Assembly: GCF_001982635.1 (NCBI RefSeq)
Contig: NZ_MKFI01000001.1
Span: 550,774-614,773, forward strand
From: Bradyrhizobium mercantei
GTDB taxonomy: Bacteria; Pseudomonadota; Alphaproteobacteria; Rhizobiales; Xanthobacteraceae
Direction: 5' to 3'
DNA length: 64,000 nt
The notes under the pieces are model-generated. The model was not told the DNA's origin, made no database searches, and saw nothing but the letters and a program-made list of their open reading frames with translations. Below are positions 1-64,000 of the stretch, piece after piece. The position numbers and the translations under genes are program-made. Numbering within the stretch: position 1 is the stretch's first letter; each line of letters begins with the position of its first letter.

Positions 1-14
1 AGGTCGATTTTCAT
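1..14 (-). CDS. 5' end of an unidentified CDS (cut by window edge)
   Basis: Only the first few codons (M-K-I-D) are inside the window, read leftwards from an ATG at 14-12. A good Shine-Dalgarno core AGGAG lies at 28-24 on the minus strand, nine bases before the ATG, which is why I believe a gene starts here. Nothing can be said about the product. Confidence 0.5.
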
Positions 15-419
15 TTGAGAGGTCTCCTGTCAGCGGTGTCGGACATATTTGGATGCGCGCACGCCGATGCAACCGGGATTGAGACAGACGTATGCGCAAA
101 TTGGCGGCAGTGCAGAGCGGCATCTCAGCACCGCCGGCGACCGATGACAACCATGTCGCGCGAATGACGCGTGCGGCGCGCTGCGTGCTTTCGTCGCTAT
201 TCGAATTGTCCCGCGCAATCTTGGTTGATGCATCGTCTCTCCAGCCTTCATGCAATCTTCATATGAAACATCGCGCACACGCGGGTTGCTTTCACACATT
301 GTCAATTGGCCACGGCTAAGCGTCGCCGCAAACAGCGCGAGCTGTTGTGTTGGCAACCGGACGCGCCCCTCACTTCGACAACGACGTCCGGAGCTCCGCG
401 ACTGACAGGAATGCACCAG
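15..419. other. intergenic region before the chemotaxis gene
   Basis: About 400 bases between the gene leaving the left edge and the chemoreceptor. I see the ribosome binding site of the left-edge gene (24-28) and, just before the receptor start, AGGA at 407-410. I see no RNA gene, no convincing small coding region and no clear sigma-70 promoter. Confidence 0.5.
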
Positions 420-2414
420 ATGTTCGTTGTGTCCAGGATGAAGCCGTTCGCCGCTGATGTCCTGAAGCGATTTCGTCCCAGCCTCAAAAGCCAGATCGCG
501 ATGCTCGGGATCGGTGGCGTTGCCATCATCGGCGTCACCTGCCTCGGCGGCCTCGACTACGCGGCCCGTGTTCAGCGCGAGTCCGATGACAGCATGCGCT
601 TCCGGGCGCAACTCTCCGAGCTCTCGGATGGCTTCCTGGAGACGCAGCAGATCGCGTCCCGCTTCCTGAAGTCGCGCGATGAAGGGCTCGTGAAGAAACT
701 TTCCGGCCGTGTTGCCGACGAGATCGCCCTGCTCGACAGGCTCGAAGCTTTTGCTGCGACCGCGCCGGAAGGCGATCCGATCCGGCAGGTCGCGTCGCTG
801 CGCAGTGGCATCAATCTCTACGCGACGCGGTTCCAGAATATCGTCGGCGCGCAACGCATCCTCGGCATGAACCCGAACGACGGCTTGCAGGGCAAGCTGC
901 GCAATGCAGTCCAGCAATTCGAGACCAAAGTCGGACAGATCGATCAGCCGCGCCTGACCATCCTGCTGCTGACGATGCGCCGTCTCGAGAAGGATTTTGC
1001 GCTGAGCGGCGAAGAGCGGTTCGGCGACCAGCTCAACGAACGCGAGGACGAATTCGAGACCGCGTTGGCGGCGTCCACGCTGCCGGCGGATATGAAGGCC
1101 GAAACGCTCGGCCTCGCGCGCGCCTACAAGCTCGCCTTCGCCGGTTTCCTGGTCTCGCGCCAGACGCTCGACGATCAGATGGACGATCTGTCGCAGATCT
1201 TCGACCGCACCCGTCCCGCCCTGGTCAAGGTTGCCGAAGCGGCCAACGCCCGCGCCGAGCTCGCGCAGCAAAAGGCCGACGCTTTCAGGCAGACCTTCAC
1301 CTGGCTGATCGGGATCGTCGCCGTCGTCCTGACGCTGTTTGCCATCCTGTTCGGCCGGCGCGTCGCCGGCCTGATCAGCCGGATGAGCGCGGCGATGCGC
1401 CAGCTCGCCGATGGACAATTCGACGTCGTCCTGCCCGGCCTCGAGCGCAGCGACGAGATCGGCGGCATGGCGCGCGCGGTCGAGAGCTTCAAGACCAGGG
1501 CGCAGGACAAGGCGCGCGCCGAGCTCGACGCCCGGCGCGAGGAAGACCGCCGCGCGGCCGACCGGCACAGGGCCGAGCTGGCGCGGCTTGCGGCGGCGTT
1601 CGAGGCCAGCGCCGGCAACGTCATCGCCACGGTCTCGGCGGCCTCCGAAGAGCTTGCGGCCTCGGCCCGCGACCTCAGCGACACCGCCCATCACACCCAG
1701 GACCTGTCCGCCAATGTCGCGGCCGCCTCCGAAGAGGCTTCCGACAATGTCAGGCGGGTTGCGGCGGCGACCGAGCAGATGATCGCATCGGCTGCCGAGA
1801 TCGGACGCCAGGTCGGCGAATCCGCCAGTTTCGCCAGCGACGCCGTCGCCCAGGCACAGCAGACCGACGCGCGGATGGCGCAGCTCGCCTCCGCCGCCGA
1901 CCGCATCGGCAACGTGGTGCAGCTGATCGCTGCGATCGCACGGCAGACCAATTTGCTCGCGCTCAATGCGACGATCGAGGCCGCGCGCGCCGGCGCGGCA
2001 GGCTCGGGTTTTGCCGTGGTCGCGCAGGAGGTGAAGACGCTCGCCAGGCAGACCGCTGATGCTACCGAGGACATTCGCAGCCAGATCGCGGATATCCAGG
2101 CCGCGACACGGCAGTCCGCCGGCGCGATCGGCGATATCGCCGGCATCATCCGGCGGATCGCGCAGATCGCCTCCGACGTGGCCAAGGCCATCGACGCGCA
2201 AGGCAGCGCGACGCGGAGCATCGCGGAAAACGTTCAGATCGCCTCGGAGCGAACCGCGCAGGTGGCCGTCAGCATCGGACAGGTGGCGAGCGGCGCCTCC
2301 AGGACCGGCAGCGCCTCCTCCCAGGTGCTGAGCTCGTCGCGGCTGCTGTCGGACGGTAACGGCCGCCTGAGGCAGGAGCTCGACAATTTCATCGCGACGA
2401 TCCGCGCCGGCTAG
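420..2414 (+). CDS. methyl-accepting chemotaxis protein (transmembrane chemoreceptor)
   Basis: Membrane chemoreceptor of 664 residues that should sense a ligand outside and control CheA inside. Layout: short basic N-terminus, first membrane helix about 26-45, an all-helical-looking periplasmic region of about 245 residues (46-292, size and character like a helical bimodular or HBM sensor), second membrane helix about 293-312, HAMP 313-365, then the long cytoplasmic signalling coiled coil. The conserved hairpin tip ([17 protein letters not shown]) is at about 509-525. No C-terminal CheB/CheR-binding pentapeptide is present. The ATG at 420 is preferred because AGGA at 407-410 is correctly spaced; an in-frame ATG at 411 sits directly on that AGGA, and one at 438 has poor spacing. 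No other chemotaxis gene is nearby. The ligand is unknown. Confidence 0.9.
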
Positions 2415-2419
2415 CCACA

Positions 2420-2446
2420 AAACAAAAACGGCGCCCGAGGGCGCCG
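2420..2446 (-). terminator. rho-independent terminator after rplQ
   Basis: Perfect 7-bp GC stem CGGCGCC/GGCGCCG (2429-2435 and 2440-2446) with a 4-base loop. On the minus strand it is followed by TTTTTGTTTT, the expected end of the ribosomal operon. On the plus strand it is followed only by CTTTC, so it may weakly serve the convergent chemoreceptor gene too. Confidence 0.85.
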
Positions 2447-2473
2447 CTTTCAAAACCTTGGCTCCAAACCGGC

Positions 2474-2890
2474 TTACGCCGCCTCGGCTTCGTTGCCCTG
2501 GGCGGGACCGGAGTCCTGGCCCTTGGCATCGACGTCGCGGTCGACGAATTCGATCACGGCCATCGCCGCGTTGTCGCCGTAGCGGAAGCCGGCCTTGATG
2601 ATGCGGGTGTAGCCGCCCTGGCGGTCCTTGTAGCGGGTCGCCAGCGTGTCGAACAGCTTCTTGACCTGATCCTGGTCGCGCAGCTCCGAGATCGCCTGGC
2701 GGCGCAGGGCGAGACCGCCCTTCTTGCCGAGGGTGACGAGCTTCTCGACGATCGGCCGCAGCTCCTTGGCCTTCGGCAGCGTGGTGACGATCTGCTCGTG
2801 CTTGATCAGCGCGGCCGCCATGTTGGCGAACATTGCACGCCGGTGCTCGGCGGTGCGGTTGAGCTTCCGATGAACCTTGCCGTGACGCAT
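2474..2890 (-). CDS. rplQ: 50S ribosomal protein L17
   Basis: 138-residue bL17, a large-subunit protein near the peptide exit tunnel. The N-terminus [12 protein letters not shown] is diagnostic of the family, and the C-terminal 20 residues form the acidic, alanine-rich tail usual in alphaproteobacteria. It is the last gene of the cluster. Unusually, a strong terminator and a dispersed repeat separate it from rpoA 200 bases upstream, so part of its transcription may come from its own promoter or from read-through. Confidence 0.98.
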
Positions 2891-2961
2891 TGACTTATTC
2901 CTTCTTCAATTCTGTCGCGGTGGTTCAGCGACAAGTGCAGGTGGGCATCCTGCGTTCGCCC

Positions 2962-2987
2962 GCAAAAGCGCGACGTCGCGCTTTTGC
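2962..2987. repeat. 26-bp perfect palindrome in the rpoA-rplQ spacer
   Basis: GCAAAAGCGCGAC followed directly by its exact reverse complement. It lies between the rpoA terminator and rplQ, so it would fold in any transcript crossing the spacer. There is no T-run on either side, so it is not a standard terminator. Confidence 0.75.
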
Positions 2988-2998
2988 TACTTAACTTG

Positions 2999-3047
2999 GG
3001 CATGATCCTTGTCGGAAAACCGCTGCGCACTTTTCCGGGATCGTGCC
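2999..3047. repeat. Bradyrhizobium-type dispersed palindromic repeat
   Basis: Imperfect inverted repeat with outer arms GGCATGATCC (2999-3008) and GGATCGTGCC (3038-3047) and inner arms GGAAAA/TTTTCC. The pattern of ATGATCC...GGAAAACC...TTTTCCGG...ATC is one I recognise as a common intergenic repeat in Bradyrhizobium and relatives; that recognition is from memory and was not searched. Confidence 0.65.
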
Positions 3048-3082
3048 GCAAAAAAATCGTGGCCGGAAAGTTTCCGGCCACG
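3048..3082 (-). terminator. rho-independent terminator after rpoA
   Basis: Perfect 12-bp arms CGTGGCCGGAAA (3058-3069) and TTTCCGGCCACG (3071-3082). On the minus strand the stem is followed by ATTTTTTTGC (complement of 3049-3057). It lies 14 bases past the rpoA stop, upstream of rplQ, and should end or attenuate transcription between the two genes. Confidence 0.85.
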
Positions 3083-3096
3083 ACGGTGAAAACGGA

Positions 3097-4116
3097 TCAG
3101 TAGTGATCCTCGAAGCGCTTGGCGAGCTCGTCGATGTTCTCCGGCGGCCAGCCCGGCACTTCCATGCCGAGGTGCAGACCCATCTGGGCCAGCACTTCCT
3201 TGATCTCGTTCAGCGACTTGCGGCCGAAGTTCGGGGTGCGGAGCATTTCCGCTTCCGACTTCTGCACGAGGTCGCCGATGTAGACGATGTTGTCGTTCTT
3301 CAGACAGTTTGCCGAACGCACCGACAGCTCGAGCTCGTCGACCTTCTTGAGGAACGCCGGGTTGAACGCGAGATCGGGGATGATCTCCTGCGTGACTTCC
3401 TTGCGCGGCTCTTCGAAGTTGACGAACACGTTGAGCTGATCCTGCAGGATGCGCGCAGCGTAAGCCACCGCGTCCTCCGGCGTGATCGCGCCGTTGGTCT
3501 CGATCGTCATGGTCAGCTTGTCGTAGTCGAGGATCTGGCCCTCGCGGGTGTTCTCGACCTTGTAGGAGACCTTGCGGACCGGCGAGAACAGGCTGTCGAC
3601 CGGGATCAGGCCGATCGGCGCGTCCTCGGGACGGTTGCGCTCGGCGGCGACATAGCCCTTGCCGGTGGTGACCGTGAACTCCATGCGGATCTCTGCGCCG
3701 TCGTCCAGCGTGCAAAGCTGCAGATCGGGGTTGAGCACGGTGACGTCGCCGACGGTCTGGATGTCGCCGGCGGTGACGGCACCCGGGCCCTGCTTCTTCA
3801 CGACCATGCGCTTCGGGCCTTCGCCCTGCATCTTGATCGAGATGTCCTTGATGTTGAGGACGATGTCGGTGACGTCTTCACGGACACCGGCGATCGAGGA
3901 GAACTCGTGCAGCACGCCGTCGATGTGCACCGACTGCACCGCCGCGCCCTGCAGCGAGGACAACAGGATGCGGCGCAGCGCGTTGCCGAGCGTCTGGCCG
4001 AAGCCGCGCTCGAGCGGCTCGGCGACGACGGTGGCGAACCGGCTCGCGTCCGAGCCCGGCGTCACCTGCAGCTTGTTCGGTCGAATGAGTTCTTGCCAAT
4101 TTTTCTGGATCGTCAC
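3097..4116 (-). CDS. rpoA: DNA-directed RNA polymerase subunit alpha
   Basis: 339-residue alpha subunit. The N-terminal domain (about 1-235) dimerises and nucleates polymerase assembly, with the motif [17 protein letters not shown] near residue 40. The C-terminal domain (about 255-325, containing NIVYIGDLV and [17 protein letters not shown]) binds UP elements and activators. Length is normal. It follows rpsK and ends at a strong terminator. Confidence 0.99.
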
Positions 4117-4245
4117 TTTTTCACCCTTTGCCGGTCATCGGGCCAATCGAATGGCCGAACCTGGCGTTGGAGATCGCGGATCAGTCCGCGCGGTCAATTC
4201 CAAAAACCATCGCAGGGCGGCCAGAGGCCGCCCGCGACTTACAGA

Positions 4246-4635
4246 TCAAACGCGCCGACGCTTGCGCGGACGGCAGCCATTGTGCGGGATCGTGGTCACG
4301 TCGCGGATCGAGGTGACGGTGAAGCCCGCAGCCTGCAGCGCGCGGAGCGCCGACTCACGGCCCGAACCCGGGCCGGCCACTTCAACCTCCAGCGTGCGCA
4401 TGCCGTGTTCCTGCGCCTTCTTGGAGACGTCTTCAGCCGCAACCTGCGCGGCGTAAGGGGTCGACTTGCGCGAACCCTTGAAGCCCATCGTGCCGGCTGA
4501 CGACCAGGCGATGGTGTTGCCCTGCGCGTCGGTGATGGTGATGGTCGTGTTGTTGAACGACGAATTCACGTGCGCGATGCCGGAGGCGATGTTCTTGCGT
4601 TCGCGGCGGCGTACGCGGGTGGCTTCCTTGCCCAT
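4246..4635 (-). CDS. rpsK: 30S ribosomal protein S11
   Basis: 129-residue uS11, a platform protein of the small subunit that helps form the mRNA exit region. The conserved segments [16 protein letters not shown] and the C-terminal [12 protein letters not shown] are present. I start at the ATG at 4635 because AGGAAAGG at 4649-4642 is well placed, and because an in-frame start further upstream would add eight non-conserved residues. Confidence 0.98.
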
Positions 4636-4700
4636 TTCAAACCTTTCCTGTGATCTCAAGCGCCGCCGTAGTGCCAGCGGCTACACCTCAAAACGCAAAT

Positions 4701-4729
4701 GGCGAGTAGCGAATTTCGATTCGCTACTC
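4701..4729. repeat. inverted repeat with GAGTAGCGAA arms, rpsM-rpsK spacer
   Basis: Arms GAGTAGCGAA (4704-4713) and TTCGCTACTC (4720-4729) around a six-base loop. The 14 bases GGCGAGTAGCGAAT at 4701-4714 recur exactly at 17295-17308 in the tuf-rpsJ spacer, so this looks like a mobile or dispersed spacer element rather than an operon-specific signal. Confidence 0.7.
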
Positions 4730-4750
4730 CCCACCTGCAATTCGCAAAAC

Positions 4751-5119
4751 TTACTTCTTCTTGCCGGCGATCGCCTTGGCCGGCCCCTTGCGCGTGCGCG
4801 CATTGGTGTGGGTGCGCTGGCCGCGCACCGGCAGACCGCGGCGATGACGCAGGCCGCGATAGCAGCCGAGGTCCATCAACCGCTTGATGTTGATGCCGAC
4901 CTCGCGACGGAGGTCGCCCTCGACCAGATAGTCGCGGTCGATGACTTCGCGGATCTGGAGGACCTCCTGGTCGGTCAACTGGTTGACGCGACGGTCCACG
5001 GGGATCTTCACCTTCTCGATGATGTCGGCCGCGTTCTTCTGGCCGATACCATGGATGTACTGAAGCGCGATCAGGACGCGCTTGTTGGTCGGGATGTTGA
5101 CGCCGGCAATACGGGCCAC
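4751..5119 (-). CDS. rpsM: 30S ribosomal protein S13
   Basis: 122-residue uS13 of the 30S head, which contacts 16S rRNA and the P-site tRNA through its basic tail. [10 protein letters not shown] at the start and [20 protein letters not shown] near the end are family hallmarks; the protein ends in a basic KKK tail. It is the first gene of the alpha group, 190 bases after adk, with its own likely promoter. Confidence 0.98.
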
Positions 5120-5274
5120 GGACTTCTCTCCTGTCGCCGCTCCATCACGGATACGGGCTTCTCAAGTTCTTGCTCTCTCGGGCTTGTGTCCACAAACGCG
5201 AACACGACGCCCTTCCCCTCATGTCCTTCGGGGCCCGGCATCGTCATAAAACTATCCAACTTGGATGCGGGGCT

Positions 5275-5303
5275 TATTAAAGGATTCATGTCGGTTTCGT
5301 CAA
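5275..5303 (-). promoter_or_regulatory. probable sigma-70 promoter for rpsM-rpsK-rpoA
   Basis: On the minus strand TTGACG (5303-5298), a 17-base spacer, then TTAATA (5280-5275). It begins seven bases beyond the adk stop codon and points at rpsM, about 155 bases downstream, so the alpha operon could be transcribed separately from secY-adk. Confidence 0.65.
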
Positions 5304-5309
5304 CCGCTC

Positions 5310-6170
5310 CTAGCGTTTAGCTCGCTTTTTCGTGAGCTTTTTTGCTGCCTTTTTGGCGGTCTTTGCCCCCTTCCGGGCATTTGCCGCACGAGCGGCCTTC
5401 TTCGGGGCCTTCTTGGCAGCCTTCTTGGCCGCTTTGGCCCTGGAGGGCGCCTTGGCAGCCTTCCGGGCGGGTTTGGCAGCCTTTTTGGCCGCTTTGGCGG
5501 TCTTCTTCGCGGTCTTCTTTACCGTCCTGGCGACTTTTTTGGCCACCTTGGGGGCGTGATCCTCGTGATCTTTCGGTTCCAGCGCGCCGAGCGCGGTCAG
5601 GATCCGGTTGATCTCGCGGGTGACGTGCTCGATGGTCATCATGCCATCGACGGTCAAAAGCTTCCGCCGCTCCGAATAATAGTGAATCAGCGGTTCCGTC
5701 AGCGAGCGGTACTGCGCCAGGCGCTTGGTCAGCACTTCCGGCGTGTCGTCGAGGCGGACTTCCTCGCCGCGCGCGCGGGTTTCCTCGGCACGCTTCTCGA
5801 CGCGGGCGAGCAGCGCGCTCTCGTTGACGCGCAGCTCAACGACGGCGTCGAGCTTGAGGTGCTTCTTGCGGAGCAATTCGTCCAGCGCCTCGGCCTGCGG
5901 CACGGTGCGCGGGAAGCCGTCGAGAATGAAGCCCTTCTTGGCATCGGGCTCCTCGATTCGATCGGCGATGATTCCCACCACGACCTCGTCTGGAACCAGG
6001 CCGCCATTGGCCATGATCTCCTTGGCCTGCAAGCCGACCGGGGTGCCCGCGGCGACCGCAGCGCGCAGCATCTCGCCGGTCGAGAGCTGAACGATGCCAT
6101 GCCGGTGCACCAGCCGCTGCGCCTGGGTTCCCTTGCCCGAGCCCGGCGGCCCCAAAAGGATCAATCTCAT
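5310..6170 (-). CDS. adk: adenylate kinase with a long Lys/Ala-rich C-terminal tail
   Basis: Catalyses ATP + AMP = 2 ADP. The core (1-200) has the P-loop GPPGSGKGT (7-15), the DGFPRT motif (84-89) and a short LID without zinc cysteines. At 286 residues it is much longer than the usual 190-220. Residues 206-286 are almost entirely Ala, Lys and Arg with some Pro, Thr, Ser and Val, and contain no acidic residue. The tail is built of KKA/AAK-like units resembling histone H1 or bacterial H1-like proteins, so nucleic-acid or ribosome association is possible (inference). It sits after secY, its usual place. Confidence 0.96.
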
Positions 6171-6241
6171 ATCTGTTTCGCCCCCCGGCTAGGTGGGCGA
6201 CGTCCGCACACCTGTGTTTTGAGTTTGGCGCCGCGCCGCGA

Positions 6242-7576
6242 TCAGCGGCGGCGGCCTCCCCTGAGCTTCGACTTCCTGATCAGCCCTTCATACTGATGGG
6301 CGAGCAGATAGCCCTGCACCTGCGACACCGTATCCATCGTCACGCTGACGACGATCAGGAGCGACGTGCCACCAAAGTAGAACGGGACCGAGGCGTAGGA
6401 AATCAGAATTTCAGGGATCAGGCAGACGATCGCGAGATAGATCGCGCCGAGTACCGTGATGCGCGACAGCACGTAGTCGATGTATTCGGCGGTGCGCTCA
6501 CCGGGCCGGATACCCGGGATGAAGCCGCCATGCTTCTTCAGATTGTCCGCGGTCTCGGTCGGGTTGAACACGATCGCGGTGTAGAAGAAGGCGAAGAACA
6601 CGATCAGCGCCAGATAGAGCAGCAGGAACAGCGGACGGCCGTGGCTGAGCTGGGTGGTGAGCCACTGGAACCACTCCGGCCCCTTGCCGGCGTTGAAGTT
6701 CGCGACCGTGGTCGGCAGCAGCAGCAGCGACGAGGCGAAGATCGGCGGAATCACGCCCGAGGTGTTGAGCTTGAGCGGCAGATGCGAGGACTGGCCCTCG
6801 AACATCTTGTTGCCGACCTGGCGCTTCGGATACTGGATCAGCAGCCGGCGCTGGGCGCGCTCCATGAACACGATGAAGGCGATCACGGCGACCGCCATCA
6901 CGATGACGATCAGGATCAGGCCGGTCGACATCGCGCCCTGGCGGCCGAGTTCCAGCATATTGGCGAGCGCCGAGGGCAGCTCGGCGACGATGCCGGACAG
7001 GATGATCAGCGAGATACCGTTGCCGATGCCGCGCGAGGTGATCTGCTCGCCGAGCCACATCAGGAACATGGTGCCGCCGGTCAGCGTGATCGCGGTCGAG
7101 ATCCGGAAGAACATGCCGGGGTCGCTGACGACATTGCCGGCGCCTTCGAGGCCGATCGCGATGCCATAGGACTGGAACAGCGCCAGGATCACCGTCAGAT
7201 AGCGGGTGTACTGGTTCAGCGTCTTGCGGCCCGCCTCGCCTTCCTTCTTGAGCGCCTCGAGCTGCGGCGACACGGTGGTCAGCAGCTGCACGATGATCGA
7301 TGCCGAGATGTACGGCATGATGTTCAGCGCGAAGATCGCCATGCGGTGGATGCCGCCGCCGGCGAACATGTTGAACATGCCGAGGATGCCGCCGGACTGG
7401 CTGCGGAACACCTGTTCCCAGATGTTGGGATCGATGCCGGGCAGCGGGATGTAGGTGCCCAGCCGATAAACAAGCAGCGCACCCAGGGTGAACCAGATGC
7501 GCTTCTTCAGCTCGTCGGCTTTCGCCAGCTGTCCGAAATTGAGGTTGGCGGCAAGTTGTTCGGCTGCTGAGACCAT
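6242..7576 (-). CDS. secY: protein translocase subunit SecY
   Basis: 444-residue channel protein of the SecYEG translocon with ten predicted membrane helices, for example TLGALLVYRLGTYIPLPGID near the N-terminus. The cytoplasmic loop with IPGIRPGERTAEYID is conserved. I use the ATG at 7576 (GGGAG about ten bases upstream); an in-frame start at 7648 would add 24 residues without family support. It stands between rplO and adk, as in other spc operons. Confidence 0.98.
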   Translation of the reverse strand: MVSAAEQLAANLNFGQLAKADELKKRIWFTLGALLVYRLGTYIPLPGIDPNIWEQVFRSQSGGILGMFNMFAGGGIHRMAIFALNIMPYISASIIVQLLTTVSPQLEALKKEGEAGRKTLNQYTRYLTVILALFQSYGIAIGLEGAGNVVSDPGMFFRISTAITLTGGTMFLMWLGEQITSRGIGNGISLIILSGIVAELPSALANMLELGRQGAMSTGLILIVIVMAVAVIAFIVFMERAQRRLLIQYPKRQVGNKMFEGQSSHLPLKLNTSGVIPPIFASSLLLLPTTVANFNAGKGPEWFQWLTTQLSHGRPLFLLLYLALIVFFAFFYTAIVFNPTETADNLKKHGGFIPGIRPGERTAEYIDYVLSRITVLGAIYLAIVCLIPEILISYASVPFYFGGTSLLIVVSVTMDTVSQVQGYLLAHQYEGLIRKSKLRGGRRR

Positions 7577-7699
7577 GTTCGGCTTTCTCCCGGAGCCCGC
7601 TTCGCCGACGCCCCAAGAACTCGTTCTATCGGGGCCATCGGCAGACACCGGACATTATCTGGTGCTCGGCCTCGATAAGTCCATCATTCGATCTGCGGA

Positions 7700-7722
7700 T
7701 TGCCCGCTGCGGCAGCGGGCAA
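7700..7722. repeat. hairpin between rplO and secY
   Basis: Arms TTGCCCGCTGC (7700-7710) and GCAGCGGGCAA (7712-7722), nearly perfect and GC-rich, eleven bases past the rplO stop. No T-run follows on the minus strand, so an mRNA-processing or attenuation role is more likely than full termination. Confidence 0.6.
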
Positions 7723-7733
7723 TGACGCAGATG

Positions 7734-8219
7734 TTACGCCGCCTCGCCTTCGTCCTTGGCGGGGGCCAGGATCTTGACCGAGCCGCCGGCCTTTTCGACC
7801 GCGGCAATGGCCGACTTGGAAGCGCCGTGCGCTTCGATGGTCAGCTTGGTCTTGATCTCGCCGCGGCCGAGCAGCCGCAGGCCGTCCTTGGCGCGGCGCA
7901 GCACGCCGGCCTTGACCAGCGTCTCGACGGTCACCGTCGCGCTCGCATCGACCAGCTTGTTGTCGATCGCTTCCTGCAGACGGTCGAGATTGATCTCGGC
8001 GAAGTCGAGCCGGAAGATGTTGTTGAAGCCGCGCTTCGGCAGACGGCGATGCATCGGCATCTGGCCGCCTTCGAAACCCTTGATACGGACGCCCGAACGC
8101 GCGGTCTGGCCCTTGCCGCCGCGGCCCGAGGTCTTGCCCTTGCCGGAACCGATGCCACGGCCGACACGCATGCGCTTCTTGCGCGAGCCGGCGTTGTCGG
8201 CGATATCGCTGAGCTTCAT
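7734..8219 (-). CDS. rplO: 50S ribosomal protein L15
   Basis: 161-residue uL15, a late-assembly 50S protein that threads into 23S rRNA. The Gly/Lys/Arg-rich N-terminal part ([22 protein letters not shown]) and the following [18 protein letters not shown] segment are characteristic. It follows rpmD by 21 bases and is the last ribosomal gene before secY. Confidence 0.98.
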
Positions 8220-8240
8220 CGCCCTTCTCCTTATCTCTGC

Positions 8241-8432
8241 TTACTCGCCGACGACGCGGACGAGATGCTGAACCTTGCTGATCATGCCGCGAACTTCAGG
8301 GGTGTCCTGCAGCTCGGCAACCCGGCCGATCTTGTTGAGCTTGAGGCCGATCAGCGTCGAACGCTGCGAGTGATGGCGGCGGATTGCGCTGCCGATCTGC
8401 TCGACCTTGATGGTCTTGCTGGCCTTGGCCAT
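8241..8432 (-). CDS. rpmD: 50S ribosomal protein L30
   Basis: 63-residue uL30 of the short bacterial form. [14 protein letters not shown] and the [23 protein letters not shown] pattern identify it. It lies between rpsE and rplO, in the canonical spc order. Confidence 0.97.
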
Positions 8433-8471
8433 GACAGTAACTCCGAGTAGCGCTTCGAGAAGCGCGCGTTG

Positions 8472-9047
8472 TTATTCCGCCACCGCTTCGGCATCGCCGC
8501 CGACGCGGCGCGACTGCAGGGTGGAGACCTTGATGTTGCGGCGGGCAGCCACCGAACGCGGTGAATCCTGGTGCTTCAGCGCGTCGAAGGTGGCGCGAAC
8601 CATGTTGTAGGGATTCGACGAGCCGATCGACTTCGCCACCACGTCCTGGATGCCGAGCGTCTCGAACACCGCGCGCATCGGGCCGCCGGCGATGATGCCA
8701 GTACCCGCCGGAGCGGTGCGCAGATAGACGCGACCGGCGCCGTGACGGCCGGCGACGTCGTGATGCAGCGTGCGGCCCTCGCGCAGCGCGACGCGCGTCA
8801 GGTTGCGCTTCGCCGATTCGGTCGCCTTGCGGATCGCTTCCGGTACTTCGCGCGCCTTGCCGTGGCCGAAACCGACCCGGCCCTTCTGATCGCCGATCAC
8901 GACCAGCGCCGCAAAGCCGAAGCGCTTGCCGCCCTTGACGACCTTCGCCACGCGATTGATGTGGACGAGCTTGTCGACGAACTCGCTGTCGCGCTCCTCG
9001 CGCTCCCTGCTCCGTTCGCGTCCGCCGCGTTCGCGTTCACCTGCCAT
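8472..9047 (-). CDS. rpsE: 30S ribosomal protein S5
   Basis: 191-residue uS5, which lines the mRNA entry channel and affects decoding fidelity. The N-terminal 20 residues are an Arg/Glu-rich extension typical of alphaproteobacteria; then come the S5 double-stranded-RNA-binding-like domain ([18 protein letters not shown]) and the C-terminal domain ([18 protein letters not shown]). The ATG at 9047 has GGAAAA just upstream and is preferred over an in-frame TTG at 9059. Confidence 0.97.
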
Positions 9048-9105
9048 GGTGTTTTCCAATCTCTAGGAGGCCTTACGCCTCTTTCCTTGTAATCGATCGA
9101 TTCGT

Positions 9106-9465
9106 TTAGAAGCTCAATCCGCCTTCGCGCGCCGCATCCGCGAGCGCCTTGACGCGCCCGTGATAGATGTAGGCGCCGCGATCGAACACGACTTCCTTGA
9201 CGCCCTTCTGCGCCGCGCGCTCGGCGAGCAGCTTGCCGACCGCCTTCGCCGCATCGATGTCGGCGCCGGTCTTGCCGGCGTCGCGCATGGTCTTCTCGAG
9301 CGACGAGGCGGAGGCGAGCGTCTCGCCCTTCTGGTCGTCGATGACCTGGGCGTAGATGTGCTTGGACGAGCGGAACACCGACAGCCGCGGACGGCCGCCT
9401 GCCGAGCGGCGAAGCGCAAGGCGCACGCGCTGCTTGCGCCGGGCATTCGTAACCTTGAGTGACAT
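9106..9465 (-). CDS. rplR: 50S ribosomal protein L18
   Basis: 119-residue uL18, which binds 5S rRNA and anchors it in the central protuberance. [20 protein letters not shown] and the C-terminal [24 protein letters not shown] are hallmark segments. It is 11 bases downstream of rplF. Confidence 0.98.
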
Positions 9466-9476
9466 GACCGGCTCCG

Positions 9477-10010
9477 TTACTTCTTCTTGCCTTCCTTGCG
9501 GAAGATGAATTCGTTGGCGTACTTCACGCCCTTGCCCTTGTAGGGCTCCGGCGGACGGTAGGCGCGGATCTCGGCGGCGACCTGGCCGACGCGCTGCGGA
9601 TCGTTGCCGGTGATCGTGATCTCGGTCGGCTTCGGCACCGCGATGGTGATGCCTTCCGGGATCGCGTAGACCACGTCGTGGCTGTAGCCGAGCGCGAGCT
9701 GCAGGTTCTTGCCCTGCATCGCGGCGCGGTAACCGACGCCGGTGATCTCGAGCTTCTTCTCGAAGCCCTTGGTGACGCCCTCGACGAGGTTGGCGACCTG
9801 CGCGCGCGCGGTGCCGTACATCGCCTGCGCGCGATTGGTCTTGACGCGCGGAGCGACCTTGACCTGGCCGTTCTCGAACTTCACCTCGACGTCGTCATGC
9901 ACGACGAACTGAAGCTGGCCCTTCGGCCCCTTCACCTTCACCGTCTGGCCCTCGACGGTCGCCGTCACACCCGACGGGATCGCCACCGGCCGCTTGCCGA
10001 TACGTGACAT
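9477..10010 (-). CDS. rplF: 50S ribosomal protein L6
   Basis: 177-residue uL6 near the GTPase-associated centre, built of two repeated domains. MSRIGKRPV at the start, VKGPKG in the first domain and the C-terminal [16 protein letters not shown] signature are present. Confidence 0.98.
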
Positions 10011-10024
10011 CGTAAAATCCTTCC

Positions 10025-10423
10025 TCAGAACACCGTGAAGAGAACTTCGCCGCCCACGTTGGCGTCGCGCGCCTCGTGGTCAGCCATGATTCCCTTCGGC
10101 GTCGACAACACCGAAATGCCGAGACCGTTGTTCACGCGCGGCAGGTTCTTCACCGAGGCGTAAACGCGGCGGCCCGGCTTCGACACCCGCTCGATCTCGC
10201 GGATGACGGGCTCGCCGTCGAAATACTTCAGCTCGATCTCGAGCTCGCTGCGGCCCGAGGCATGCTCGACGCTGGCGTAGCCGCGGATGTAGCCCTCGGA
10301 CTTCAGCACTTCGAGCACGTTGGCGCGCATCTTCGAGCCGGGGCTCGAGACCTTGGACTTCGAACGCATCTGCGCGTTGCGGATGCGGGTGATGAGATCG
10401 CTGATCGGATCGTGCGTAGACAT
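10025..10423 (-). CDS. rpsH: 30S ribosomal protein S8
   Basis: 132-residue uS8, a primary 16S rRNA binder; in enterobacteria it also represses its own spc operon. [14 protein letters not shown] near the start and [14 protein letters not shown] near the end are diagnostic. Whether S8 autoregulates here cannot be judged from the sequence. Confidence 0.98.
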
Positions 10424-10438
10424 GGTTCCGACCCTCCC

Positions 10439-10744
10439 TTACCAGCTCGACTTCACGAGGCCGGGAACCAGGCCCTTGGAGCCGAGTTCACGCAGCGCGA
10501 TGCGCGAGAGCTTGTTCTTGCGATAGTTCGAGCGCGGACGCCCGGTCAGCTCGCAACGGTTGCGGATGCGCGTCGGCGACGAGTTGCGCGGCATCTCGGC
10601 GAGCTTCAGCGTCGCCGCGAAGCGCTCTTCCATCGGCTTGGTCTTGTCGGCGATGATCGCCTTCAGCTTCTCGCGGCGCGGGCCGGCGTTCTTCGCCATC
10701 CGCTTGCGCCGGTTGTTCTTCTCGACTGAACTCTTCTTTGCCAT
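10439..10744 (-). CDS. rpsN: 30S ribosomal protein S14 (zinc-free form)
   Basis: 101-residue uS14 of the 30S head. The C-terminal [21 protein letters not shown] motif is present. It lacks the CxxC...CxxC zinc ligands of the short S14 type, so this is the long, zinc-independent form usual in proteobacteria. The order rplE-rpsN-rpsH is standard. Confidence 0.98.
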
Positions 10745-10790
10745 GCTTGGCTCCTGAGTATCCGCGTTTGAGTGGCTTTGGCTCAGCTAC

Positions 10791-11340
<550 letters not shown>

Positions 11341-11348
<8 letters not shown>

Positions 11349-11655
11349 CGATCTCTGCTCCCGAGCTCTTGGCAACACGAACCTTCTTGCCATCGGCCTG
11401 AATCTTGAACCCGATGCGGGTCGGCTTTCCGTCCTTGCCGACATACGCAATGTTGGAAAGGTCGATCGGCATCTCCTTGGAGATGATGCCGCCTTCCTGG
11501 GTCTGGGTCTGCTTCTGGTGACGCTTCACCATGTTGATGCCGCGAACGAGAGCCTTGTTCTCGTCCGGACGCACCTCGAACACCTCGCCGGTGCGACCCT
11601 TGTCGCGGCCGGTGAGCACCATCACCTTGTCGCCCTTGCGGATCTTGGCAGCCAT
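11341..11655 (-). CDS. rplX: 50S ribosomal protein L24
   Basis: 104-residue uL24, an early 50S assembly initiator with a KOW motif ([22 protein letters not shown], about 4-25). It overlaps rplN by one base (TGATG) at its start and rplE by eight bases at its end, so the three genes are translationally coupled. Confidence 0.97.
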
Positions 11656-12023
11656 CACAGCACCTCCGGCGCGAGCGAAATGATCTTCATGTGGTTCTTG
11701 GCGCGCAGCTCGCGCGGCACCGGCCCGAAGATACGGGTGCCGACCGGCTCGGACTGATTGTTGATCAGCACGGCGGCGTTGCGGTCGAAACGGATGACCG
11801 AACCGTCGGCGCGGCGGATGTCCTTGCGGACCCGGACCACGACGGCCTTCATCACGTCGCCCTTCTTCACCTTGCCACGCGGGATGGCTTCCTTGATCGA
11901 CACAACGATAACGTCGCCCACGGTGGCATAGCGGCGCTTGGAACCTCCAAGAACCTTGATGCACATGACACGGCGTGCGCCAGAATTATCGGCCACGTCG
12001 AGGTTGGTCTGCATCTGAATCAT
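11655..12023 (-). CDS. rplN: 50S ribosomal protein L14
   Basis: 122-residue uL14 at the subunit interface, where it forms an intersubunit bridge. [27 protein letters not shown] is the conserved opening and GPVPRELR the conserved late motif. Length is exactly that of the family. Confidence 0.99.
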
Positions 12024-12098
12024 TGATGCACCTCGTCCTCTTTCTGCGCTTTAGCGCGCTCAAAATTTCCCTGAATGACTTCGGCCAGGCCGAGGTAA

Positions 12099-12347
12099 TC
12101 AGGCCGTTTTCTTGTGTTCGCCCCGGACCACGGTCCAGCGCTTCAGCTTCGAGATCGGCTTCGATTCCTCGATCCAGACCATGTCGCCCGGCTTGAACTG
12201 GTTGTTCTCGTCGTGCGCGTGGTAGTTCTTGGAACGGCGGATCGTCTTCTTGTAGATCGGGTGGGTGAAGCGGCGATCGACGCGCACCACGATGGTCTTG
12301 GCTTGCTTGTCGCTGACGACCACGCCCTGCAGAGTACGTTTCGGCAT
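12099..12347 (-). CDS. rpsQ: 30S ribosomal protein S17
   Basis: 82-residue uS17, an oligonucleotide-binding-fold protein that binds 16S rRNA early in assembly. [14 protein letters not shown] at the start, the [16 protein letters not shown] segment and the [15 protein letters not shown] ending identify it. It lies ten bases downstream of rpmC. Confidence 0.98.
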
Positions 12348-12357
12348 AGCAGGCCCC

Positions 12358-12564
12358 TTACTTCTTCTTCGCGCGCAGCTGCGCGGCGATGGTCTTGATA
12401 CGAGCGATATCGCGGCGGGCTTCCCGCATCCGCGAGGTGTTCTCCAGCTGCCCGGTGGCGCGCTGGAAACGCAGGTTGAAGCGTTCCTTCTTCAGGTTAA
12501 GGACCGCGTCTTCCCGCTGGTCGTCGCTCATCGCGCGAATGTCTTCAACTTTCATCTCGGCCAT
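12358..12564 (-). CDS. rpmC: 50S ribosomal protein L29
   Basis: 68-residue uL29, a helical hairpin at the tunnel exit that helps bind trigger factor and SRP. The pattern [19 protein letters not shown]...[13 protein letters not shown] is characteristic, ending in a KKK tail. The ATG at 12564 starts the conserved [10 protein letters not shown] and lies five bases after the rplP stop; in-frame starts further upstream fall inside rplP. Confidence 0.97.
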
Positions 12565-12569
12565 GGCGA

Positions 12570-12983
12570 TTACTCCGCAATGCGCGCAACGAAGCGCGTC
12601 TTGATCGGCAGCTTGGCGGCGGCGAGCGACAGCGCTTCCTTCGCGGTCTGCACCGGCACGCCGTCGATCTCGAACATCACGCGGCCCGGCTTGATCCGGA
12701 CCACCCACAATTCCGGCGCACCCTTGCCGGAGCCCATGCGGACTTCGGCGGGCTTCTTCGACACCGGCACGTCCGGGAACACGCGGATCCAGACGCGGCC
12801 GGCGCGCTTCATGTGACGGGTCAGCGCGCGGCGGGCGGCTTCGATCTGACGGGCGGTGACGCGCTCAGGCTCCATCGCCTTCAGGCCGAACTGGCCGAAC
12901 GCCAACGTCGCGCCAGAGGTCGCAACGCCGTGGATACGGCCCTTATGCGCCTTCCGGAACTTCGTTTTCTTAGGTTGCATCAT
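12570..12983 (-). CDS. rplP: 50S ribosomal protein L16
   Basis: 137-residue uL16, which contacts the A-site tRNA acceptor and is needed for late 50S maturation. [16 protein letters not shown] at the start, and [22 protein letters not shown] in the middle, are diagnostic. Two adjacent ATGs (12983 and 12980) are both possible starts. Confidence 0.98.
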
Positions 12984-13013
12984 GGCTTTAAGCCCTCAAA
13001 TTCCTGCTTTGCC

Positions 13014-13715
13014 TCAAGCGGCGTCGCGGCGCGAACGCGGCGTGTTGTCGCCTTCCGCCATCTTCTTGTCCTGGGCCATCGGATCGTGCTCGAGGATCTC
13101 GCCCTTGAAGATCCAGACCTTGACGCCGCAGGTGCCGAAGGTCGTGAACGCGGTAGCAACGCCGTAGTCGACGTCGGCGCGCAGCGTGTGCAGCGGCACG
13201 CGACCTTCGCGGTACCACTCCATGCGCGCGATTTCGGCGCCGCCGAGACGGCCCGAGCAGTTGATGCGGATGCCCTCGGCGCCGAGACGCATCGCCGACT
13301 GCACGGCGCGCTTCATGGCGCGGCGGAACGCGACACGGCGCTCGAGCTGCTGGGCGATCGATTCAGCGACCAGGGTCGCGTCGAGCTCCGGCTTGCGGAT
13401 TTCGACGATGTTGATCACGACGTCCGACGAGGTGATGTCGGCGACCTTCTTGCGCAGCTTGTCGATGTCGGCGCCCTTCTTGCCGATCACGACACCCGGA
13501 CGGGCCGAATGGATCGTCACGCGGCACTTCTTGTGCGGACGCTCGATCACGATGCGGGCGACGGCCGCCTGCTTGAGCTCCTTGTGCAGGATCTCGCGGA
13601 TCTTGACGTCCTCGTGCAGGAGCTTGCCGTATTCCTGCTTGCCGGCGAACCAACGGGAGTCCCAGGTCCGGTTGATGCCGAGACGCAGCCCGATTGGATT
13701 GATCTTTTGACCCAT
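13014..13715 (-). CDS. rpsC: 30S ribosomal protein S3
   Basis: 233-residue uS3 of the 30S head, with an N-terminal KH domain (the [15 protein letters not shown] loop) and the C-terminal S3 domain ending in an Asp/Arg-rich tail. [13 protein letters not shown] is the standard start. It forms part of the mRNA entry helicase region together with S4 and S5. Confidence 0.99.
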
Positions 13716-13735
13716 CGTCTTCTCCTGCGCCCTTC

Positions 13736-14122
13736 TTAGGCGCTTGCCTCGGCCTCGACCTGACGAACCACGATGGTCAGGTGCGAGAACGGTTTGAACA
13801 CACGGCCCGAACGGCCACGGCCGCGCGGAGCAAAACGCTTCATCACGATGCCGTTGCCGACATGCGCCTCGGCGACGATCAGGTCGTCGACCTCGAGGTC
13901 ATGGTTGTTCTCGGCGTTCGCGATCGCCGATTCCAGGCACTTCTTGACGTCGACCGCGATCCGCTTGCGCGAGAACTGCAGGTCGGCGAGCGCAGCGGAC
14001 GCCTTGCGGCCGCGGATCAGCTGCGCCACCAGGTTCAGCTTCTGCGGGCTGACGCGCAGCATGCGGGCGACGGCCTTGGCCTCATTGTCCGCGAGGCTAC
14101 GTTCGCGCTTTGGTTTGCTCAT
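13736..14122 (-). CDS. rplV: 50S ribosomal protein L22
   Basis: 128-residue uL22, whose beta hairpin lines the nascent-chain tunnel. [19 protein letters not shown] and the [23 protein letters not shown] ending match the family. It is located between rpsS and rpsC as in all S10 operons. Confidence 0.98.
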
Positions 14123-14132
14123 CGTCTATTCC

Positions 14133-14411
14133 TCAAGCCTTCTTGGCTTTCTTGTCGCCCGAGTGGCCGTGGAAGGTCCGGGTCGGCGAGAACTCGCCGA
14201 ACTTGTGACCCACCATTTCCTCGTTGATCGCCACCGGCACATGCTTCTGGCCGTTGTAGACACCGAAGGTCAGGCCGACGAACTGCGGCAGGATGGTGGA
14301 GCGGCGGCTCCAGATCTTGATGACGTCGTGACGGCCGGACGCGCGGGCGGCATCTGCCTTCTTGAGCAGAGAACCCTCGACGAACGGGCCTTTCCAGACT
14401 GAACGAACCAT
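14133..14411 (-). CDS. rpsS: 30S ribosomal protein S19
   Basis: 92-residue uS19 of the 30S head, which partners S13. [16 protein letters not shown] near the start and [24 protein letters not shown] at the end are diagnostic. Confidence 0.99.
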
Positions 14412-14423
14412 GTCCGGCGTTCC

Positions 14424-15257
14424 TTACTTCTTCCGCTTGTGGCGGCTGAGGAGAATGAATTTGTTGGTCGACTTGTTGGTGCGGGTCTTCTTGCCCTTGG
14501 TCGGCTTGCCCCACGGAGTAACCGGGTGGCGACCGCCCGAGGTACGACCTTCACCACCGCCGTGCGGATGGTCGATCGGGTTCATGACGACGCCGCGGTT
14601 GTGCGGACGCCAGCCGAGCCAGCGGGTACGACCGGCCTTGCCGATCGAGATGTTCATGTGATCCGGGTTCGAGACCGCGCCGATGGTGCCGCGGCAACGG
14701 CCGTGCACGAGACGCTGCTCGCCCGAGTTCAGGCGGACGATCACGTAGTCCTGGTCGCGGCCGACGATCTGGGCGTAGGTACCGGCCGAGCGCGCCAGCT
14801 GGCCGCCCTTGCCGATCTTCAGCTCGATGTTGTGCACGATCGTGCCGACCGGCATGTTGCCGAGCGGCATGACGTTGCCCGGCTTCACGTCGACGTAGTT
14901 GCCGGCGACAACGGTGTCGCCCGCGGCGAGGCGCTGCGGCGCCAGGATGTAGGCGAGCTCGCCGTCCTGATACTTGATCAGCGCGATGAACGCGGTGCGG
15001 TTCGGATCATACTCGAGCCGCTCCACGACCGCCGGCATGTCCACCTTGTCGCGGCGGAAGTCGACGGTGCGGTAGGCCTTCTTGTGGCCGCCGCCGCGGA
15101 AACGCACGGTGATGCGACCGGTGTTGTTGCGACCGCCATTGCCGAGCTTGCCCTCGGTCAGGGTCTTCACCGGCTTGCCCTTGTAGAGCGCCGAACGATC
15201 GACCATGACCAGCTGGCGCTGGCCCGGCGTCGTGGGATTAAAGGTTTTCAATGCCAT
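14424..15257 (-). CDS. rplB: 50S ribosomal protein L2
   Basis: 277-residue uL2, essential for peptidyl-transferase assembly and subunit joining. [17 protein letters not shown] at the start, [19 protein letters not shown], and the C-terminal histidine-containing [25 protein letters not shown] region are all intact. Confidence 0.99.
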
Positions 15258-15269
15258 CGTCGTTGCGCC

Positions 15270-15569
15270 TTATAGTCCGGTAGTCACGTCGATGCGGTGG
15301 CCCTCTTCCAGGGTCACGATCGCGCGCTTGGTGTCCGACTGCGAGCCGAGATTGCCGCGGAACACCTTGGTCTTGCCCTTGCGAACGAGAGTGTTGACGC
15401 TCTTCACCTTGACGTCGAACAGCTTCTCGACCGCTTCCTTGATCTGCGGCTTGGTCGCCTTGCCGGCGACCTTGAACAGCACCTTGTTGTGCTCGGAGGC
15501 GAGCGTCGCCTTTTCCGTCACGACCGGCGAGATGATGACGTCGTAGTGGCGCGGATCGATGTTCTTCAT
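15270..15569 (-). CDS. rplW: 50S ribosomal protein L23
   Basis: 99-residue uL23 at the tunnel exit, docking site for trigger factor and [18 protein letters not shown] and [18 protein letters not shown] are characteristic. Its start overlaps the rplD stop by four bases (ATGA), indicating coupling. Confidence 0.98.
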
Positions 15570-16186
15570 TTGAAGCGCGCCTCCAGCGCATCAACCGCAG
15601 CCTTGGTCAGAACGAGCTTGTGGCGGCGGAGAATGTCGTAGACGTTGATGCCCTGGATCGGCAGCACGTCGATGTTCGGGATGTTGCGGGCCGCGGTCGC
15701 GAAACCGGCGTTCAGCTCGGCGCCGTCGATGATCAGCGCATTGGTCAAGCCGAGACCGGAGAAGTGACCGAGCAGCGCCTTGGTCTTGGCGGCCTCGAGC
15801 TGCGCATTGTCGATCACGATCAACCCGCCGTCCTTGGCCTTGGCCGACAGCGCATGCTTCAGCGCGAGCGCCCGCACCTTCTTCGGCAGGTCGGTCGCAT
15901 GGGAGCGAACCACCGGACCGAACGCACGGCCACCGCCGCGGAACTGCGGCACGCGGGCCGAGCCGTGACGGGCGCCGCCGGTGCCCTTCTGCTTGTACAT
16001 CTTCTTGCCGGTGCGCCAGACGTCGGCGCGGCCCTGGGCCTTGTGCGTGCCGGCCTGACGCTTGTTCAGCTGCCACTGCACGCAGCGCTGAATGATGTCG
16101 GCGCGGGGCTCGAGACCGAAGATCGCGTCCGAGAGCTCGACGGATCCGGCGTCCTTGCCTTCAAGGGTCGTGACTTTCAGTTCCAT
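15566..16186 (-). CDS. rplD: 50S ribosomal protein L4
   Basis: 206-residue uL4. Its long basic loop ([24 protein letters not shown]) reaches the exit tunnel constriction; in enterobacteria L4 represses the S10 operon. The ATG at 16186 begins [10 protein letters not shown] one base past the rplC stop, and in-frame starts further upstream would fall within rplC. Confidence 0.98.
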
Positions 16187-16187
16187 C

Positions 16188-16907
16188 TCACGCGCCCTCC
16201 TTCTCGGCGGCAGCCTCGGCGACTTCGCCGCCGGCAACCTTGAACTTGCCGGGCTTCGGGGCTTCCTTCGGCAGCGGCTTCTTGACCGCGTCGCGCACCG
16301 AGATCCAGCCGCCCTTGGAGCCGGGAACGGCGCCTTCGACGAGGATCAGGCCGCGCTCGACGTCGGTCTGCACCACGCGCAGATTGAGCGTGGTGATGCG
16401 GTCGACGCCCATGTGGCCGGGCATCTTCTTGTTCTTCCAGGTCTTGCCGGGGTCCTGACGGCCACCGGTCGAACCGATCGAACGGTGCGAGATCGACACA
16501 CCGTGGGTGGCGCGCAGACCGCCGAAATTCCAGCGCTTCATGCCGCCGGCAAAGCCCTTACCGATCGAGGTGCCGGTCACGTCGACGAACTGGCCGACCA
16601 CGAAATGGTCCGCCTGGATCTCCGCGCCGACCGGGATCAGCGCGTCCTCGGACACGCGGAACTCGGCGACCTTGCGCTTCGGCTCGACCTTGGCGACCGC
16701 GAACTGGCCGCGTTCGGCCTTGGGCATGTACACGGTCTTGCGGGCGCCGGAGCCGAGCTGAAGGGCGACATAGCCGTTCTTCTCGGTCGTGCGGTGGCCC
16801 AGCACCTGGCAGTTGCCCAACTTCAGCACGGTCACAGGGATATGCTCGCCGGTCTCCGTAAAGACCCGCGTCATCCCGACCTTCTGTGCGATCACTCCGG
16901 AGCGCAT
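16188..16907 (-). CDS. rplC: 50S ribosomal protein L3
   Basis: 239-residue uL3, an early assembler near the peptidyl-transferase centre. [16 protein letters not shown] at the start, the [16 protein letters not shown] loop, and [16 protein letters not shown] are conserved. The C-terminal 20 residues are an Ala/Glu-rich tail, common in alphaproteobacteria. Confidence 0.99.
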
Positions 16908-16961
16908 CGGCGTGCTTCCTGTCTTTCTGTCCGCAAGCGGCGGACGTAAAAATCCAAAACC

Positions 16962-17270
16962 TTAGAGCTTGATCTCGACGTCGACACCGGCGGCCAGGTC
17001 GAGCTTCATCAGCGCATCGACGGTCTGCGGGGTCGGGTCGACAATGTCGAGGAGGCGCTTGTGGGTGCGCATCTCGAATTGCTCGCGGCTCTTCTTGTCA
17101 ACGTGCGGCGAACGGTTGACGGTGAACTTCTCGATGCGGGTCGGCAGCGGAATCGGTCCGCGAACCTGCGCACCGGTGCGCTTCGCCGTGTTCACGATCT
17201 CACGGGTCGACGTATCGAGGATTCGATGGTCGAACGCCTTGAGACGGATGCGAATATTTTGGCCGTTCAT
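16962..17270 (-). CDS. rpsJ: 30S ribosomal protein S10 (NusE)
   Basis: 102-residue uS10 of the 30S head, which also serves as NusE in antitermination complexes with NusB and Nus[45 protein letters not shown] and the C-terminal VEIKL are typical. It is the first gene of the S10 group and lies just after tuf. Confidence 0.99.
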
Positions 17271-17294
17271 TGCCGAACTCTTTCTTTAGTGGGT

Positions 17295-17337
17295 GGCGAG
17301 TAGCGAATAGCGAATGGTGACCCACCCGCTACTCGCC
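17295..17337. repeat. inverted repeat in the tuf-rpsJ spacer
   Basis: Arms GGCGAGTAGCG (17295-17305) and CGCTACTCGCC (17327-17337), with further GAATAG/CTATTC pairing outside. The 14 bases at 17295-17308 are identical to 4701-4714 in the rpsM-rpsK spacer. The spacer is 83 bases and nearly filled by this element. Confidence 0.75.
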
Positions 17338-17353
17338 ATTCCCTATTCGCGTA

Positions 17354-18544
<1,191 letters not shown>

Positions 18545-18583
18545 TTGACTCTCCGTTCAGTCGTTAGTGCTAACCAACGACAA

Positions 18584-20656
<2,073 letters not shown>

Positions 20657-20686
20657 GAGACTGTTCCTTAAATTCCGTTGTTCGCC

Positions 20687-21172
<486 letters not shown>

Positions 21173-21544
21173 TTACTTCGGACGCTTCGCGCCGTACTTC
21201 GAACGGCGCTGCTTACGGTTCTTGACGCCCTGGGTATCCAGCACGCCGCGGAGGATGTGGTAGCGCACGCCGGGCAAGTCCTTGACGCGGCCGCCGCGGA
21301 TCATGACCACCGAGTGCTCCTGGAGGTTATGGCCTTCACCCGGGATGTAGCCGATCACCTCGAAGCCGTTGGTCAGGCGCACCTTGGCGACCTTACGAAG
21401 CGCCGAGTTCGGCTTCTTCGGGGTCGTGGTGTAGACGCGCGTGCACACGCCGCGCTTCTGCGGCGACTGCTGCAGCGCCGGCACCTTCTTACGTGACTTC
21501 TGCACTTCACGCGGATTTGCGATCAGCTGGTTGATCGTCGGCAT
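21173..21544 (-). CDS. rpsL: 30S ribosomal protein S12
   Basis: 123-residue uS12, which controls decoding fidelity and is the target region of streptomycin resistance. [13 protein letters not shown] at the start, [19 protein letters not shown] and the [28 protein letters not shown] loop are intact, with the lysine of KKPNSA of the streptomycin-sensitive form. Start at 21544; in-frame codons further upstream lack conservation. Confidence 0.99.
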
Positions 21545-22241
21545 GTAGCCTTCACCCTTTAGTTCGCGAAGCCTTGAATGGCCCCGCCAATTCTTCTCGG
21601 GAAAAGCCGTCCCGTACGGCCCGCTCGACGCGGTAGAAATACCCGCGCAAAGCGAAATCGCGCCAACCACTCATCGCTGAGCGGAAAGCGCTTCGACGCC
21701 ACAGAGGACCGCGATCCCGAACCGTTCAGCGCTCGCTGTCCGGTCCGCCACCGAGGTCATGCATCCGAATTCACTCTCAAGAGGACGTGCTCAAGAGAAC
21801 TAATATCGTCCTGGCATTGCCTAGCTATCATCGACAGCGTTTGAGCGGCATTCGTCGAGGTTGGTGCCCGTCCGGCGCCTGAAAAGGGACCTTCGGGTGT
21901 TCCGTTCCGACGCTGGCGTAGCTCACCGCCTGTCGTTAAGTGGGCGCCTTGTATAATCGAGAGATAGTGAAGTCAAGCAAAACGACAAGCAAAGAAACGC
22001 CTCTGCCGCTTGCGTATTTCGCATTTCATCAGCGCTCGTCAGGCGACGGATTGTGACAGCCTCCGTGCCTCCCCTCACCTCGATCCGAATCTCCGGCGCG
22101 GGAGCGGAATCATATTTAACCCGGATAAAATATGATCAGAAACAATTCTCCCCAACTTAGTCCTGAATGCAAATTTCGAAACTAAGCCTTTATTTGCCAT
22201 TCGCAGCGCAAAAATCGGGGTCTACGGCCACGGAACCCCTT
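21545..22241. other. long 5' leader of the str operon and divergent spacer
   Basis: About 700 bases between rpsL (leftward) and a flavoprotein gene (rightward). It holds the probable rpsL promoter at 21950-21977, which would leave an untranslated leader of about 400 bases before rpsL. The right side is AT-richer (22105-22160). I see no RNA gene or convincing small coding region. Confidence 0.55.
21950..21977 (-). promoter_or_regulatory. probable strong promoter of the str/S10 supercluster
   Basis: On the minus strand CTTGAC (21977-21972), a 16-base spacer, then TATACA (21955-21950). CTTGAC is the usual alphaproteobacterial form of the -35 box. It points towards rpsL and is the only strong sigma-70-like match in the spacer. 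Confidence 0.65.
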
Positions 22242-23447
22242 ATGCGCTACACCGACATCGCGATCATCGGCGGAGGTCTTGCGGGCTCGACCGCAGCCGC
22301 GATGCTCGGCCGTGCCGGGATACCGACCCTCCTGATAGACCCCCACCAGGTCTATCCGTTCGATTTCCGCGTCGAAAAGATCAGCGGCGACCTCCAGCTC
22401 GAGCGATTCGGCAGGACCGGCCTCGCCGAATCCGTGCTCCGTTCGGCGACGCTGGACGGCGAAAACTGGATCGCGCGATTCGGCCACCTGCTCGACCGGC
22501 AGCCGAGCCGGCAATACGGCATCATGTACGACGATCTGATCGCCGCGATTCGGAACGAAATCGCGGGACCGGCGGAGTTCATCTGCAACAAGGTGGTCGA
22601 TGTCGCGACCAGCTCCGAACGGCAGAAGATCGTGCTTTCCCGCGGAGAGGAGATCTCGGCGCGCCTCGTGGTGCTCGCCAACGGCCTGAACGTCGGCCTG
22701 CGCCGGATGCTCGGCATCGAGCGGCTGGTCACGAGCCACTGCCACTCGATCTCGCTCGGCTTCGATTTCGTCCCCGTCGGCCGCCCCGCCTTCCCGTTCG
22801 CGGCCATGACCTATTTCTCGGAGCGGCCGAGCGACCGCATCCCCTACATCACGCTGTTTCCGGTCGGGAACCGGATGCGCGCCAACCTCTTCACATACCG
22901 CCCGGCCGACGATCCCTGGCTGCGGGCGATGCGCCGCAACCCGGTCGAGACGCTGAACGCCGCGCTGCCGCGGCTGCGCCGGCTCACCGGCGAGTTCGAC
23001 GTCGCCGGCGACATCAAGATCAGGCCCGCCGACGTCTATGTCAGCACCGGCTATCGGCAGGCCGGCGTCGTGCTGGTCGGCGATGCCTTCGCCAGCACCT
23101 GCCCGGTCACCGGCACCGGGACCGACAAGGTGTTCACCGACGTCGCCCAGCTCTGCAACGTCCACATCCCGGCCTGGCTCGCGACCGACGGCATGGGCGA
23201 GGAGAAGATCACCGCGTTCTACGACGATCCGGTCAAGACGGAGTGCGACGCCTGGTCGAACGCCAAGGCGTACAGCTTCCGTGAAATCTCGATCGGCAGC
23301 GGGCCCTACTGGCAGGCCCAGCGCTGGGCGCGCTTCCTTGGCTATCTCGGACGGGGCTCGCTACGCCGGCTGCAACGCCCGCAGGCGTCACCGGCACGGC
23401 CGGCCGATCACTTCCGGCAACGTCCGCACGCCGCCGACCGGGCGTAG
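22242..23447 (+). CDS. FAD-dependent oxidoreductase/monooxygenase-like flavoprotein
   Basis: 401 residues with an N-terminal FAD Rossmann motif (IIGGGLAGS, 8-16; acidic end of strand 2 at LLID) and the second flavin motif VLVGDAFAS (about 275-284), the layout of the PF01494-like hydroxylase and tryptophan-halogenase-like superfamily. I see no halogenase WxWxIP motif. The substrate cannot be inferred. The ATG at 22242 has GGAA six bases upstream; an in-frame ATG at 22167 adds 25 residues with no flavin fold. It is transcribed away from the str operon and towards the ABC exporter gene, ending ten bases before that gene's stop. Confidence 0.8.
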   Translation: MRYTDIAIIGGGLAGSTAAAMLGRAGIPTLLIDPHQVYPFDFRVEKISGDLQLERFGRTGLAESVLRSATLDGENWIARFGHLLDRQPSRQYGIMYDDLIAAIRNEIAGPAEFICNKVVDVATSSERQKIVLSRGEEISARLVVLANGLNVGLRRMLGIERLVTSHCHSISLGFDFVPVGRPAFPFAAMTYFSERPSDRIPYITLFPVGNRMRANLFTYRPADDPWLRAMRRNPVETLNAALPRLRRLTGEFDVAGDIKIRPADVYVSTGYRQAGVVLVGDAFASTCPVTGTGTDKVFTDVAQLCNVHIPAWLATDGMGEEKITAFYDDPVKTECDAWSNAKAYSFREISIGSGPYWQAQRWARFLGYLGRGSLRRLQRPQASPARPADHFRQRPHAADRA

Positions 23448-23457
23448 CGCGCGAAGG

Positions 23458-25545
23458 TCACCGGCGACGCGGCGCAGGCGTCACGGCCTCCTCGTCATCG
23501 CCCTCGTCATCTTCGTCTTCGTCTTCGTCCTCATCCTCGTCGTCGTCTTCATCGTCCGCGTCGTCGTCATCCTCGTCGTCCGCGTCGTGATGGAGACCCT
23601 GGTCGTCCCACAGCTTGCGGTAGACGCCATTCTGGGCCAGCAGCGCCTCGTGCGAGCCGCGCTCGATCGCCCGGCCGCCTGAGATCACGATGATCTCGTC
23701 CATTTCGACCACCGAGGTCAGGCGATGCGTCGACCAGATCATGGTGCGGCCCTCGGCGACCTTGAGTAGCGTACGGTTAATCGCCGCCTCGGTGGTCTGG
23801 TCGAGCGCCGAGGTCGCCTCGTCGAGCAGCAGCACCGACGGGTTGCGGATGATGGCGCGCGCGATCGCGATGCGCTGGCGCTGTCCGCCCGACAGGGTAT
23901 CGCCGCGCTCGCCGACCGGCGTGTCGTAGCGCTGCGGCAGGCTCATGATGTAGCGGTGGATCTCGGCCTTCCGGGCGGCGTCCTCGACCTCGGCGTCGGT
24001 TGCCCCCTCCTTGCCGAGCCGGATGTTCTCGCGGATCGACATGTTGAACAGCATGTTCTCCTGGAACACGACCGCCATGTTCGCCCGCAACGATTCGCGC
24101 GTCACCCGGCGGATGTCGACGCCGTCGATCGCGACGCGGCCCTCGTCCGGCACGTAGAGCCGCAGGATCAGGTTGATCAGCGTGCTCTTGCCGGAGCCGC
24201 TCGGACCGACGATCGCGATGCTCTTGCCGGCGTTGAGCTTGAGGCTGAGATTGTCGAGCACCGGCGTCTGCGCTCCCTCATACTGGAAGGTGACGCGGTC
24301 GAAGGAGATGTCATTGGTGATGCGCGGCAGATCCGGCGCACCCGGGCGGTCGGCGCCGCGGGTCGGCTCGTCGAGCAACTCCTGGATGTGCCGCACCGCG
24401 GCCGCCGACTGGATCGACACCGGGATGAAATGCATGAGATGGGCGATGTTGTACGACACCTCCCAGAATGCGCTCTCGAAGGTCACGAAGGTGCCGACCG
24501 TGATCTGGCCCTTGGTGGCGAGATAGGCGCCGATCGCCAGCACCACGAGGTGCAGCAGCAGCACCGCGATGGTGACGGTGCGCTCCACCATGGTCGACAG
24601 GAACATCGCCGAGGCGGCCTTGGCGCGGACGTCGCGGTTGCGCAGCGTGAACCAGCCGAGCGCCCGGCGCTGCAGGTTGAACGCCTTCACCACCGCCTGC
24701 GCGGCGACGTTCTCCTGCACGGTTCCGAGCAGCGCGGCTTCGTTCTGCTTCTGCTCGTAATTGGCCTGCACCGCCTTCGGCGTCAGGATGCGCGGACCGA
24801 TCAGCGTGATCGGAAACACCAGCAGCGCAACCGCCGCGAGCTGCCAGTTCAGGAACAGCATCAGGATGATGCCGGCGATCAGTTCGAAACCGGGCAGCGC
24901 CGCGCTGTTGGCGAAGGTCTTGACCGAGCCCTCGAAGGCCGACAGGTCGATCGAGAAGCGCGACAGGATCTCGCCCCGCTTGGTGCGCGCGAAATAGGCC
25001 GATGGCAGGTTCTGGACGTGCTCGAAGATCCGGGTCCGGACGTCGGCGATGATGCCAGCGCCGAGCCGCGCGTCCCAGCGCTCGTACCAGACCGCGATGA
25101 TCGAGGTGACGATGCCGGCCACCGCGAGCACCCCGAGGATCTTGTAGAGCGCCTGGAAATCCTCCTCGCCGAGCGCGTCGTCGATCAGGAATTTCAGGCT
25201 GAGCGGCATGATGACGTTGAACAACGTCTCGACCAGCACGCCGATGGTGACGAAGGCGAGCGGCTTCCTGTAGTTCGCCAGGATCGGCCTGATGAAGCCG
25301 AAGATCGTCGACAGCGCGCCGGCGGCTTCCTTGGCGGTGAAGACGACGAGGTCCTCGTCATCGTCGTCGTCGAGCTCGAACTCGTCGTCGTCGTCCTCAT
25401 CCTCGTCGTCGTCAGCCGGCGCGGCCGGCTTTGCAGCGGCGGTCGCCGCGGGCGGACCGGCCACGGCTGCGGGCTTCTTCTTCAGCTCGGGATCGTCGGC
25501 CGCCGCTTTGGTCGGATCGTCTGATGCAGGAGGTCTGGACGCCAT
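23458..25545 (-). CDS. ABC-type exporter, fused membrane and ATPase domains, acidic tails
   Basis: 695-residue half-transporter: membrane domain with six helices (about 85-385), then an ATPase domain with Walker A GPSGSGKST (about 444-452), signature LSGGQ (about 549), Walker B VLLLDEAT (about 566-573) and H-loop STHRL. The MsbA/lipid-drug exporter type; the substrate is unknown. Both ends carry very acidic low-complexity tracts: 45-66 and about 654-688 are almost all Asp and Glu, the latter followed by a TPAPRRR end. Start at 25545 rather than an in-frame TTG at 25587. Confidence 0.9.
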   Translation of the reverse strand: MASRPPASDDPTKAAADDPELKKKPAAVAGPPAATAAAKPAAPADDDEDEDDDDEFELDDDDDEDLVVFTAKEAAGALSTIFGFIRPILANYRKPLAFVTIGVLVETLFNVIMPLSLKFLIDDALGEEDFQALYKILGVLAVAGIVTSIIAVWYERWDARLGAGIIADVRTRIFEHVQNLPSAYFARTKRGEILSRFSIDLSAFEGSVKTFANSAALPGFELIAGIILMLFLNWQLAAVALLVFPITLIGPRILTPKAVQANYEQKQNEAALLGTVQENVAAQAVVKAFNLQRRALGWFTLRNRDVRAKAASAMFLSTMVERTVTIAVLLLHLVVLAIGAYLATKGQITVGTFVTFESAFWEVSYNIAHLMHFIPVSIQSAAAVRHIQELLDEPTRGADRPGAPDLPRITNDISFDRVTFQYEGAQTPVLDNLSLKLNAGKSIAIVGPSGSGKSTLINLILRLYVPDEGRVAIDGVDIRRVTRESLRANMAVVFQENMLFNMSIRENIRLGKEGATDAEVEDAARKAEIHRYIMSLPQRYDTPVGERGDTLSGGQRQRIAIARAIIRNPSVLLLDEATSALDQTTEAAINRTLLKVAEGRTMIWSTHRLTSVVEMDEIIVISGGRAIERGSHEALLAQNGVYRKLWDDQGLHHDADDEDDDDADDEDDDEDEDEDEDEDDEGDDEEAVTPAPRRR

Positions 25546-25582
25546 GAAACCAACCGATGCTCCACGGCCGGCATGACCGCAA

Positions 25583-25610
25583 ATCAAAACCGCAGCGGCG
25601 AACGCTGCGG
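25583..25610 (-). terminator. probable terminator after the oxidoreductase-methyltransferase gene
   Basis: Arms CCGCAGCG (25590-25597) and CGCTGCGG (25603-25610) with a five-base loop, followed on the minus strand by TTTTGATTT. It sits between the fusion gene stop (25772) and the exporter start (25545), suggesting the two are separate transcription units. Confidence 0.65.
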
Positions 25611-25771
25611 CGGCGATCCTATGCGATCAGGATGAATTCGGCAAAGCGTTTGGAACGGCCGGCGCGCGCCACACGCTGCCGTCGATTCGCCATCACGGCA
25701 TCGCCGCGTTTGACAGTTGGTTGACGCAAGGCCGATCGCCTTGCGCCAGGTGCCGCTCGTCGTGGCCGCCG

Positions 25772-27832
25772 TTAGTCGTCGAGGTCGGTATCGACCTTGT
25801 CGAAGAAGGAATAGCGCAGGCTGTCGGAGTCGGCGTACCACTGCCCCGGCCCCTTGTTGGCGGCCAACGTCAGCGTCCACAGCGCGTCGGTGCAGTCGCG
25901 GCGGTGCATCGACAGGTCGAAGCCGTTGCCGAAGAACAGTTCCGACCACTCCCACCAGGTGCCGAGTTTCTTCACCCCGCGCAGCAGGTCGTAGCGATCG
26001 ATCACCGCAGGCGCCATGTCCGAGGTCACCGACGCGAACACCACACCGGTCTTGACCACGCGGTTGAGCTCACGCACCCCGCGCACGACCTGTCGCTCGC
26101 CGAGATGGCACAACGAGGTCTCGAACACGAAGTCGAACTCGTTGTCCTTGAACGGCATGTCGGCGATCGAGCCGAGCTTGTTGTACTTCCTGAGCGCCTT
26201 CGGCGTCTTGCCGTGGATGTAGCGGTTGTTCTCGATGCCCCAGGCATCGATACCCCGCTCGCGCAGCGCGCCGACCAATTCGCCGCTGGCGGAGCCGGCG
26301 ATCAGGAGCTTGTAACCCTTCGCCCTGCCCCACACCGTCTTGATCAGGTCGGTCAGATAGGCCGGGTCGGTGAAATCGCGCCAGACTTCGCTGTAGGGAC
26401 CGACGCCGCGATAATTCTCGAAATAGCTGCGGTCGATCTTGTCGGACAGCGTGCCCTCGTCCTGCGCGCGGGTGCGGCGCAGCCGCATCATCTCGGTGAC
26501 GATGATGTCGGTCGCGGCATCGGAGGAATCGAGCAGCCCGTTCAGCGTCGAATCGAACAGATAGTCGCCGACCACCACGAGGCCGGGATGCTCCTTCGGC
26601 TCAGGACGGTGATTGGTCATGACATCGCGCACCGGCAGGCCGCCCGGCAGCGCGTTGACCGACGACAGCCAGCGGTGGGTCTTGCCCTCGAGAAAATGCT
26701 CGCGCGCATCGCCGAGCGCGGCCGGCAGCGACTTCAGCGCGGCGTCGATCAGTTCCTCGTCGCTGAGATTGGCGAAGGCGAGCGCGTCGGAGCCCGCGAT
26801 CAGCCAGTTCAGCACGCCGTGCTTGCCGACGTCGTGGCGCGCGCCCTCATTGTAGACGCAGCAGCCGCCGAACGCCTCCGACATGAACCAGGCACCCGGG
26901 ATCTTCTCGCCCCAGAACGGCTCGTCGAACAGGATCGAGACCCGCAGATAATGCGCGGGGCGATCGAAATAGGCGACGTGCTTGACCATCGACTTGCGCA
27001 ACGTCTCGCCGTCCCAGCGCATGGTTGCAAGCCAGGAGTGCGGCAGGCAGACCAGCACGAGGTCGAAGTCGCGCGTCTCCGGCCCCTTGCCGTTCATCAT
27101 GTTGAGCTGGTAGCGGCCGTCGGCAGTCTTGCCGACCTTGAGAACGCGATGGTTGAGCTGGATGTCGGCGTTGACCTCCGAGCGCAGGCAATCGACCAGC
27201 TGCTCGTTGCCGTTCTGGATCGAATACAGGCCGATATAGCCGTCGACATCCATCACGTAGTTCTTCAGCGCGTTGAGGCCGTTGGTGTTGTGGCTCTCGG
27301 TCGCGATGTCGGAGCGCGCCATCACCTTGAAGAAGCGCTTGGCGGTCGCGTCCTCGACCTCCTCGTCGAGGATCTGCTCGGCGGTCTTGTAGGCCCACGG
27401 GTGCTCGTTGTCGTGGGCGCCGATGCCCTCGTAATATTCGTGCGGCGACACCAGGTCGCTGCAGCGCTTGCGGAACGCCTCGATCGCGGCCGCGGTCTTC
27501 GCGCCGTATTTGCGGCGCATGCCGGGGACGTCGGCCAGCAGCTCGCCGTCGAGCTGCACCTGCTCGGCATCCATCGGGATCGTCTGCAGGCCGAAATGCT
27601 GGATCAGCTCGCGCAGCGGGTCGGGTCCCGTCATCGAGTAATCGTAGATCTCGGCGACGCCGGCTTCATACATCGCCGGCGCGGAGTCGAATTTGCGCGT
27701 GACGATCTTGCCGCCGAGGCGATTGGACGCCTCGAAGATCGTGATGCGACAGAGGTCGCCGAGTTTGCGCTTCAGATACCAGGCGCTCATCAGCCCCCCG
27801 GGGCCGCCGCCTACAATAGCCAAGTCGAGCAT
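25772..27832 (-). CDS. FAD-dependent amine-oxidase-like oxidoreductase fused to a SAM methyltransferase
   Basis: 686 residues with two enzymes in one chain. Residues 1 to about 445 form a flavin amine-oxidase-like domain: IVGGGPGGL (6-14), FEASNRLGGKI, and a late VVVGDYLFDSTLNGLLDSSDAA flavin motif. From about 490 a class I methyltransferase fold follows: motif I LLIAGSASGE (about 508-517), acidic GIEN at the end of strand 2, and FDFVFETSLCHLGE at the motif IV position. Substrate unknown. The ATG at 27832 begins MLDLAIVGGG with GGA upstream; an in-frame upstream start adds ten unrelated residues. It lies after the rpoC terminator and ends before another terminator, so it is probably monocistronic. 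Confidence 0.85.
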   Translation of the reverse strand: MLDLAIVGGGPGGLMSAWYLKRKLGDLCRITIFEASNRLGGKIVTRKFDSAPAMYEAGVAEIYDYSMTGPDPLRELIQHFGLQTIPMDAEQVQLDGELLADVPGMRRKYGAKTAAAIEAFRKRCSDLVSPHEYYEGIGAHDNEHPWAYKTAEQILDEEVEDATAKRFFKVMARSDIATESHNTNGLNALKNYVMDVDGYIGLYSIQNGNEQLVDCLRSEVNADIQLNHRVLKVGKTADGRYQLNMMNGKGPETRDFDLVLVCLPHSWLATMRWDGETLRKSMVKHVAYFDRPAHYLRVSILFDEPFWGEKIPGAWFMSEAFGGCCVYNEGARHDVGKHGVLNWLIAGSDALAFANLSDEELIDAALKSLPAALGDAREHFLEGKTHRWLSSVNALPGGLPVRDVMTNHRPEPKEHPGLVVVGDYLFDSTLNGLLDSSDAATDIIVTEMMRLRRTRAQDEGTLSDKIDRSYFENYRGVGPYSEVWRDFTDPAYLTDLIKTVWGRAKGYKLLIAGSASGELVGALRERGIDAWGIENNRYIHGKTPKALRKYNKLGSIADMPFKDNEFDFVFETSLCHLGERQVVRGVRELNRVVKTGVVFASVTSDMAPAVIDRYDLLRGVKKLGTWWEWSELFFGNGFDLSMHRRDCTDALWTLTLAANKGPGQWYADSDSLRYSFFDKVDTDLDD

Positions 27833-27958
27833 ATGGATTCCGTCGTCTCCGGCGCGAGCCAAACAGCCGGTCTAAGTCACCCTAGCAAAAGCACTTTTTT
27901 GCCTGAAGGGAAGATGAACAAACTGCGTCCCTGCACCGCAGCAGGGAAAGAAAGCAGC

Positions 27959-27982
27959 AAAAAGGCCGGCAAAACGCCGGCC
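27959..27982 (-). terminator. rho-independent terminator after rpoC
   Basis: Arms GGCCGGC (27964-27970) and GCCGGCC (27976-27982) with a five-base loop. On the minus strand it is followed by TTTTTGC (27963 downward). Located about 30 bases past the rpoC stop, it marks the end of the rplJL-rpoBC operon. Confidence 0.85.
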
Positions 27983-28012
27983 TTCTCGCCATACCCGTAG
28001 TCTTGCGGATGC

Positions 28013-32215
<4,203 letters not shown>

Positions 32216-32307
32216 GGTCTTCTCCTCGCGTGCCGATCGTCACCGGCAGCAAATTCGAAACTTTTATTCAGCGCGCGCCCCGCTCAACGTCCGAGTGGGG
32301 CGCGAAG

Positions 32308-32355
32308 GCCCGGCGCCTCTACGCGAAGACGCGCTTCGCGCTTTTGGCGCCGGGC
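32308..32355. repeat. 48-base hairpin in the rpoB-rpoC spacer
   Basis: Perfect outer arms GCCCGGCGCC (32308-32317) and GGCGCCGGGC (32346-32355) enclose a second perfect stem CGCGAAG/CTTCGCG (32322-32328 and 32334-32340). There is no T-run, so RNA processing, attenuation or a dispersed repeat is more likely than termination. Confidence 0.7.
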
Positions 32356-32368
32356 ATCAATCACAGCG

Positions 32369-36487
<4,119 letters not shown>

Positions 36488-36928
36488 CGTGGCCTCTCAT
36501 TTTCGTCGCCTTTGTGGGGCGAACCTTCCGGGACACGACTGCCATCGGCCCCGGGTTGAATTTCGAATCGTCCCGAAGGAACGAAGCGCTAAGTCAGGAA
36601 TTAAATCCCCGGCTTGGGCCCCATCGCCTCCAAAACGCAAAACGACGCGCGGGGCGCATCACTGCACCCGCTCGTCCAAACGCTTCGCTTTACGGACTGA
36701 AAAAGCCCGAAATCTGACTGTCTCCCAACGGCTTCCGCCAGGAGCCCTGCCGCTCCCGCCGCCTACCGTGTTTTTCCGCTGCCAACCCGATATGGGATGG
36801 CAATAAAGGAGATTCGAGGGTTAAGTCCACGGATCCCCACACTTTTTTGTGTCCGGCGCGTCACGCGACAACCTGTCGCATGCCGCTGCATGGCCCGGGA
36901 GCGCCCTGCGGCGCTCCCGGATCGCGCA
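36488..36928. other. rplL-rpoB spacer
   Basis: 440 bases between rplL and rpoB on the minus strand. The part next to rplL holds a strong hairpin without T-run (36895-36920). The rest is the leader of rpoB; I see no small gene, no RNA gene and no convincing internal promoter. Confidence 0.5.
36895..36920 (-). promoter_or_regulatory. hairpin after rplL, probable attenuator before rpoB
   Basis: Perfect 11-bp arms CCGGGAGCGCC (36895-36905) and GGCGCTCCCGG (36910-36920), loop of four, nine bases beyond the rplL stop. It lacks a T-run, so it should not fully stop polymerase. By analogy with enterobacteria, where an attenuator here makes rpoBC less transcribed than rplJL, I infer a partial terminator or processing site. 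Confidence 0.6.
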
Positions 36929-37306
36929 TTACTTGAGGTCGACCTTGGCGCCAGCCTTCTCGAGCTGGGCCTTGATCTTGTCGGCTTCTTCCTTGTTGAC
37001 GCCTTCCTTGACGGGCTTCGGAGCGCCTTCGACGAGGTCCTTGGCTTCCTTCAGGCCCAGGCCGGTGATGGCGCGGACTTCCTTGATGACTTCGATCTTC
37101 TTGTCGCCGGCGGCAGCCAGCACGACGGTGAAGTCGGTCTTCTCTTCAGCCGGAGCAGCGGCAGCGCCGCCGGCAGCCGGGCCAGCAACCGCGACGGCGG
37201 CAGCGGCGGACACGCCCCACTTTTCTTCGAGGAGCTTGGCGAGTTCGGCCGCTTCGAGCACGGTGAGGCTCGAGAGGTCGTCGACGATTTTCTGCAAGTC
37301 AGCCAT
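36929..37306 (-). CDS. rplL: 50S ribosomal protein L7/L12
   Basis: 125-residue bL12, the multicopy stalk protein that recruits translation GTPases. It has an N-terminal dimerisation helix (to about 32), an Ala/Gly-rich hinge (about 35-53), and a C-terminal domain with the factor-binding [24 protein letters not shown] segment. It follows rplJ by 52 bases. Confidence 0.99.
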
Positions 37307-37358
37307 TGTTCAGTTCCTTAAACGTTTGGTTCGAACCAGGTTTGAGATTAGCGAAGGG

Positions 37359-37877
37359 TCAGGCCGCTTCGCCCTTTGAGGCATGAGCCTGAATGACGCG
37401 TGCGAGCTTGGCCGCGGGCGCGTTGGACAGCTGAGCAAGCTTGGTCGCCGGCGCCACGAGGAGGCCAACGATCTTGCCGCGCAGTTCGTCGAGCGACGGC
37501 AGTGAGGCAAGCGCCTTCACGCCGTCGACATTCAGGACGGTTTTACCCATCGAGCCGCCGAGGATGACGAACTTCTCGTTCGCCTTGGCGAATTCGACGG
37601 CAACCTTTGGCGCCGCAACCGGATCGTTCGAAGTAGCGATCACGGTCGGTCCCTTCAGCAGGGAGCCGATGGCAGCGACGTCAGTGCCTTCAAGAGCAAT
37701 TTTGGCGAGACGGTTCTTCGAGACCTTCACCGACGCACCCGCCTGCTTCATCTGCATGCGCAGCTTCTGCATCTGGGCCACGGTGAGGCCGGAATAATGA
37801 GCAACGATCGCAACCGACGTGGCCTTGAAGACCCCGTTAAGCTGATCGACCGACTCTTTTTTTGCCGCTCGTTCCAC
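37359..37877 (-). CDS. rplJ: 50S ribosomal protein L10
   Basis: 172-residue uL10, base of the L12 stalk. [38 protein letters not shown] is the family signature and the C-terminal helix that carries L12 dimers is present. I use the GTG at 37877 (giving MERAAKK...) with GGAAAGAG upstream. An in-frame start at 37937 would add 20 residues not seen in the family. In many bacteria L10-L12 represses its own leader; the long upstream region here would allow that, but I cannot see a defined L10 site. Confidence 0.96.
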
Positions 37878-38491
37878 AGCAAGCTCTTTCCGGTTGGCGG
37901 CCTTTCCGCGAAGGCAGGACCGCCGGGTTGCACCCATCGTCCCGCCCTAAACCTGATCCTTGGAGCGCAAGGCCCCTCGGACATGCCGGGCAAGACGACA
38001 TCTAGAAGCCTGCCCTCCCAGAGCCTTGCGGCCATGGGCTGTCGAGGTTCGAACCAAACCAGCCTTCCACCGCGACCATGCCGCGACGTGAAGTACAAAA
38101 TCCGGTCTTCACCCGTCTATGCAGGCTATGCGATTAAGCCGTTGAAAACACGAAGTTCTCGCGGGCGCCTGCAGTCTTGGACAGGATCGAGGCACTTCAG
38201 CACGCTGAAGGCCCCTGCTCTCATTCCTTTTGGGGCGACGGGTCTCCTTCCTTTCGAGCATCCTTGCGGGCATGCGGAAAGGAATGATCTCCTATCATCT
38301 CAGGTTTTCGGAATGCGAGCACGGACATGCCAGCAAGTGCCAGCACGCCCGGAAGGGGCTATGTAGCCGGTCCTGTCTGACTTGCCAAGAGCAAATTTCA
38401 GACCAGTTCGGCGGCCGACCCCCGCGAAAAATTTCTCTCGCGAGCAGGTCACGCGACGGCCGCGTCGCTCGTCTGGGCGGTGGAGGCACCC
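37878..38491. other. divergent spacer between rplJ and the ECF41 operon
   Basis: 614 bases. The rplJ side is the expected place for an autoregulated L10 leader, but I could not identify a convincing promoter or kink-turn by eye. The right side (38370-38491) must contain the promoter of the three-gene sigma-factor operon, whose ribosome site GGAGG is at 38482-38486. No RNA gene or small coding region is supported. Confidence 0.45.
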
Positions 38492-38869
38492 ATGAAACGA
38501 TGGATTGCAGGAATTCTCGCCCTATTCAACCTCGGCAACGGGGTGGTGATGCTGTCAGCCGGTTCCACCTGGTGGTCGCTGGTTCCCGGCGCTGCCGATA
38601 CCGGGCCGTTCAACCCCCACTTGGTCCAGGACGTCGGCATCGCCTTCATGGCCGCCGGGGTTGGCCTGGCAGCGCGGGCCTGGCGGCCGATCTACTGGCC
38701 CGCGGCGGTCGCGGGCGCCGCGTTTCTGGCCGGCCATGCCCTGCTGCATCTGGCGATGATTGCCGGCGGCCATAACCGCCACGCCGTATCGGACCTGGTC
38801 GCGGTGATCCTGCCCGCGGCACTCGCCCTCTATTCCGCCCTGCCCAGTCAAGGAGAACAACATGCGTAG
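38492..38869 (+). CDS. small integral membrane protein, first gene of the ECF41 operon
   Basis: 125 residues with about four hydrophobic helices (4-22, 43-63, 68-92, 99-117) and conserved-looking polar positions inside them (histidines 82, 86, 94 and 97). The ATG at 38492 follows GGAGG by five bases. Its stop overlaps the next gene's start by eight bases, so the two are translationally coupled. The function is unknown; I do not recognise a named family. Confidence 0.75.
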   Translation: MKRWIAGILALFNLGNGVVMLSAGSTWWSLVPGAADTGPFNPHLVQDVGIAFMAAGVGLAARAWRPIYWPAAVAGAAFLAGHALLHLAMIAGGHNRHAVSDLVAVILPAALALYSALPSQGEQHA

Positions 38870-39407
38870 TTTCATCGCGCGCCGGATGCTGCGCGCCTAC
38901 TCCAAGCGCTACGGCTACGACACCAGCTATCTCGAGATGATGTTGAAGCATTCACCCACGACCTTCTTCAAGTTCGCCGGCGCGATGAAGGCCGCCGCCT
39001 GTCGCGAGGTCGCACCGATAGAAGCCTTCTACGCCGCCAAGCTGACCGGCGCGCTGGCCGAAGACTGCGGGCCCTGCGCGCAACTGGTCGCCGACATGGC
39101 GGTCGAGGCTGGAATGGCGGAAGTGCAGGTCACGGCGGTGCTCCGGCGCGATGTTGCCGCGATGACGGCGGAAACTGCGCTCGGCTTCCGCTTCGCGCAG
39201 GCGATCGTCCAGCGCTCGGCCGACGATGACACCTGCCGCGACGCCGTTCGCGCGCGCTGGGGCGAAAAAGGCGTGATCGACCTCGCAATGGCCCTACAAA
39301 TCGGCCGCATCTTCCCCATGATCAAGCTGGCGCTGGGGTTTGCCAAGGAGTGTCGCCGCGTGACCGTCGCCGGCCATCAGATCGATGTCATCAAGCAGGC
39401 CGCCTGA
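38862..39407 (+). CDS. carboxymuconolactone decarboxylase/AhpD-like protein
   Basis: 181 residues. The central ALAEDCGPCAQLVADMAVEAG (about 64-84, with cysteines 69 and 72 forming a CxxC pair) is the AhpD/CMD-type redox motif, which supports peroxidase-like or thiol redox chemistry. It overlaps the membrane-protein gene by eight bases and the sigma-factor gene by 23, a tight operon. CMD-type proteins are known frequent neighbours and targets of ECF41 sigma factors, which fits the next gene. Confidence 0.8.
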   Translation: MRSFIARRMLRAYSKRYGYDTSYLEMMLKHSPTTFFKFAGAMKAAACREVAPIEAFYAAKLTGALAEDCGPCAQLVADMAVEAGMAEVQVTAVLRRDVAAMTAETALGFRFAQAIVQRSADDDTCRDAVRARWGEKGVIDLAMALQIGRIFPMIKLALGFAKECRRVTVAGHQIDVIKQAA

Positions 39408-40269
39408 GCGCGACCCGCTGGCGCCGTATCGGGCGCGGCTGACCGGGCTCGCCTACCGCATGCTGGGCAGCCGCGGCGATGCCGACGATGTCGTGCAGGA
39501 CGCCTATCTGCGCTTTGCCGCGGCTGATGACATTCGCAATCCCGAGGCGTTCCTCGTCACGGTGGTGACCCGGCTCTGTCTGGATCGGCTGAAGAGCGCC
39601 CGCGCCCAGCGCGAGCTCTATGTCGGCGCCTGGCTGCCCGAGCCGGTGTTCGACGAGAGCCTGTCGGCGGAGGCTGCGACCGAGCTCGCCGACGACCTCT
39701 CCTTCGCGCTGATGCTGGCGCTCGACGCCCTGACACCGCTCGAGCGGGCCGCGTTCCTGCTGCACGACGTGTTCGACCGGCCGTTCGCGGAAGTCGCGCG
39801 CACGCTCGAGCGCAGCGAAGCGGCCTGCCGGCAGCTTGCCGCCCGCGCCCGCAAATCCGTGCGCGACAGCCGCCCTGCTCCGATCGAGCCGCCCGAAGGC
39901 CATGCAAGGCTGCTGGCGGAATTCTGCAAGGCCGCGGCCAGCGGCGACGTCTCCGCGCTGACCGAGCTGCTGCGTGAGGACGCAATCGCGATCACCGATG
40001 GCGGCGGTCGCAAGCTCGCGGCACTGAACCCGATCAAGGGGGCCGAGAAGATCGTCCGCTTCATCATCGGCATCGCCGGCAAGAACGCCGGCAGCGCGGT
40101 TCGGGTCGAACCGATGATGGTCAATGGCAGCGCCGGCGCGCTGATCTTCCTCGACGGCGAGGTCGACCACACGCTGAGCATGGCGATCGACGGCGAGACC
40201 AACCGGATCGCGGCGATCTATGTCGTCCGCAACCCGGACAAGCTGCGCCACGCGCCTCGCCGGAACTGA
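39385..40269 (+). CDS. ECF41-family RNA polymerase sigma factor (SigJ-like) with SnoaL-like C-domain
   Basis: 294 residues. Region sigma-2 (about 12-75, with DADDVVQDAYLRF) and sigma-4 (about 110-165) are followed by a fused C-terminal domain of about 110 residues. The three ECF41 signatures are visible: WLPEP (83-87) in the linker, DGGGR (205-209, usually DGGGK) and NPDKL (283-287). In this family the C-terminal extension, not a separate anti-sigma, controls activity. The start is inside the upstream gene with a poor ribosome site, consistent with coupling. Convergent with a dehydrogenase gene seven bases away. Confidence 0.92.
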   Translation: MSSSRPPERDPLAPYRARLTGLAYRMLGSRGDADDVVQDAYLRFAAADDIRNPEAFLVTVVTRLCLDRLKSARAQRELYVGAWLPEPVFDESLSAEAATELADDLSFALMLALDALTPLERAAFLLHDVFDRPFAEVARTLERSEAACRQLAARARKSVRDSRPAPIEPPEGHARLLAEFCKAAASGDVSALTELLREDAIAITDGGGRKLAALNPIKGAEKIVRFIIGIAGKNAGSAVRVEPMMVNGSAGALIFLDGEVDHTLSMAIDGETNRIAAIYVVRNPDKLRHAPRRN

Positions 40270-40276
40270 ACGCTTG

Positions 40277-41233
40277 TCAGGACGCCGCTGCCACCGGATA
40301 GGCGAGCGGCTTGCCGGCAAAGAACGCGTCGAGATTGGCGAGCACGCAATCCTGCATCGCCACGTGCGATTCCAGCGTGTGGCCGCCGAGATGCGGTGAC
40401 AGCACCACGTTCGGCAGCGCGGTCAGCGCATCGGGCGCGTGCGGCTCCTTCGCGAACACGTCGAGGCCGGCGCCGGCGATTACGCCGTCGGTCAGCGCCG
40501 CGACCAACGCAGTTTCGTCGATGACCGAGCCGCGCGAGATGTTGACGACAAAGCCGTCACTGCCGAGCCGGCGCAGGATGTCGGCATTGATGACATCAGC
40601 ATTGTCGGCGCCGGCGCGGACCGCGATCACGAGCACGCTGCACCAATCGGCCAGCGCCTCGAGGCTCGGCAGGTACTGATACGGCAAGTCATACTTCGTG
40701 CGGCTGAAATAGCCGACCTCGGTCTCGAAGGCGGCGATGCGCGCGGCGATCTTGCGGCCGATCTCGCCCATGCCGTAGACGCCGACCTTGCGGCCGCGCA
40801 TGCCGGCCTGCGGCCGCATCATCGGCGACGGCTTTGCCCCGGCCCAGTCGCCGCTCCGGACGTAATTGTCGGCCACCAGCAGGCGCCGCACCGACGCCAG
40901 CATCAAGGTCACCGCGGTGTCGGCGACCGAGGCCGCGTTGGCCCCGGGGCTGTGGCCGACCGCGATGCCGCGCTTGGTGGCGGCGGCGAGATCGACGCCG
41001 TCATAGCCGGTGCCGTAGCAGACGATCGCGCCGAGCTTCGGCAGCCTGTCCATGGCGTCGGCCCCGAGCGCCGTGCCGCCCGCGGTGATCATGGCACGGA
41101 TGTCGGCGAGTTCGCCCGCCGGGAACGCTTCGTCAAGCCGCTTGCCGGCCGCGTTCAGGAGTTCATAGCGCTCGCCGAAACGGATCAGCTGGGCCTTGGG
41201 AAAGCGCGAATAGACCAGGACCTTATCGAGCAT
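40277..41233 (-). CDS. D-isomer-specific 2-hydroxyacid dehydrogenase
   Basis: 318-residue NAD(P)-dependent reductase of 2-oxoacids. The nucleotide motif GxGxxG is at 154-159 (GMGEIG), and the catalytic triad is recognisable as Arg234 (NISRGS), Glu263 (KEP) and His281 (SPHLGGH). The exact substrate (glyoxylate, hydroxypyruvate or other) cannot be assigned. The ATG at 41233 has AGGA about ten bases upstream. It lies alone between the ECF41 operon and rplA. Confidence 0.9.
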   Translation of the reverse strand: MLDKVLVYSRFPKAQLIRFGERYELLNAAGKRLDEAFPAGELADIRAMITAGGTALGADAMDRLPKLGAIVCYGTGYDGVDLAAATKRGIAVGHSPGANAASVADTAVTLMLASVRRLLVADNYVRSGDWAGAKPSPMMRPQAGMRGRKVGVYGMGEIGRKIAARIAAFETEVGYFSRTKYDLPYQYLPSLEALADWCSVLVIAVRAGADNADVINADILRRLGSDGFVVNISRGSVIDETALVAALTDGVIAGAGLDVFAKEPHAPDALTALPNVVLSPHLGGHTLESHVAMQDCVLANLDAFFAGKPLAYPVAAAS

Positions 41234-41324
41234 TGTTGTTGTTTCCTGCGAGGGCACTCAGAGTCTTGTTTGACGCGTTTTCTTCACGGGAACCGGTCAC
41301 CACTTCGCTCGAAAACGCTTTGGC

Positions 41325-41361
41325 AAAAACAAAGGGCGGAACCGGTTGCCCGATCCCGCCC
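41325..41361 (-). terminator. rho-independent terminator after rplA
   Basis: Outer arms GGGCGG (41334-41339) and CCGCCC (41356-41361) with inner CCGG/CGG pairing. On the minus strand the stem is followed by TTTGTTTTTG. It closes the secE-nusG-rplK-rplA operon 27 bases past the rplA stop. Confidence 0.8.
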
Positions 41362-41388
41362 CTCTTTATCTATTCACGGTCAAAGGCC

Positions 41389-42081
<693 letters not shown>

Positions 42082-42087
42082 GGCCCG

Positions 42088-42516
42088 TTACCCCGCAACT
42101 TCCAGACCCATCGAACGGGCAGAGCCCTCGACCATCTTCATGGCCGATTCGATGGTGTCGCAATTCAGATCCTTCATCTTCTTCTCGGCGATCTCGCGCA
42201 CCTGCGCCTTGGTCACCTGGCCGGCCTTGTCGCGGCCCGGCGCCTTCGAGCCGGACTGGATCTTGGCAGCCTGCTTGAGGAAGAAGGACATCGGAGGGGT
42301 CTTCATCTCGAAGGTGAACGAACGATCGGCGTAGATCGTGATCACCACCGGAATCGGGGTGTTCTTCTCTTCCTTCTGGGTCTGGGCGTTGAACGCCTTG
42401 CAGAACTCCATGATGTTCAGACCGCGCTGACCAAGCGCGGGGCCGATCGGGGGCGAAGGATTCGCCGCACCGGCCGGGACCTGAAGCTTCAGGTATCCGG
42501 TCACTTTCTTTGCCAT
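42088..42516 (-). CDS. rplK: 50S ribosomal protein L11
   Basis: 142-residue uL11 of the GTPase-associated centre, needed for RelA response. The proline-rich [28 protein letters not shown] start and the C-terminal [14 protein letters not shown] end are diagnostic. Confidence 0.99.
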
Positions 42517-42646
42517 TTATCACTCCTGTTGTGCCGGATATGGCCGGCGGTTTCAGGTTCCGTGGTTCGGTTGAAGGGGCTGGCGACCGCCTCCTCCCTC
42601 CCACGGCCTCTCACTTGACGCGGGGGGTATACCCCGCGCCGTCCGG

Positions 42647-43201
42647 TCAGACCACCTTTTCGACCTGACCGAATTCCAGTTCCACGGGGGTCGCGCGGCC
42701 GAAGATCGACACCGCGACCTTCACGCGCGAGCGCGCCTCGTCGATTTCTTCCACCACGCCGGAGAACGAGGCGAACGGGCCGTCGGCCACGCGCACGTTC
42801 TCGCCGATTTCGAACGACACCGACGCCTTCGGACGCTCCACGCCCTCCTGCACCTGATGCAGGATCCGCATCGCCTCGTTTTCGGAGATCGGCATCGGCT
42901 TGTTTTCCGCGCCGAGGAAGCCGGTCACCTTCGGGGTGTTCTTGATCAGATGGAACGCCTCGTCGGTCAGCTTCATCTTCACCAGCACGTAGCCCGGGAA
43001 GAACTTGCGCTCGGCGTCGATCTTGCGGCCGCGGCGTACCTCGGTGACCTTCTCGGTCGGCACCAGCACCTGCTCGAACAGCTCTTCCAGACCGCGCTGC
43101 TTGGCCTGCTCGCGGATCGATTCCGCGACCTTCTTCTCGAAGTTCGAGTAGGCGTGAACAATGTACCAGCGCTTGTCCATCAATTGAGTTCCCATGCTCA
43201 T
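42647..43201 (-). CDS. nusG: transcription termination/antitermination factor NusG
   Basis: 184 residues. The N-terminal NGN domain (about 9-120; RWYIVHAYSNFEKKVAESI, FFPGYVLVKM) binds polymerase; the C-terminal KOW domain (about 130-184; ENVRVADGPFASFSGVVEEID) binds Rho or S10. I take the ATG at 43201, which shares a base with the secE stop (TGATG). In-frame ATGs at 43195 and 43180 are also possible and the choice is uncertain. A very long in-frame extension upstream lies within secE and is not real. Confidence 0.93.
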   Translation of the reverse strand: MSMGTQLMDKRWYIVHAYSNFEKKVAESIREQAKQRGLEELFEQVLVPTEKVTEVRRGRKIDAERKFFPGYVLVKMKLTDEAFHLIKNTPKVTGFLGAENKPMPISENEAMRILHQVQEGVERPKASVSFEIGENVRVADGPFASFSGVVEEIDEARSRVKVAVSIFGRATPVELEFGQVEKVV

Positions 43202-43392
43202 CAGTGGATGCCCAGTATCAGGGTGATGAGGTAGCGGATGATCTGATCCGCGGCGAAGAAGAAGATCGAGGCCAGCGCCACCATCACGAACACCATGATG
43301 GTGGTGATGGTCGTCTCGCGGCGCGTCGGCCAGGTGACCTTGGCGGTCTCCGAGCGCACTTCCTGCAGGAATTTGAACGGGCTGAAAGCCAT
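43201..43392 (-). CDS. secE: protein translocase subunit SecE
   Basis: 63-residue short form with a single membrane helix (about 31-60), the amphipathic FLQEVRSETAKVTWPTRRET segment before it being the family signature. Start at 43392 (MAFSPFKF). It is the first gene of the operon, coupled to nusG, and its promoter lies about 175 bases upstream. Confidence 0.96.
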   Translation of the reverse strand: MAFSPFKFLQEVRSETAKVTWPTRRETTITTIMVFVMVALASIFFFAADQIIRYLITLILGIH

Positions 43393-43566
43393 CGTGAGAT
43401 CCGCGTCCGTCTCCGGACGATTGCAACGTTTCAAGGAATCCGAACAGCCGACCTTGCGGACCCAGCCCTCGTTTGGAAGGTTGAGCCGATAAACGAGCTC
43501 GAATGTTCGGGGAATTAGGCCGCGCCGGATATCCGCCATCAAAGCGGGCCGGCTGCGAGTGCCGCG

Positions 43567-43595
43567 TATCTACTGCGAGAGGAGCCAAACGTCAA
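43567..43595 (-). promoter_or_regulatory. probable sigma-70 promoter for secE-nusG-rplKA
   Basis: On the minus strand TTGACG (43595-43590), exactly 17 bases, then TAGATA (43572-43567); a C before the -35 box gives the alphaproteobacterial CTTGAC. It points at secE, 175 bases away. Confidence 0.7.
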
Positions 43596-43744
43596 GATCG
43601 GCACCGTCGCGCCCGGCCCCGGCCCGGTTCGGGCCGGACCAGCATTGGGCCCCTTGAATCAAGGGGATAGCCGGACAGCGCCCGCGGCGTCCAAGGCTCC
43701 CGCCGATATGAAGCCGCCCCTATCGCGGCCGGCAGCGGCGCCGT
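43596..43744. other. spacer between secE promoter and the sensor kinase end
   Basis: Holds a small perfect inverted repeat CCCCTTGA/TCAAGGGG (about 43651-43667), possibly the end signal of the sensor-kinase transcript although no T-run follows. Nothing else is recognisable. Confidence 0.4.
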
Positions 43745-45082
43745 CTAGGCCAGGACGGGCTCCGGCGGCAGCAGCATGGACACACGCAACCCGCTCGGCT
43801 GGCGCGGCTTCAATTCGATGCTGCCGCCATGGCGCTTGGCAATATCGAGGGCGATCGAGAGCCCGAGCCCGAAGCCGCCGCTTCCCTGCCGCGCGCTGTC
43901 AGCCTTGAAGAACGGTTCGAACACCCTGTCGCGCAGCGCCGGCGCGATACCGGGTCCGTCGTCGGCCACCTCGATCTCGATGTGATCGGAGGCCGTCGGC
44001 CGCAGCGCCACCGTGATCGTGCTGCCATGCTTGACCGCGTTCTCCACGATATTGGTGACGGCACGCGACAGCGCGCGCGGCCGGCAGGCGTAAGGCAAAC
44101 GCGCCGGCCCGGCATAGGATACCGCGTGGCCCGTGTCGGCGAACTCCGAACAGATGGTCTGCAAAAAACTCGGCAGGTCGATGCACGCGACCGCCTCGGA
44201 GCGCGCATCCTCGCGAAGATACTCCAGCGTCTCGTTGATCATGCGCGTCATCTTGGCGATATCGCCCAGCATCGCCGGGCGCAGGGTGTCGTCGCCGACG
44301 CGCTCGGAGCGCAAGCGGAGCCGCGTCAGCGGCGTGCGCAGGTCATGGCTGATGGCAGCCAGCATGCGGGTGCGGTCGTCGAGCAGCGCAGCGATACGGG
44401 TGCGCATGTCGTTCAGCGCGTCGGCGACCTGGGCGATTTCGCGCGGACCGCGCCGGCGCAGCACCTGGGGAGCCCGCGGCGAGCGGCCGAACGAGGTCGC
44501 GGCCCGTGCGACGTCCGCCAGCGGTGCGATCACCCAGCGCACCGCGTAAACCGACAGCAACAGCATGGAGATCAGCACGATGATCGCGCCTCCGGCCGCC
44601 GGGCGGAGCACAAAGGACCAGAAGCCGCCCTTGACGGCAACGTCGGCCATCAAGGCGTGGCCGTCGTCGAGCTTCACAACCACCTGTGACGACGAGCCTG
44701 CCGGATGGCGGAGATCCTCCAGCAACTCGATTCCAGGCTCGGCCGCCAGCTGTCGGAACGCTCGCATGGAAAACGATCGCATCTCTCCGGCGGTTCGAGG
44801 CACGAGTTCGCCCAGCGCGACGCGCCTGACGTCGAGACCGCCGCGCCTGGCTGCCGCCAGCAGTTCACCCGCGTCGGTTGGCGTCTTCGCGAAACGCAGC
44901 AGCTGCGTGAGCTCCGCGACCCGGCCCGCAAGAAACTTCTGCGTGTCGTTGATCGAGGGAGAATCGAACAAGACAATAATGATCGCAGCTGCGAGCGTGA
45001 TGCCGATCAGCTCCGAGAGCGCGACGAGGCTCATGAGTTGCGCGGCGATGCTGCGCGGAATCAGCCGCTGTGCCCATCGCAT
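43745..45082 (-). CDS. two-component sensor histidine kinase (EnvZ-like)
   Basis: 445 residues. Membrane helices at about 14-38 and 160-182 enclose a periplasmic sensor of about 120 residues; HAMP (about 183-235); phosphoacceptor ISHDLRTPLTRLRLR with His at about 246; ATPase domain with IVENAVKHG (N box), DDGPGI (G1) and GGFGLGLSI (G2). Its start overlaps the regulator stop by one base (TGATG), so both are coupled. The signal is unknown. Confidence 0.93.
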   Translation of the reverse strand: MRWAQRLIPRSIAAQLMSLVALSELIGITLAAAIIIVLFDSPSINDTQKFLAGRVAELTQLLRFAKTPTDAGELLAAARRGGLDVRRVALGELVPRTAGEMRSFSMRAFRQLAAEPGIELLEDLRHPAGSSSQVVVKLDDGHALMADVAVKGGFWSFVLRPAAGGAIIVLISMLLLSVYAVRWVIAPLADVARAATSFGRSPRAPQVLRRRGPREIAQVADALNDMRTRIAALLDDRTRMLAAISHDLRTPLTRLRLRSERVGDDTLRPAMLGDIAKMTRMINETLEYLREDARSEAVACIDLPSFLQTICSEFADTGHAVSYAGPARLPYACRPRALSRAVTNIVENAVKHGSTITVALRPTASDHIEIEVADDGPGIAPALRDRVFEPFFKADSARQGSGGFGLGLSIALDIAKRHGGSIELKPRQPSGLRVSMLLPPEPVLA

Positions 45083-45828
45083 CAGATCTGCTCGACCGCG
45101 GGCGTGAACAGGTAGCCGCCGAGCCGCACCGTCTTGATCATGGAGCGGTCCTTCGGATCCGGCTCGATCTTCTGCCTGATGCGGCTGATATGGACGTCGA
45201 CGCTGCGCTCGACCGACGCGATCAGGCCGCCGAAAGCCTGCTCGATCAATTGCTCGCGCGACAGCACCTGTCCCGGGTTGCGGCAGAACGCCAGCAGCAG
45301 ATCGAACTCGGCGCCGGTCAGCGTGATCCGGACGCCCGCCGGATCATGCAGTTCGCGGGTGGTGGGATTGATCCGCCATCCGGCGAAGGTCAACGGGCGC
45401 GGCCGGGAGCGCGATGCCGCGCCGCTCTCGACCCGGCGCAACAGCGCGCGGATGCGGGCCACCAGCTCGCGGGAATTGAACGGCTTGGTCACATAGTCGT
45501 CGGCGCCGAGCTCGAGGCCGAGGATACGGTCGATGTCCTCGCCGCGCGCGGTGACCATGATGATCGGAATCGAGGACGACATGCGCAGGCGCCGGCAGAT
45601 GCTGAGCCCATCCTCGCCCGGCAGCATCACGTCGAGCACGATGAGGTCGAAGCTCTCGTGCTTGAGCAGCGCATCCATCTCCACGGCAGAGCCGACCAGC
45701 ACCGGCCTGAAGCCGCTATCGTCAAGCACCTCGGCCAGCATGCGCGCGATATCGGCATCGTCCTCGACGCAGAGGATGCGCGCATTGCTGACGGGGAAAG
45801 CCACGAGGTCGTATTCCAGGATTTGCAT
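45082..45828 (-). CDS. OmpR-family response regulator
   Basis: 248 residues. Receiver domain about 16-130 with acidic pocket EDD (22-24) and phosphoacceptor Asp66 (LIVLDVMLPGEDG); winged-helix DNA-binding domain about 150-245 with VERSVDVHISRIRQKI and the wing VRLGGYLF. The ATG at 45828 is used; a GTG at 45831 abuts it and a GTG at 45804 is an alternative. First gene of the regulator-kinase pair, divergent from a lipoprotein gene that is a natural candidate target. Confidence 0.93.
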   Translation of the reverse strand: MQILEYDLVAFPVSNARILCVEDDADIARMLAEVLDDSGFRPVLVGSAVEMDALLKHESFDLIVLDVMLPGEDGLSICRRLRMSSSIPIIMVTARGEDIDRILGLELGADDYVTKPFNSRELVARIRALLRRVESGAASRSRPRPLTFAGWRINPTTRELHDPAGVRITLTGAEFDLLLAFCRNPGQVLSREQLIEQAFGGLIASVERSVDVHISRIRQKIEPDPKDRSMIKTVRLGGYLFTPAVEQI

Positions 45829-45994
45829 CACGGCATTTTAGAGGCGTCTGCCGCGGATGCGCAGCGTGCAAATATAGCGTTTTGTTAAGCGTGCGCGGCC
45901 AAATGCGGCACAAATAGGTCGCACGGTTTCGCGAGCTACATCTGACTTAATATCTCTTAATCCCGACCCGGGCGGCCCTGCTCTATCGTGACCT

Positions 45995-46023
45995 GCGATC
46001 GTTCTTGGGGTGAGCGATCGTTC
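45995..46023. promoter_or_regulatory. direct repeat GCGATCGTTC in the divergent regulator-lipoprotein spacer
   Basis: Two exact copies of GCGATCGTTC at 45995-46004 and 46014-46023, 19 bases start to start, just before the lipoprotein ribosome site. OmpR-type regulators often bind tandem repeats, though typically 10-11 bases apart, so 19 is about two turns and the assignment to this regulator is tentative. Confidence 0.4.
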
Positions 46024-46033
46024 GAGGGGTTAC

Positions 46034-46942
46034 ATGAAAGTGGAGTTTCGACCCGGCGCTGCGGCATACGCGCAGAGCACGGGACGGGCATGGCGTGATG
46101 GCCGGTACAACCGGTCATCCTCGCTTGCCGGAGCTGCGGTCGCGATGGCGCTGTTGTCGGGTTGCGCCAGCGCGCCATTGACCCGAGGTGGATCACTGGC
46201 CTCCTATGACAACCTGACGCAGTCCGACGGGCTGCTGGCGAAATCGCTGGTGCGCGTCAACAAGGACGACGTGCTTGCCGCGAAGACCATACGGATCGTA
46301 CCGACGACCTTCTCCCAGGCAGCGTCGCCGACGCTGTCGCAAGAGCAGCGAAGCCTGGTGGCAAATGCGATCAACCGTTCGCTCTGCATGGGCCTGAGCG
46401 AGCGGCTTCAGGTCGTCGGCGCCGATCAGCCCGCGGACCTGACCGCGCATGCGCTCGTCACCCAGGCGGCGCCGACCGACGAGGTCGCCGCGGGCGCATC
46501 CAAGGTGGTCGGCATTCTGCCGACCGCGCTTGGGGCCGGCGTCCCCGTGCCGGTGCCGCGCTTGCCGATCGGGCTCGGCAGCCTGACGGTCGAAGCCGAG
46601 GTGCGCGATCCGGCCAGCCGCCAGCAGGCGGCGATGGTCTGGGCCCGCGGCGCCAATTCATTCACCAACTCGCCGATGGTCTCGAGCGCCGGCGACGCCT
46701 ACGACCTCGCCTCCTCCTTCAGCGACGACTTCAGCAAGCTCGTCGTCACCGGCGCGACGCCATTCGGCAAGGCGCCGGAGCTGCCATCGTTCGACAAGAT
46801 GGGGGCGTCGCTAGGCGGCAAGCCGAAATATGCCGCCTGCGAGGCGTTCGGCCGCAGTCCCGGCCTGGTCGGCATGGCCGCCGGCAGGCTTGGCCTGCCG
46901 CCGGAATGGTCGGACAAGGCGCCGGCGCCGGCCGGCCAATAG
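46034..46942 (+). CDS. DUF3313-type outer-membrane-like lipoprotein
   Basis: 302 residues. A signal sequence with lipobox LLSGC places the lipidated cysteine at 44, after an unusually long, Arg-containing n-region. The mature part resembles DUF3313 lipoproteins; function unknown. The ATG at 46034 has GAGGGG directly upstream. Divergent from the OmpR-family regulator, with a direct repeat in the spacer, and convergent with the acyl-CoA ligase five bases away. Confidence 0.8.
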   Translation: MKVEFRPGAAAYAQSTGRAWRDGRYNRSSSLAGAAVAMALLSGCASAPLTRGGSLASYDNLTQSDGLLAKSLVRVNKDDVLAAKTIRIVPTTFSQAASPTLSQEQRSLVANAINRSLCMGLSERLQVVGADQPADLTAHALVTQAAPTDEVAAGASKVVGILPTALGAGVPVPVPRLPIGLGSLTVEAEVRDPASRQQAAMVWARGANSFTNSPMVSSAGDAYDLASSFSDDFSKLVVTGATPFGKAPELPSFDKMGASLGGKPKYAACEAFGRSPGLVGMAAGRLGLPPEWSDKAPAPAGQ

Positions 46943-46947
46943 CTGGC

Positions 46948-48561
46948 CTAGCCGGCAAAGCTCGTCTGCACCGCCTGATCCAGCGTGGCGCCGCCGACAT
47001 AGCGCTGCCGCAGCTCGCGCTTCAGCAGCTTGCCGCTCGGGTTCTTCGGCAGGCTGTCGACGAAGATGACCCGCTTCGGCACCTTGAAATGGGCCATCGA
47101 CGCCGCGCAATGCTTGATGACGGCGTCGGCATCGAGGCTCTCGCCGGCCTTGACCACGACGATTGCGGTCACCGCCTCAATCCAGCGCGGATCGGGCAGT
47201 CCGACCACCGCGACCTCCGACACCGCAGGCAGCCGGTAGACCATCTCCTCGACCTCGCGGCTCGCGACATTCTCGCCGCCGCTCTTGATCATGTCCTTCA
47301 CGCGATCAACGACCGTGATGTAGCCGTCGGCATCGACAACAGCGAGATCGCCGGAATGAAACCAGCCGCCGGCGAATGCCGCCGCGGTCTTGACCGGATC
47401 GTTGTAGTAGCCGGACAACAGATGCGGCGAGCGATGCACGATCTCGCCGACCTCCCCGACCCCAACATCGGTCATGTCGGGCTTGACCACCCGCGTCTCG
47501 ACATTGATCGCGGGCTTGCCGGCGGAGCCGGCCTTCGGCAGCTGGTCCTCCGGCGCCAAGACAGTCGCAAGCGGCGCGATCTCGGTCTGGCCGTAGAAAT
47601 TCCAGAACTTCACGTCAGGCAGCCGCCGCTGCAATTCGAGCAGCACCTCGACCGGCATGATCGAGGCGCCGTAATAGCCCTTGCGCAGGGTCGACAGATC
47701 GGTGCGATCGAACGAAGGCGAGCGCAGCATCGCGATCCAGATCGTCGGCGGCGCGAAGAACGAGTTGATCTTGTGGGCCGCGATCAGCGCCAGCACATTG
47801 TCGGGCACCGGCTTGCCGGTGATGAGACTGGTGGCGCCGAGATAGATCGCGGGCCCGAGGAAGACGTCGAGCTGCGCGCAATGATACAGCGGCAGCGCGT
47901 GCAGCACGGTGTCGTCGGTCGCCATGCCGCCGTCGATGATGCAGCTGACATACTGCCACATCACGGCCTCGTGGGTGAGGATCGCGCCCTTCGGCAGCGA
48001 CTCCGTGCCGCTGGTGTAGATGATCTGCGCCGGGTCGCGGCTGTCGACCGAGGCGTCCGGCGCCGAGGCGTCGCTGTGCAGCAGGCTCTCGAACGTCGTG
48101 ATTCCGTTGGGCGCCGTGGCCGGATCCTCACCGGGCAGCCAGATCAGGGTTTCGACCGCCGAGCCCTTGGCGGCGGCAGCGTGCGCGGTCTCGACGAAAT
48201 CGGGGCCGACCGCGAGCAGCTTGGCGCCGGAATTGGCGAGGATGAAATTGATCTCGTCGGGATTGAGCATGAAGTTGATCGGCACCAGGATCGCACCAAT
48301 CCGCGCTACCGCGAAGCGCAGCGCGGCGAAGCCGTGCGAATTGCGCGACAGCACCGCGACGCGGTCGCCCTTCGCGACGCCAAGGGCGAGCAGGCCGCGT
48401 CCGAGCCGATTGCAGATCGCGTCCATCTCCGCAAACGTCCAGCTCACCTCGCCGCAGATCAGCGCGGTCTTGGCTGGATAGCGCTTGGCCGACCGGCGCA
48501 ACAGGTCGCCGATGCTGTGCTCGCGGGCGCGCTGGATGGTCGCTGCGATGTCTTCGCTCAT
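46948..48561 (-). CDS. acyl-CoA synthetase/AMP-dependent ligase
   Basis: 537-residue ANL-superfamily enzyme that activates a carboxylic acid as acyl-AMP and then acyl-CoA. P-loop IIYTSGTESLPKGA (with Glu in place of the more usual Ser/Thr after GT), FYGQTE motif, GWFHSGDLAVVDADGYITVVDR hinge, and the C-terminal catalytic lysine in NPSGKLLKR are visible. The ATG at 48561 is preceded by GGAGGG. It is downstream of a GntR regulator (56 bases), so the pair is probably an operon. Substrate undetermined. Confidence 0.92.
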   Translation of the reverse strand: MSEDIAATIQRAREHSIGDLLRRSAKRYPAKTALICGEVSWTFAEMDAICNRLGRGLLALGVAKGDRVAVLSRNSHGFAALRFAVARIGAILVPINFMLNPDEINFILANSGAKLLAVGPDFVETAHAAAAKGSAVETLIWLPGEDPATAPNGITTFESLLHSDASAPDASVDSRDPAQIIYTSGTESLPKGAILTHEAVMWQYVSCIIDGGMATDDTVLHALPLYHCAQLDVFLGPAIYLGATSLITGKPVPDNVLALIAAHKINSFFAPPTIWIAMLRSPSFDRTDLSTLRKGYYGASIMPVEVLLELQRRLPDVKFWNFYGQTEIAPLATVLAPEDQLPKAGSAGKPAINVETRVVKPDMTDVGVGEVGEIVHRSPHLLSGYYNDPVKTAAAFAGGWFHSGDLAVVDADGYITVVDRVKDMIKSGGENVASREVEEMVYRLPAVSEVAVVGLPDPRWIEAVTAIVVVKAGESLDADAVIKHCAASMAHFKVPKRVIFVDSLPKNPSGKLLKRELRQRYVGGATLDQAVQTSFAG

Positions 48562-48617
48562 AAGTCCCTCCCGAATGTGCTTGTTGTCGTTGTCTTGTGT
48601 TGTCCGCCGCGCCGTCG

Positions 48618-49382
48618 CTATTGCCGGGCGGCGTAGGCGTGTTCCATGTAGGTGTGCTCGACCGAGCGATCGAGCGAGGCGATCTTCTCGAAGCCGCGCC
48701 GCCAGTCCTGCAAATGCCGCCGCGTCCACAGCACGCCGGCCTCCTTGTCGCGCCGCCTGATCGCATCGAGGATATGGCGATGCGCCTCGACGAGGCGCGC
48801 ACCGCCCTCCGGCACGCCGCCGACGATCATCTCGGTGGTCGGAAAGAACAGCTGCGCGGCGGGCTCGCGGGCGAGCTGCAGCACGCGGTTCTGCGAGGCC
48901 TTGGCCATCAGCACGTGGAATTCCACGTCGCACTCGGCAAGCTCCGCGGGATTGCCGACGACATGAGCGCTGCGTTCGACATTGCCGGTAAGCTCCGCGA
49001 TGTTCTCCACGGTCGCCCGCTCCACCGCGCCCTCGATGCTCGCGACCTCCAGCGTCATCGAGGTCTCGAACAATTCGCGGAATGTCACCTCATGCAGGAT
49101 CAGCGCGCGCGACAGCCTTGTGGCGAGCTTGTTGTAGCGCGGCAGGCAGGCCTGCAAGCGGCGGCTGGAATCGCGGCGGATCAGGCCGCCCTCCTCGAGC
49201 ACGCGAATGCCTTCGCGCACCGTCGAGCGGTTGACGCCGAACTGCGCGACCAGTTGCTGCTCGGTGCCGATCGGCTCGCCCGGTTTGATCCGGCCGTTGA
49301 TGATCTCGCGTTCGATCGCGTCGGCGACCTTCTGGTAGGCCGGCGCGATATCGATGCGCCGGAACAGCGGCGTAGCGGGCAC
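48618..49382 (-). CDS. GntR-family regulator, FadR/FCD subgroup
   Basis: 254 residues: an N-terminal winged helix (about 12-75; YQKVADAIEREIINGRIKPGEPI and STVREGIRVLEEGGLI) and an all-helical FCD ligand domain (about 100-235) with metal-site-like histidines (ECDVEFHVLMAKAS, EAHRHILDAI). The start is GTG at 49382 with GGGGAG six bases upstream. A perfect 13-bp palindrome lies 21 bases before its start and an identical one before the divergent transporter gene, so it very likely represses both its own operon (including the acyl-CoA ligase) and that gene. Confidence 0.93.
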   Translation of the reverse strand: MPATPLFRRIDIAPAYQKVADAIEREIINGRIKPGEPIGTEQQLVAQFGVNRSTVREGIRVLEEGGLIRRDSSRRLQACLPRYNKLATRLSRALILHEVTFRELFETSMTLEVASIEGAVERATVENIAELTGNVERSAHVVGNPAELAECDVEFHVLMAKASQNRVLQLAREPAAQLFFPTTEMIVGGVPEGGARLVEAHRHILDAIRRRDKEAGVLWTRRHLQDWRRGFEKIASLDRSVEHTYMEHAYAARQ

Positions 49383-49402
49383 CTTGGACTCCCCGATTGT
49401 CG

Positions 49403-49415
49403 TTTGTCGGACAAA
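49403..49415. promoter_or_regulatory. palindromic operator TTTGTCGGACAAA, copy 1
   Basis: Perfect 6-bp arms TTTGTC/GACAAA around one G. TTGT...ACAA is a pattern seen at FadR-subfamily operators. It lies 21 bases upstream of the GntR gene start. Confidence 0.8.
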
Positions 49416-49513
49416 GTCTAGAAGAAGGCCGCAGGAGCGTCAAATGGGCTGCCCCAAGCCGGATTGTCGCACCCGATGGGCCAGAATTGACACCGGAACC
49501 GAGCAAACCTAGC

Positions 49514-49526
49514 TTTGTCGGACAAA
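49514..49526. promoter_or_regulatory. palindromic operator TTTGTCGGACAAA, copy 2
   Basis: Same 13 bases as copy 1, 111 bases away. It sits 32 bases before the binding-protein start codon, and thus near its promoter. The exact repeat of the palindrome in one divergent spacer is hard to explain by chance. Confidence 0.8.
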
Positions 49527-49557
49527 CCGATAAGAACATCCCGGAGGACGCATCACC

Positions 49558-50763
49558 ATGAAATCCATCGCCACAAGCCTGTCCGCTGCCGGCCTCTTCG
49601 CCGCGGTGCTGGCCGGCCCCGCGCTCGCGCAACAGACGCCGCTCAAGATCGGCGTGCTGACCGATTTCCAGTCGGTCTATTCCGACATCGGCGGCGCCGG
49701 GAACGTGGAAGCCACCAAGATGGCGATCGAGGAGTTCGGCGGCTCGATGTTCGGCAAGCCGATCGAGCTCGTCACCGCCGATGCCCTCAACAAGGCCGAC
49801 GTCGCCGCCACCATCACCCGCAAATGGTACGAGGCCGAGAACGTCGACATGATCATCGACATGCCGACCTCGGCGACGGCGCTCGCCGGCATGGAGATGT
49901 CGAAGCAGTTCGAGAAGATCATGATCGTGACGGACGCGGCGAGCTCCGACATCACCGGCAAATCCTGCTCGCCCTACACGCTGCACTGGACCTACGACAC
50001 CTACGCCAACGCCCACACCGTGGGCAGCGCGATCGTGAAGAACGGCGGCGACACCTGGTTCTTCATCACCGCCGACTACGTGTTCGGGCACTCGATCGAG
50101 CGCGACACCGGCGATGTGGTCCGCGCCGCCGGCGGCAAGGTGCTCGGCAGCGCCCGGCACCCGCTCAACACGCCGGATTTCTCCTCCTTCCTGCTGCAGG
50201 CGCAGTCATCGAAGGCAAAGATCGTCGGCCTCGCCAATGGCGGCGGCGATACCATCAACGCGATCAAGCAGGCCGCCGAATTCGGCGTCGTCGCGGGCGG
50301 GCAGAATCTGGCTGGTATCGTGATGTTCATCTCCGACATCCACAGCCTCGGGCTGAAGCTCGCGCAGGGCCTGATCATCACCGAGGCCTACTATTGGGAT
50401 CTCAACGACCGCACCCGCGCCTTCGGCAAACGCTTCTTCGAGCGCATGAAGCGGATGCCGACGATGAACCAGGCCGCCACCTACAGCGCCACCCTGCACT
50501 ACCTCAACGCGGTGAAGGCCGCCGGCACCAAGGAGACCAAGCCGGTTTTGGCGAAGATGCGCGCGACCCCGGTCCGCGACGCCTTCACCGACAATGGCGT
50601 GGTGCGCGAGGACGGCCGCATGGTGCACTCGATGTTCCTGTTCGAGGTCAAGAAGCCCGAGGAATCGAAGGCGCCGTGGGATTACTACAAGGTGCTCGTC
50701 GAGGTGCCCGGCGACCAGGCGTTCCGGCCGCTGAAGGACGGCGGCTGCCCGCTCATCAAGTGA
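49558..50763 (+). CDS. ABC transporter substrate-binding protein, Leu/Ile/Val type
   Basis: 401 residues. A Sec signal peptide with cleavage after ALA (24), then a type I periplasmic binding fold of the Peripla_BP_6 (branched-chain amino acid receptor) class: LKIGVLTDFQSVYSDIGG at the mature start, ELVTADALNKADVAATITRKW. GGAGG is ten bases before the ATG. No permease or ATPase gene is next to it, so it must use components encoded elsewhere. Neighbouring acyl-CoA ligase suggests an organic acid ligand rather than an amino acid (inference). Confidence 0.9.
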   Translation: MKSIATSLSAAGLFAAVLAGPALAQQTPLKIGVLTDFQSVYSDIGGAGNVEATKMAIEEFGGSMFGKPIELVTADALNKADVAATITRKWYEAENVDMIIDMPTSATALAGMEMSKQFEKIMIVTDAASSDITGKSCSPYTLHWTYDTYANAHTVGSAIVKNGGDTWFFITADYVFGHSIERDTGDVVRAAGGKVLGSARHPLNTPDFSSFLLQAQSSKAKIVGLANGGGDTINAIKQAAEFGVVAGGQNLAGIVMFISDIHSLGLKLAQGLIITEAYYWDLNDRTRAFGKRFFERMKRMPTMNQAATYSATLHYLNAVKAAGTKETKPVLAKMRATPVRDAFTDNGVVREDGRMVHSMFLFEVKKPEESKAPWDYYKVLVEVPGDQAFRPLKDGGCPLIK

Positions 50764-50830
50764 GCCAATACCATCATGGCCGGGGTCCAGGACCTCGGCC
50801 AAGGCATTCAAATTGTTAGCTAAAAGCTGG

Positions 50831-50903
50831 CAGGAGTGGCAGGGCTCGAACCTGCGACCCCCGGTTTTGGAGACCGGTGCTCTACCAATTGAGCTACACT
50901 CCT
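50831..50903 (-). tRNA. tRNA-Trp (CCA)
   Basis: Read on the minus strand: acceptor AGGAGTG pairs with CACTCCT, D loop with AATTGGTAGAGC, anticodon loop CTCCAAA giving anticodon CCA, T loop with GGTTCGAGCCC, discriminator G. CCA is encoded right after (50830-50828). In many bacteria tRNA-Trp directly precedes secE; here it lies 7.4 kb away from it on the same strand. Confidence 0.97.
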
Positions 50904-51096
50904 GCAGGGAACCCGCGTCACCGCCGGTTCGCGCCGTTTCAAGCACAGGGCATGGCCGGTTTGCAAGGGCGAAGCAGCGAAGCTTCTGTTCATTGCAAAA
51001 CTTCTGCGCCAGACTTCGACGATCACCGCAAGATCACCCCAAAGATCACCCCCATGCCGGCGCCTCGCCGCAAGAATCAAGAACCAGGGAGAGACC

Positions 51097-52320
51097 ATGA
51101 ACGCCCAGACCGCCACCAAGCACGCCGCCAGCCAAGCCACCCCGTCCCTCCCTCTCGCCAAGCCCGAATCGATCGGGCTGTCGAGCGCGCGGCTGCAGGC
51201 GCTGTCCGACACCTTCAAGCGCGAGGTCGACAAGGGAACCGCACCCGGCTTCACGGTGCTGGTGGCGCGGCGCGGCCAGATCGGCTGGTTCGACGCGATC
51301 GGCCGGCAGAGCCCGGCGGCCGCCGCGCCGATGACGCATGACACGATCTTCCGCATCTTCTCGATGACCAAGCCGATCGTCTCGGTCGGCATCATGCAGC
51401 TGCTAGAGGACGGCCACTTCCTGCTCAACGACCCCGTCGCGAAATTCATCCCCGAATTCGCCGAGACCAAGGTCGGCGTCGAACGCGACGGCAAGCTCGA
51501 GCTGGTACCCGTGCAGCGGCAGATGACCATCCAGGACCTGCTGCGCCACACGTCGGGTTTGACGTATGACCACACCGGCAACGGCCCGGTGCAGGAGCTC
51601 TACAAGCAGTCGCGGCTGCGCAGCCGCAAGATCACCAATGCCGAGCACGCCACCATGCTCGCCGGCATGCCGCTGGTCTGCCAGCCCGGCGCCGAGTGGA
51701 ACTACAGCCGCTCGACCGACGTCCTCGGCCGCATCATCGAGGTCGTCAGCGGCAAGACGCTTGGTGCGTACCTCACCGACCACATCCTCTCGCCGTTGCA
51801 GATGAACGAGACCGCCTTCCACACCGCCGAAGCCAATGCCGGCCGGCTCGCCGAGGCCTTTGCCAACGATCCCTGGACCAACGAGAAGGTGCAGCTGTTC
51901 AACATGCTGGAGAAGCCGGCGATGGAATCCGGCGGCGGCGGGCTGGTGTCGACCACGATGGACTATGCCCGCTTCGCGCAGATGCTGCTCAATGGCGGCT
52001 CGCTCGACGGCACCAGGATCATCGGGCGCAAGACGCTCGAATTCATGGCGTCCGATCACCTCGGCGCCGGCGTCAAGGTCCAGGGCACGCTGGTATCGCC
52101 CGGCCACAGTTTCGGCCTTGGCTTTGCGGTGCGCATGCAGCAGGGCATCGCGCCGTTCTCCGGCTCGGTCGGCCAGTTCTTCTGGAGCGGCATGGCTGGC
52201 ACGTTCTTCTGGATCGATCCGAGTGAAGACTTGATCGCGGTCTTCATGATGCAGGGCCCGGGCCAGCGCGAATACACCCGCTCGCTGGTGAGGAACGGGG
52301 TTTACGCGGCGGTGGAGTGA
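51097..52320 (+). CDS. serine hydrolase of the beta-lactamase/penicillin-binding fold (class C-like)
   Basis: 407 residues. The SxxK motif is Ser89-Met-Thr-Lys92 (FSMTK), the YxN-like element reads YSR in WNYSRSTDVLG, and HSFGLGF near the C-terminus fits the third element. No signal peptide is evident, so it is probably a cytoplasmic esterase or amide hydrolase rather than a true beta-lactamase. The ATG at 51097 follows AGGGAGAG. It lies downstream of, and on the opposite strand from, tRNA-Trp. Confidence 0.9.
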   Translation: MNAQTATKHAASQATPSLPLAKPESIGLSSARLQALSDTFKREVDKGTAPGFTVLVARRGQIGWFDAIGRQSPAAAAPMTHDTIFRIFSMTKPIVSVGIMQLLEDGHFLLNDPVAKFIPEFAETKVGVERDGKLELVPVQRQMTIQDLLRHTSGLTYDHTGNGPVQELYKQSRLRSRKITNAEHATMLAGMPLVCQPGAEWNYSRSTDVLGRIIEVVSGKTLGAYLTDHILSPLQMNETAFHTAEANAGRLAEAFANDPWTNEKVQLFNMLEKPAMESGGGGLVSTTMDYARFAQMLLNGGSLDGTRIIGRKTLEFMASDHLGAGVKVQGTLVSPGHSFGLGFAVRMQQGIAPFSGSVGQFFWSGMAGTFFWIDPSEDLIAVFMMQGPGQREYTRSLVRNGVYAAVE

Positions 52321-52343
52321 GGCGAACTCTTGCCTACTTGCTC

Positions 52344-52424
52344 CGTCATGCCCGGGCTTGTCCCGGGCATCCACGTTAGGGCGGCAGGAAGACGTGGATG
52401 GCCGGGACAAGCCCGGCCATGACG
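52344..52424. repeat. dispersed palindromic repeat, family A (CGTCATGCCCGGGC type)
   Basis: Imperfect inverted repeat of 81 bases beginning CGTCATGCCCGGG and ending CCGGCCATGACG, with ATCCACGT/ACGTGGAT inside. I recognise this as a very common intergenic repeat in Bradyrhizobium (from memory). It fills the gap between two convergent genes. Confidence 0.8.
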
Positions 52425-52449
52425 ACCGACGTCTTAACCAACGCCGGCC

Positions 52450-53217
52450 TCAGCTGATCGTCGCGCCGCCGTCGATCACGATGGTCTGGCCGGTCATGAA
52501 GTCACCGGCGCGCGAGCCCATCATCACGGCAGCGCCCGCGATCTCATCCGGCACGCCGATCCGCAGCAGCGGCGAGCGCGCGGTCGAGGCCTTCAGATTG
52601 TCGGGATTGTCCCACAGCGCCTTGGCGAAGTCGGTCTTGATCAGGCCCGGCGCGATACAGTTCACGCGGATATTGTGCTTGCCGTATTCGCAAGCGAGGT
52701 TGCGCGCGAGCTGCATGTCGGCGGCCTTCGAGATCGCGTAGGCGCCGAGGATGGTCGAGCCCTTCAGGCCGCCGATCGAGGACACGATGATGATGGAGCC
52801 GTCCTTGCGCTCGATCATCTGCGGCACCACCATCGAGATCAGCCAGTTGTTGGCGACGATGTTGTTGTCGAGGATTTTTCTGAACTGATCGTCGGAAATG
52901 CCGGCGAGCGGACCGTAATACGGGTTCGACGCCGCGTTGCAGACCAGCACGTCGATCCTGCCGAAGGCGCGGTTGCTCTCGTCGACCAGGTTCTGCAGAT
53001 TTTCCTTCGACGAGATGTTGGCTGCGATCGCAACCGCGGTGCCCTTGCCATAGCTGGTGTTGATCTCCGCAGCCACCTGCTCGCAGACGTCGGCCTTACG
53101 CGAGGAAATCACGACCTTGGCGCCGTGCTCGGCCATGCGCTCGGCGATCGCGCGTCCGATGCCGCGCGTCGAGCCGGTGATGACGGCGACTTTTCCCTTC
53201 ATGTCGAACAAGGTCAT
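52450..53217 (-). CDS. short-chain dehydrogenase/reductase
   Basis: 255-residue classical SDR. TGSTRGIG (14-21) binds NAD(P), NAA is at 94-96, and the catalytic residues are Ser146 or 147 with Tyr160 and Lys164 (YAISK). The C-terminal GQTIVIDGGATIS is typical. Substrate unknown. It may be co-transcribed with the histidine-phosphatase gene upstream (75-base gap). Confidence 0.93.
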   Translation of the reverse strand: MTLFDMKGKVAVITGSTRGIGRAIAERMAEHGAKVVISSRKADVCEQVAAEINTSYGKGTAVAIAANISSKENLQNLVDESNRAFGRIDVLVCNAASNPYYGPLAGISDDQFRKILDNNIVANNWLISMVVPQMIERKDGSIIIVSSIGGLKGSTILGAYAISKAADMQLARNLACEYGKHNIRVNCIAPGLIKTDFAKALWDNPDNLKASTARSPLLRIGVPDEIAGAAVMMGSRAGDFMTGQTIVIDGGATIS

Positions 53218-53292
53218 GGTTCTCTCCCTGATGTAAGGTGTTCAAATTCTACGTTGAGCTTAGGCAGCGTTGTCGTGTTGCGATAGCAGCAA

Positions 53293-54000
53293 TCACGCAA
53301 GCTTGCTCGCCGGCCGCACCTCGGGTCCGGACGGCTGATGCATGGCGGCGTGCCTGGGATCGGCGATCCAGGGCTGCTGGTTGACCATCGGCAGCCGCCA
53401 CGTCGACACGTTGGGCGCCGCGATGTGATCGAGCCGCGTCACCGAGACATTGTCGATATCAAACGACAGGCCCCGATCCGGCTGGCCGCCAAGTGCAAGA
53501 CCGACCGCGGCCCTGATCACGCCACCATGGCCGACCGCGATGATGTCCCGGCCCGCCTCTGCTGCGGTGATCCGCACGATGGTGCGGCAGACGCGGGTGT
53601 AGAGATCCATGAAGCTCTCGCCGCCAGGTGCCGGCTCATTGACGTCGGCGAACCAGAGATTCCCCGGCGGACGGCTGGCGAGAAATGCCGCCCGGTTCAT
53701 GCCCTGCCACTGGCCGAGATGCAGCTCGGCGAAGTCGCGCTCCTGCGTCATGCCGGCAGGCTTCGGGAAACCGGCGGCCCAGATCGCTTCCGCGGTCTTG
53801 TGCGTGCGCTTCAGATTGCTCGAATACCATACCGCATTGCGCGGCAGCATCTTGGCGACCGCCTCGAACACTTCGACGTCGCCGGTGTCGCAGTCGATGT
53901 CCTCCTGCCCGTAGATGTTGCCGCCATCGCTGCGCACCGGCGCGTGGCGAACCCACCACCAGCGTGTCACCGTCACGTTAGGCTTCTCTGGATTGGACAT
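53293..54000 (-). CDS. histidine phosphatase (phosphoglycerate-mutase-like) family protein
   Basis: 235 residues. The phosphohistidine motif is VRHA (Arg18, His19) in place of the usual RHG, as also in some CobC-like members. SSNLKRTHKTA supplies a further arginine, ELHLGQWQG the catalytic acidic residue, and VGHGG the second histidine. Probably a small-molecule phosphatase; the substrate is not predictable. Divergent from the second SDR gene. Confidence 0.87.
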   Translation of the reverse strand: MSNPEKPNVTVTRWWWVRHAPVRSDGGNIYGQEDIDCDTGDVEVFEAVAKMLPRNAVWYSSNLKRTHKTAEAIWAAGFPKPAGMTQERDFAELHLGQWQGMNRAAFLASRPPGNLWFADVNEPAPGGESFMDLYTRVCRTIVRITAAEAGRDIIAVGHGGVIRAAVGLALGGQPDRGLSFDIDNVSVTRLDHIAAPNVSTWRLPMVNQQPWIADPRHAAMHQPSGPEVRPASKLA

Positions 54001-54152
54001 CGGATGAGCCCTTCAATAGTGTCCCGTCACGCTGTACGTCACGCCGCACATCGTCTCAAGTGCTTCTGACGTTTGAAATTTTGTTTGAATTCCGTCGCGC
54101 GGCAGACGCACCACGGATCACGCGAATGAACCATGTGAACAGGGAGAAAATC

Positions 54153-54938
54153 ATGGGCCGCCTCGAAGGCAAATCGGTCATCATCACCGGCGCGGGAAGC
54201 GGCATCGGCCGCGCGGCGTCGCTGCTGTTCACCAAGGAAGGCGCCAAGCTGATCGCGGTCGATCGCACCGATGCCGTGAACGACACCGCCAAGCTGTTGC
54301 GCGATGCCGGCGGCATCGTCGAAGCCGTCACTGCGGACGCGGGCTCCGAGAGCGACGTGAAGGCATTCATCGACAAGGCCGTCGCGAAATACGGCAAGCT
54401 CGATGCGATCTGGGCCAATGCCGGCGTCAGCGGCGGCCTCGTCCCGCTCGCCGACCAGACTCCGGAACATTGGCAGGAAGTGTTGCGCGTCAATCTGATC
54501 GGCCCGTTCCTTGCGATCAAGCATTCGATTCCGCACATGACCAAGCAAGGTTCCGGCTCGATCGTCTGCACCGCATCCGTCGCGGGCCTGAAGTCCGGCG
54601 CCAGCGGACATCCCTACGGCGCCAGCAAGGCCGGCGTCATCAGCCTGGTGCAGACCACCGCCTACTCGCTCTCCGGCACCGGCGTGCGCATCAATGCGAT
54701 CTGCCCGGGCCTGATCGAGACCGGCATGACCAAGCCGGTGTTCGATCGCGCCAAGGAGCGCGGCACCCAGGACAAGATCGGCCAGCTCAATCCGCTGAAG
54801 CGCCCCGGCCAGCCGCACGAACTCGCCGCGATGGGATTGTTTTTGGCCAGCGACGAGGCGTCGTACGTCAACGGCCAGGCCATCCCGGTCGACGGCGGCC
54901 TGACGGCGTCGATGCCGTATACGGGCAAGCCGATTTAG
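54153..54938 (+). CDS. short-chain dehydrogenase/reductase
   Basis: 261-residue classical SDR. TGAGSGIG (12-19), NAG (89-91), Ser142, Tyr155 and Lys159 (YGASK) are all intact. Start ATG at 54153 preceded by AGGGAG; an in-frame ATG at 54060 would add 31 unrelated residues. Distinct from the SDR at 52450-53217, so not a recent duplicate. Substrate unknown. Confidence 0.93.
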   Translation: MGRLEGKSVIITGAGSGIGRAASLLFTKEGAKLIAVDRTDAVNDTAKLLRDAGGIVEAVTADAGSESDVKAFIDKAVAKYGKLDAIWANAGVSGGLVPLADQTPEHWQEVLRVNLIGPFLAIKHSIPHMTKQGSGSIVCTASVAGLKSGASGHPYGASKAGVISLVQTTAYSLSGTGVRINAICPGLIETGMTKPVFDRAKERGTQDKIGQLNPLKRPGQPHELAAMGLFLASDEASYVNGQAIPVDGGLTASMPYTGKPI

Positions 54939-55342
54939 CAAGAGGCTCTCGCCGTAACTGGCCCGATCTTCACTTGGCCGGGGCGTCCACCCCTTCGCTG
55001 AGTCGGTGAAGTTCGGACAGCGCGATAACGCCACCACATCCACCACTGTCGTCCCTGCGAAAGCAGGGACCCATACTCCGCAGCGGATGTTGCCGACGGG
55101 CCTCGTCGTTCCAGCGTCGCGCGATAATCAGCCTGGGTGGTTATGGGTCCCTGCTTTCGCAGGGACGACGCCGAGTGTGTTGCCCGGCCTTCACATCATA
55201 CATCCTCGCGGCGCGTTGCGCCCGTCGTGTCGAATGGGCAACACCGGTCCGAATATTGCTTGGCCTTCGCAGACGAACCAGCTGCTATACTTCGCTGACA
55301 AGATCGCCGGCACACCCACAATCTCTCCAAAACGAACAGGCC
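54939..55342. other. spacer carrying a long palindromic repeat
   Basis: About 400 bases between the SDR and the ArgE-like gene. Its centre is the 28-bp-arm palindrome at 55048-55169. The remainder (55170-55342) precedes the deacetylase; I see no convincing promoter or gene. Confidence 0.5.
55048..55169. repeat. dispersed palindromic repeat, family B (GTCGTCCCTGCG type)
   Basis: Perfect 28-bp inverted arms (55048-55075 and 55142-55169) around a 66-base interior; each arm itself holds the small hairpin GTCCCTGC...GCAGGGAC. I recognise the type as common in Bradyrhizobium (from memory). Confidence 0.85.
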
Positions 55343-56512
55343 ATGCAAAGCCCACGTCCCGACCGCATTCGCAAACTTCTCGCCGACCTCGTCGCCTTCG
55401 ACACGATCAGCGACCGCAGCAACCTGCCCCTGATCGACTATATCGAGCGCTATCTCGCCTCGCTCGGCGTCGGCGCGCAGCGCATTGTCGATGAGACCGG
55501 GCAAAAATCCTCGCTGTGGGTCACGGTCGGCCCTGAGGACAAGGCCGGGCTGGTTCTGTCCGGGCATACCGATGTCGTGCCGGTTGCGGGACAGGACTGG
55601 AGCCATGACCCGTTCGAGCTGGTCGAGCGCGACGGCCGGCTGTACGGCCGCGGCACCACCGACATGAAGGGCTTTGTCGCGGTCTGCCTCGCGATGGTTC
55701 CGGAAATGCTCGCGGCCGAGCTGAAGACGCCGATCAATCTGGCGATCTCCTATGACGAGGAGATCGGTTGCGTCGGCGTGCGGCCGATGCTGCGCGACGT
55801 CGCGCGCAAGCCGATCAGGCCGCTTGGCTGCTTCGTCGGCGAGCCGACCCAGATGCAGGTGATCATCGGACACAAGGGCAAGCACGGCGTGCGCGCCACG
55901 TTCCGCGGCCTCGCCCGCCACTCCTCGATCGCGCCCGATGGCGTCAATGCGATCGAATACGCGGCCGACCTCATCACCGAAATCCGCCGCCGCGCCGAAC
56001 TTCTCGCCGCGAAAAGCGAGAGCGACAGTCTCTATGACGTGCCGCACTCCACCCTGCTGACCAGCATCGTGCATGGCGGCGCCGCGCTGAACATCGTGCC
56101 CGACCAGTGCACGGTGGAGTTCGAATGCCGCGGCATCGGCATCACCGAGTCAAGGCAGGTGACCGACTCGATCATCGCCTGGGCCAAGGCCGAGATCGAG
56201 CCCAGAATGCGCGAACGCCATCCGGAGTGCGGCATCGATTTCGAGGAGATCCTCGACTACCCCGCGCTCGATACGGCGGCAGACGATCCGGTCGTCACGC
56301 TGGCAAAACAACTCGCCGGCCGCAACGACCACGCCAAGGTCGCCTTCGGCACCGAGGCGAGCCTGTTCGTCAGCATGGCGGATGTGCCGTCGGTCGTGGT
56401 CGGCCCCGGCTCGATCGCCCAGGCACATACGCCGGACGAGTTCGTCGAGATGTCGCAGCTCGAGGCGTGCGGAGATTTTGTTGCACGGCTGATCACGCAT
56501 TGCGCGAAGTAA
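55343..56512 (+). CDS. argE: acetylornithine deacetylase-like M20 metallopeptidase
   Basis: 389-residue ArgE-type amidohydrolase, probably removing the acetyl group of N-acetylornithine in arginine synthesis. M20 metal ligands are visible: His75 (SGHTDVVP), Asp107 (TTDMKG), catalytic Glu139 and ligand Glu140 (SYDEEIG), FVGEP, and a final His in IAQAHTPDEFV. Start at 55343 (MQSPRP); in-frame codons upstream run into the repeat region. The gene symbol is a family assignment, since related M20 enzymes act on other N-acyl amino acids. Confidence 0.85.
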   Translation: MQSPRPDRIRKLLADLVAFDTISDRSNLPLIDYIERYLASLGVGAQRIVDETGQKSSLWVTVGPEDKAGLVLSGHTDVVPVAGQDWSHDPFELVERDGRLYGRGTTDMKGFVAVCLAMVPEMLAAELKTPINLAISYDEEIGCVGVRPMLRDVARKPIRPLGCFVGEPTQMQVIIGHKGKHGVRATFRGLARHSSIAPDGVNAIEYAADLITEIRRRAELLAAKSESDSLYDVPHSTLLTSIVHGGAALNIVPDQCTVEFECRGIGITESRQVTDSIIAWAKAEIEPRMRERHPECGIDFEEILDYPALDTAADDPVVTLAKQLAGRNDHAKVAFGTEASLFVSMADVPSVVVGPGSIAQAHTPDEFVEMSQLEACGDFVARLITHCAK

Positions 56513-56516
56513 GGCC

Positions 56517-56885
56517 TTACGAAAACTTTCCCCAGGCGCGCTCCGTCACCCACCAGATGAACTTGTCTCCCGCGACGATGGCGGCGCCGACGACAAGCCA
56601 TGCCAAGACGTCGTCAGACCGCATAACAAGCCCTAACACCAGCACCGGCACGATCATCAACAGATAGTAAGGCCCGGTGTAGCGGCAGTGCGTCCTTCCG
56701 CAACGCCGCGCGTTGAGGATGCAGGCCAAAGCCATCCAGAGCAGTGCTGCGGACCACACCGCAATGCGCAGCGGCAGCGAGACGAGCAGGCCGACGAACA
56801 GGCCGGCGTGCGGCATCCACCAGGCCAACGCGCTGCTGCGCCAGCTGCCTAGCCAGTCGCGGGACGCGGGTGCAGATAAGGCCAT
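56517..56885 (-). CDS. small membrane protein with RCGRxHC motif, last gene of the mer-like operon
   Basis: 122 residues with about four hydrophobic helices (25-38, 42-57, 72-88, 94-107) and a cytoplasm- or loop-facing cysteine pair Cys62 and Cys67 in RRCGRTHCRYTGPYY. A two-cysteine loop in a small membrane protein next to MerT/MerP-like genes suggests metal handling (inference). Starts five bases after the GDCCVxC gene stop, so it is in the same operon. Convergent with argE, four bases apart. I do not know a functional name. Confidence 0.78.
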   Translation of the reverse strand: MALSAPASRDWLGSWRSSALAWWMPHAGLFVGLLVSLPLRIAVWSAALLWMALACILNARRCGRTHCRYTGPYYLLMIVPVLVLGLVMRSDDVLAWLVVGAAIVAGDKFIWWVTERAWGKFS

Positions 56886-56890
56886 GGCGT

Positions 56891-57118
56891 TCAGCACCGG
56901 CAGCCCGAGGCTGCGTCCGCGGCGCCGGAATGCTCGGCCTGGATCGGCGGACAGGGCACCGAGCCGAACGAGCAAAACACGCAGCAGTCACCCGGCTTCG
57001 GCCGCAGTCGCTCGCCGCACCCCGTGCAGACATAGAAATACTGGCAGGCGTCGGTCGGCATCGTCTCGGACTTCGTGGTGCCACACTGCGGACAGGTGAT
57101 GACGGATTGCAGGATCAT
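56891..57118 (-). CDS. GDCCVxC-motif protein (cysteine form of a (seleno)protein family)
   Basis: 75 residues with ten cysteines: CPQC (9-12), C25, CTGC (31-34), then the hallmark GDCCVFC (43-49) and two more cysteines downstream. I recognise it as the family annotated as GDCCVxC domain-containing (seleno)protein, some of whose members have selenocysteine in this motif; here it is cysteine. The first two CxxC pairs look like a zinc ribbon. It lies 21 bases after merP and five before a membrane-protein gene. Function unknown; metal or thiol chemistry is likely from composition and context. Confidence 0.85.
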   Translation of the reverse strand: MILQSVITCPQCGTTKSETMPTDACQYFYVCTGCGERLRPKPGDCCVFCSFGSVPCPPIQAEHSGAADAASGCRC

Positions 57119-57139
57119 GGTGCTCAGCTCGGCCCCTAC

Positions 57140-57424
57140 TCAGCCCTTCGGCGCTGAAGGATAACCGGCATTGCTTGTGGCGCTCGTAAGCGCCGTCAGA
57201 TCAACCTTGCTGTCGTCGTAGGTCACGACCGCGGTCTTCTCCCGGAACGACACTGCGACCTTCGTAACGCCGGCTACAGCTTCGAGGCTGGCCTTCACGA
57301 TATGAGGACAGGCTGCACAATCCATATTCCTGACAGCGAGTGTCACCGTCTTCTCGGCGGCGAACGTGGCAGACGATGCCAGCACCGAAAGCAGGATTGC
57401 GAAGGGAGTGATCAGTCGGTTCAT
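57140..57424 (-). CDS. merP: MerP-like periplasmic heavy-metal-binding protein
   Basis: 94 residues. Signal peptide to about 23 (FAA), then one heavy-metal-associated domain with the metal site MDCAAC (34-39), matching MerP's MxCxxC. MerP takes mercuric ions in the periplasm and passes them to MerT. Twelve bases downstream of merT; the ATG at 57424 has GGAG upstream. A general HMA chaperone for another metal is the alternative. Confidence 0.87.
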   Translation of the reverse strand: MNRLITPFAILLSVLASSATFAAEKTVTLAVRNMDCAACPHIVKASLEAVAGVTKVAVSFREKTAVVTYDDSKVDLTALTSATSNAGYPSAPKG

Positions 57425-57436
57425 GGGGAACTCCAT

Positions 57437-57823
57437 TCAGGTGTCGAACAACAATGGTGCCAGGAGGTCGAAACCGAGGGCCGCGATGGCGAGCAGCGTT
57501 GCCGCGACAAGCGTCGTCTTCACCAGGCGATTTGGCAGCGGACGTGCGCAGGCCGCTCCTTCGGCGCAGGCAACCTTCGAGGACCGATAGGTCAGCCAGT
57601 ACCCCGCGCCGAGAAGCGCTGATGTCGCCGCGATGAAATAAGGCTGGTACGGCGCAAGCCGCGTGAGGTTGCCGATCCAGGCGCCGCCGACACCGAGGCT
57701 GAACAGCAGCAGCGGCGCGATGCAGCAGGACGACGCAGCAAACGCGCCCAGCAGGCCGCCGGTCGCCAGCAGTTGCGACCCACGGCTGGAATGAGCGGTG
57801 ATATTGCTTTCCTTGACCTTCAT
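57437..57823 (-). CDS. merT: MerT-like mercuric ion transporter
   Basis: 128 residues with three hydrophobic helices. The cysteine pair SSCC (33-34) lies in the first helix and the cytoplasmic pair Cys86/Cys92 is in the loop before the third helix, the MerT arrangement for relaying Hg(II) inward. Start ATG at 57823. It has no ribosome binding site, and the predicted MerR-type promoter ends only seven bases before it, so the mRNA is probably leaderless. Confidence 0.88.
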   Translation of the reverse strand: MKVKESNITAHSSRGSQLLATGGLLGAFAASSCCIAPLLLFSLGVGGAWIGNLTRLAPYQPYFIAATSALLGAGYWLTYRSSKVACAEGAACARPLPNRLVKTTLVAATLLAIAALGFDLLAPLLFDT

Positions 57824-57830
57824 GCCGATG

Positions 57831-57861
57831 AGGCTACATCCTGTAGTCACTACAGGATCAA
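57831..57861 (-). promoter_or_regulatory. MerR-type promoter/operator with 19-base spacer
   Basis: On the minus strand -35 TTGATC (57861-57856), a 19-base spacer, and -10 TAGCCT (57836-57831). The spacer contains the perfect inverted repeat ATCCTGTAGT-C-ACTACAGGAT (57838-57858). This matches the known layout of the mer promoter in Tn501/Tn21 (TTGACT, 19 bases, TAAGGT), where MerR untwists over-long spacer DNA when Hg(II) binds. Confidence 0.85.
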
Positions 57862-57872
57862 GGGAACTGGGC

Positions 57873-58304
57873 ATGCGCGGGATCACGGCTTCGCGAGCGG
57901 ACGGGATGACGATCGGGCAGATTTCCGAACTGACCGGCGTCAACATCGAAACCATCAGGTACTACGAGAAGATCAGGTTGCTGCCGCCTCCCCTGCGCGC
58001 CGCCAACGGCCGGCGCATCTACGGTTCTACCGAATCGCGAGTGCTTGCCTTCGTCAGGCGGTCGCGCGAACTCGGCTTCTCGCTCGATGAAATCCGGGCG
58101 CTGTTGCGGCTGGGCGGTCCCGGCAAGGCGTCTTGCCGCGAAGTGCGGGACATCGCAACGCTGCACCTCGACGACATCCGCGCCAAGATCAGCGATCTCC
58201 GCAAGCTCGAACGCCTGCTGGCAGCGACAATCGCGCGATGCTCGGGAACGACCGCACCCGATTGCCCGGTTCTGGACATCCTCGACGTTCAGCGCCGGAA
58301 CTGA
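57873..58304 (+). CDS. merR: MerR-family regulator, Hg(II)-type cysteines
   Basis: 143 residues: N-terminal MerR helix-turn-helix (about 13-32; MTIGQISELTGVNIETIRYYEKIRLL), a dimerisation helix, and cysteines 88, 123 and 131. The Tn501 MerR mercury ligands are 82, 117 and 126, so spacing is 35 and 8 here against 35 and 9 there, supporting a metal-responsive, probably Hg(II), regulator. Start taken at 57873; an ATG at 57906 is an alternative. Divergent from merT across the MerR-type operator. Confidence 0.88.
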   Translation: MRGITASRADGMTIGQISELTGVNIETIRYYEKIRLLPPPLRAANGRRIYGSTESRVLAFVRRSRELGFSLDEIRALLRLGGPGKASCREVRDIATLHLDDIRAKISDLRKLERLLAATIARCSGTTAPDCPVLDILDVQRRN

Positions 58305-58340
58305 TCAGGACCGTCCAGACAGACGCGCCCTGGATCGCGC

Positions 58341-59255
58341 TTACAACCCGTCCGGCGGCAGGCCCGGGCCGGTTGCGGCCGGGCGGAGCTTGTCGCGCTT
58401 GCGTTCGCGGTAGAAGGCGTAGAGGCCGGAGGCCACGATGATCGCGGCACCCGCGAGCATCGGACCGTCGGGCTTGTGGCCGAAGGCGAGATAGCCGGTC
58501 AGCATCGCCCACGGCAGCGCGGTGTAGCGGAACGGCGCCACCGCCGAGATGTCGCCGGTGCGCAGCGACACGATGATGCATTGATAGCCGATCAGGATCA
58601 GCACTGCGGCGAACGTGAGCAGGCCGAGCGCCTGACCGGACGGCGGCTTCCAGCCGCCGAGCGGGACCAGCACGAAGGCGCCCGCCGTCGTCACCGTCAC
58701 GGTCGTCAGCAGCGTGATGAACACGGTTGGCAGCTGCTTCGGGATGCGGCGGGTGGCAAGATCGCGCACCGCGCAGAAGCCGACCGATGCCAGCGCCAGC
58801 AGCGCGGCCTGGCTAAAACCCTCCGCGCCCGGCCGGACGATGACCAGCACGCCGATGAAGCCGGCCGCGATCGCAAGCCAGCGCCGCCAGCCGACCGGCT
58901 CGCCGAACACCAGCGCCGCACCCAGCGTGATCACCAGCGGCAATGCCTGGAAGATCGCCGAGGCATTGGCGAGCGGAATCTGCGCGATCGCTGAGAGATA
59001 GGTCAGCGTGCCGCCGATCTCGCCAAGGACGCGCAAGCCCACCGGCCAGATCAGCAGCGCGGCAAAACTGCGCAGCGCATCGCGGTACCAAGCGAGTGCT
59101 GCGACCAGCACCATCGCGACCAGGCCGCGGACCAGCAGGATCTCGCCGATGTTGAGCTCCGCCGACACCGCCTTGGTGATGGTGTCGTTGACCGTGAAGC
59201 TGGCCATGGCCGCAGCCATGAACAGGCTGCCGCGAAGGTTCGACGAAAGGGGCAA
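58341..59255 (-). CDS. EamA/DMT-family transporter
   Basis: 304 residues with ten predicted hydrophobic helices in two repeated EamA halves (about 10-140 and 150-285; GEPVGWRRWLAIAAGFIGVLVIVRPG links the first half's end). A drug/metabolite transporter superfamily exporter of unknown substrate. The start is a TTG at 59255 with weak ribosome site; an ATG at 59219 would remove 12 residues that look conserved in the family. Convergent with merR. Confidence 0.87.
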   Translation of the reverse strand: MPLSSNLRGSLFMAAAMASFTVNDTITKAVSAELNIGEILLVRGLVAMVLVAALAWYRDALRSFAALLIWPVGLRVLGEIGGTLTYLSAIAQIPLANASAIFQALPLVITLGAALVFGEPVGWRRWLAIAAGFIGVLVIVRPGAEGFSQAALLALASVGFCAVRDLATRRIPKQLPTVFITLLTTVTVTTAGAFVLVPLGGWKPPSGQALGLLTFAAVLILIGYQCIIVSLRTGDISAVAPFRYTALPWAMLTGYLAFGHKPDGPMLAGAAIIVASGLYAFYRERKRDKLRPAATGPGLPPDGL

Positions 59256-59579
59256 AGTGAAAATGTCCGATCAGGACCAGGGCACGGGCGTTGACCGGAC
59301 TGACTTGCCAAAGCGGCGCTGCGAACTCAAGTCACAGATGGCTACAATGCGGAAACATGCCGCAGCGCCGCGGCACGAAGTAGCTCAGGAAGCTCGGCGA
59401 AAGTCGGACTCGCGGAGACTCACCCGGATCGCATTCCGCTTCGCTGCATGCGACATAGCCGAAGCTGTGCTTCGGCGTTCTTCAGAAACGGCCGCCGCAG
59501 GCGGCCTATGCCTCTCCCCGCACGCCGGGCGAGGTAAGAGAAAGCGGCGCGAACCGTGAGGGTCGCGCCGCGTTTAGTA
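59256..59579. other. spacer between EamA and phosphotransferase genes
   Basis: 324 bases holding several hairpins: GCCGAAGC/GCTTCGGC near 59458, GGCCGCC/GGCGGCC near 59492-59507, and the terminator at 59544-59571. I see no gene here; the promoter of the transporter should lie near 59260-59340 but no clear match is visible. Confidence 0.5.
59544..59571 (-). terminator. probable terminator after the phosphotransferase gene
   Basis: Arms GCGGCGCGA (59544-59552) and TCGCGCCGC (59563-59571), loop of ten with some inner pairing, followed on the minus strand by TTTCTCTT. Located nine bases past the stop of the gene at 59580. Confidence 0.7.
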
Positions 59580-60638
59580 TCAGACCGCGCCGGCCTTCTG
59601 CGCGTATTCCCATGACGCCTTCGACAGCGGCACGGTGCGCGCGGCCGACTCCAGCGCCTTGGCATTCGCGGCGGTGCCGTCGCGGACGCGGCCCGCAATG
59701 CCTTGCGTGATGCCGGCGAGGCGGAACAGATTGTAGGAGAAGTACCAGTTGAGATCCGGCACGGCCATGCCGGTGACGCTGCAATAGATCTGCGCGGCCT
59801 CGTCCTGGCTCGGAATGTTCAACGCCTTGAGGTCGGCATTGGCAAGGCCCGGCATGGTCCACTGCATCAACAGATAGGTGAAGTCGGCCATGGGATCGCC
59901 GAGCGTCGACAATTCCCAGTCGAGCACGGCCTGCACCCGCGGCTCGGTGGCGTGGAAGATCATGTTGTCGAGGCGATAGTCGCCATGCACGACCGAGACG
60001 CGCTTCTGCTCCGGCACCGTCTTCGGCAGCCATTCCGCGAGCTTTTCGAATTCCGGAATGTGCTGCGTCTCGGACGCACGATACTGCTTGGTCCAGCGGT
60101 CGACCTGGCGGGCAAAATAATTGCCGGGCTTGCCGAAATCGCCGAGGCCGATCTTTTCGGGATCGAGGACGTGCAGTTTCGCCAGAGTCTCGATCTTGCT
60201 GGTGAAGATTTTCCGCCGCGCGTCCGGCTCCTGGCTCGGCAGGGTCGGATCCCAGAACACCCGCCCCTCCTCCATCGACATGATGTAGAAGGCCGAGCCG
60301 ATCACCGCATCGTCGGTGCACAGCGCGTAGGCTTTCGCGACCGGAAAATTCTGCTTGCCGAGCGCCGCGATCACGCGGAACTCGCGATCCACCGCGTGGG
60401 CCGACGGCAACAATTTACCGAACGGACGGCGGCGCATCACATAGTTGCGGCCGGGGGTTTCGAGCTTGTAGGTCGGGTTGGATTGGCCACCCTTGAACTG
60501 CAGGACCTTGAGCGGGCCCTGATAGCCCTCGACGTGTTCCTTCATCCAGGCATCGAGACTAGCCTCGTTGACGCGATGGCGTTCCTCGACTTCCCTTGTC
60601 CCGGAAAATTCCTCGTCTTTCCTGACGCCGTCCGCCAC
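59580..60638 (-). CDS. phosphotransferase family protein (APH fold, ACAD10/11-associated type)
   Basis: 352 residues of the aminoglycoside-phosphotransferase/kinase fold: GGQSNPTYKL near 50-59 (nucleotide loop), catalytic VHGDYRLDN (about 217-225) and metal-binding LDWELSTLGDP (about 239-249). This subgroup occurs next to acyl-CoA dehydrogenases and is the same domain type that is fused to one in animal ACAD10 and ACAD11, where it phosphorylates 4-hydroxyacyl-CoAs. It starts with GTG at 60638 after GGGAG. It follows an acyl-CoA dehydrogenase gene by 110 bases, so they likely form an operon. Confidence 0.9.
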   Translation of the reverse strand: MADGVRKDEEFSGTREVEERHRVNEASLDAWMKEHVEGYQGPLKVLQFKGGQSNPTYKLETPGRNYVMRRRPFGKLLPSAHAVDREFRVIAALGKQNFPVAKAYALCTDDAVIGSAFYIMSMEEGRVFWDPTLPSQEPDARRKIFTSKIETLAKLHVLDPEKIGLGDFGKPGNYFARQVDRWTKQYRASETQHIPEFEKLAEWLPKTVPEQKRVSVVHGDYRLDNMIFHATEPRVQAVLDWELSTLGDPMADFTYLLMQWTMPGLANADLKALNIPSQDEAAQIYCSVTGMAVPDLNWYFSYNLFRLAGITQGIAGRVRDGTAANAKALESAARTVPLSKASWEYAQKAGAV

Positions 60639-60664
60639 GATGACGCTCCCTCAACTCAGTTTTG

Positions 60665-60752
60665 TTGGGAGCGCCGCCCGGCGCTCCCAATTGTCTTTTT
60701 CATTCTGAGCACGATGTGCGCGGGAACGCCATGCGTTCCGCATCATGCTCAG
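60665..60752. repeat. two adjacent inverted repeats in the dehydrogenase-phosphotransferase spacer
   Basis: First: perfect hairpin arms TTGGGAGCGCCG (60665-60676) and CGGCGCTCCCAA (60679-60690). Second: CTGAGCACGATG...CATCATGCTCAG (60705-60752) with inner GGAACGC/GCGTTCC; its right arm overlaps the dehydrogenase stop codon. Neither is followed by a T-run on the minus strand. They probably represent dispersed repeats that also fold in the bicistronic mRNA. Confidence 0.7.
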
Positions 60753-61981
60753 TGCGACGTGTTTGCATACTTCCGAACTTCAAGCCTGGCAATGGCGCGA
60801 TTGTGCACCTCGTCCGGACCGTCGGCGAGACGGAGCGTGCGGATGTGGGCATAGGCCTTCGCGAGCCCGGCGTCGTCGGAGACGCCGCCGCCGCCAAACG
60901 CCTGGATCGCCTGGTCGATGATCTTCAGCGCCATGTTCGGGGCTGCGACCTTGATCATCGCGATCTCGGCCTGCGCGGTCTTGTTGCCGACCTTGTCCAT
61001 CATGTCGGCGGCCTTGAGGCACAAGAGGCGGTTCATCTCGATGTCGGTGCGGGCCTCGCCGATGCGCTGCTCCCAGACCGAATGCTCGATGATCTTCTTG
61101 CCGAACGCGGTGCGCGAGGCGAGCCGCTTCACCATCTTCTCCAGCGCCTCCTCGGCCTGGCCGATGGTGCGCATGCAGTGATGGATGCGGCCCGGGCCGA
61201 GACGGCCCTGCGCGATCTCGAAGCCGCGGCCCTCGCCGAGCAGGATGTTCTCCTTCGGCACGCGGACGTTTTCGAGCAGCACCTGGGCGTGGCCGTGCGG
61301 TGCATCGTCGAAGCCGAACACCGGCAGCATCTTCTCGACCTTGATGCCGGGGGTGTCGAGCGGCACCAGGATCTGCGACTGCTGCTGATGCTTGGCGGCG
61401 TTGAAGTCGGTCTTGCCCATCAGGATCGCGATCTTGCAGCGGGGATCGCCGACGCCCGACGACCACCATTTGCGGCCGTTGATGACGTAGTGATCGCCGT
61501 CCTTCTCAATGCGGGTCTCGATGTTGGTGGCGTCGGACGAGGCGACCGCGGGCTCCGTCATCAGGAAGGCGGAGCGGATCTCGCCGTCCATCAGCGGGCG
61601 CAGCCATTTGCGCTTCTGCTCCTTGGTGCCGTAGCGGATGAACACTTCCATGTTGCCGGTATCGGGGGCGGAGCAGTTGAACACTTCCGATGCCCAGGAG
61701 ATGTGGCCCATCTCTTCCGACAGCAGCGCGTATTCGAGATTGGTCAATCCCGCGCCGTGGAATTCGTCATCCTCATGCGAGGACGGCGGCATGAACATGT
61801 TCCAGAGGCCTTCGGCCTTCGCCTTCTTCTTCAGATCCTCGAGGACCGGGATCACCTTCCAGCGCGGGCCTTCGGCGTCCTGCTTCTCGTAGATCGGCAC
61901 GGCGGGGCGGACATGCGTTGTCATGAAAGCCTGAACGCGCTCCAGCCACTCCTTCTGCTTCGGCGACATCGTGAAATCCAT
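60749..61981 (-). CDS. acyl-CoA dehydrogenase (ACAD10/11-like)
   Basis: 410-residue flavoenzyme of beta-oxidation type. [30 protein letters not shown] (flavin/substrate site), [18 protein letters not shown], and the C-terminal [14 protein letters not shown] are the family pattern. Start ATG at 61981 with GGAG six bases upstream; in-frame codons upstream have no family support. First gene of the operon with the phosphotransferase and divergent from a TetR gene that probably controls it. Confidence 0.93.
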
Positions 61982-62171
61982 GGGACGCTCCTCGTTTCCT
62001 AGACTTGGACCTGGCCTTTTTGGGCCTTGGACATGGGCTTTGGCCTTTTGGGCCGCATTGTTGACCCCGCCTCCGCGGCTCGCAAGGGCGTTCGCGGAAC
62101 AGGCGGCGGTGGTGTGCCAGAGTGTCGTCCCGCGATCTGCGGATTGACATTTCCGGCTCTTCAAACGATAG

Positions 62172-62191
62172 TTTCATACAAATGTTTGAAA
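62172..62191. promoter_or_regulatory. candidate TetR operator
   Basis: Twenty bases reading TTTCA-T-ACA-AA-TGT-T-TGAAA, a palindrome apart from two symmetric T:T positions and the centre, with a flanking TTCAAAC half at 62160-62166 that pairs with GTTTGAA. It lies 65 bases before the TetR start, in the divergent spacer. Confidence 0.55.
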
Positions 62192-62255
62192 TGCAACTCC
62201 CTGTCGTCTTCGTCATTCCCCGGCGTATCGCGGAATAACGGAAAGGCTCTCAGCC

Positions 62256-62945
62256 ATGGCCAGCGACCACACCAGATCCGCCATTCTCGCCGCCGCCGAG
62301 CGGCTCTACGCCGACCGCGGCTTCGGCGACGTCACGCTGCGCGACATCGTCGCGGAGGCGAACGTCAACCTCGCGGCGGTGAATTACCACTTCGGCTCCA
62401 AGGACGAATTGATCGCGGAGCTGTTCGTTACCCGCAGCATCCAGACCAACCGCGAGCGTCTCAATGAATTGCGGGCGGCCGAGGAAAAGGGCGGCGGACG
62501 CGCCGCGATCGAAGACATCATGCGTGCCCTCGTCGGCCCCACTCTGCGCGGCTGCCTCGGGCCGGATCGGGAAGGCTCGACCGCGGCGCGCTTCATGATC
62601 CGCGCCTCGATCGAATCCGTGCCGCCGATCCGCCGCATCAAGAACCGCGAGGTCGATCATCTGCGCAAATTCGCTGCGGCGATGCGCCGCGCGATGCCCG
62701 GCCGGGACGATACCGAGCTGTATTGGGGCCTGCATTTCGCGCTGGCGATGGCGCACCACACCATCCGCGAGAAGGAGCGCCTGCTGCGGCTGTCGGAAGG
62801 CAAATGCAACCTCGACGACGTCCGCGCCATCATCGATCGCGTGGTCACGGTCTCGGTGATGGCGCTGACGATGGGCGACGTGCCGAGCAAGCCGGCGGTG
62901 CGGCCGACCTTGGTGCACGGCCGGCTGACGCGGCAGGATTTGTGA
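62256..62945 (+). CDS. TetR-family transcriptional regulator
   Basis: 229 residues: an N-terminal TetR helix-turn-helix (about 8-55; LAAAERLYADRGFGDVTLRDIVAEANVNLAAVNYHFGSKDELI) and a helical ligand domain. Divergent from the acyl-CoA dehydrogenase, so probably a repressor of that operon and of itself through the palindrome at 62172-62191. The ligand is likely an acyl-CoA or related metabolite (inference). Confidence 0.93.
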   Translation: MASDHTRSAILAAAERLYADRGFGDVTLRDIVAEANVNLAAVNYHFGSKDELIAELFVTRSIQTNRERLNELRAAEEKGGGRAAIEDIMRALVGPTLRGCLGPDREGSTAARFMIRASIESVPPIRRIKNREVDHLRKFAAAMRRAMPGRDDTELYWGLHFALAMAHHTIREKERLLRLSEGKCNLDDVRAIIDRVVTVSVMALTMGDVPSKPAVRPTLVHGRLTRQDL

Positions 62946-62965
62946 GCGCCTCTCCTTAAGGCGCC

Positions 62966-63361
62966 CTACACCATCGCGATGCAGTCGATCTCGATGTCGA
63001 ACGGCCCGGTCCATTCCGGGATGCAGACGAAGATCCGCGCCGGCAGATCATCCGCGAAGTATTTTCTGTAGATCGTATTGAAGGTCGCGAAGTGTTTCGC
63101 CGAGGTGCAGAAGATGTTGCACTTCATCACATTGTCGAACGAGGCGCCGGCCGCTTCCAGGCACTGCTTCAGTTGCTCCATGACCAGCTCGCTCTGCCGC
63201 TCGATCGAGGCGCCTGCGGCGATTTCGCCGGTTGCGGGATCGAACGGCGGCAGGCCGGAGACGAAGATCATATTGCCGGCGCGCGTGACTGCCGACGCCG
63301 GCGCCTTCCAGCGCTCCAGCCATCTCGAGATCGGTTCGACGCGGATCACTTCCCGTTTCAT
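62966..63361 (-). CDS. RidA/YjgF/YER057c/UK114-family protein
   Basis: 131 residues. GNMIFVSGLPPFDPATGEIAAGASIERQSELVMEQLKQCLEAAGASFDNVMKCNIFC follows the family pattern; the C-terminal arginine of true RidA (in the RVAVEV region) is replaced by FVCIPEWTGPFDIEIDCIAMV with no equivalent arginine apart from the preceding ARI, so deaminase activity is uncertain. Start ATG at 63361 (AAGG eight bases upstream). Convergent with the TetR gene. Confidence 0.87.
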   Translation of the reverse strand: MKREVIRVEPISRWLERWKAPASAVTRAGNMIFVSGLPPFDPATGEIAAGASIERQSELVMEQLKQCLEAAGASFDNVMKCNIFCTSAKHFATFNTIYRKYFADDLPARIFVCIPEWTGPFDIEIDCIAMV

Positions 63362-63461
63362 GATTGGCACCTTCGATGAGAGATCGATGGCGCCAATCTA
63401 GCAGGCGGATGTCAATGATGGTTCGATGACGATCGAAGTATAGTGGGCCACCTGGCTCTAT

Positions 63462-63572
63462 CCCCGTCATCCTGAGGAGGCCGCGCAGCGGCCGTCTCGA
63501 AGGATCGACGGCCACCAGCCGGGCCGTTCATCCTTCGAGGCTCGCAAGAGCTCGCACCTCAGGATGACGGGG
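63462..63572. repeat. dispersed palindromic repeat, family C (GTCATCCTGAGG type)
   Basis: Perfect outer arms of 16 bp, CCCCGTCATCCTGAGG (63462-63477) and its complement (63557-63572), with inner perfect arms CTCGAAGGAT (63496-63505) and ATCCTTCGAG (63530-63539). I recognise this type as frequent in Bradyrhizobium and other Rhizobiales (from memory). It lies between the RidA gene and the CoA-transferase gene. Confidence 0.8.
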
Positions 63573-63608
63573 CGGCAGACCGGAATCGACCGCCGCCTCG
63601 GGGCAGGC

Positions 63609-64000
63609 CTACAGAATCCCTTGCGCCTTCAGGCCTTCGACCTTGGCCTCGTCATAGCCGATGGTGGCCAGCACGTCCTTGGTGTCGGCGCCGAGCAGCG
63701 GCGGGGCGCGGTATTCGGTGATCGGGGTGCCCGAGAAGGTCAGCGCATTGCGGATCAGCGACAGGTTCGGCTCGAAGGGATGATCGACCTTGACCCGCAT
63801 GCCGCGCGACTGCACGTGCGGATCGCTGAACACCTGCTCGAAATTGTTGATCGGGCCGGACGGCACGCCGGCCTCCTCCAGCTTCTCCAGCCAGTAGGCC
63901 ACCGGATGCTTCAGGAACAGGCCCGCGAAGATCGCCATGATCTCCTTGCCGTGCACGACGCGGTCGTTGTTCTTGACGAAGCGCTTGTCGTTGGCGAGCT
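63609..64000 (-). CDS. CaiB/BaiF-type CoA transferase, C-terminal part (cut by window edge)
   Basis: Only the last 130 residues or so are inside; the frame is open to the window edge (continuing upstream as ...FVKNNDRVVHGKEIMAIF). The WLEKLEEAGVPSGPINNFEQVFSDPHVQSRGMRVKVDHP pattern and the following GTPITEYRAPPLLGADTKDVLATIGY are typical of the C-terminal domain of formyl-CoA/CaiB transferases, which move CoA between carboxylic acids. The catalytic aspartate lies outside the window. Confidence 0.9.
   Translation of the reverse strand, partial: LANDKRFVKNNDRVVHGKEIMAIFAGLFLKHPVAYWLEKLEEAGVPSGPINNFEQVFSDPHVQSRGMRVKVDHPFEPNLSLIRNALTFSGTPITEYRAPPLLGADTKDVLATIGYDEAKVEGLKAQGIL

Follow-up and report, generated by a model that had tools for sequence, protein, structure and literature searches.

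The operon described here, within a 64-kb stretch of Bradyrhizobium mercantei DNA (64,000 nucleotides; hereafter the window), carries a small cysteine-rich protein of the GDCCVxC family in the slot occupied by the mercuric reductase MerA in related operons. The unit does not fit an ordinary split mer locus, nor is it unique: its layout recurs in many bacteria. Our preferred reading, to which we give slightly less than an even chance, is that the GDCCVxC protein, standing in MerA's slot of a MerR-controlled mercury operon, takes over Hg(II) from MerP and MerT, the predicted importers, and holds it on its cysteines. The features of the unit, in window coordinates, are as follows.

56517..56885, minus strand: MEM, the RCGRxHC membrane protein, 122 aa; ATG start 5 bases past the GDCCVxC stop; loop RRCGRTHCRYTGP
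56891..57118, minus strand: GDCCVxC protein, 75 aa; NF041374, 104 bits (cut-off 40)
57140..57436, minus strand: merP, 98 aa; TIGR02052, a mercury-specific equivalog, 103.3 bits (cut-off 92.55)
57437..57823, minus strand: merT, 128 aa; PF02411, 80.7 bits (cut-off 32.9)
57841..57855, no strand assigned: MerR operator dyad CTGTAGTCACTACAG, inside the spacer of the TTGATC-19 bp-TAGCCT promoter
57906..58304, plus strand: MerR-type regulator, 132 aa; Pfam MerR_1 and MerR-DNA-bind over cut-off

All five genes were confirmed at 56517..58304, and merR opposes merT-merP-GDCCVxC-MEM much as a preliminary description had it, with four closely packed genes behind a MerR-type promoter. The intergenic gaps are 0 bases (merT-merP), 21 bases (merP-GDCCVxC), and 5 bases (GDCCVxC-MEM). 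The promoter is directed towards merT and overlies the dyad CTGTAGTGACTACAG; the operator pattern CTGTAGNNNCTACAG has a single occurrence in the window and none in 100 shuffles, and the operator is also present in merA-linked units. Because the 172-aa merT open reading frame begins too far upstream, the shorter gene listed above was taken as the true one. The encoded MerT carries two cysteine pairs, a CC in its first helix and a C-x6-C in a later loop, and MerP has a signal peptide-like start and an MDCAAC metal site. The transport pair expected of a mer operon is in place (PF02411, TIGR02052), while the stricter NCBIfam MerT equivalog misses the window protein (85 bits vs a cut-off of 150).

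The preliminary description saw no mercuric reductase in the unit and proposed a search for merA elsewhere in the genome. Neither the unit nor the 8.84 Mb assembly, a 72-contig draft that could leave a merA on an unassembled plasmid, contains MerA: none of the 22 matches in the whole assembly exceeds the cut-off (best 349 bits vs 454). The four best matches clear the cut-offs of other flavoproteins, namely dihydrolipoyl dehydrogenase (three) and glutathione-disulfide reductase (one), and after these four, all above 300 bits, the next match scores 73. For this assembly, a split mer locus of the ordinary kind, its merA lying elsewhere, was thus rejected. MerB likewise had no match in the genome, but also none in 14 control genomes, so this is no proof of its absence. 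The genus sample follows the same pattern: 17 of its 21 genomes with a MerT-GDCCVxC unit (the window's genome included) have no MerA over cut-off anywhere, and none of their 25 units has MerA within 4 kb, contrary to the merA-accompanied relatives that an ordinary split locus was said to predict.

A census of neighbors, also proposed earlier, covered 146 genomes of the genus (its own included) and 299 of the phylum. Adjacency meant start coordinates at most 4 kb apart on the same contig, so that contig ends conceal some neighbors, and MerA was scored on the best 5 to 10 candidates per genome. With MerT counted down to a limit of E 0.001, the genus has 36 MerT places (all but one, G396, over cut-off); GDCCVxC was adjacent in 25, MerA in 9, both in 0, and neither in 2, including G327, where a contig end conceals neighbors. 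The phylum sample gave 57 MerT places over cut-off, of which 31 had GDCCVxC only, 14 MerA only, 3 both, and 9 neither, so that GDCCVxC adjoins 34 of the 57. The composition without merA is therefore recurrent in both samples. The three phylum units that hold MerA and GDCCVxC together count against an acceptor role for GDCCVxC. So does the distribution of GDCCVxC genes at large, most of which have no adjoining MerT (92/117 places in the genus, 66/100 in the phylum); some of these lie in arsenic or copper surroundings, including an arsenite operon, ArsR or CadR regulators, and copper genes.

The exchange of merA and GDCCVxC is most readily seen from the gene behind them. In 18 MEM loci, which overlap in part with the genus sample and include two pairs of near-copies (L093/L094 and L095/L096), GDCCVxC lies immediately upstream of MEM in 12, merA upstream in 4, and neither in 2, one of them cut by a contig end. 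Of the merA cases, L093 and L094 (identical sequence) have merA directly upstream, and L089 and L099 have small frames between. MEM also directly follows merA in the plasmid loci L106, L207, and L208. GDCCVxC and merA are therefore exchangeable in one slot. A MerT+MerR tree with 64 rows (64 of 66 selected loci, from 208 fetched) requires 7 changes between merA and GDCCVxC, at least 4 of them forced by well-supported branches; since several rows are identical, the count of changes on the tree is the safer figure. The nearest merA-type kin of the window unit are the merA-MEM units L089, L093, and L094 (moderate support).

The window GDCCVxC protein covers profile positions 1-57 of 58 in NF041374, that is, near full length. 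It has 11 cysteines, correcting the ten counted earlier, and in an alignment of 51 sequences (the window's included) 9 cysteines are kept, 7 of them invariant and 2 nearly so. Residues 5-39 match the zinc ribbon 1qyp (E 7.8e-4), and the protein is predicted to be a cytosolic zinc ribbon with five further conserved cysteines. Its structure model was poor (pLDDT 53.7), too poor for a structure search, and the metal site was therefore derived from conservation alone. No match to the flavin and NADPH domains or active-site disulfide of mercuric reductase was found in the 75 aa. A selenocysteine form was considered and rejected: of three stretches with in-frame stops, translated with TGA as U, two look frameshifted and the third is an intact cysteine form whose own stop is the TGA. 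The genome has another GDCCVxC gene, unlinked to this unit (G000:C1:66727-66897), and its 3.2-kb locus has no operator of the window type.

The earlier proposal that the GDCCVxC protein completes the pathway remains likely, because it takes MerA's slot. By analogy with known mer operons, MerP and MerT would import Hg(II). A zinc ribbon of C9, C12, C31, and C34 may carry a soft-metal site of C25, C45, C46, C49, and C56. Bound Hg(II) would then be buffered and slowly passed to cellular thiols (glutathione), with release perhaps aided in some operons by a co-encoded glutathione-reductase-like flavoprotein. More broadly, these units might form a reductase-free mer class in which GDCCVxC, a small zinc-ribbon protein, replaces MerA, captures the imported Hg(II), and, with glutathione and separate flavoproteins, does MerA's work in pieces; 'defective' merRTP modules, Tn5563 included, would then be functional members. 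We offer this wider proposal tentatively and consider it rather doubtful.

It is unlikely, though worth weighing, that GDCCVxC is instead a detached metal-binding arm of MerA that passes Hg(II) on to a separate flavoprotein of the glutathione reductase kind, from operon or host, for reduction to Hg(0). Four genus operons do have such a gene between merP and GDCCVxC (merT-merP-flavoprotein-GDCCVxC), and it lies in or beside three more units; one of the four proteins, when scored, gave 300 bits on the MerA model (cut-off 454) and 292 on glutathione reductase, and a CC tail is absent from all four. Passages of PMC11227200 give the name MerK to glutathione reductases in mer operons, and a cyanobacterial MerA-like enzyme requiring glutaredoxin is cited in part of PMC8261052. 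The host dependence of Tn5563a, an isoform of Tn5563 compared here via the Tn5563 sequence, would also fit, as the mercury MIC reported in an excerpt of PMC4447125 fell at least 2-fold in 6 of 15 strains and rose in 2 of 15. However, 21 of the 25 genus units have no room for a flavoprotein gene between merT and GDCCVxC, the genome of the window has no such flavoprotein among its MerA-model matches, and the flavoprotein is found in operons having MerA as well.

MEM has four predicted helices (AlphaFold2, mean pLDDT 89.2), and C55, C62, R64, H66, and C67 are invariant in its 36-row alignment. At E 0.01 the 152-codon open reading frame matched nothing in Pfam or NCBIfam, and the 122-aa protein had one Pfam match below its cut-off (DUF2079, E 0.008); against known structures, it is a four-helix bundle with no informative match to a solved fold. 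A kinship with MerT or MerC gained no support, with an hhalign probability of 0.3% to the window's MerT and to one MerC (shallow profiles) and no mer family match. In our preferred acceptor model, MEM may be an accessory transporter whose cytosol-facing cysteine pair trades metal with GDCCVxC or MerA. A route of capture and export, with GDCCVxC gathering Hg(II) in the cytosol and MEM exporting it, is improbable. The pair is adjacent in most MEM loci, is fused into one 204-codon open reading frame in L103, and stands behind MerR and the same operator in a genome with no MerT match (G407). However, MEM is present in only 6 of the 25 MerT-GDCCVxC units of the genus, with 2 of those 6 copies broken or partial, and it is found behind merA as well, a setting in which exporting Hg(II) would serve no purpose.

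The core of the unit has been seen before. Tn5563 carries merR opposing merT-merP-GDCCVxC in the same order as the window, with GDCCVxC as its unnamed fourth gene, and its module matches 217 plasmid records, 208 of them at 99% or higher. The early characterization of an 'undescribed' system therefore holds in part: this core is on record and the family has been named by NCBI, but no paper on GDCCVxC, or on the gene as a member of a mer operon, was found in the open-access literature, which leaves out most subscription journals. In print the Tn5563 locus goes by merRTP or counts as part of an operon, and PMC4785139 and PMC10488154 call it defective or incomplete. Units without merA have been filed this way because a MerT-MerP pair lacking MerA is believed to cause mercury hypersensitivity (PMC10488154), and the authors of PMC4447125, in the passage concerned, blame absent MerA for the sensitization by Tn5563a. 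The lowered tolerance in 6 of 15 hosts counts against the acceptor model too.

By the same token, the unit could be a relic, a mer operon decaying after loss of merA, as printed for Tn5563, and broken MEM copies together with the sensitized hosts would suit that reading. We hold decay to be of low probability, given how often the layout recurs at MerT places in genus and phylum, the repeated exchanges on the tree, and the retained operator and regulator. In addition, dN is lowest for GDCCVxC among the four structural genes in 8/8 comparisons. Between the window and its closest relative, dN/dS was 0.10 for GDCCVxC, 0.17 for merT, 0.18 for merP, and 0.28 for MEM, ratios that are rough because most dS values in the set exceed 1 (the sole close pair is L086); these values indicate purifying selection on the unit's genes. 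In the L100 comparison, merP (0.095) fell below GDCCVxC (0.114), a further observation that counts against the acceptor model.

The regulator bears on which metal is sensed. The window MerR has the three cysteines of the MerR metal site (..SCREV.. and the C-x7-C loop RCSGTTAPDCP). Equivalog models of MerR, CueR, and CadR each give about 105 bits, all under their own cut-offs, and the MerR model thus misses it (107 bits vs 151). MerR proteins linked to merA in the same lineage have this loop too; the two operon types have loop and operator in common, which points to Hg(II). The redirection to another metal that had been entertained for this unit is therefore not supported, all the more as MerP passes its mercury-specific cut-off. 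Handling of arsenic, copper, cadmium, or another soft metal or metalloid instead of mercury is very improbable on these grounds, despite the arsenic and copper neighborhoods of other GDCCVxC genes, the like scores on the three regulator models, and a CueR metal loop of the same length.

In the genus, merA-less MerT units outnumber merA-type ones (25 vs 9 places), with the regulator kept and a single small, conserved gene in the position of MerA. If Hg(II) is indeed handled by GDCCVxC, merA-based surveys overlook a large share of the mercury handling done by bacteria, and mer modules found on about 200 plasmid records need rereading. How cells with mer genes but without MerA cope is a question raised for MerB in a passage of PMC8261052, and GDCCVxC makes it addressable via a single gene.

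Among known systems, the window protein belongs, in cysteine form, to NF041374 (GDCCVxC domain-containing (seleno)protein), whose model name and description state no function. MEM resembles the accessory mercury transporters MerC, MerE, and MerF as a small mer-operon membrane protein with a conserved cysteine pair; cysteines and histidine of MerE have been tested (PMC5715351). Sequence comparison, which covered MerT and MerC, detected no relation of MEM to one MerC. MerK is likened, by general kind, to the flavoprotein of the four genus operons, and the window's unit has no such gene. The Tn5563/Tn5563a module (pRA2 of Pseudomonas alcaligenes; IncP-6 and other plasmids) shares, in Tn5563, the merR-T-P-GDCCVxC core, but it has no MEM and its MerR loop is one residue longer. 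The classical mer operon of the Tn501/Tn21 type consists of merR, merT, merP, and merA. The window unit shares with it a MerR facing a MerT-MerP pair and a 19-bp-spaced promoter with a central dyad, and differs in having GDCCVxC in MerA's slot, no MerA in the assembly, and an extra membrane protein of no named family.

The preliminary description of this locus as merR facing merT-merP-GDCCVxC-MEM is borne out in its five-gene layout; its merT start was slightly off, and the GDCCVxC protein carries 11 cysteines, not ten. GDCCVxC denotes a small cysteine-rich protein of family NF041374, and MEM a membrane protein with a cysteine loop. The unit is arranged as follows.

57906-58304, strand opposite to merT, merR, facing the structural genes
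merR-merT intergenic region, promoter TTGATC-19 bp-TAGCCT with dyad CTGTAGTGACTACAG
57437-57823, minus strand, merT
57140-57436, minus strand, merP
56891-57118, minus strand, GDCCVxC gene
56517-56885, minus strand, MEM gene (four-helix membrane protein)

The four structural genes are separated, in that order, by 0, 21 and 5 bases. The operator pattern between merR and merT, CTGTAGNNNCTACAG, has a single occurrence in the 64 kb, and 100 shuffles yielded none. An opposite-strand gene, read from sequence as peptidase-family, has its end 4 bases away from that of MEM, and a gene read as drug/metabolite-transporter-like lies beyond merR; as annotated here, these flanking genes look unrelated to the mer unit.

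The claim that the unit lacks merA held for the whole 8.84 Mb, 72-contig assembly, where the MerA model gave 22 matches and none over its cut-off. The four best of these pass other cut-offs (dihydrolipoyl dehydrogenase for three, glutathione-disulfide reductase for one) and lack the LSCCAG tail, which forms the C-terminal end of all 12 MerA proteins extracted from the 22 MerA places (genomic matches) over cut-off in our phylum sample. The MerT model finds a single gene in this genome, the merT of the window, and the GDCCVxC model finds two, the window copy and an unlinked copy 541 kb distant. At the latter (G000:C1:66727-66897, locus L011), no mer gene was seen and the operator is absent within 3.2 kb.

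Among 146 Bradyrhizobium genomes, own included, GDCCVxC is over cut-off in 86, MerT in 27 and MerA in 9, and MEM is found in 8 (E 0.001). The 36 MerT places in this genus have GDCCVxC within 4 kb in 25 cases, MerA in 9, both in none and neither in two. The ordinary split mer locus that had been raised as an alternative is not borne out by these relatives: MerA stands beside none of the 25 MerT-GDCCVxC units, and elsewhere in the genome in 4 of the 21 genomes that hold them. Across the phylum sample (299 genomes), 57 MerT places over cut-off comprise 31 with GDCCVxC only, 14 with MerA only, 3 with both and 9 with neither. The MerT-GDCCVxC arrangement is broad and recurrent. The link is not exclusive, as no counted MerT lies beside 92 of the 117 GDCCVxC places found in the genus or beside 66 of the 100 found in the phylum sample, and individual cases sit amid arsenic or copper genes; together these point to a probable wider role in soft-metal handling. 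On plasmid pSCD (L109, 3001-3219), the gene belongs to an arsenic operon: an ACR3 arsenite exporter lies on one side of it and a permease on the other, and an arsenite methyltransferase follows downstream. In genome G029 (L029, 2-1710), a long flavoprotein frame of the MerA superfamily (736 codons) immediately precedes a GDCCVxC gene that has no MerT match with it. In genome G160 (L020, 278-1045), a 256-codon MerA-like frame adjoins GDCCVxC and MerT; it has both active site and CC tail, yet is below whole-MerA length, and is possibly a deleted MerA.

A MEM-profile scan of species genomes yielded 18 loci, in which the gene just upstream of MEM is GDCCVxC in 12. MerA lies upstream in four: in L093 and L094 it adjoins MEM directly, and in L089 and L099 small frames intervene; the remaining two have neither, and one of them (L098) starts at a contig end. 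On plasmids, MEM directly follows merA in L106, L207 and L208, and two genes separate them on an IncC and a Glaciecola plasmid. A tree of MerT plus MerR from 64 loci requires seven switches between merA and GDCCVxC, of which at least four are forced by well-supported branches. The window's unit clusters there with a Bradyrhizobium macuxiense unit (support 100), and its next outgroup kin include merA-MEM units with moderate support (81-86). Given this shared slot and the repeated exchanges, GDCCVxC and MerA seem to be alternatives that follow the same import pair.

We read the metal of the unit as Hg(II), because the C-x7-C loop of its MerR is also found in the MerR proteins of merA-type units from its own lineage, the operator is likewise shared, and its MerP is over the mercury equivalog cut-off. 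More distant units of both the merA and the GDCCVxC type have an x8 loop, and the operator pattern recurs in 83 of 208 loci of both types, many of which overlap. MerR by itself is not decisive, since MerR, CueR and CadR models score it alike.

The best-supported reading, which we hold tentatively at a little short of even, is that GDCCVxC stands in for MerA as the cytosolic Hg(II) acceptor of this mer operon. MerA binds incoming Hg(II) through a vicinal cysteine pair in its tail. For residues 5-39 of GDCCVxC there is a zinc-ribbon match (1qyp, E 7.8e-4), and such a ribbon would employ C9, C12, C31 and C34; five further cysteines, C25, C45, C46, C49 and C56, are conserved, a vicinal pair included. 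The structure model is poor, so the metal site that these five would form is a putative one. That the gene is a relic is countered by its dN, the lowest of the four structural genes in eight of eight comparisons, and its dN/dS of 0.10 against the closest relative (0.09-0.11 across seven usable comparisons). Confidence in the acceptor reading is lowered slightly by direct merA-MEM adjacency in just two of the four merA-type loci and by one comparison (L100) in which merP dN/dS falls below that of GDCCVxC.

MEM is modeled as a confident four-helix bundle (pLDDT 89.2), and by the positive-inside rule we place its loop RRCGRTHCR on the presumed cytosolic side. In genome G407 (L190, 2109-2792), GDCCVxC-MEM stands under MerR and operator without merT or merP, and no MerT match was found in that whole genome; in a Perlucidibaca MAG (L103, 9734-10345), the two form a single 204-codon ORF. 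These cases point to GDCCVxC and MEM working directly together. MEM is nevertheless dispensable, being present in 6 of 25 genus MerT-GDCCVxC units, with stops in one copy and another a fragment, and occurring in L097 (10001-10357) with no mer gene in the 10 kb upstream. Genes near that copy were read from frames as thioredoxin-like and SCO1-like.

A less probable reading, which we consider rather unlikely, is that these are mer operons of a reductase-free or split-reductase class, modules called defective among them. In four genus operons, merP and GDCCVxC are separated by a flavoprotein frame of 448 codons, with the active site GGTCALRGC in all four and the CC tail in none; the one scored reaches 300 bits with the MerA model, under cut-off, and 292 with glutathione reductase. 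The flavoprotein also occurs in or beside three further units (L158, L091, L184). The name MerK has been given to glutathione reductases encoded in mer operons (PMC11227200). Unlike those four operons, the window unit has no such flavoprotein.

The core order of the window's unit is that of Tn5563 on plasmid pRA2, where merR faces merT-merP-GDCCVxC. Its mer module is matched by 217 plasmid records, 151 of which cover 80% or more of it at a single site. The term GDCCVxC did not occur in the open-access papers searched, and passages on the Tn5563 locus call it merRTP, a portion of an operon, incomplete, or defective (PMC4785139; PMC10488154; PMC7096625; PMC4133298). In the one functional test found in the literature, the isoform Tn5563a was introduced into 13 isolates and 2 controls, 15 strains in all, raising the Hg MIC in two and lowering it at least 2-fold in six, an effect that the authors attribute to the absent MerA (PMC4447125). 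These data speak more strongly than any other result against a self-sufficient detoxifier, and they fit an importer whose cytosolic partner copes in some hosts only.
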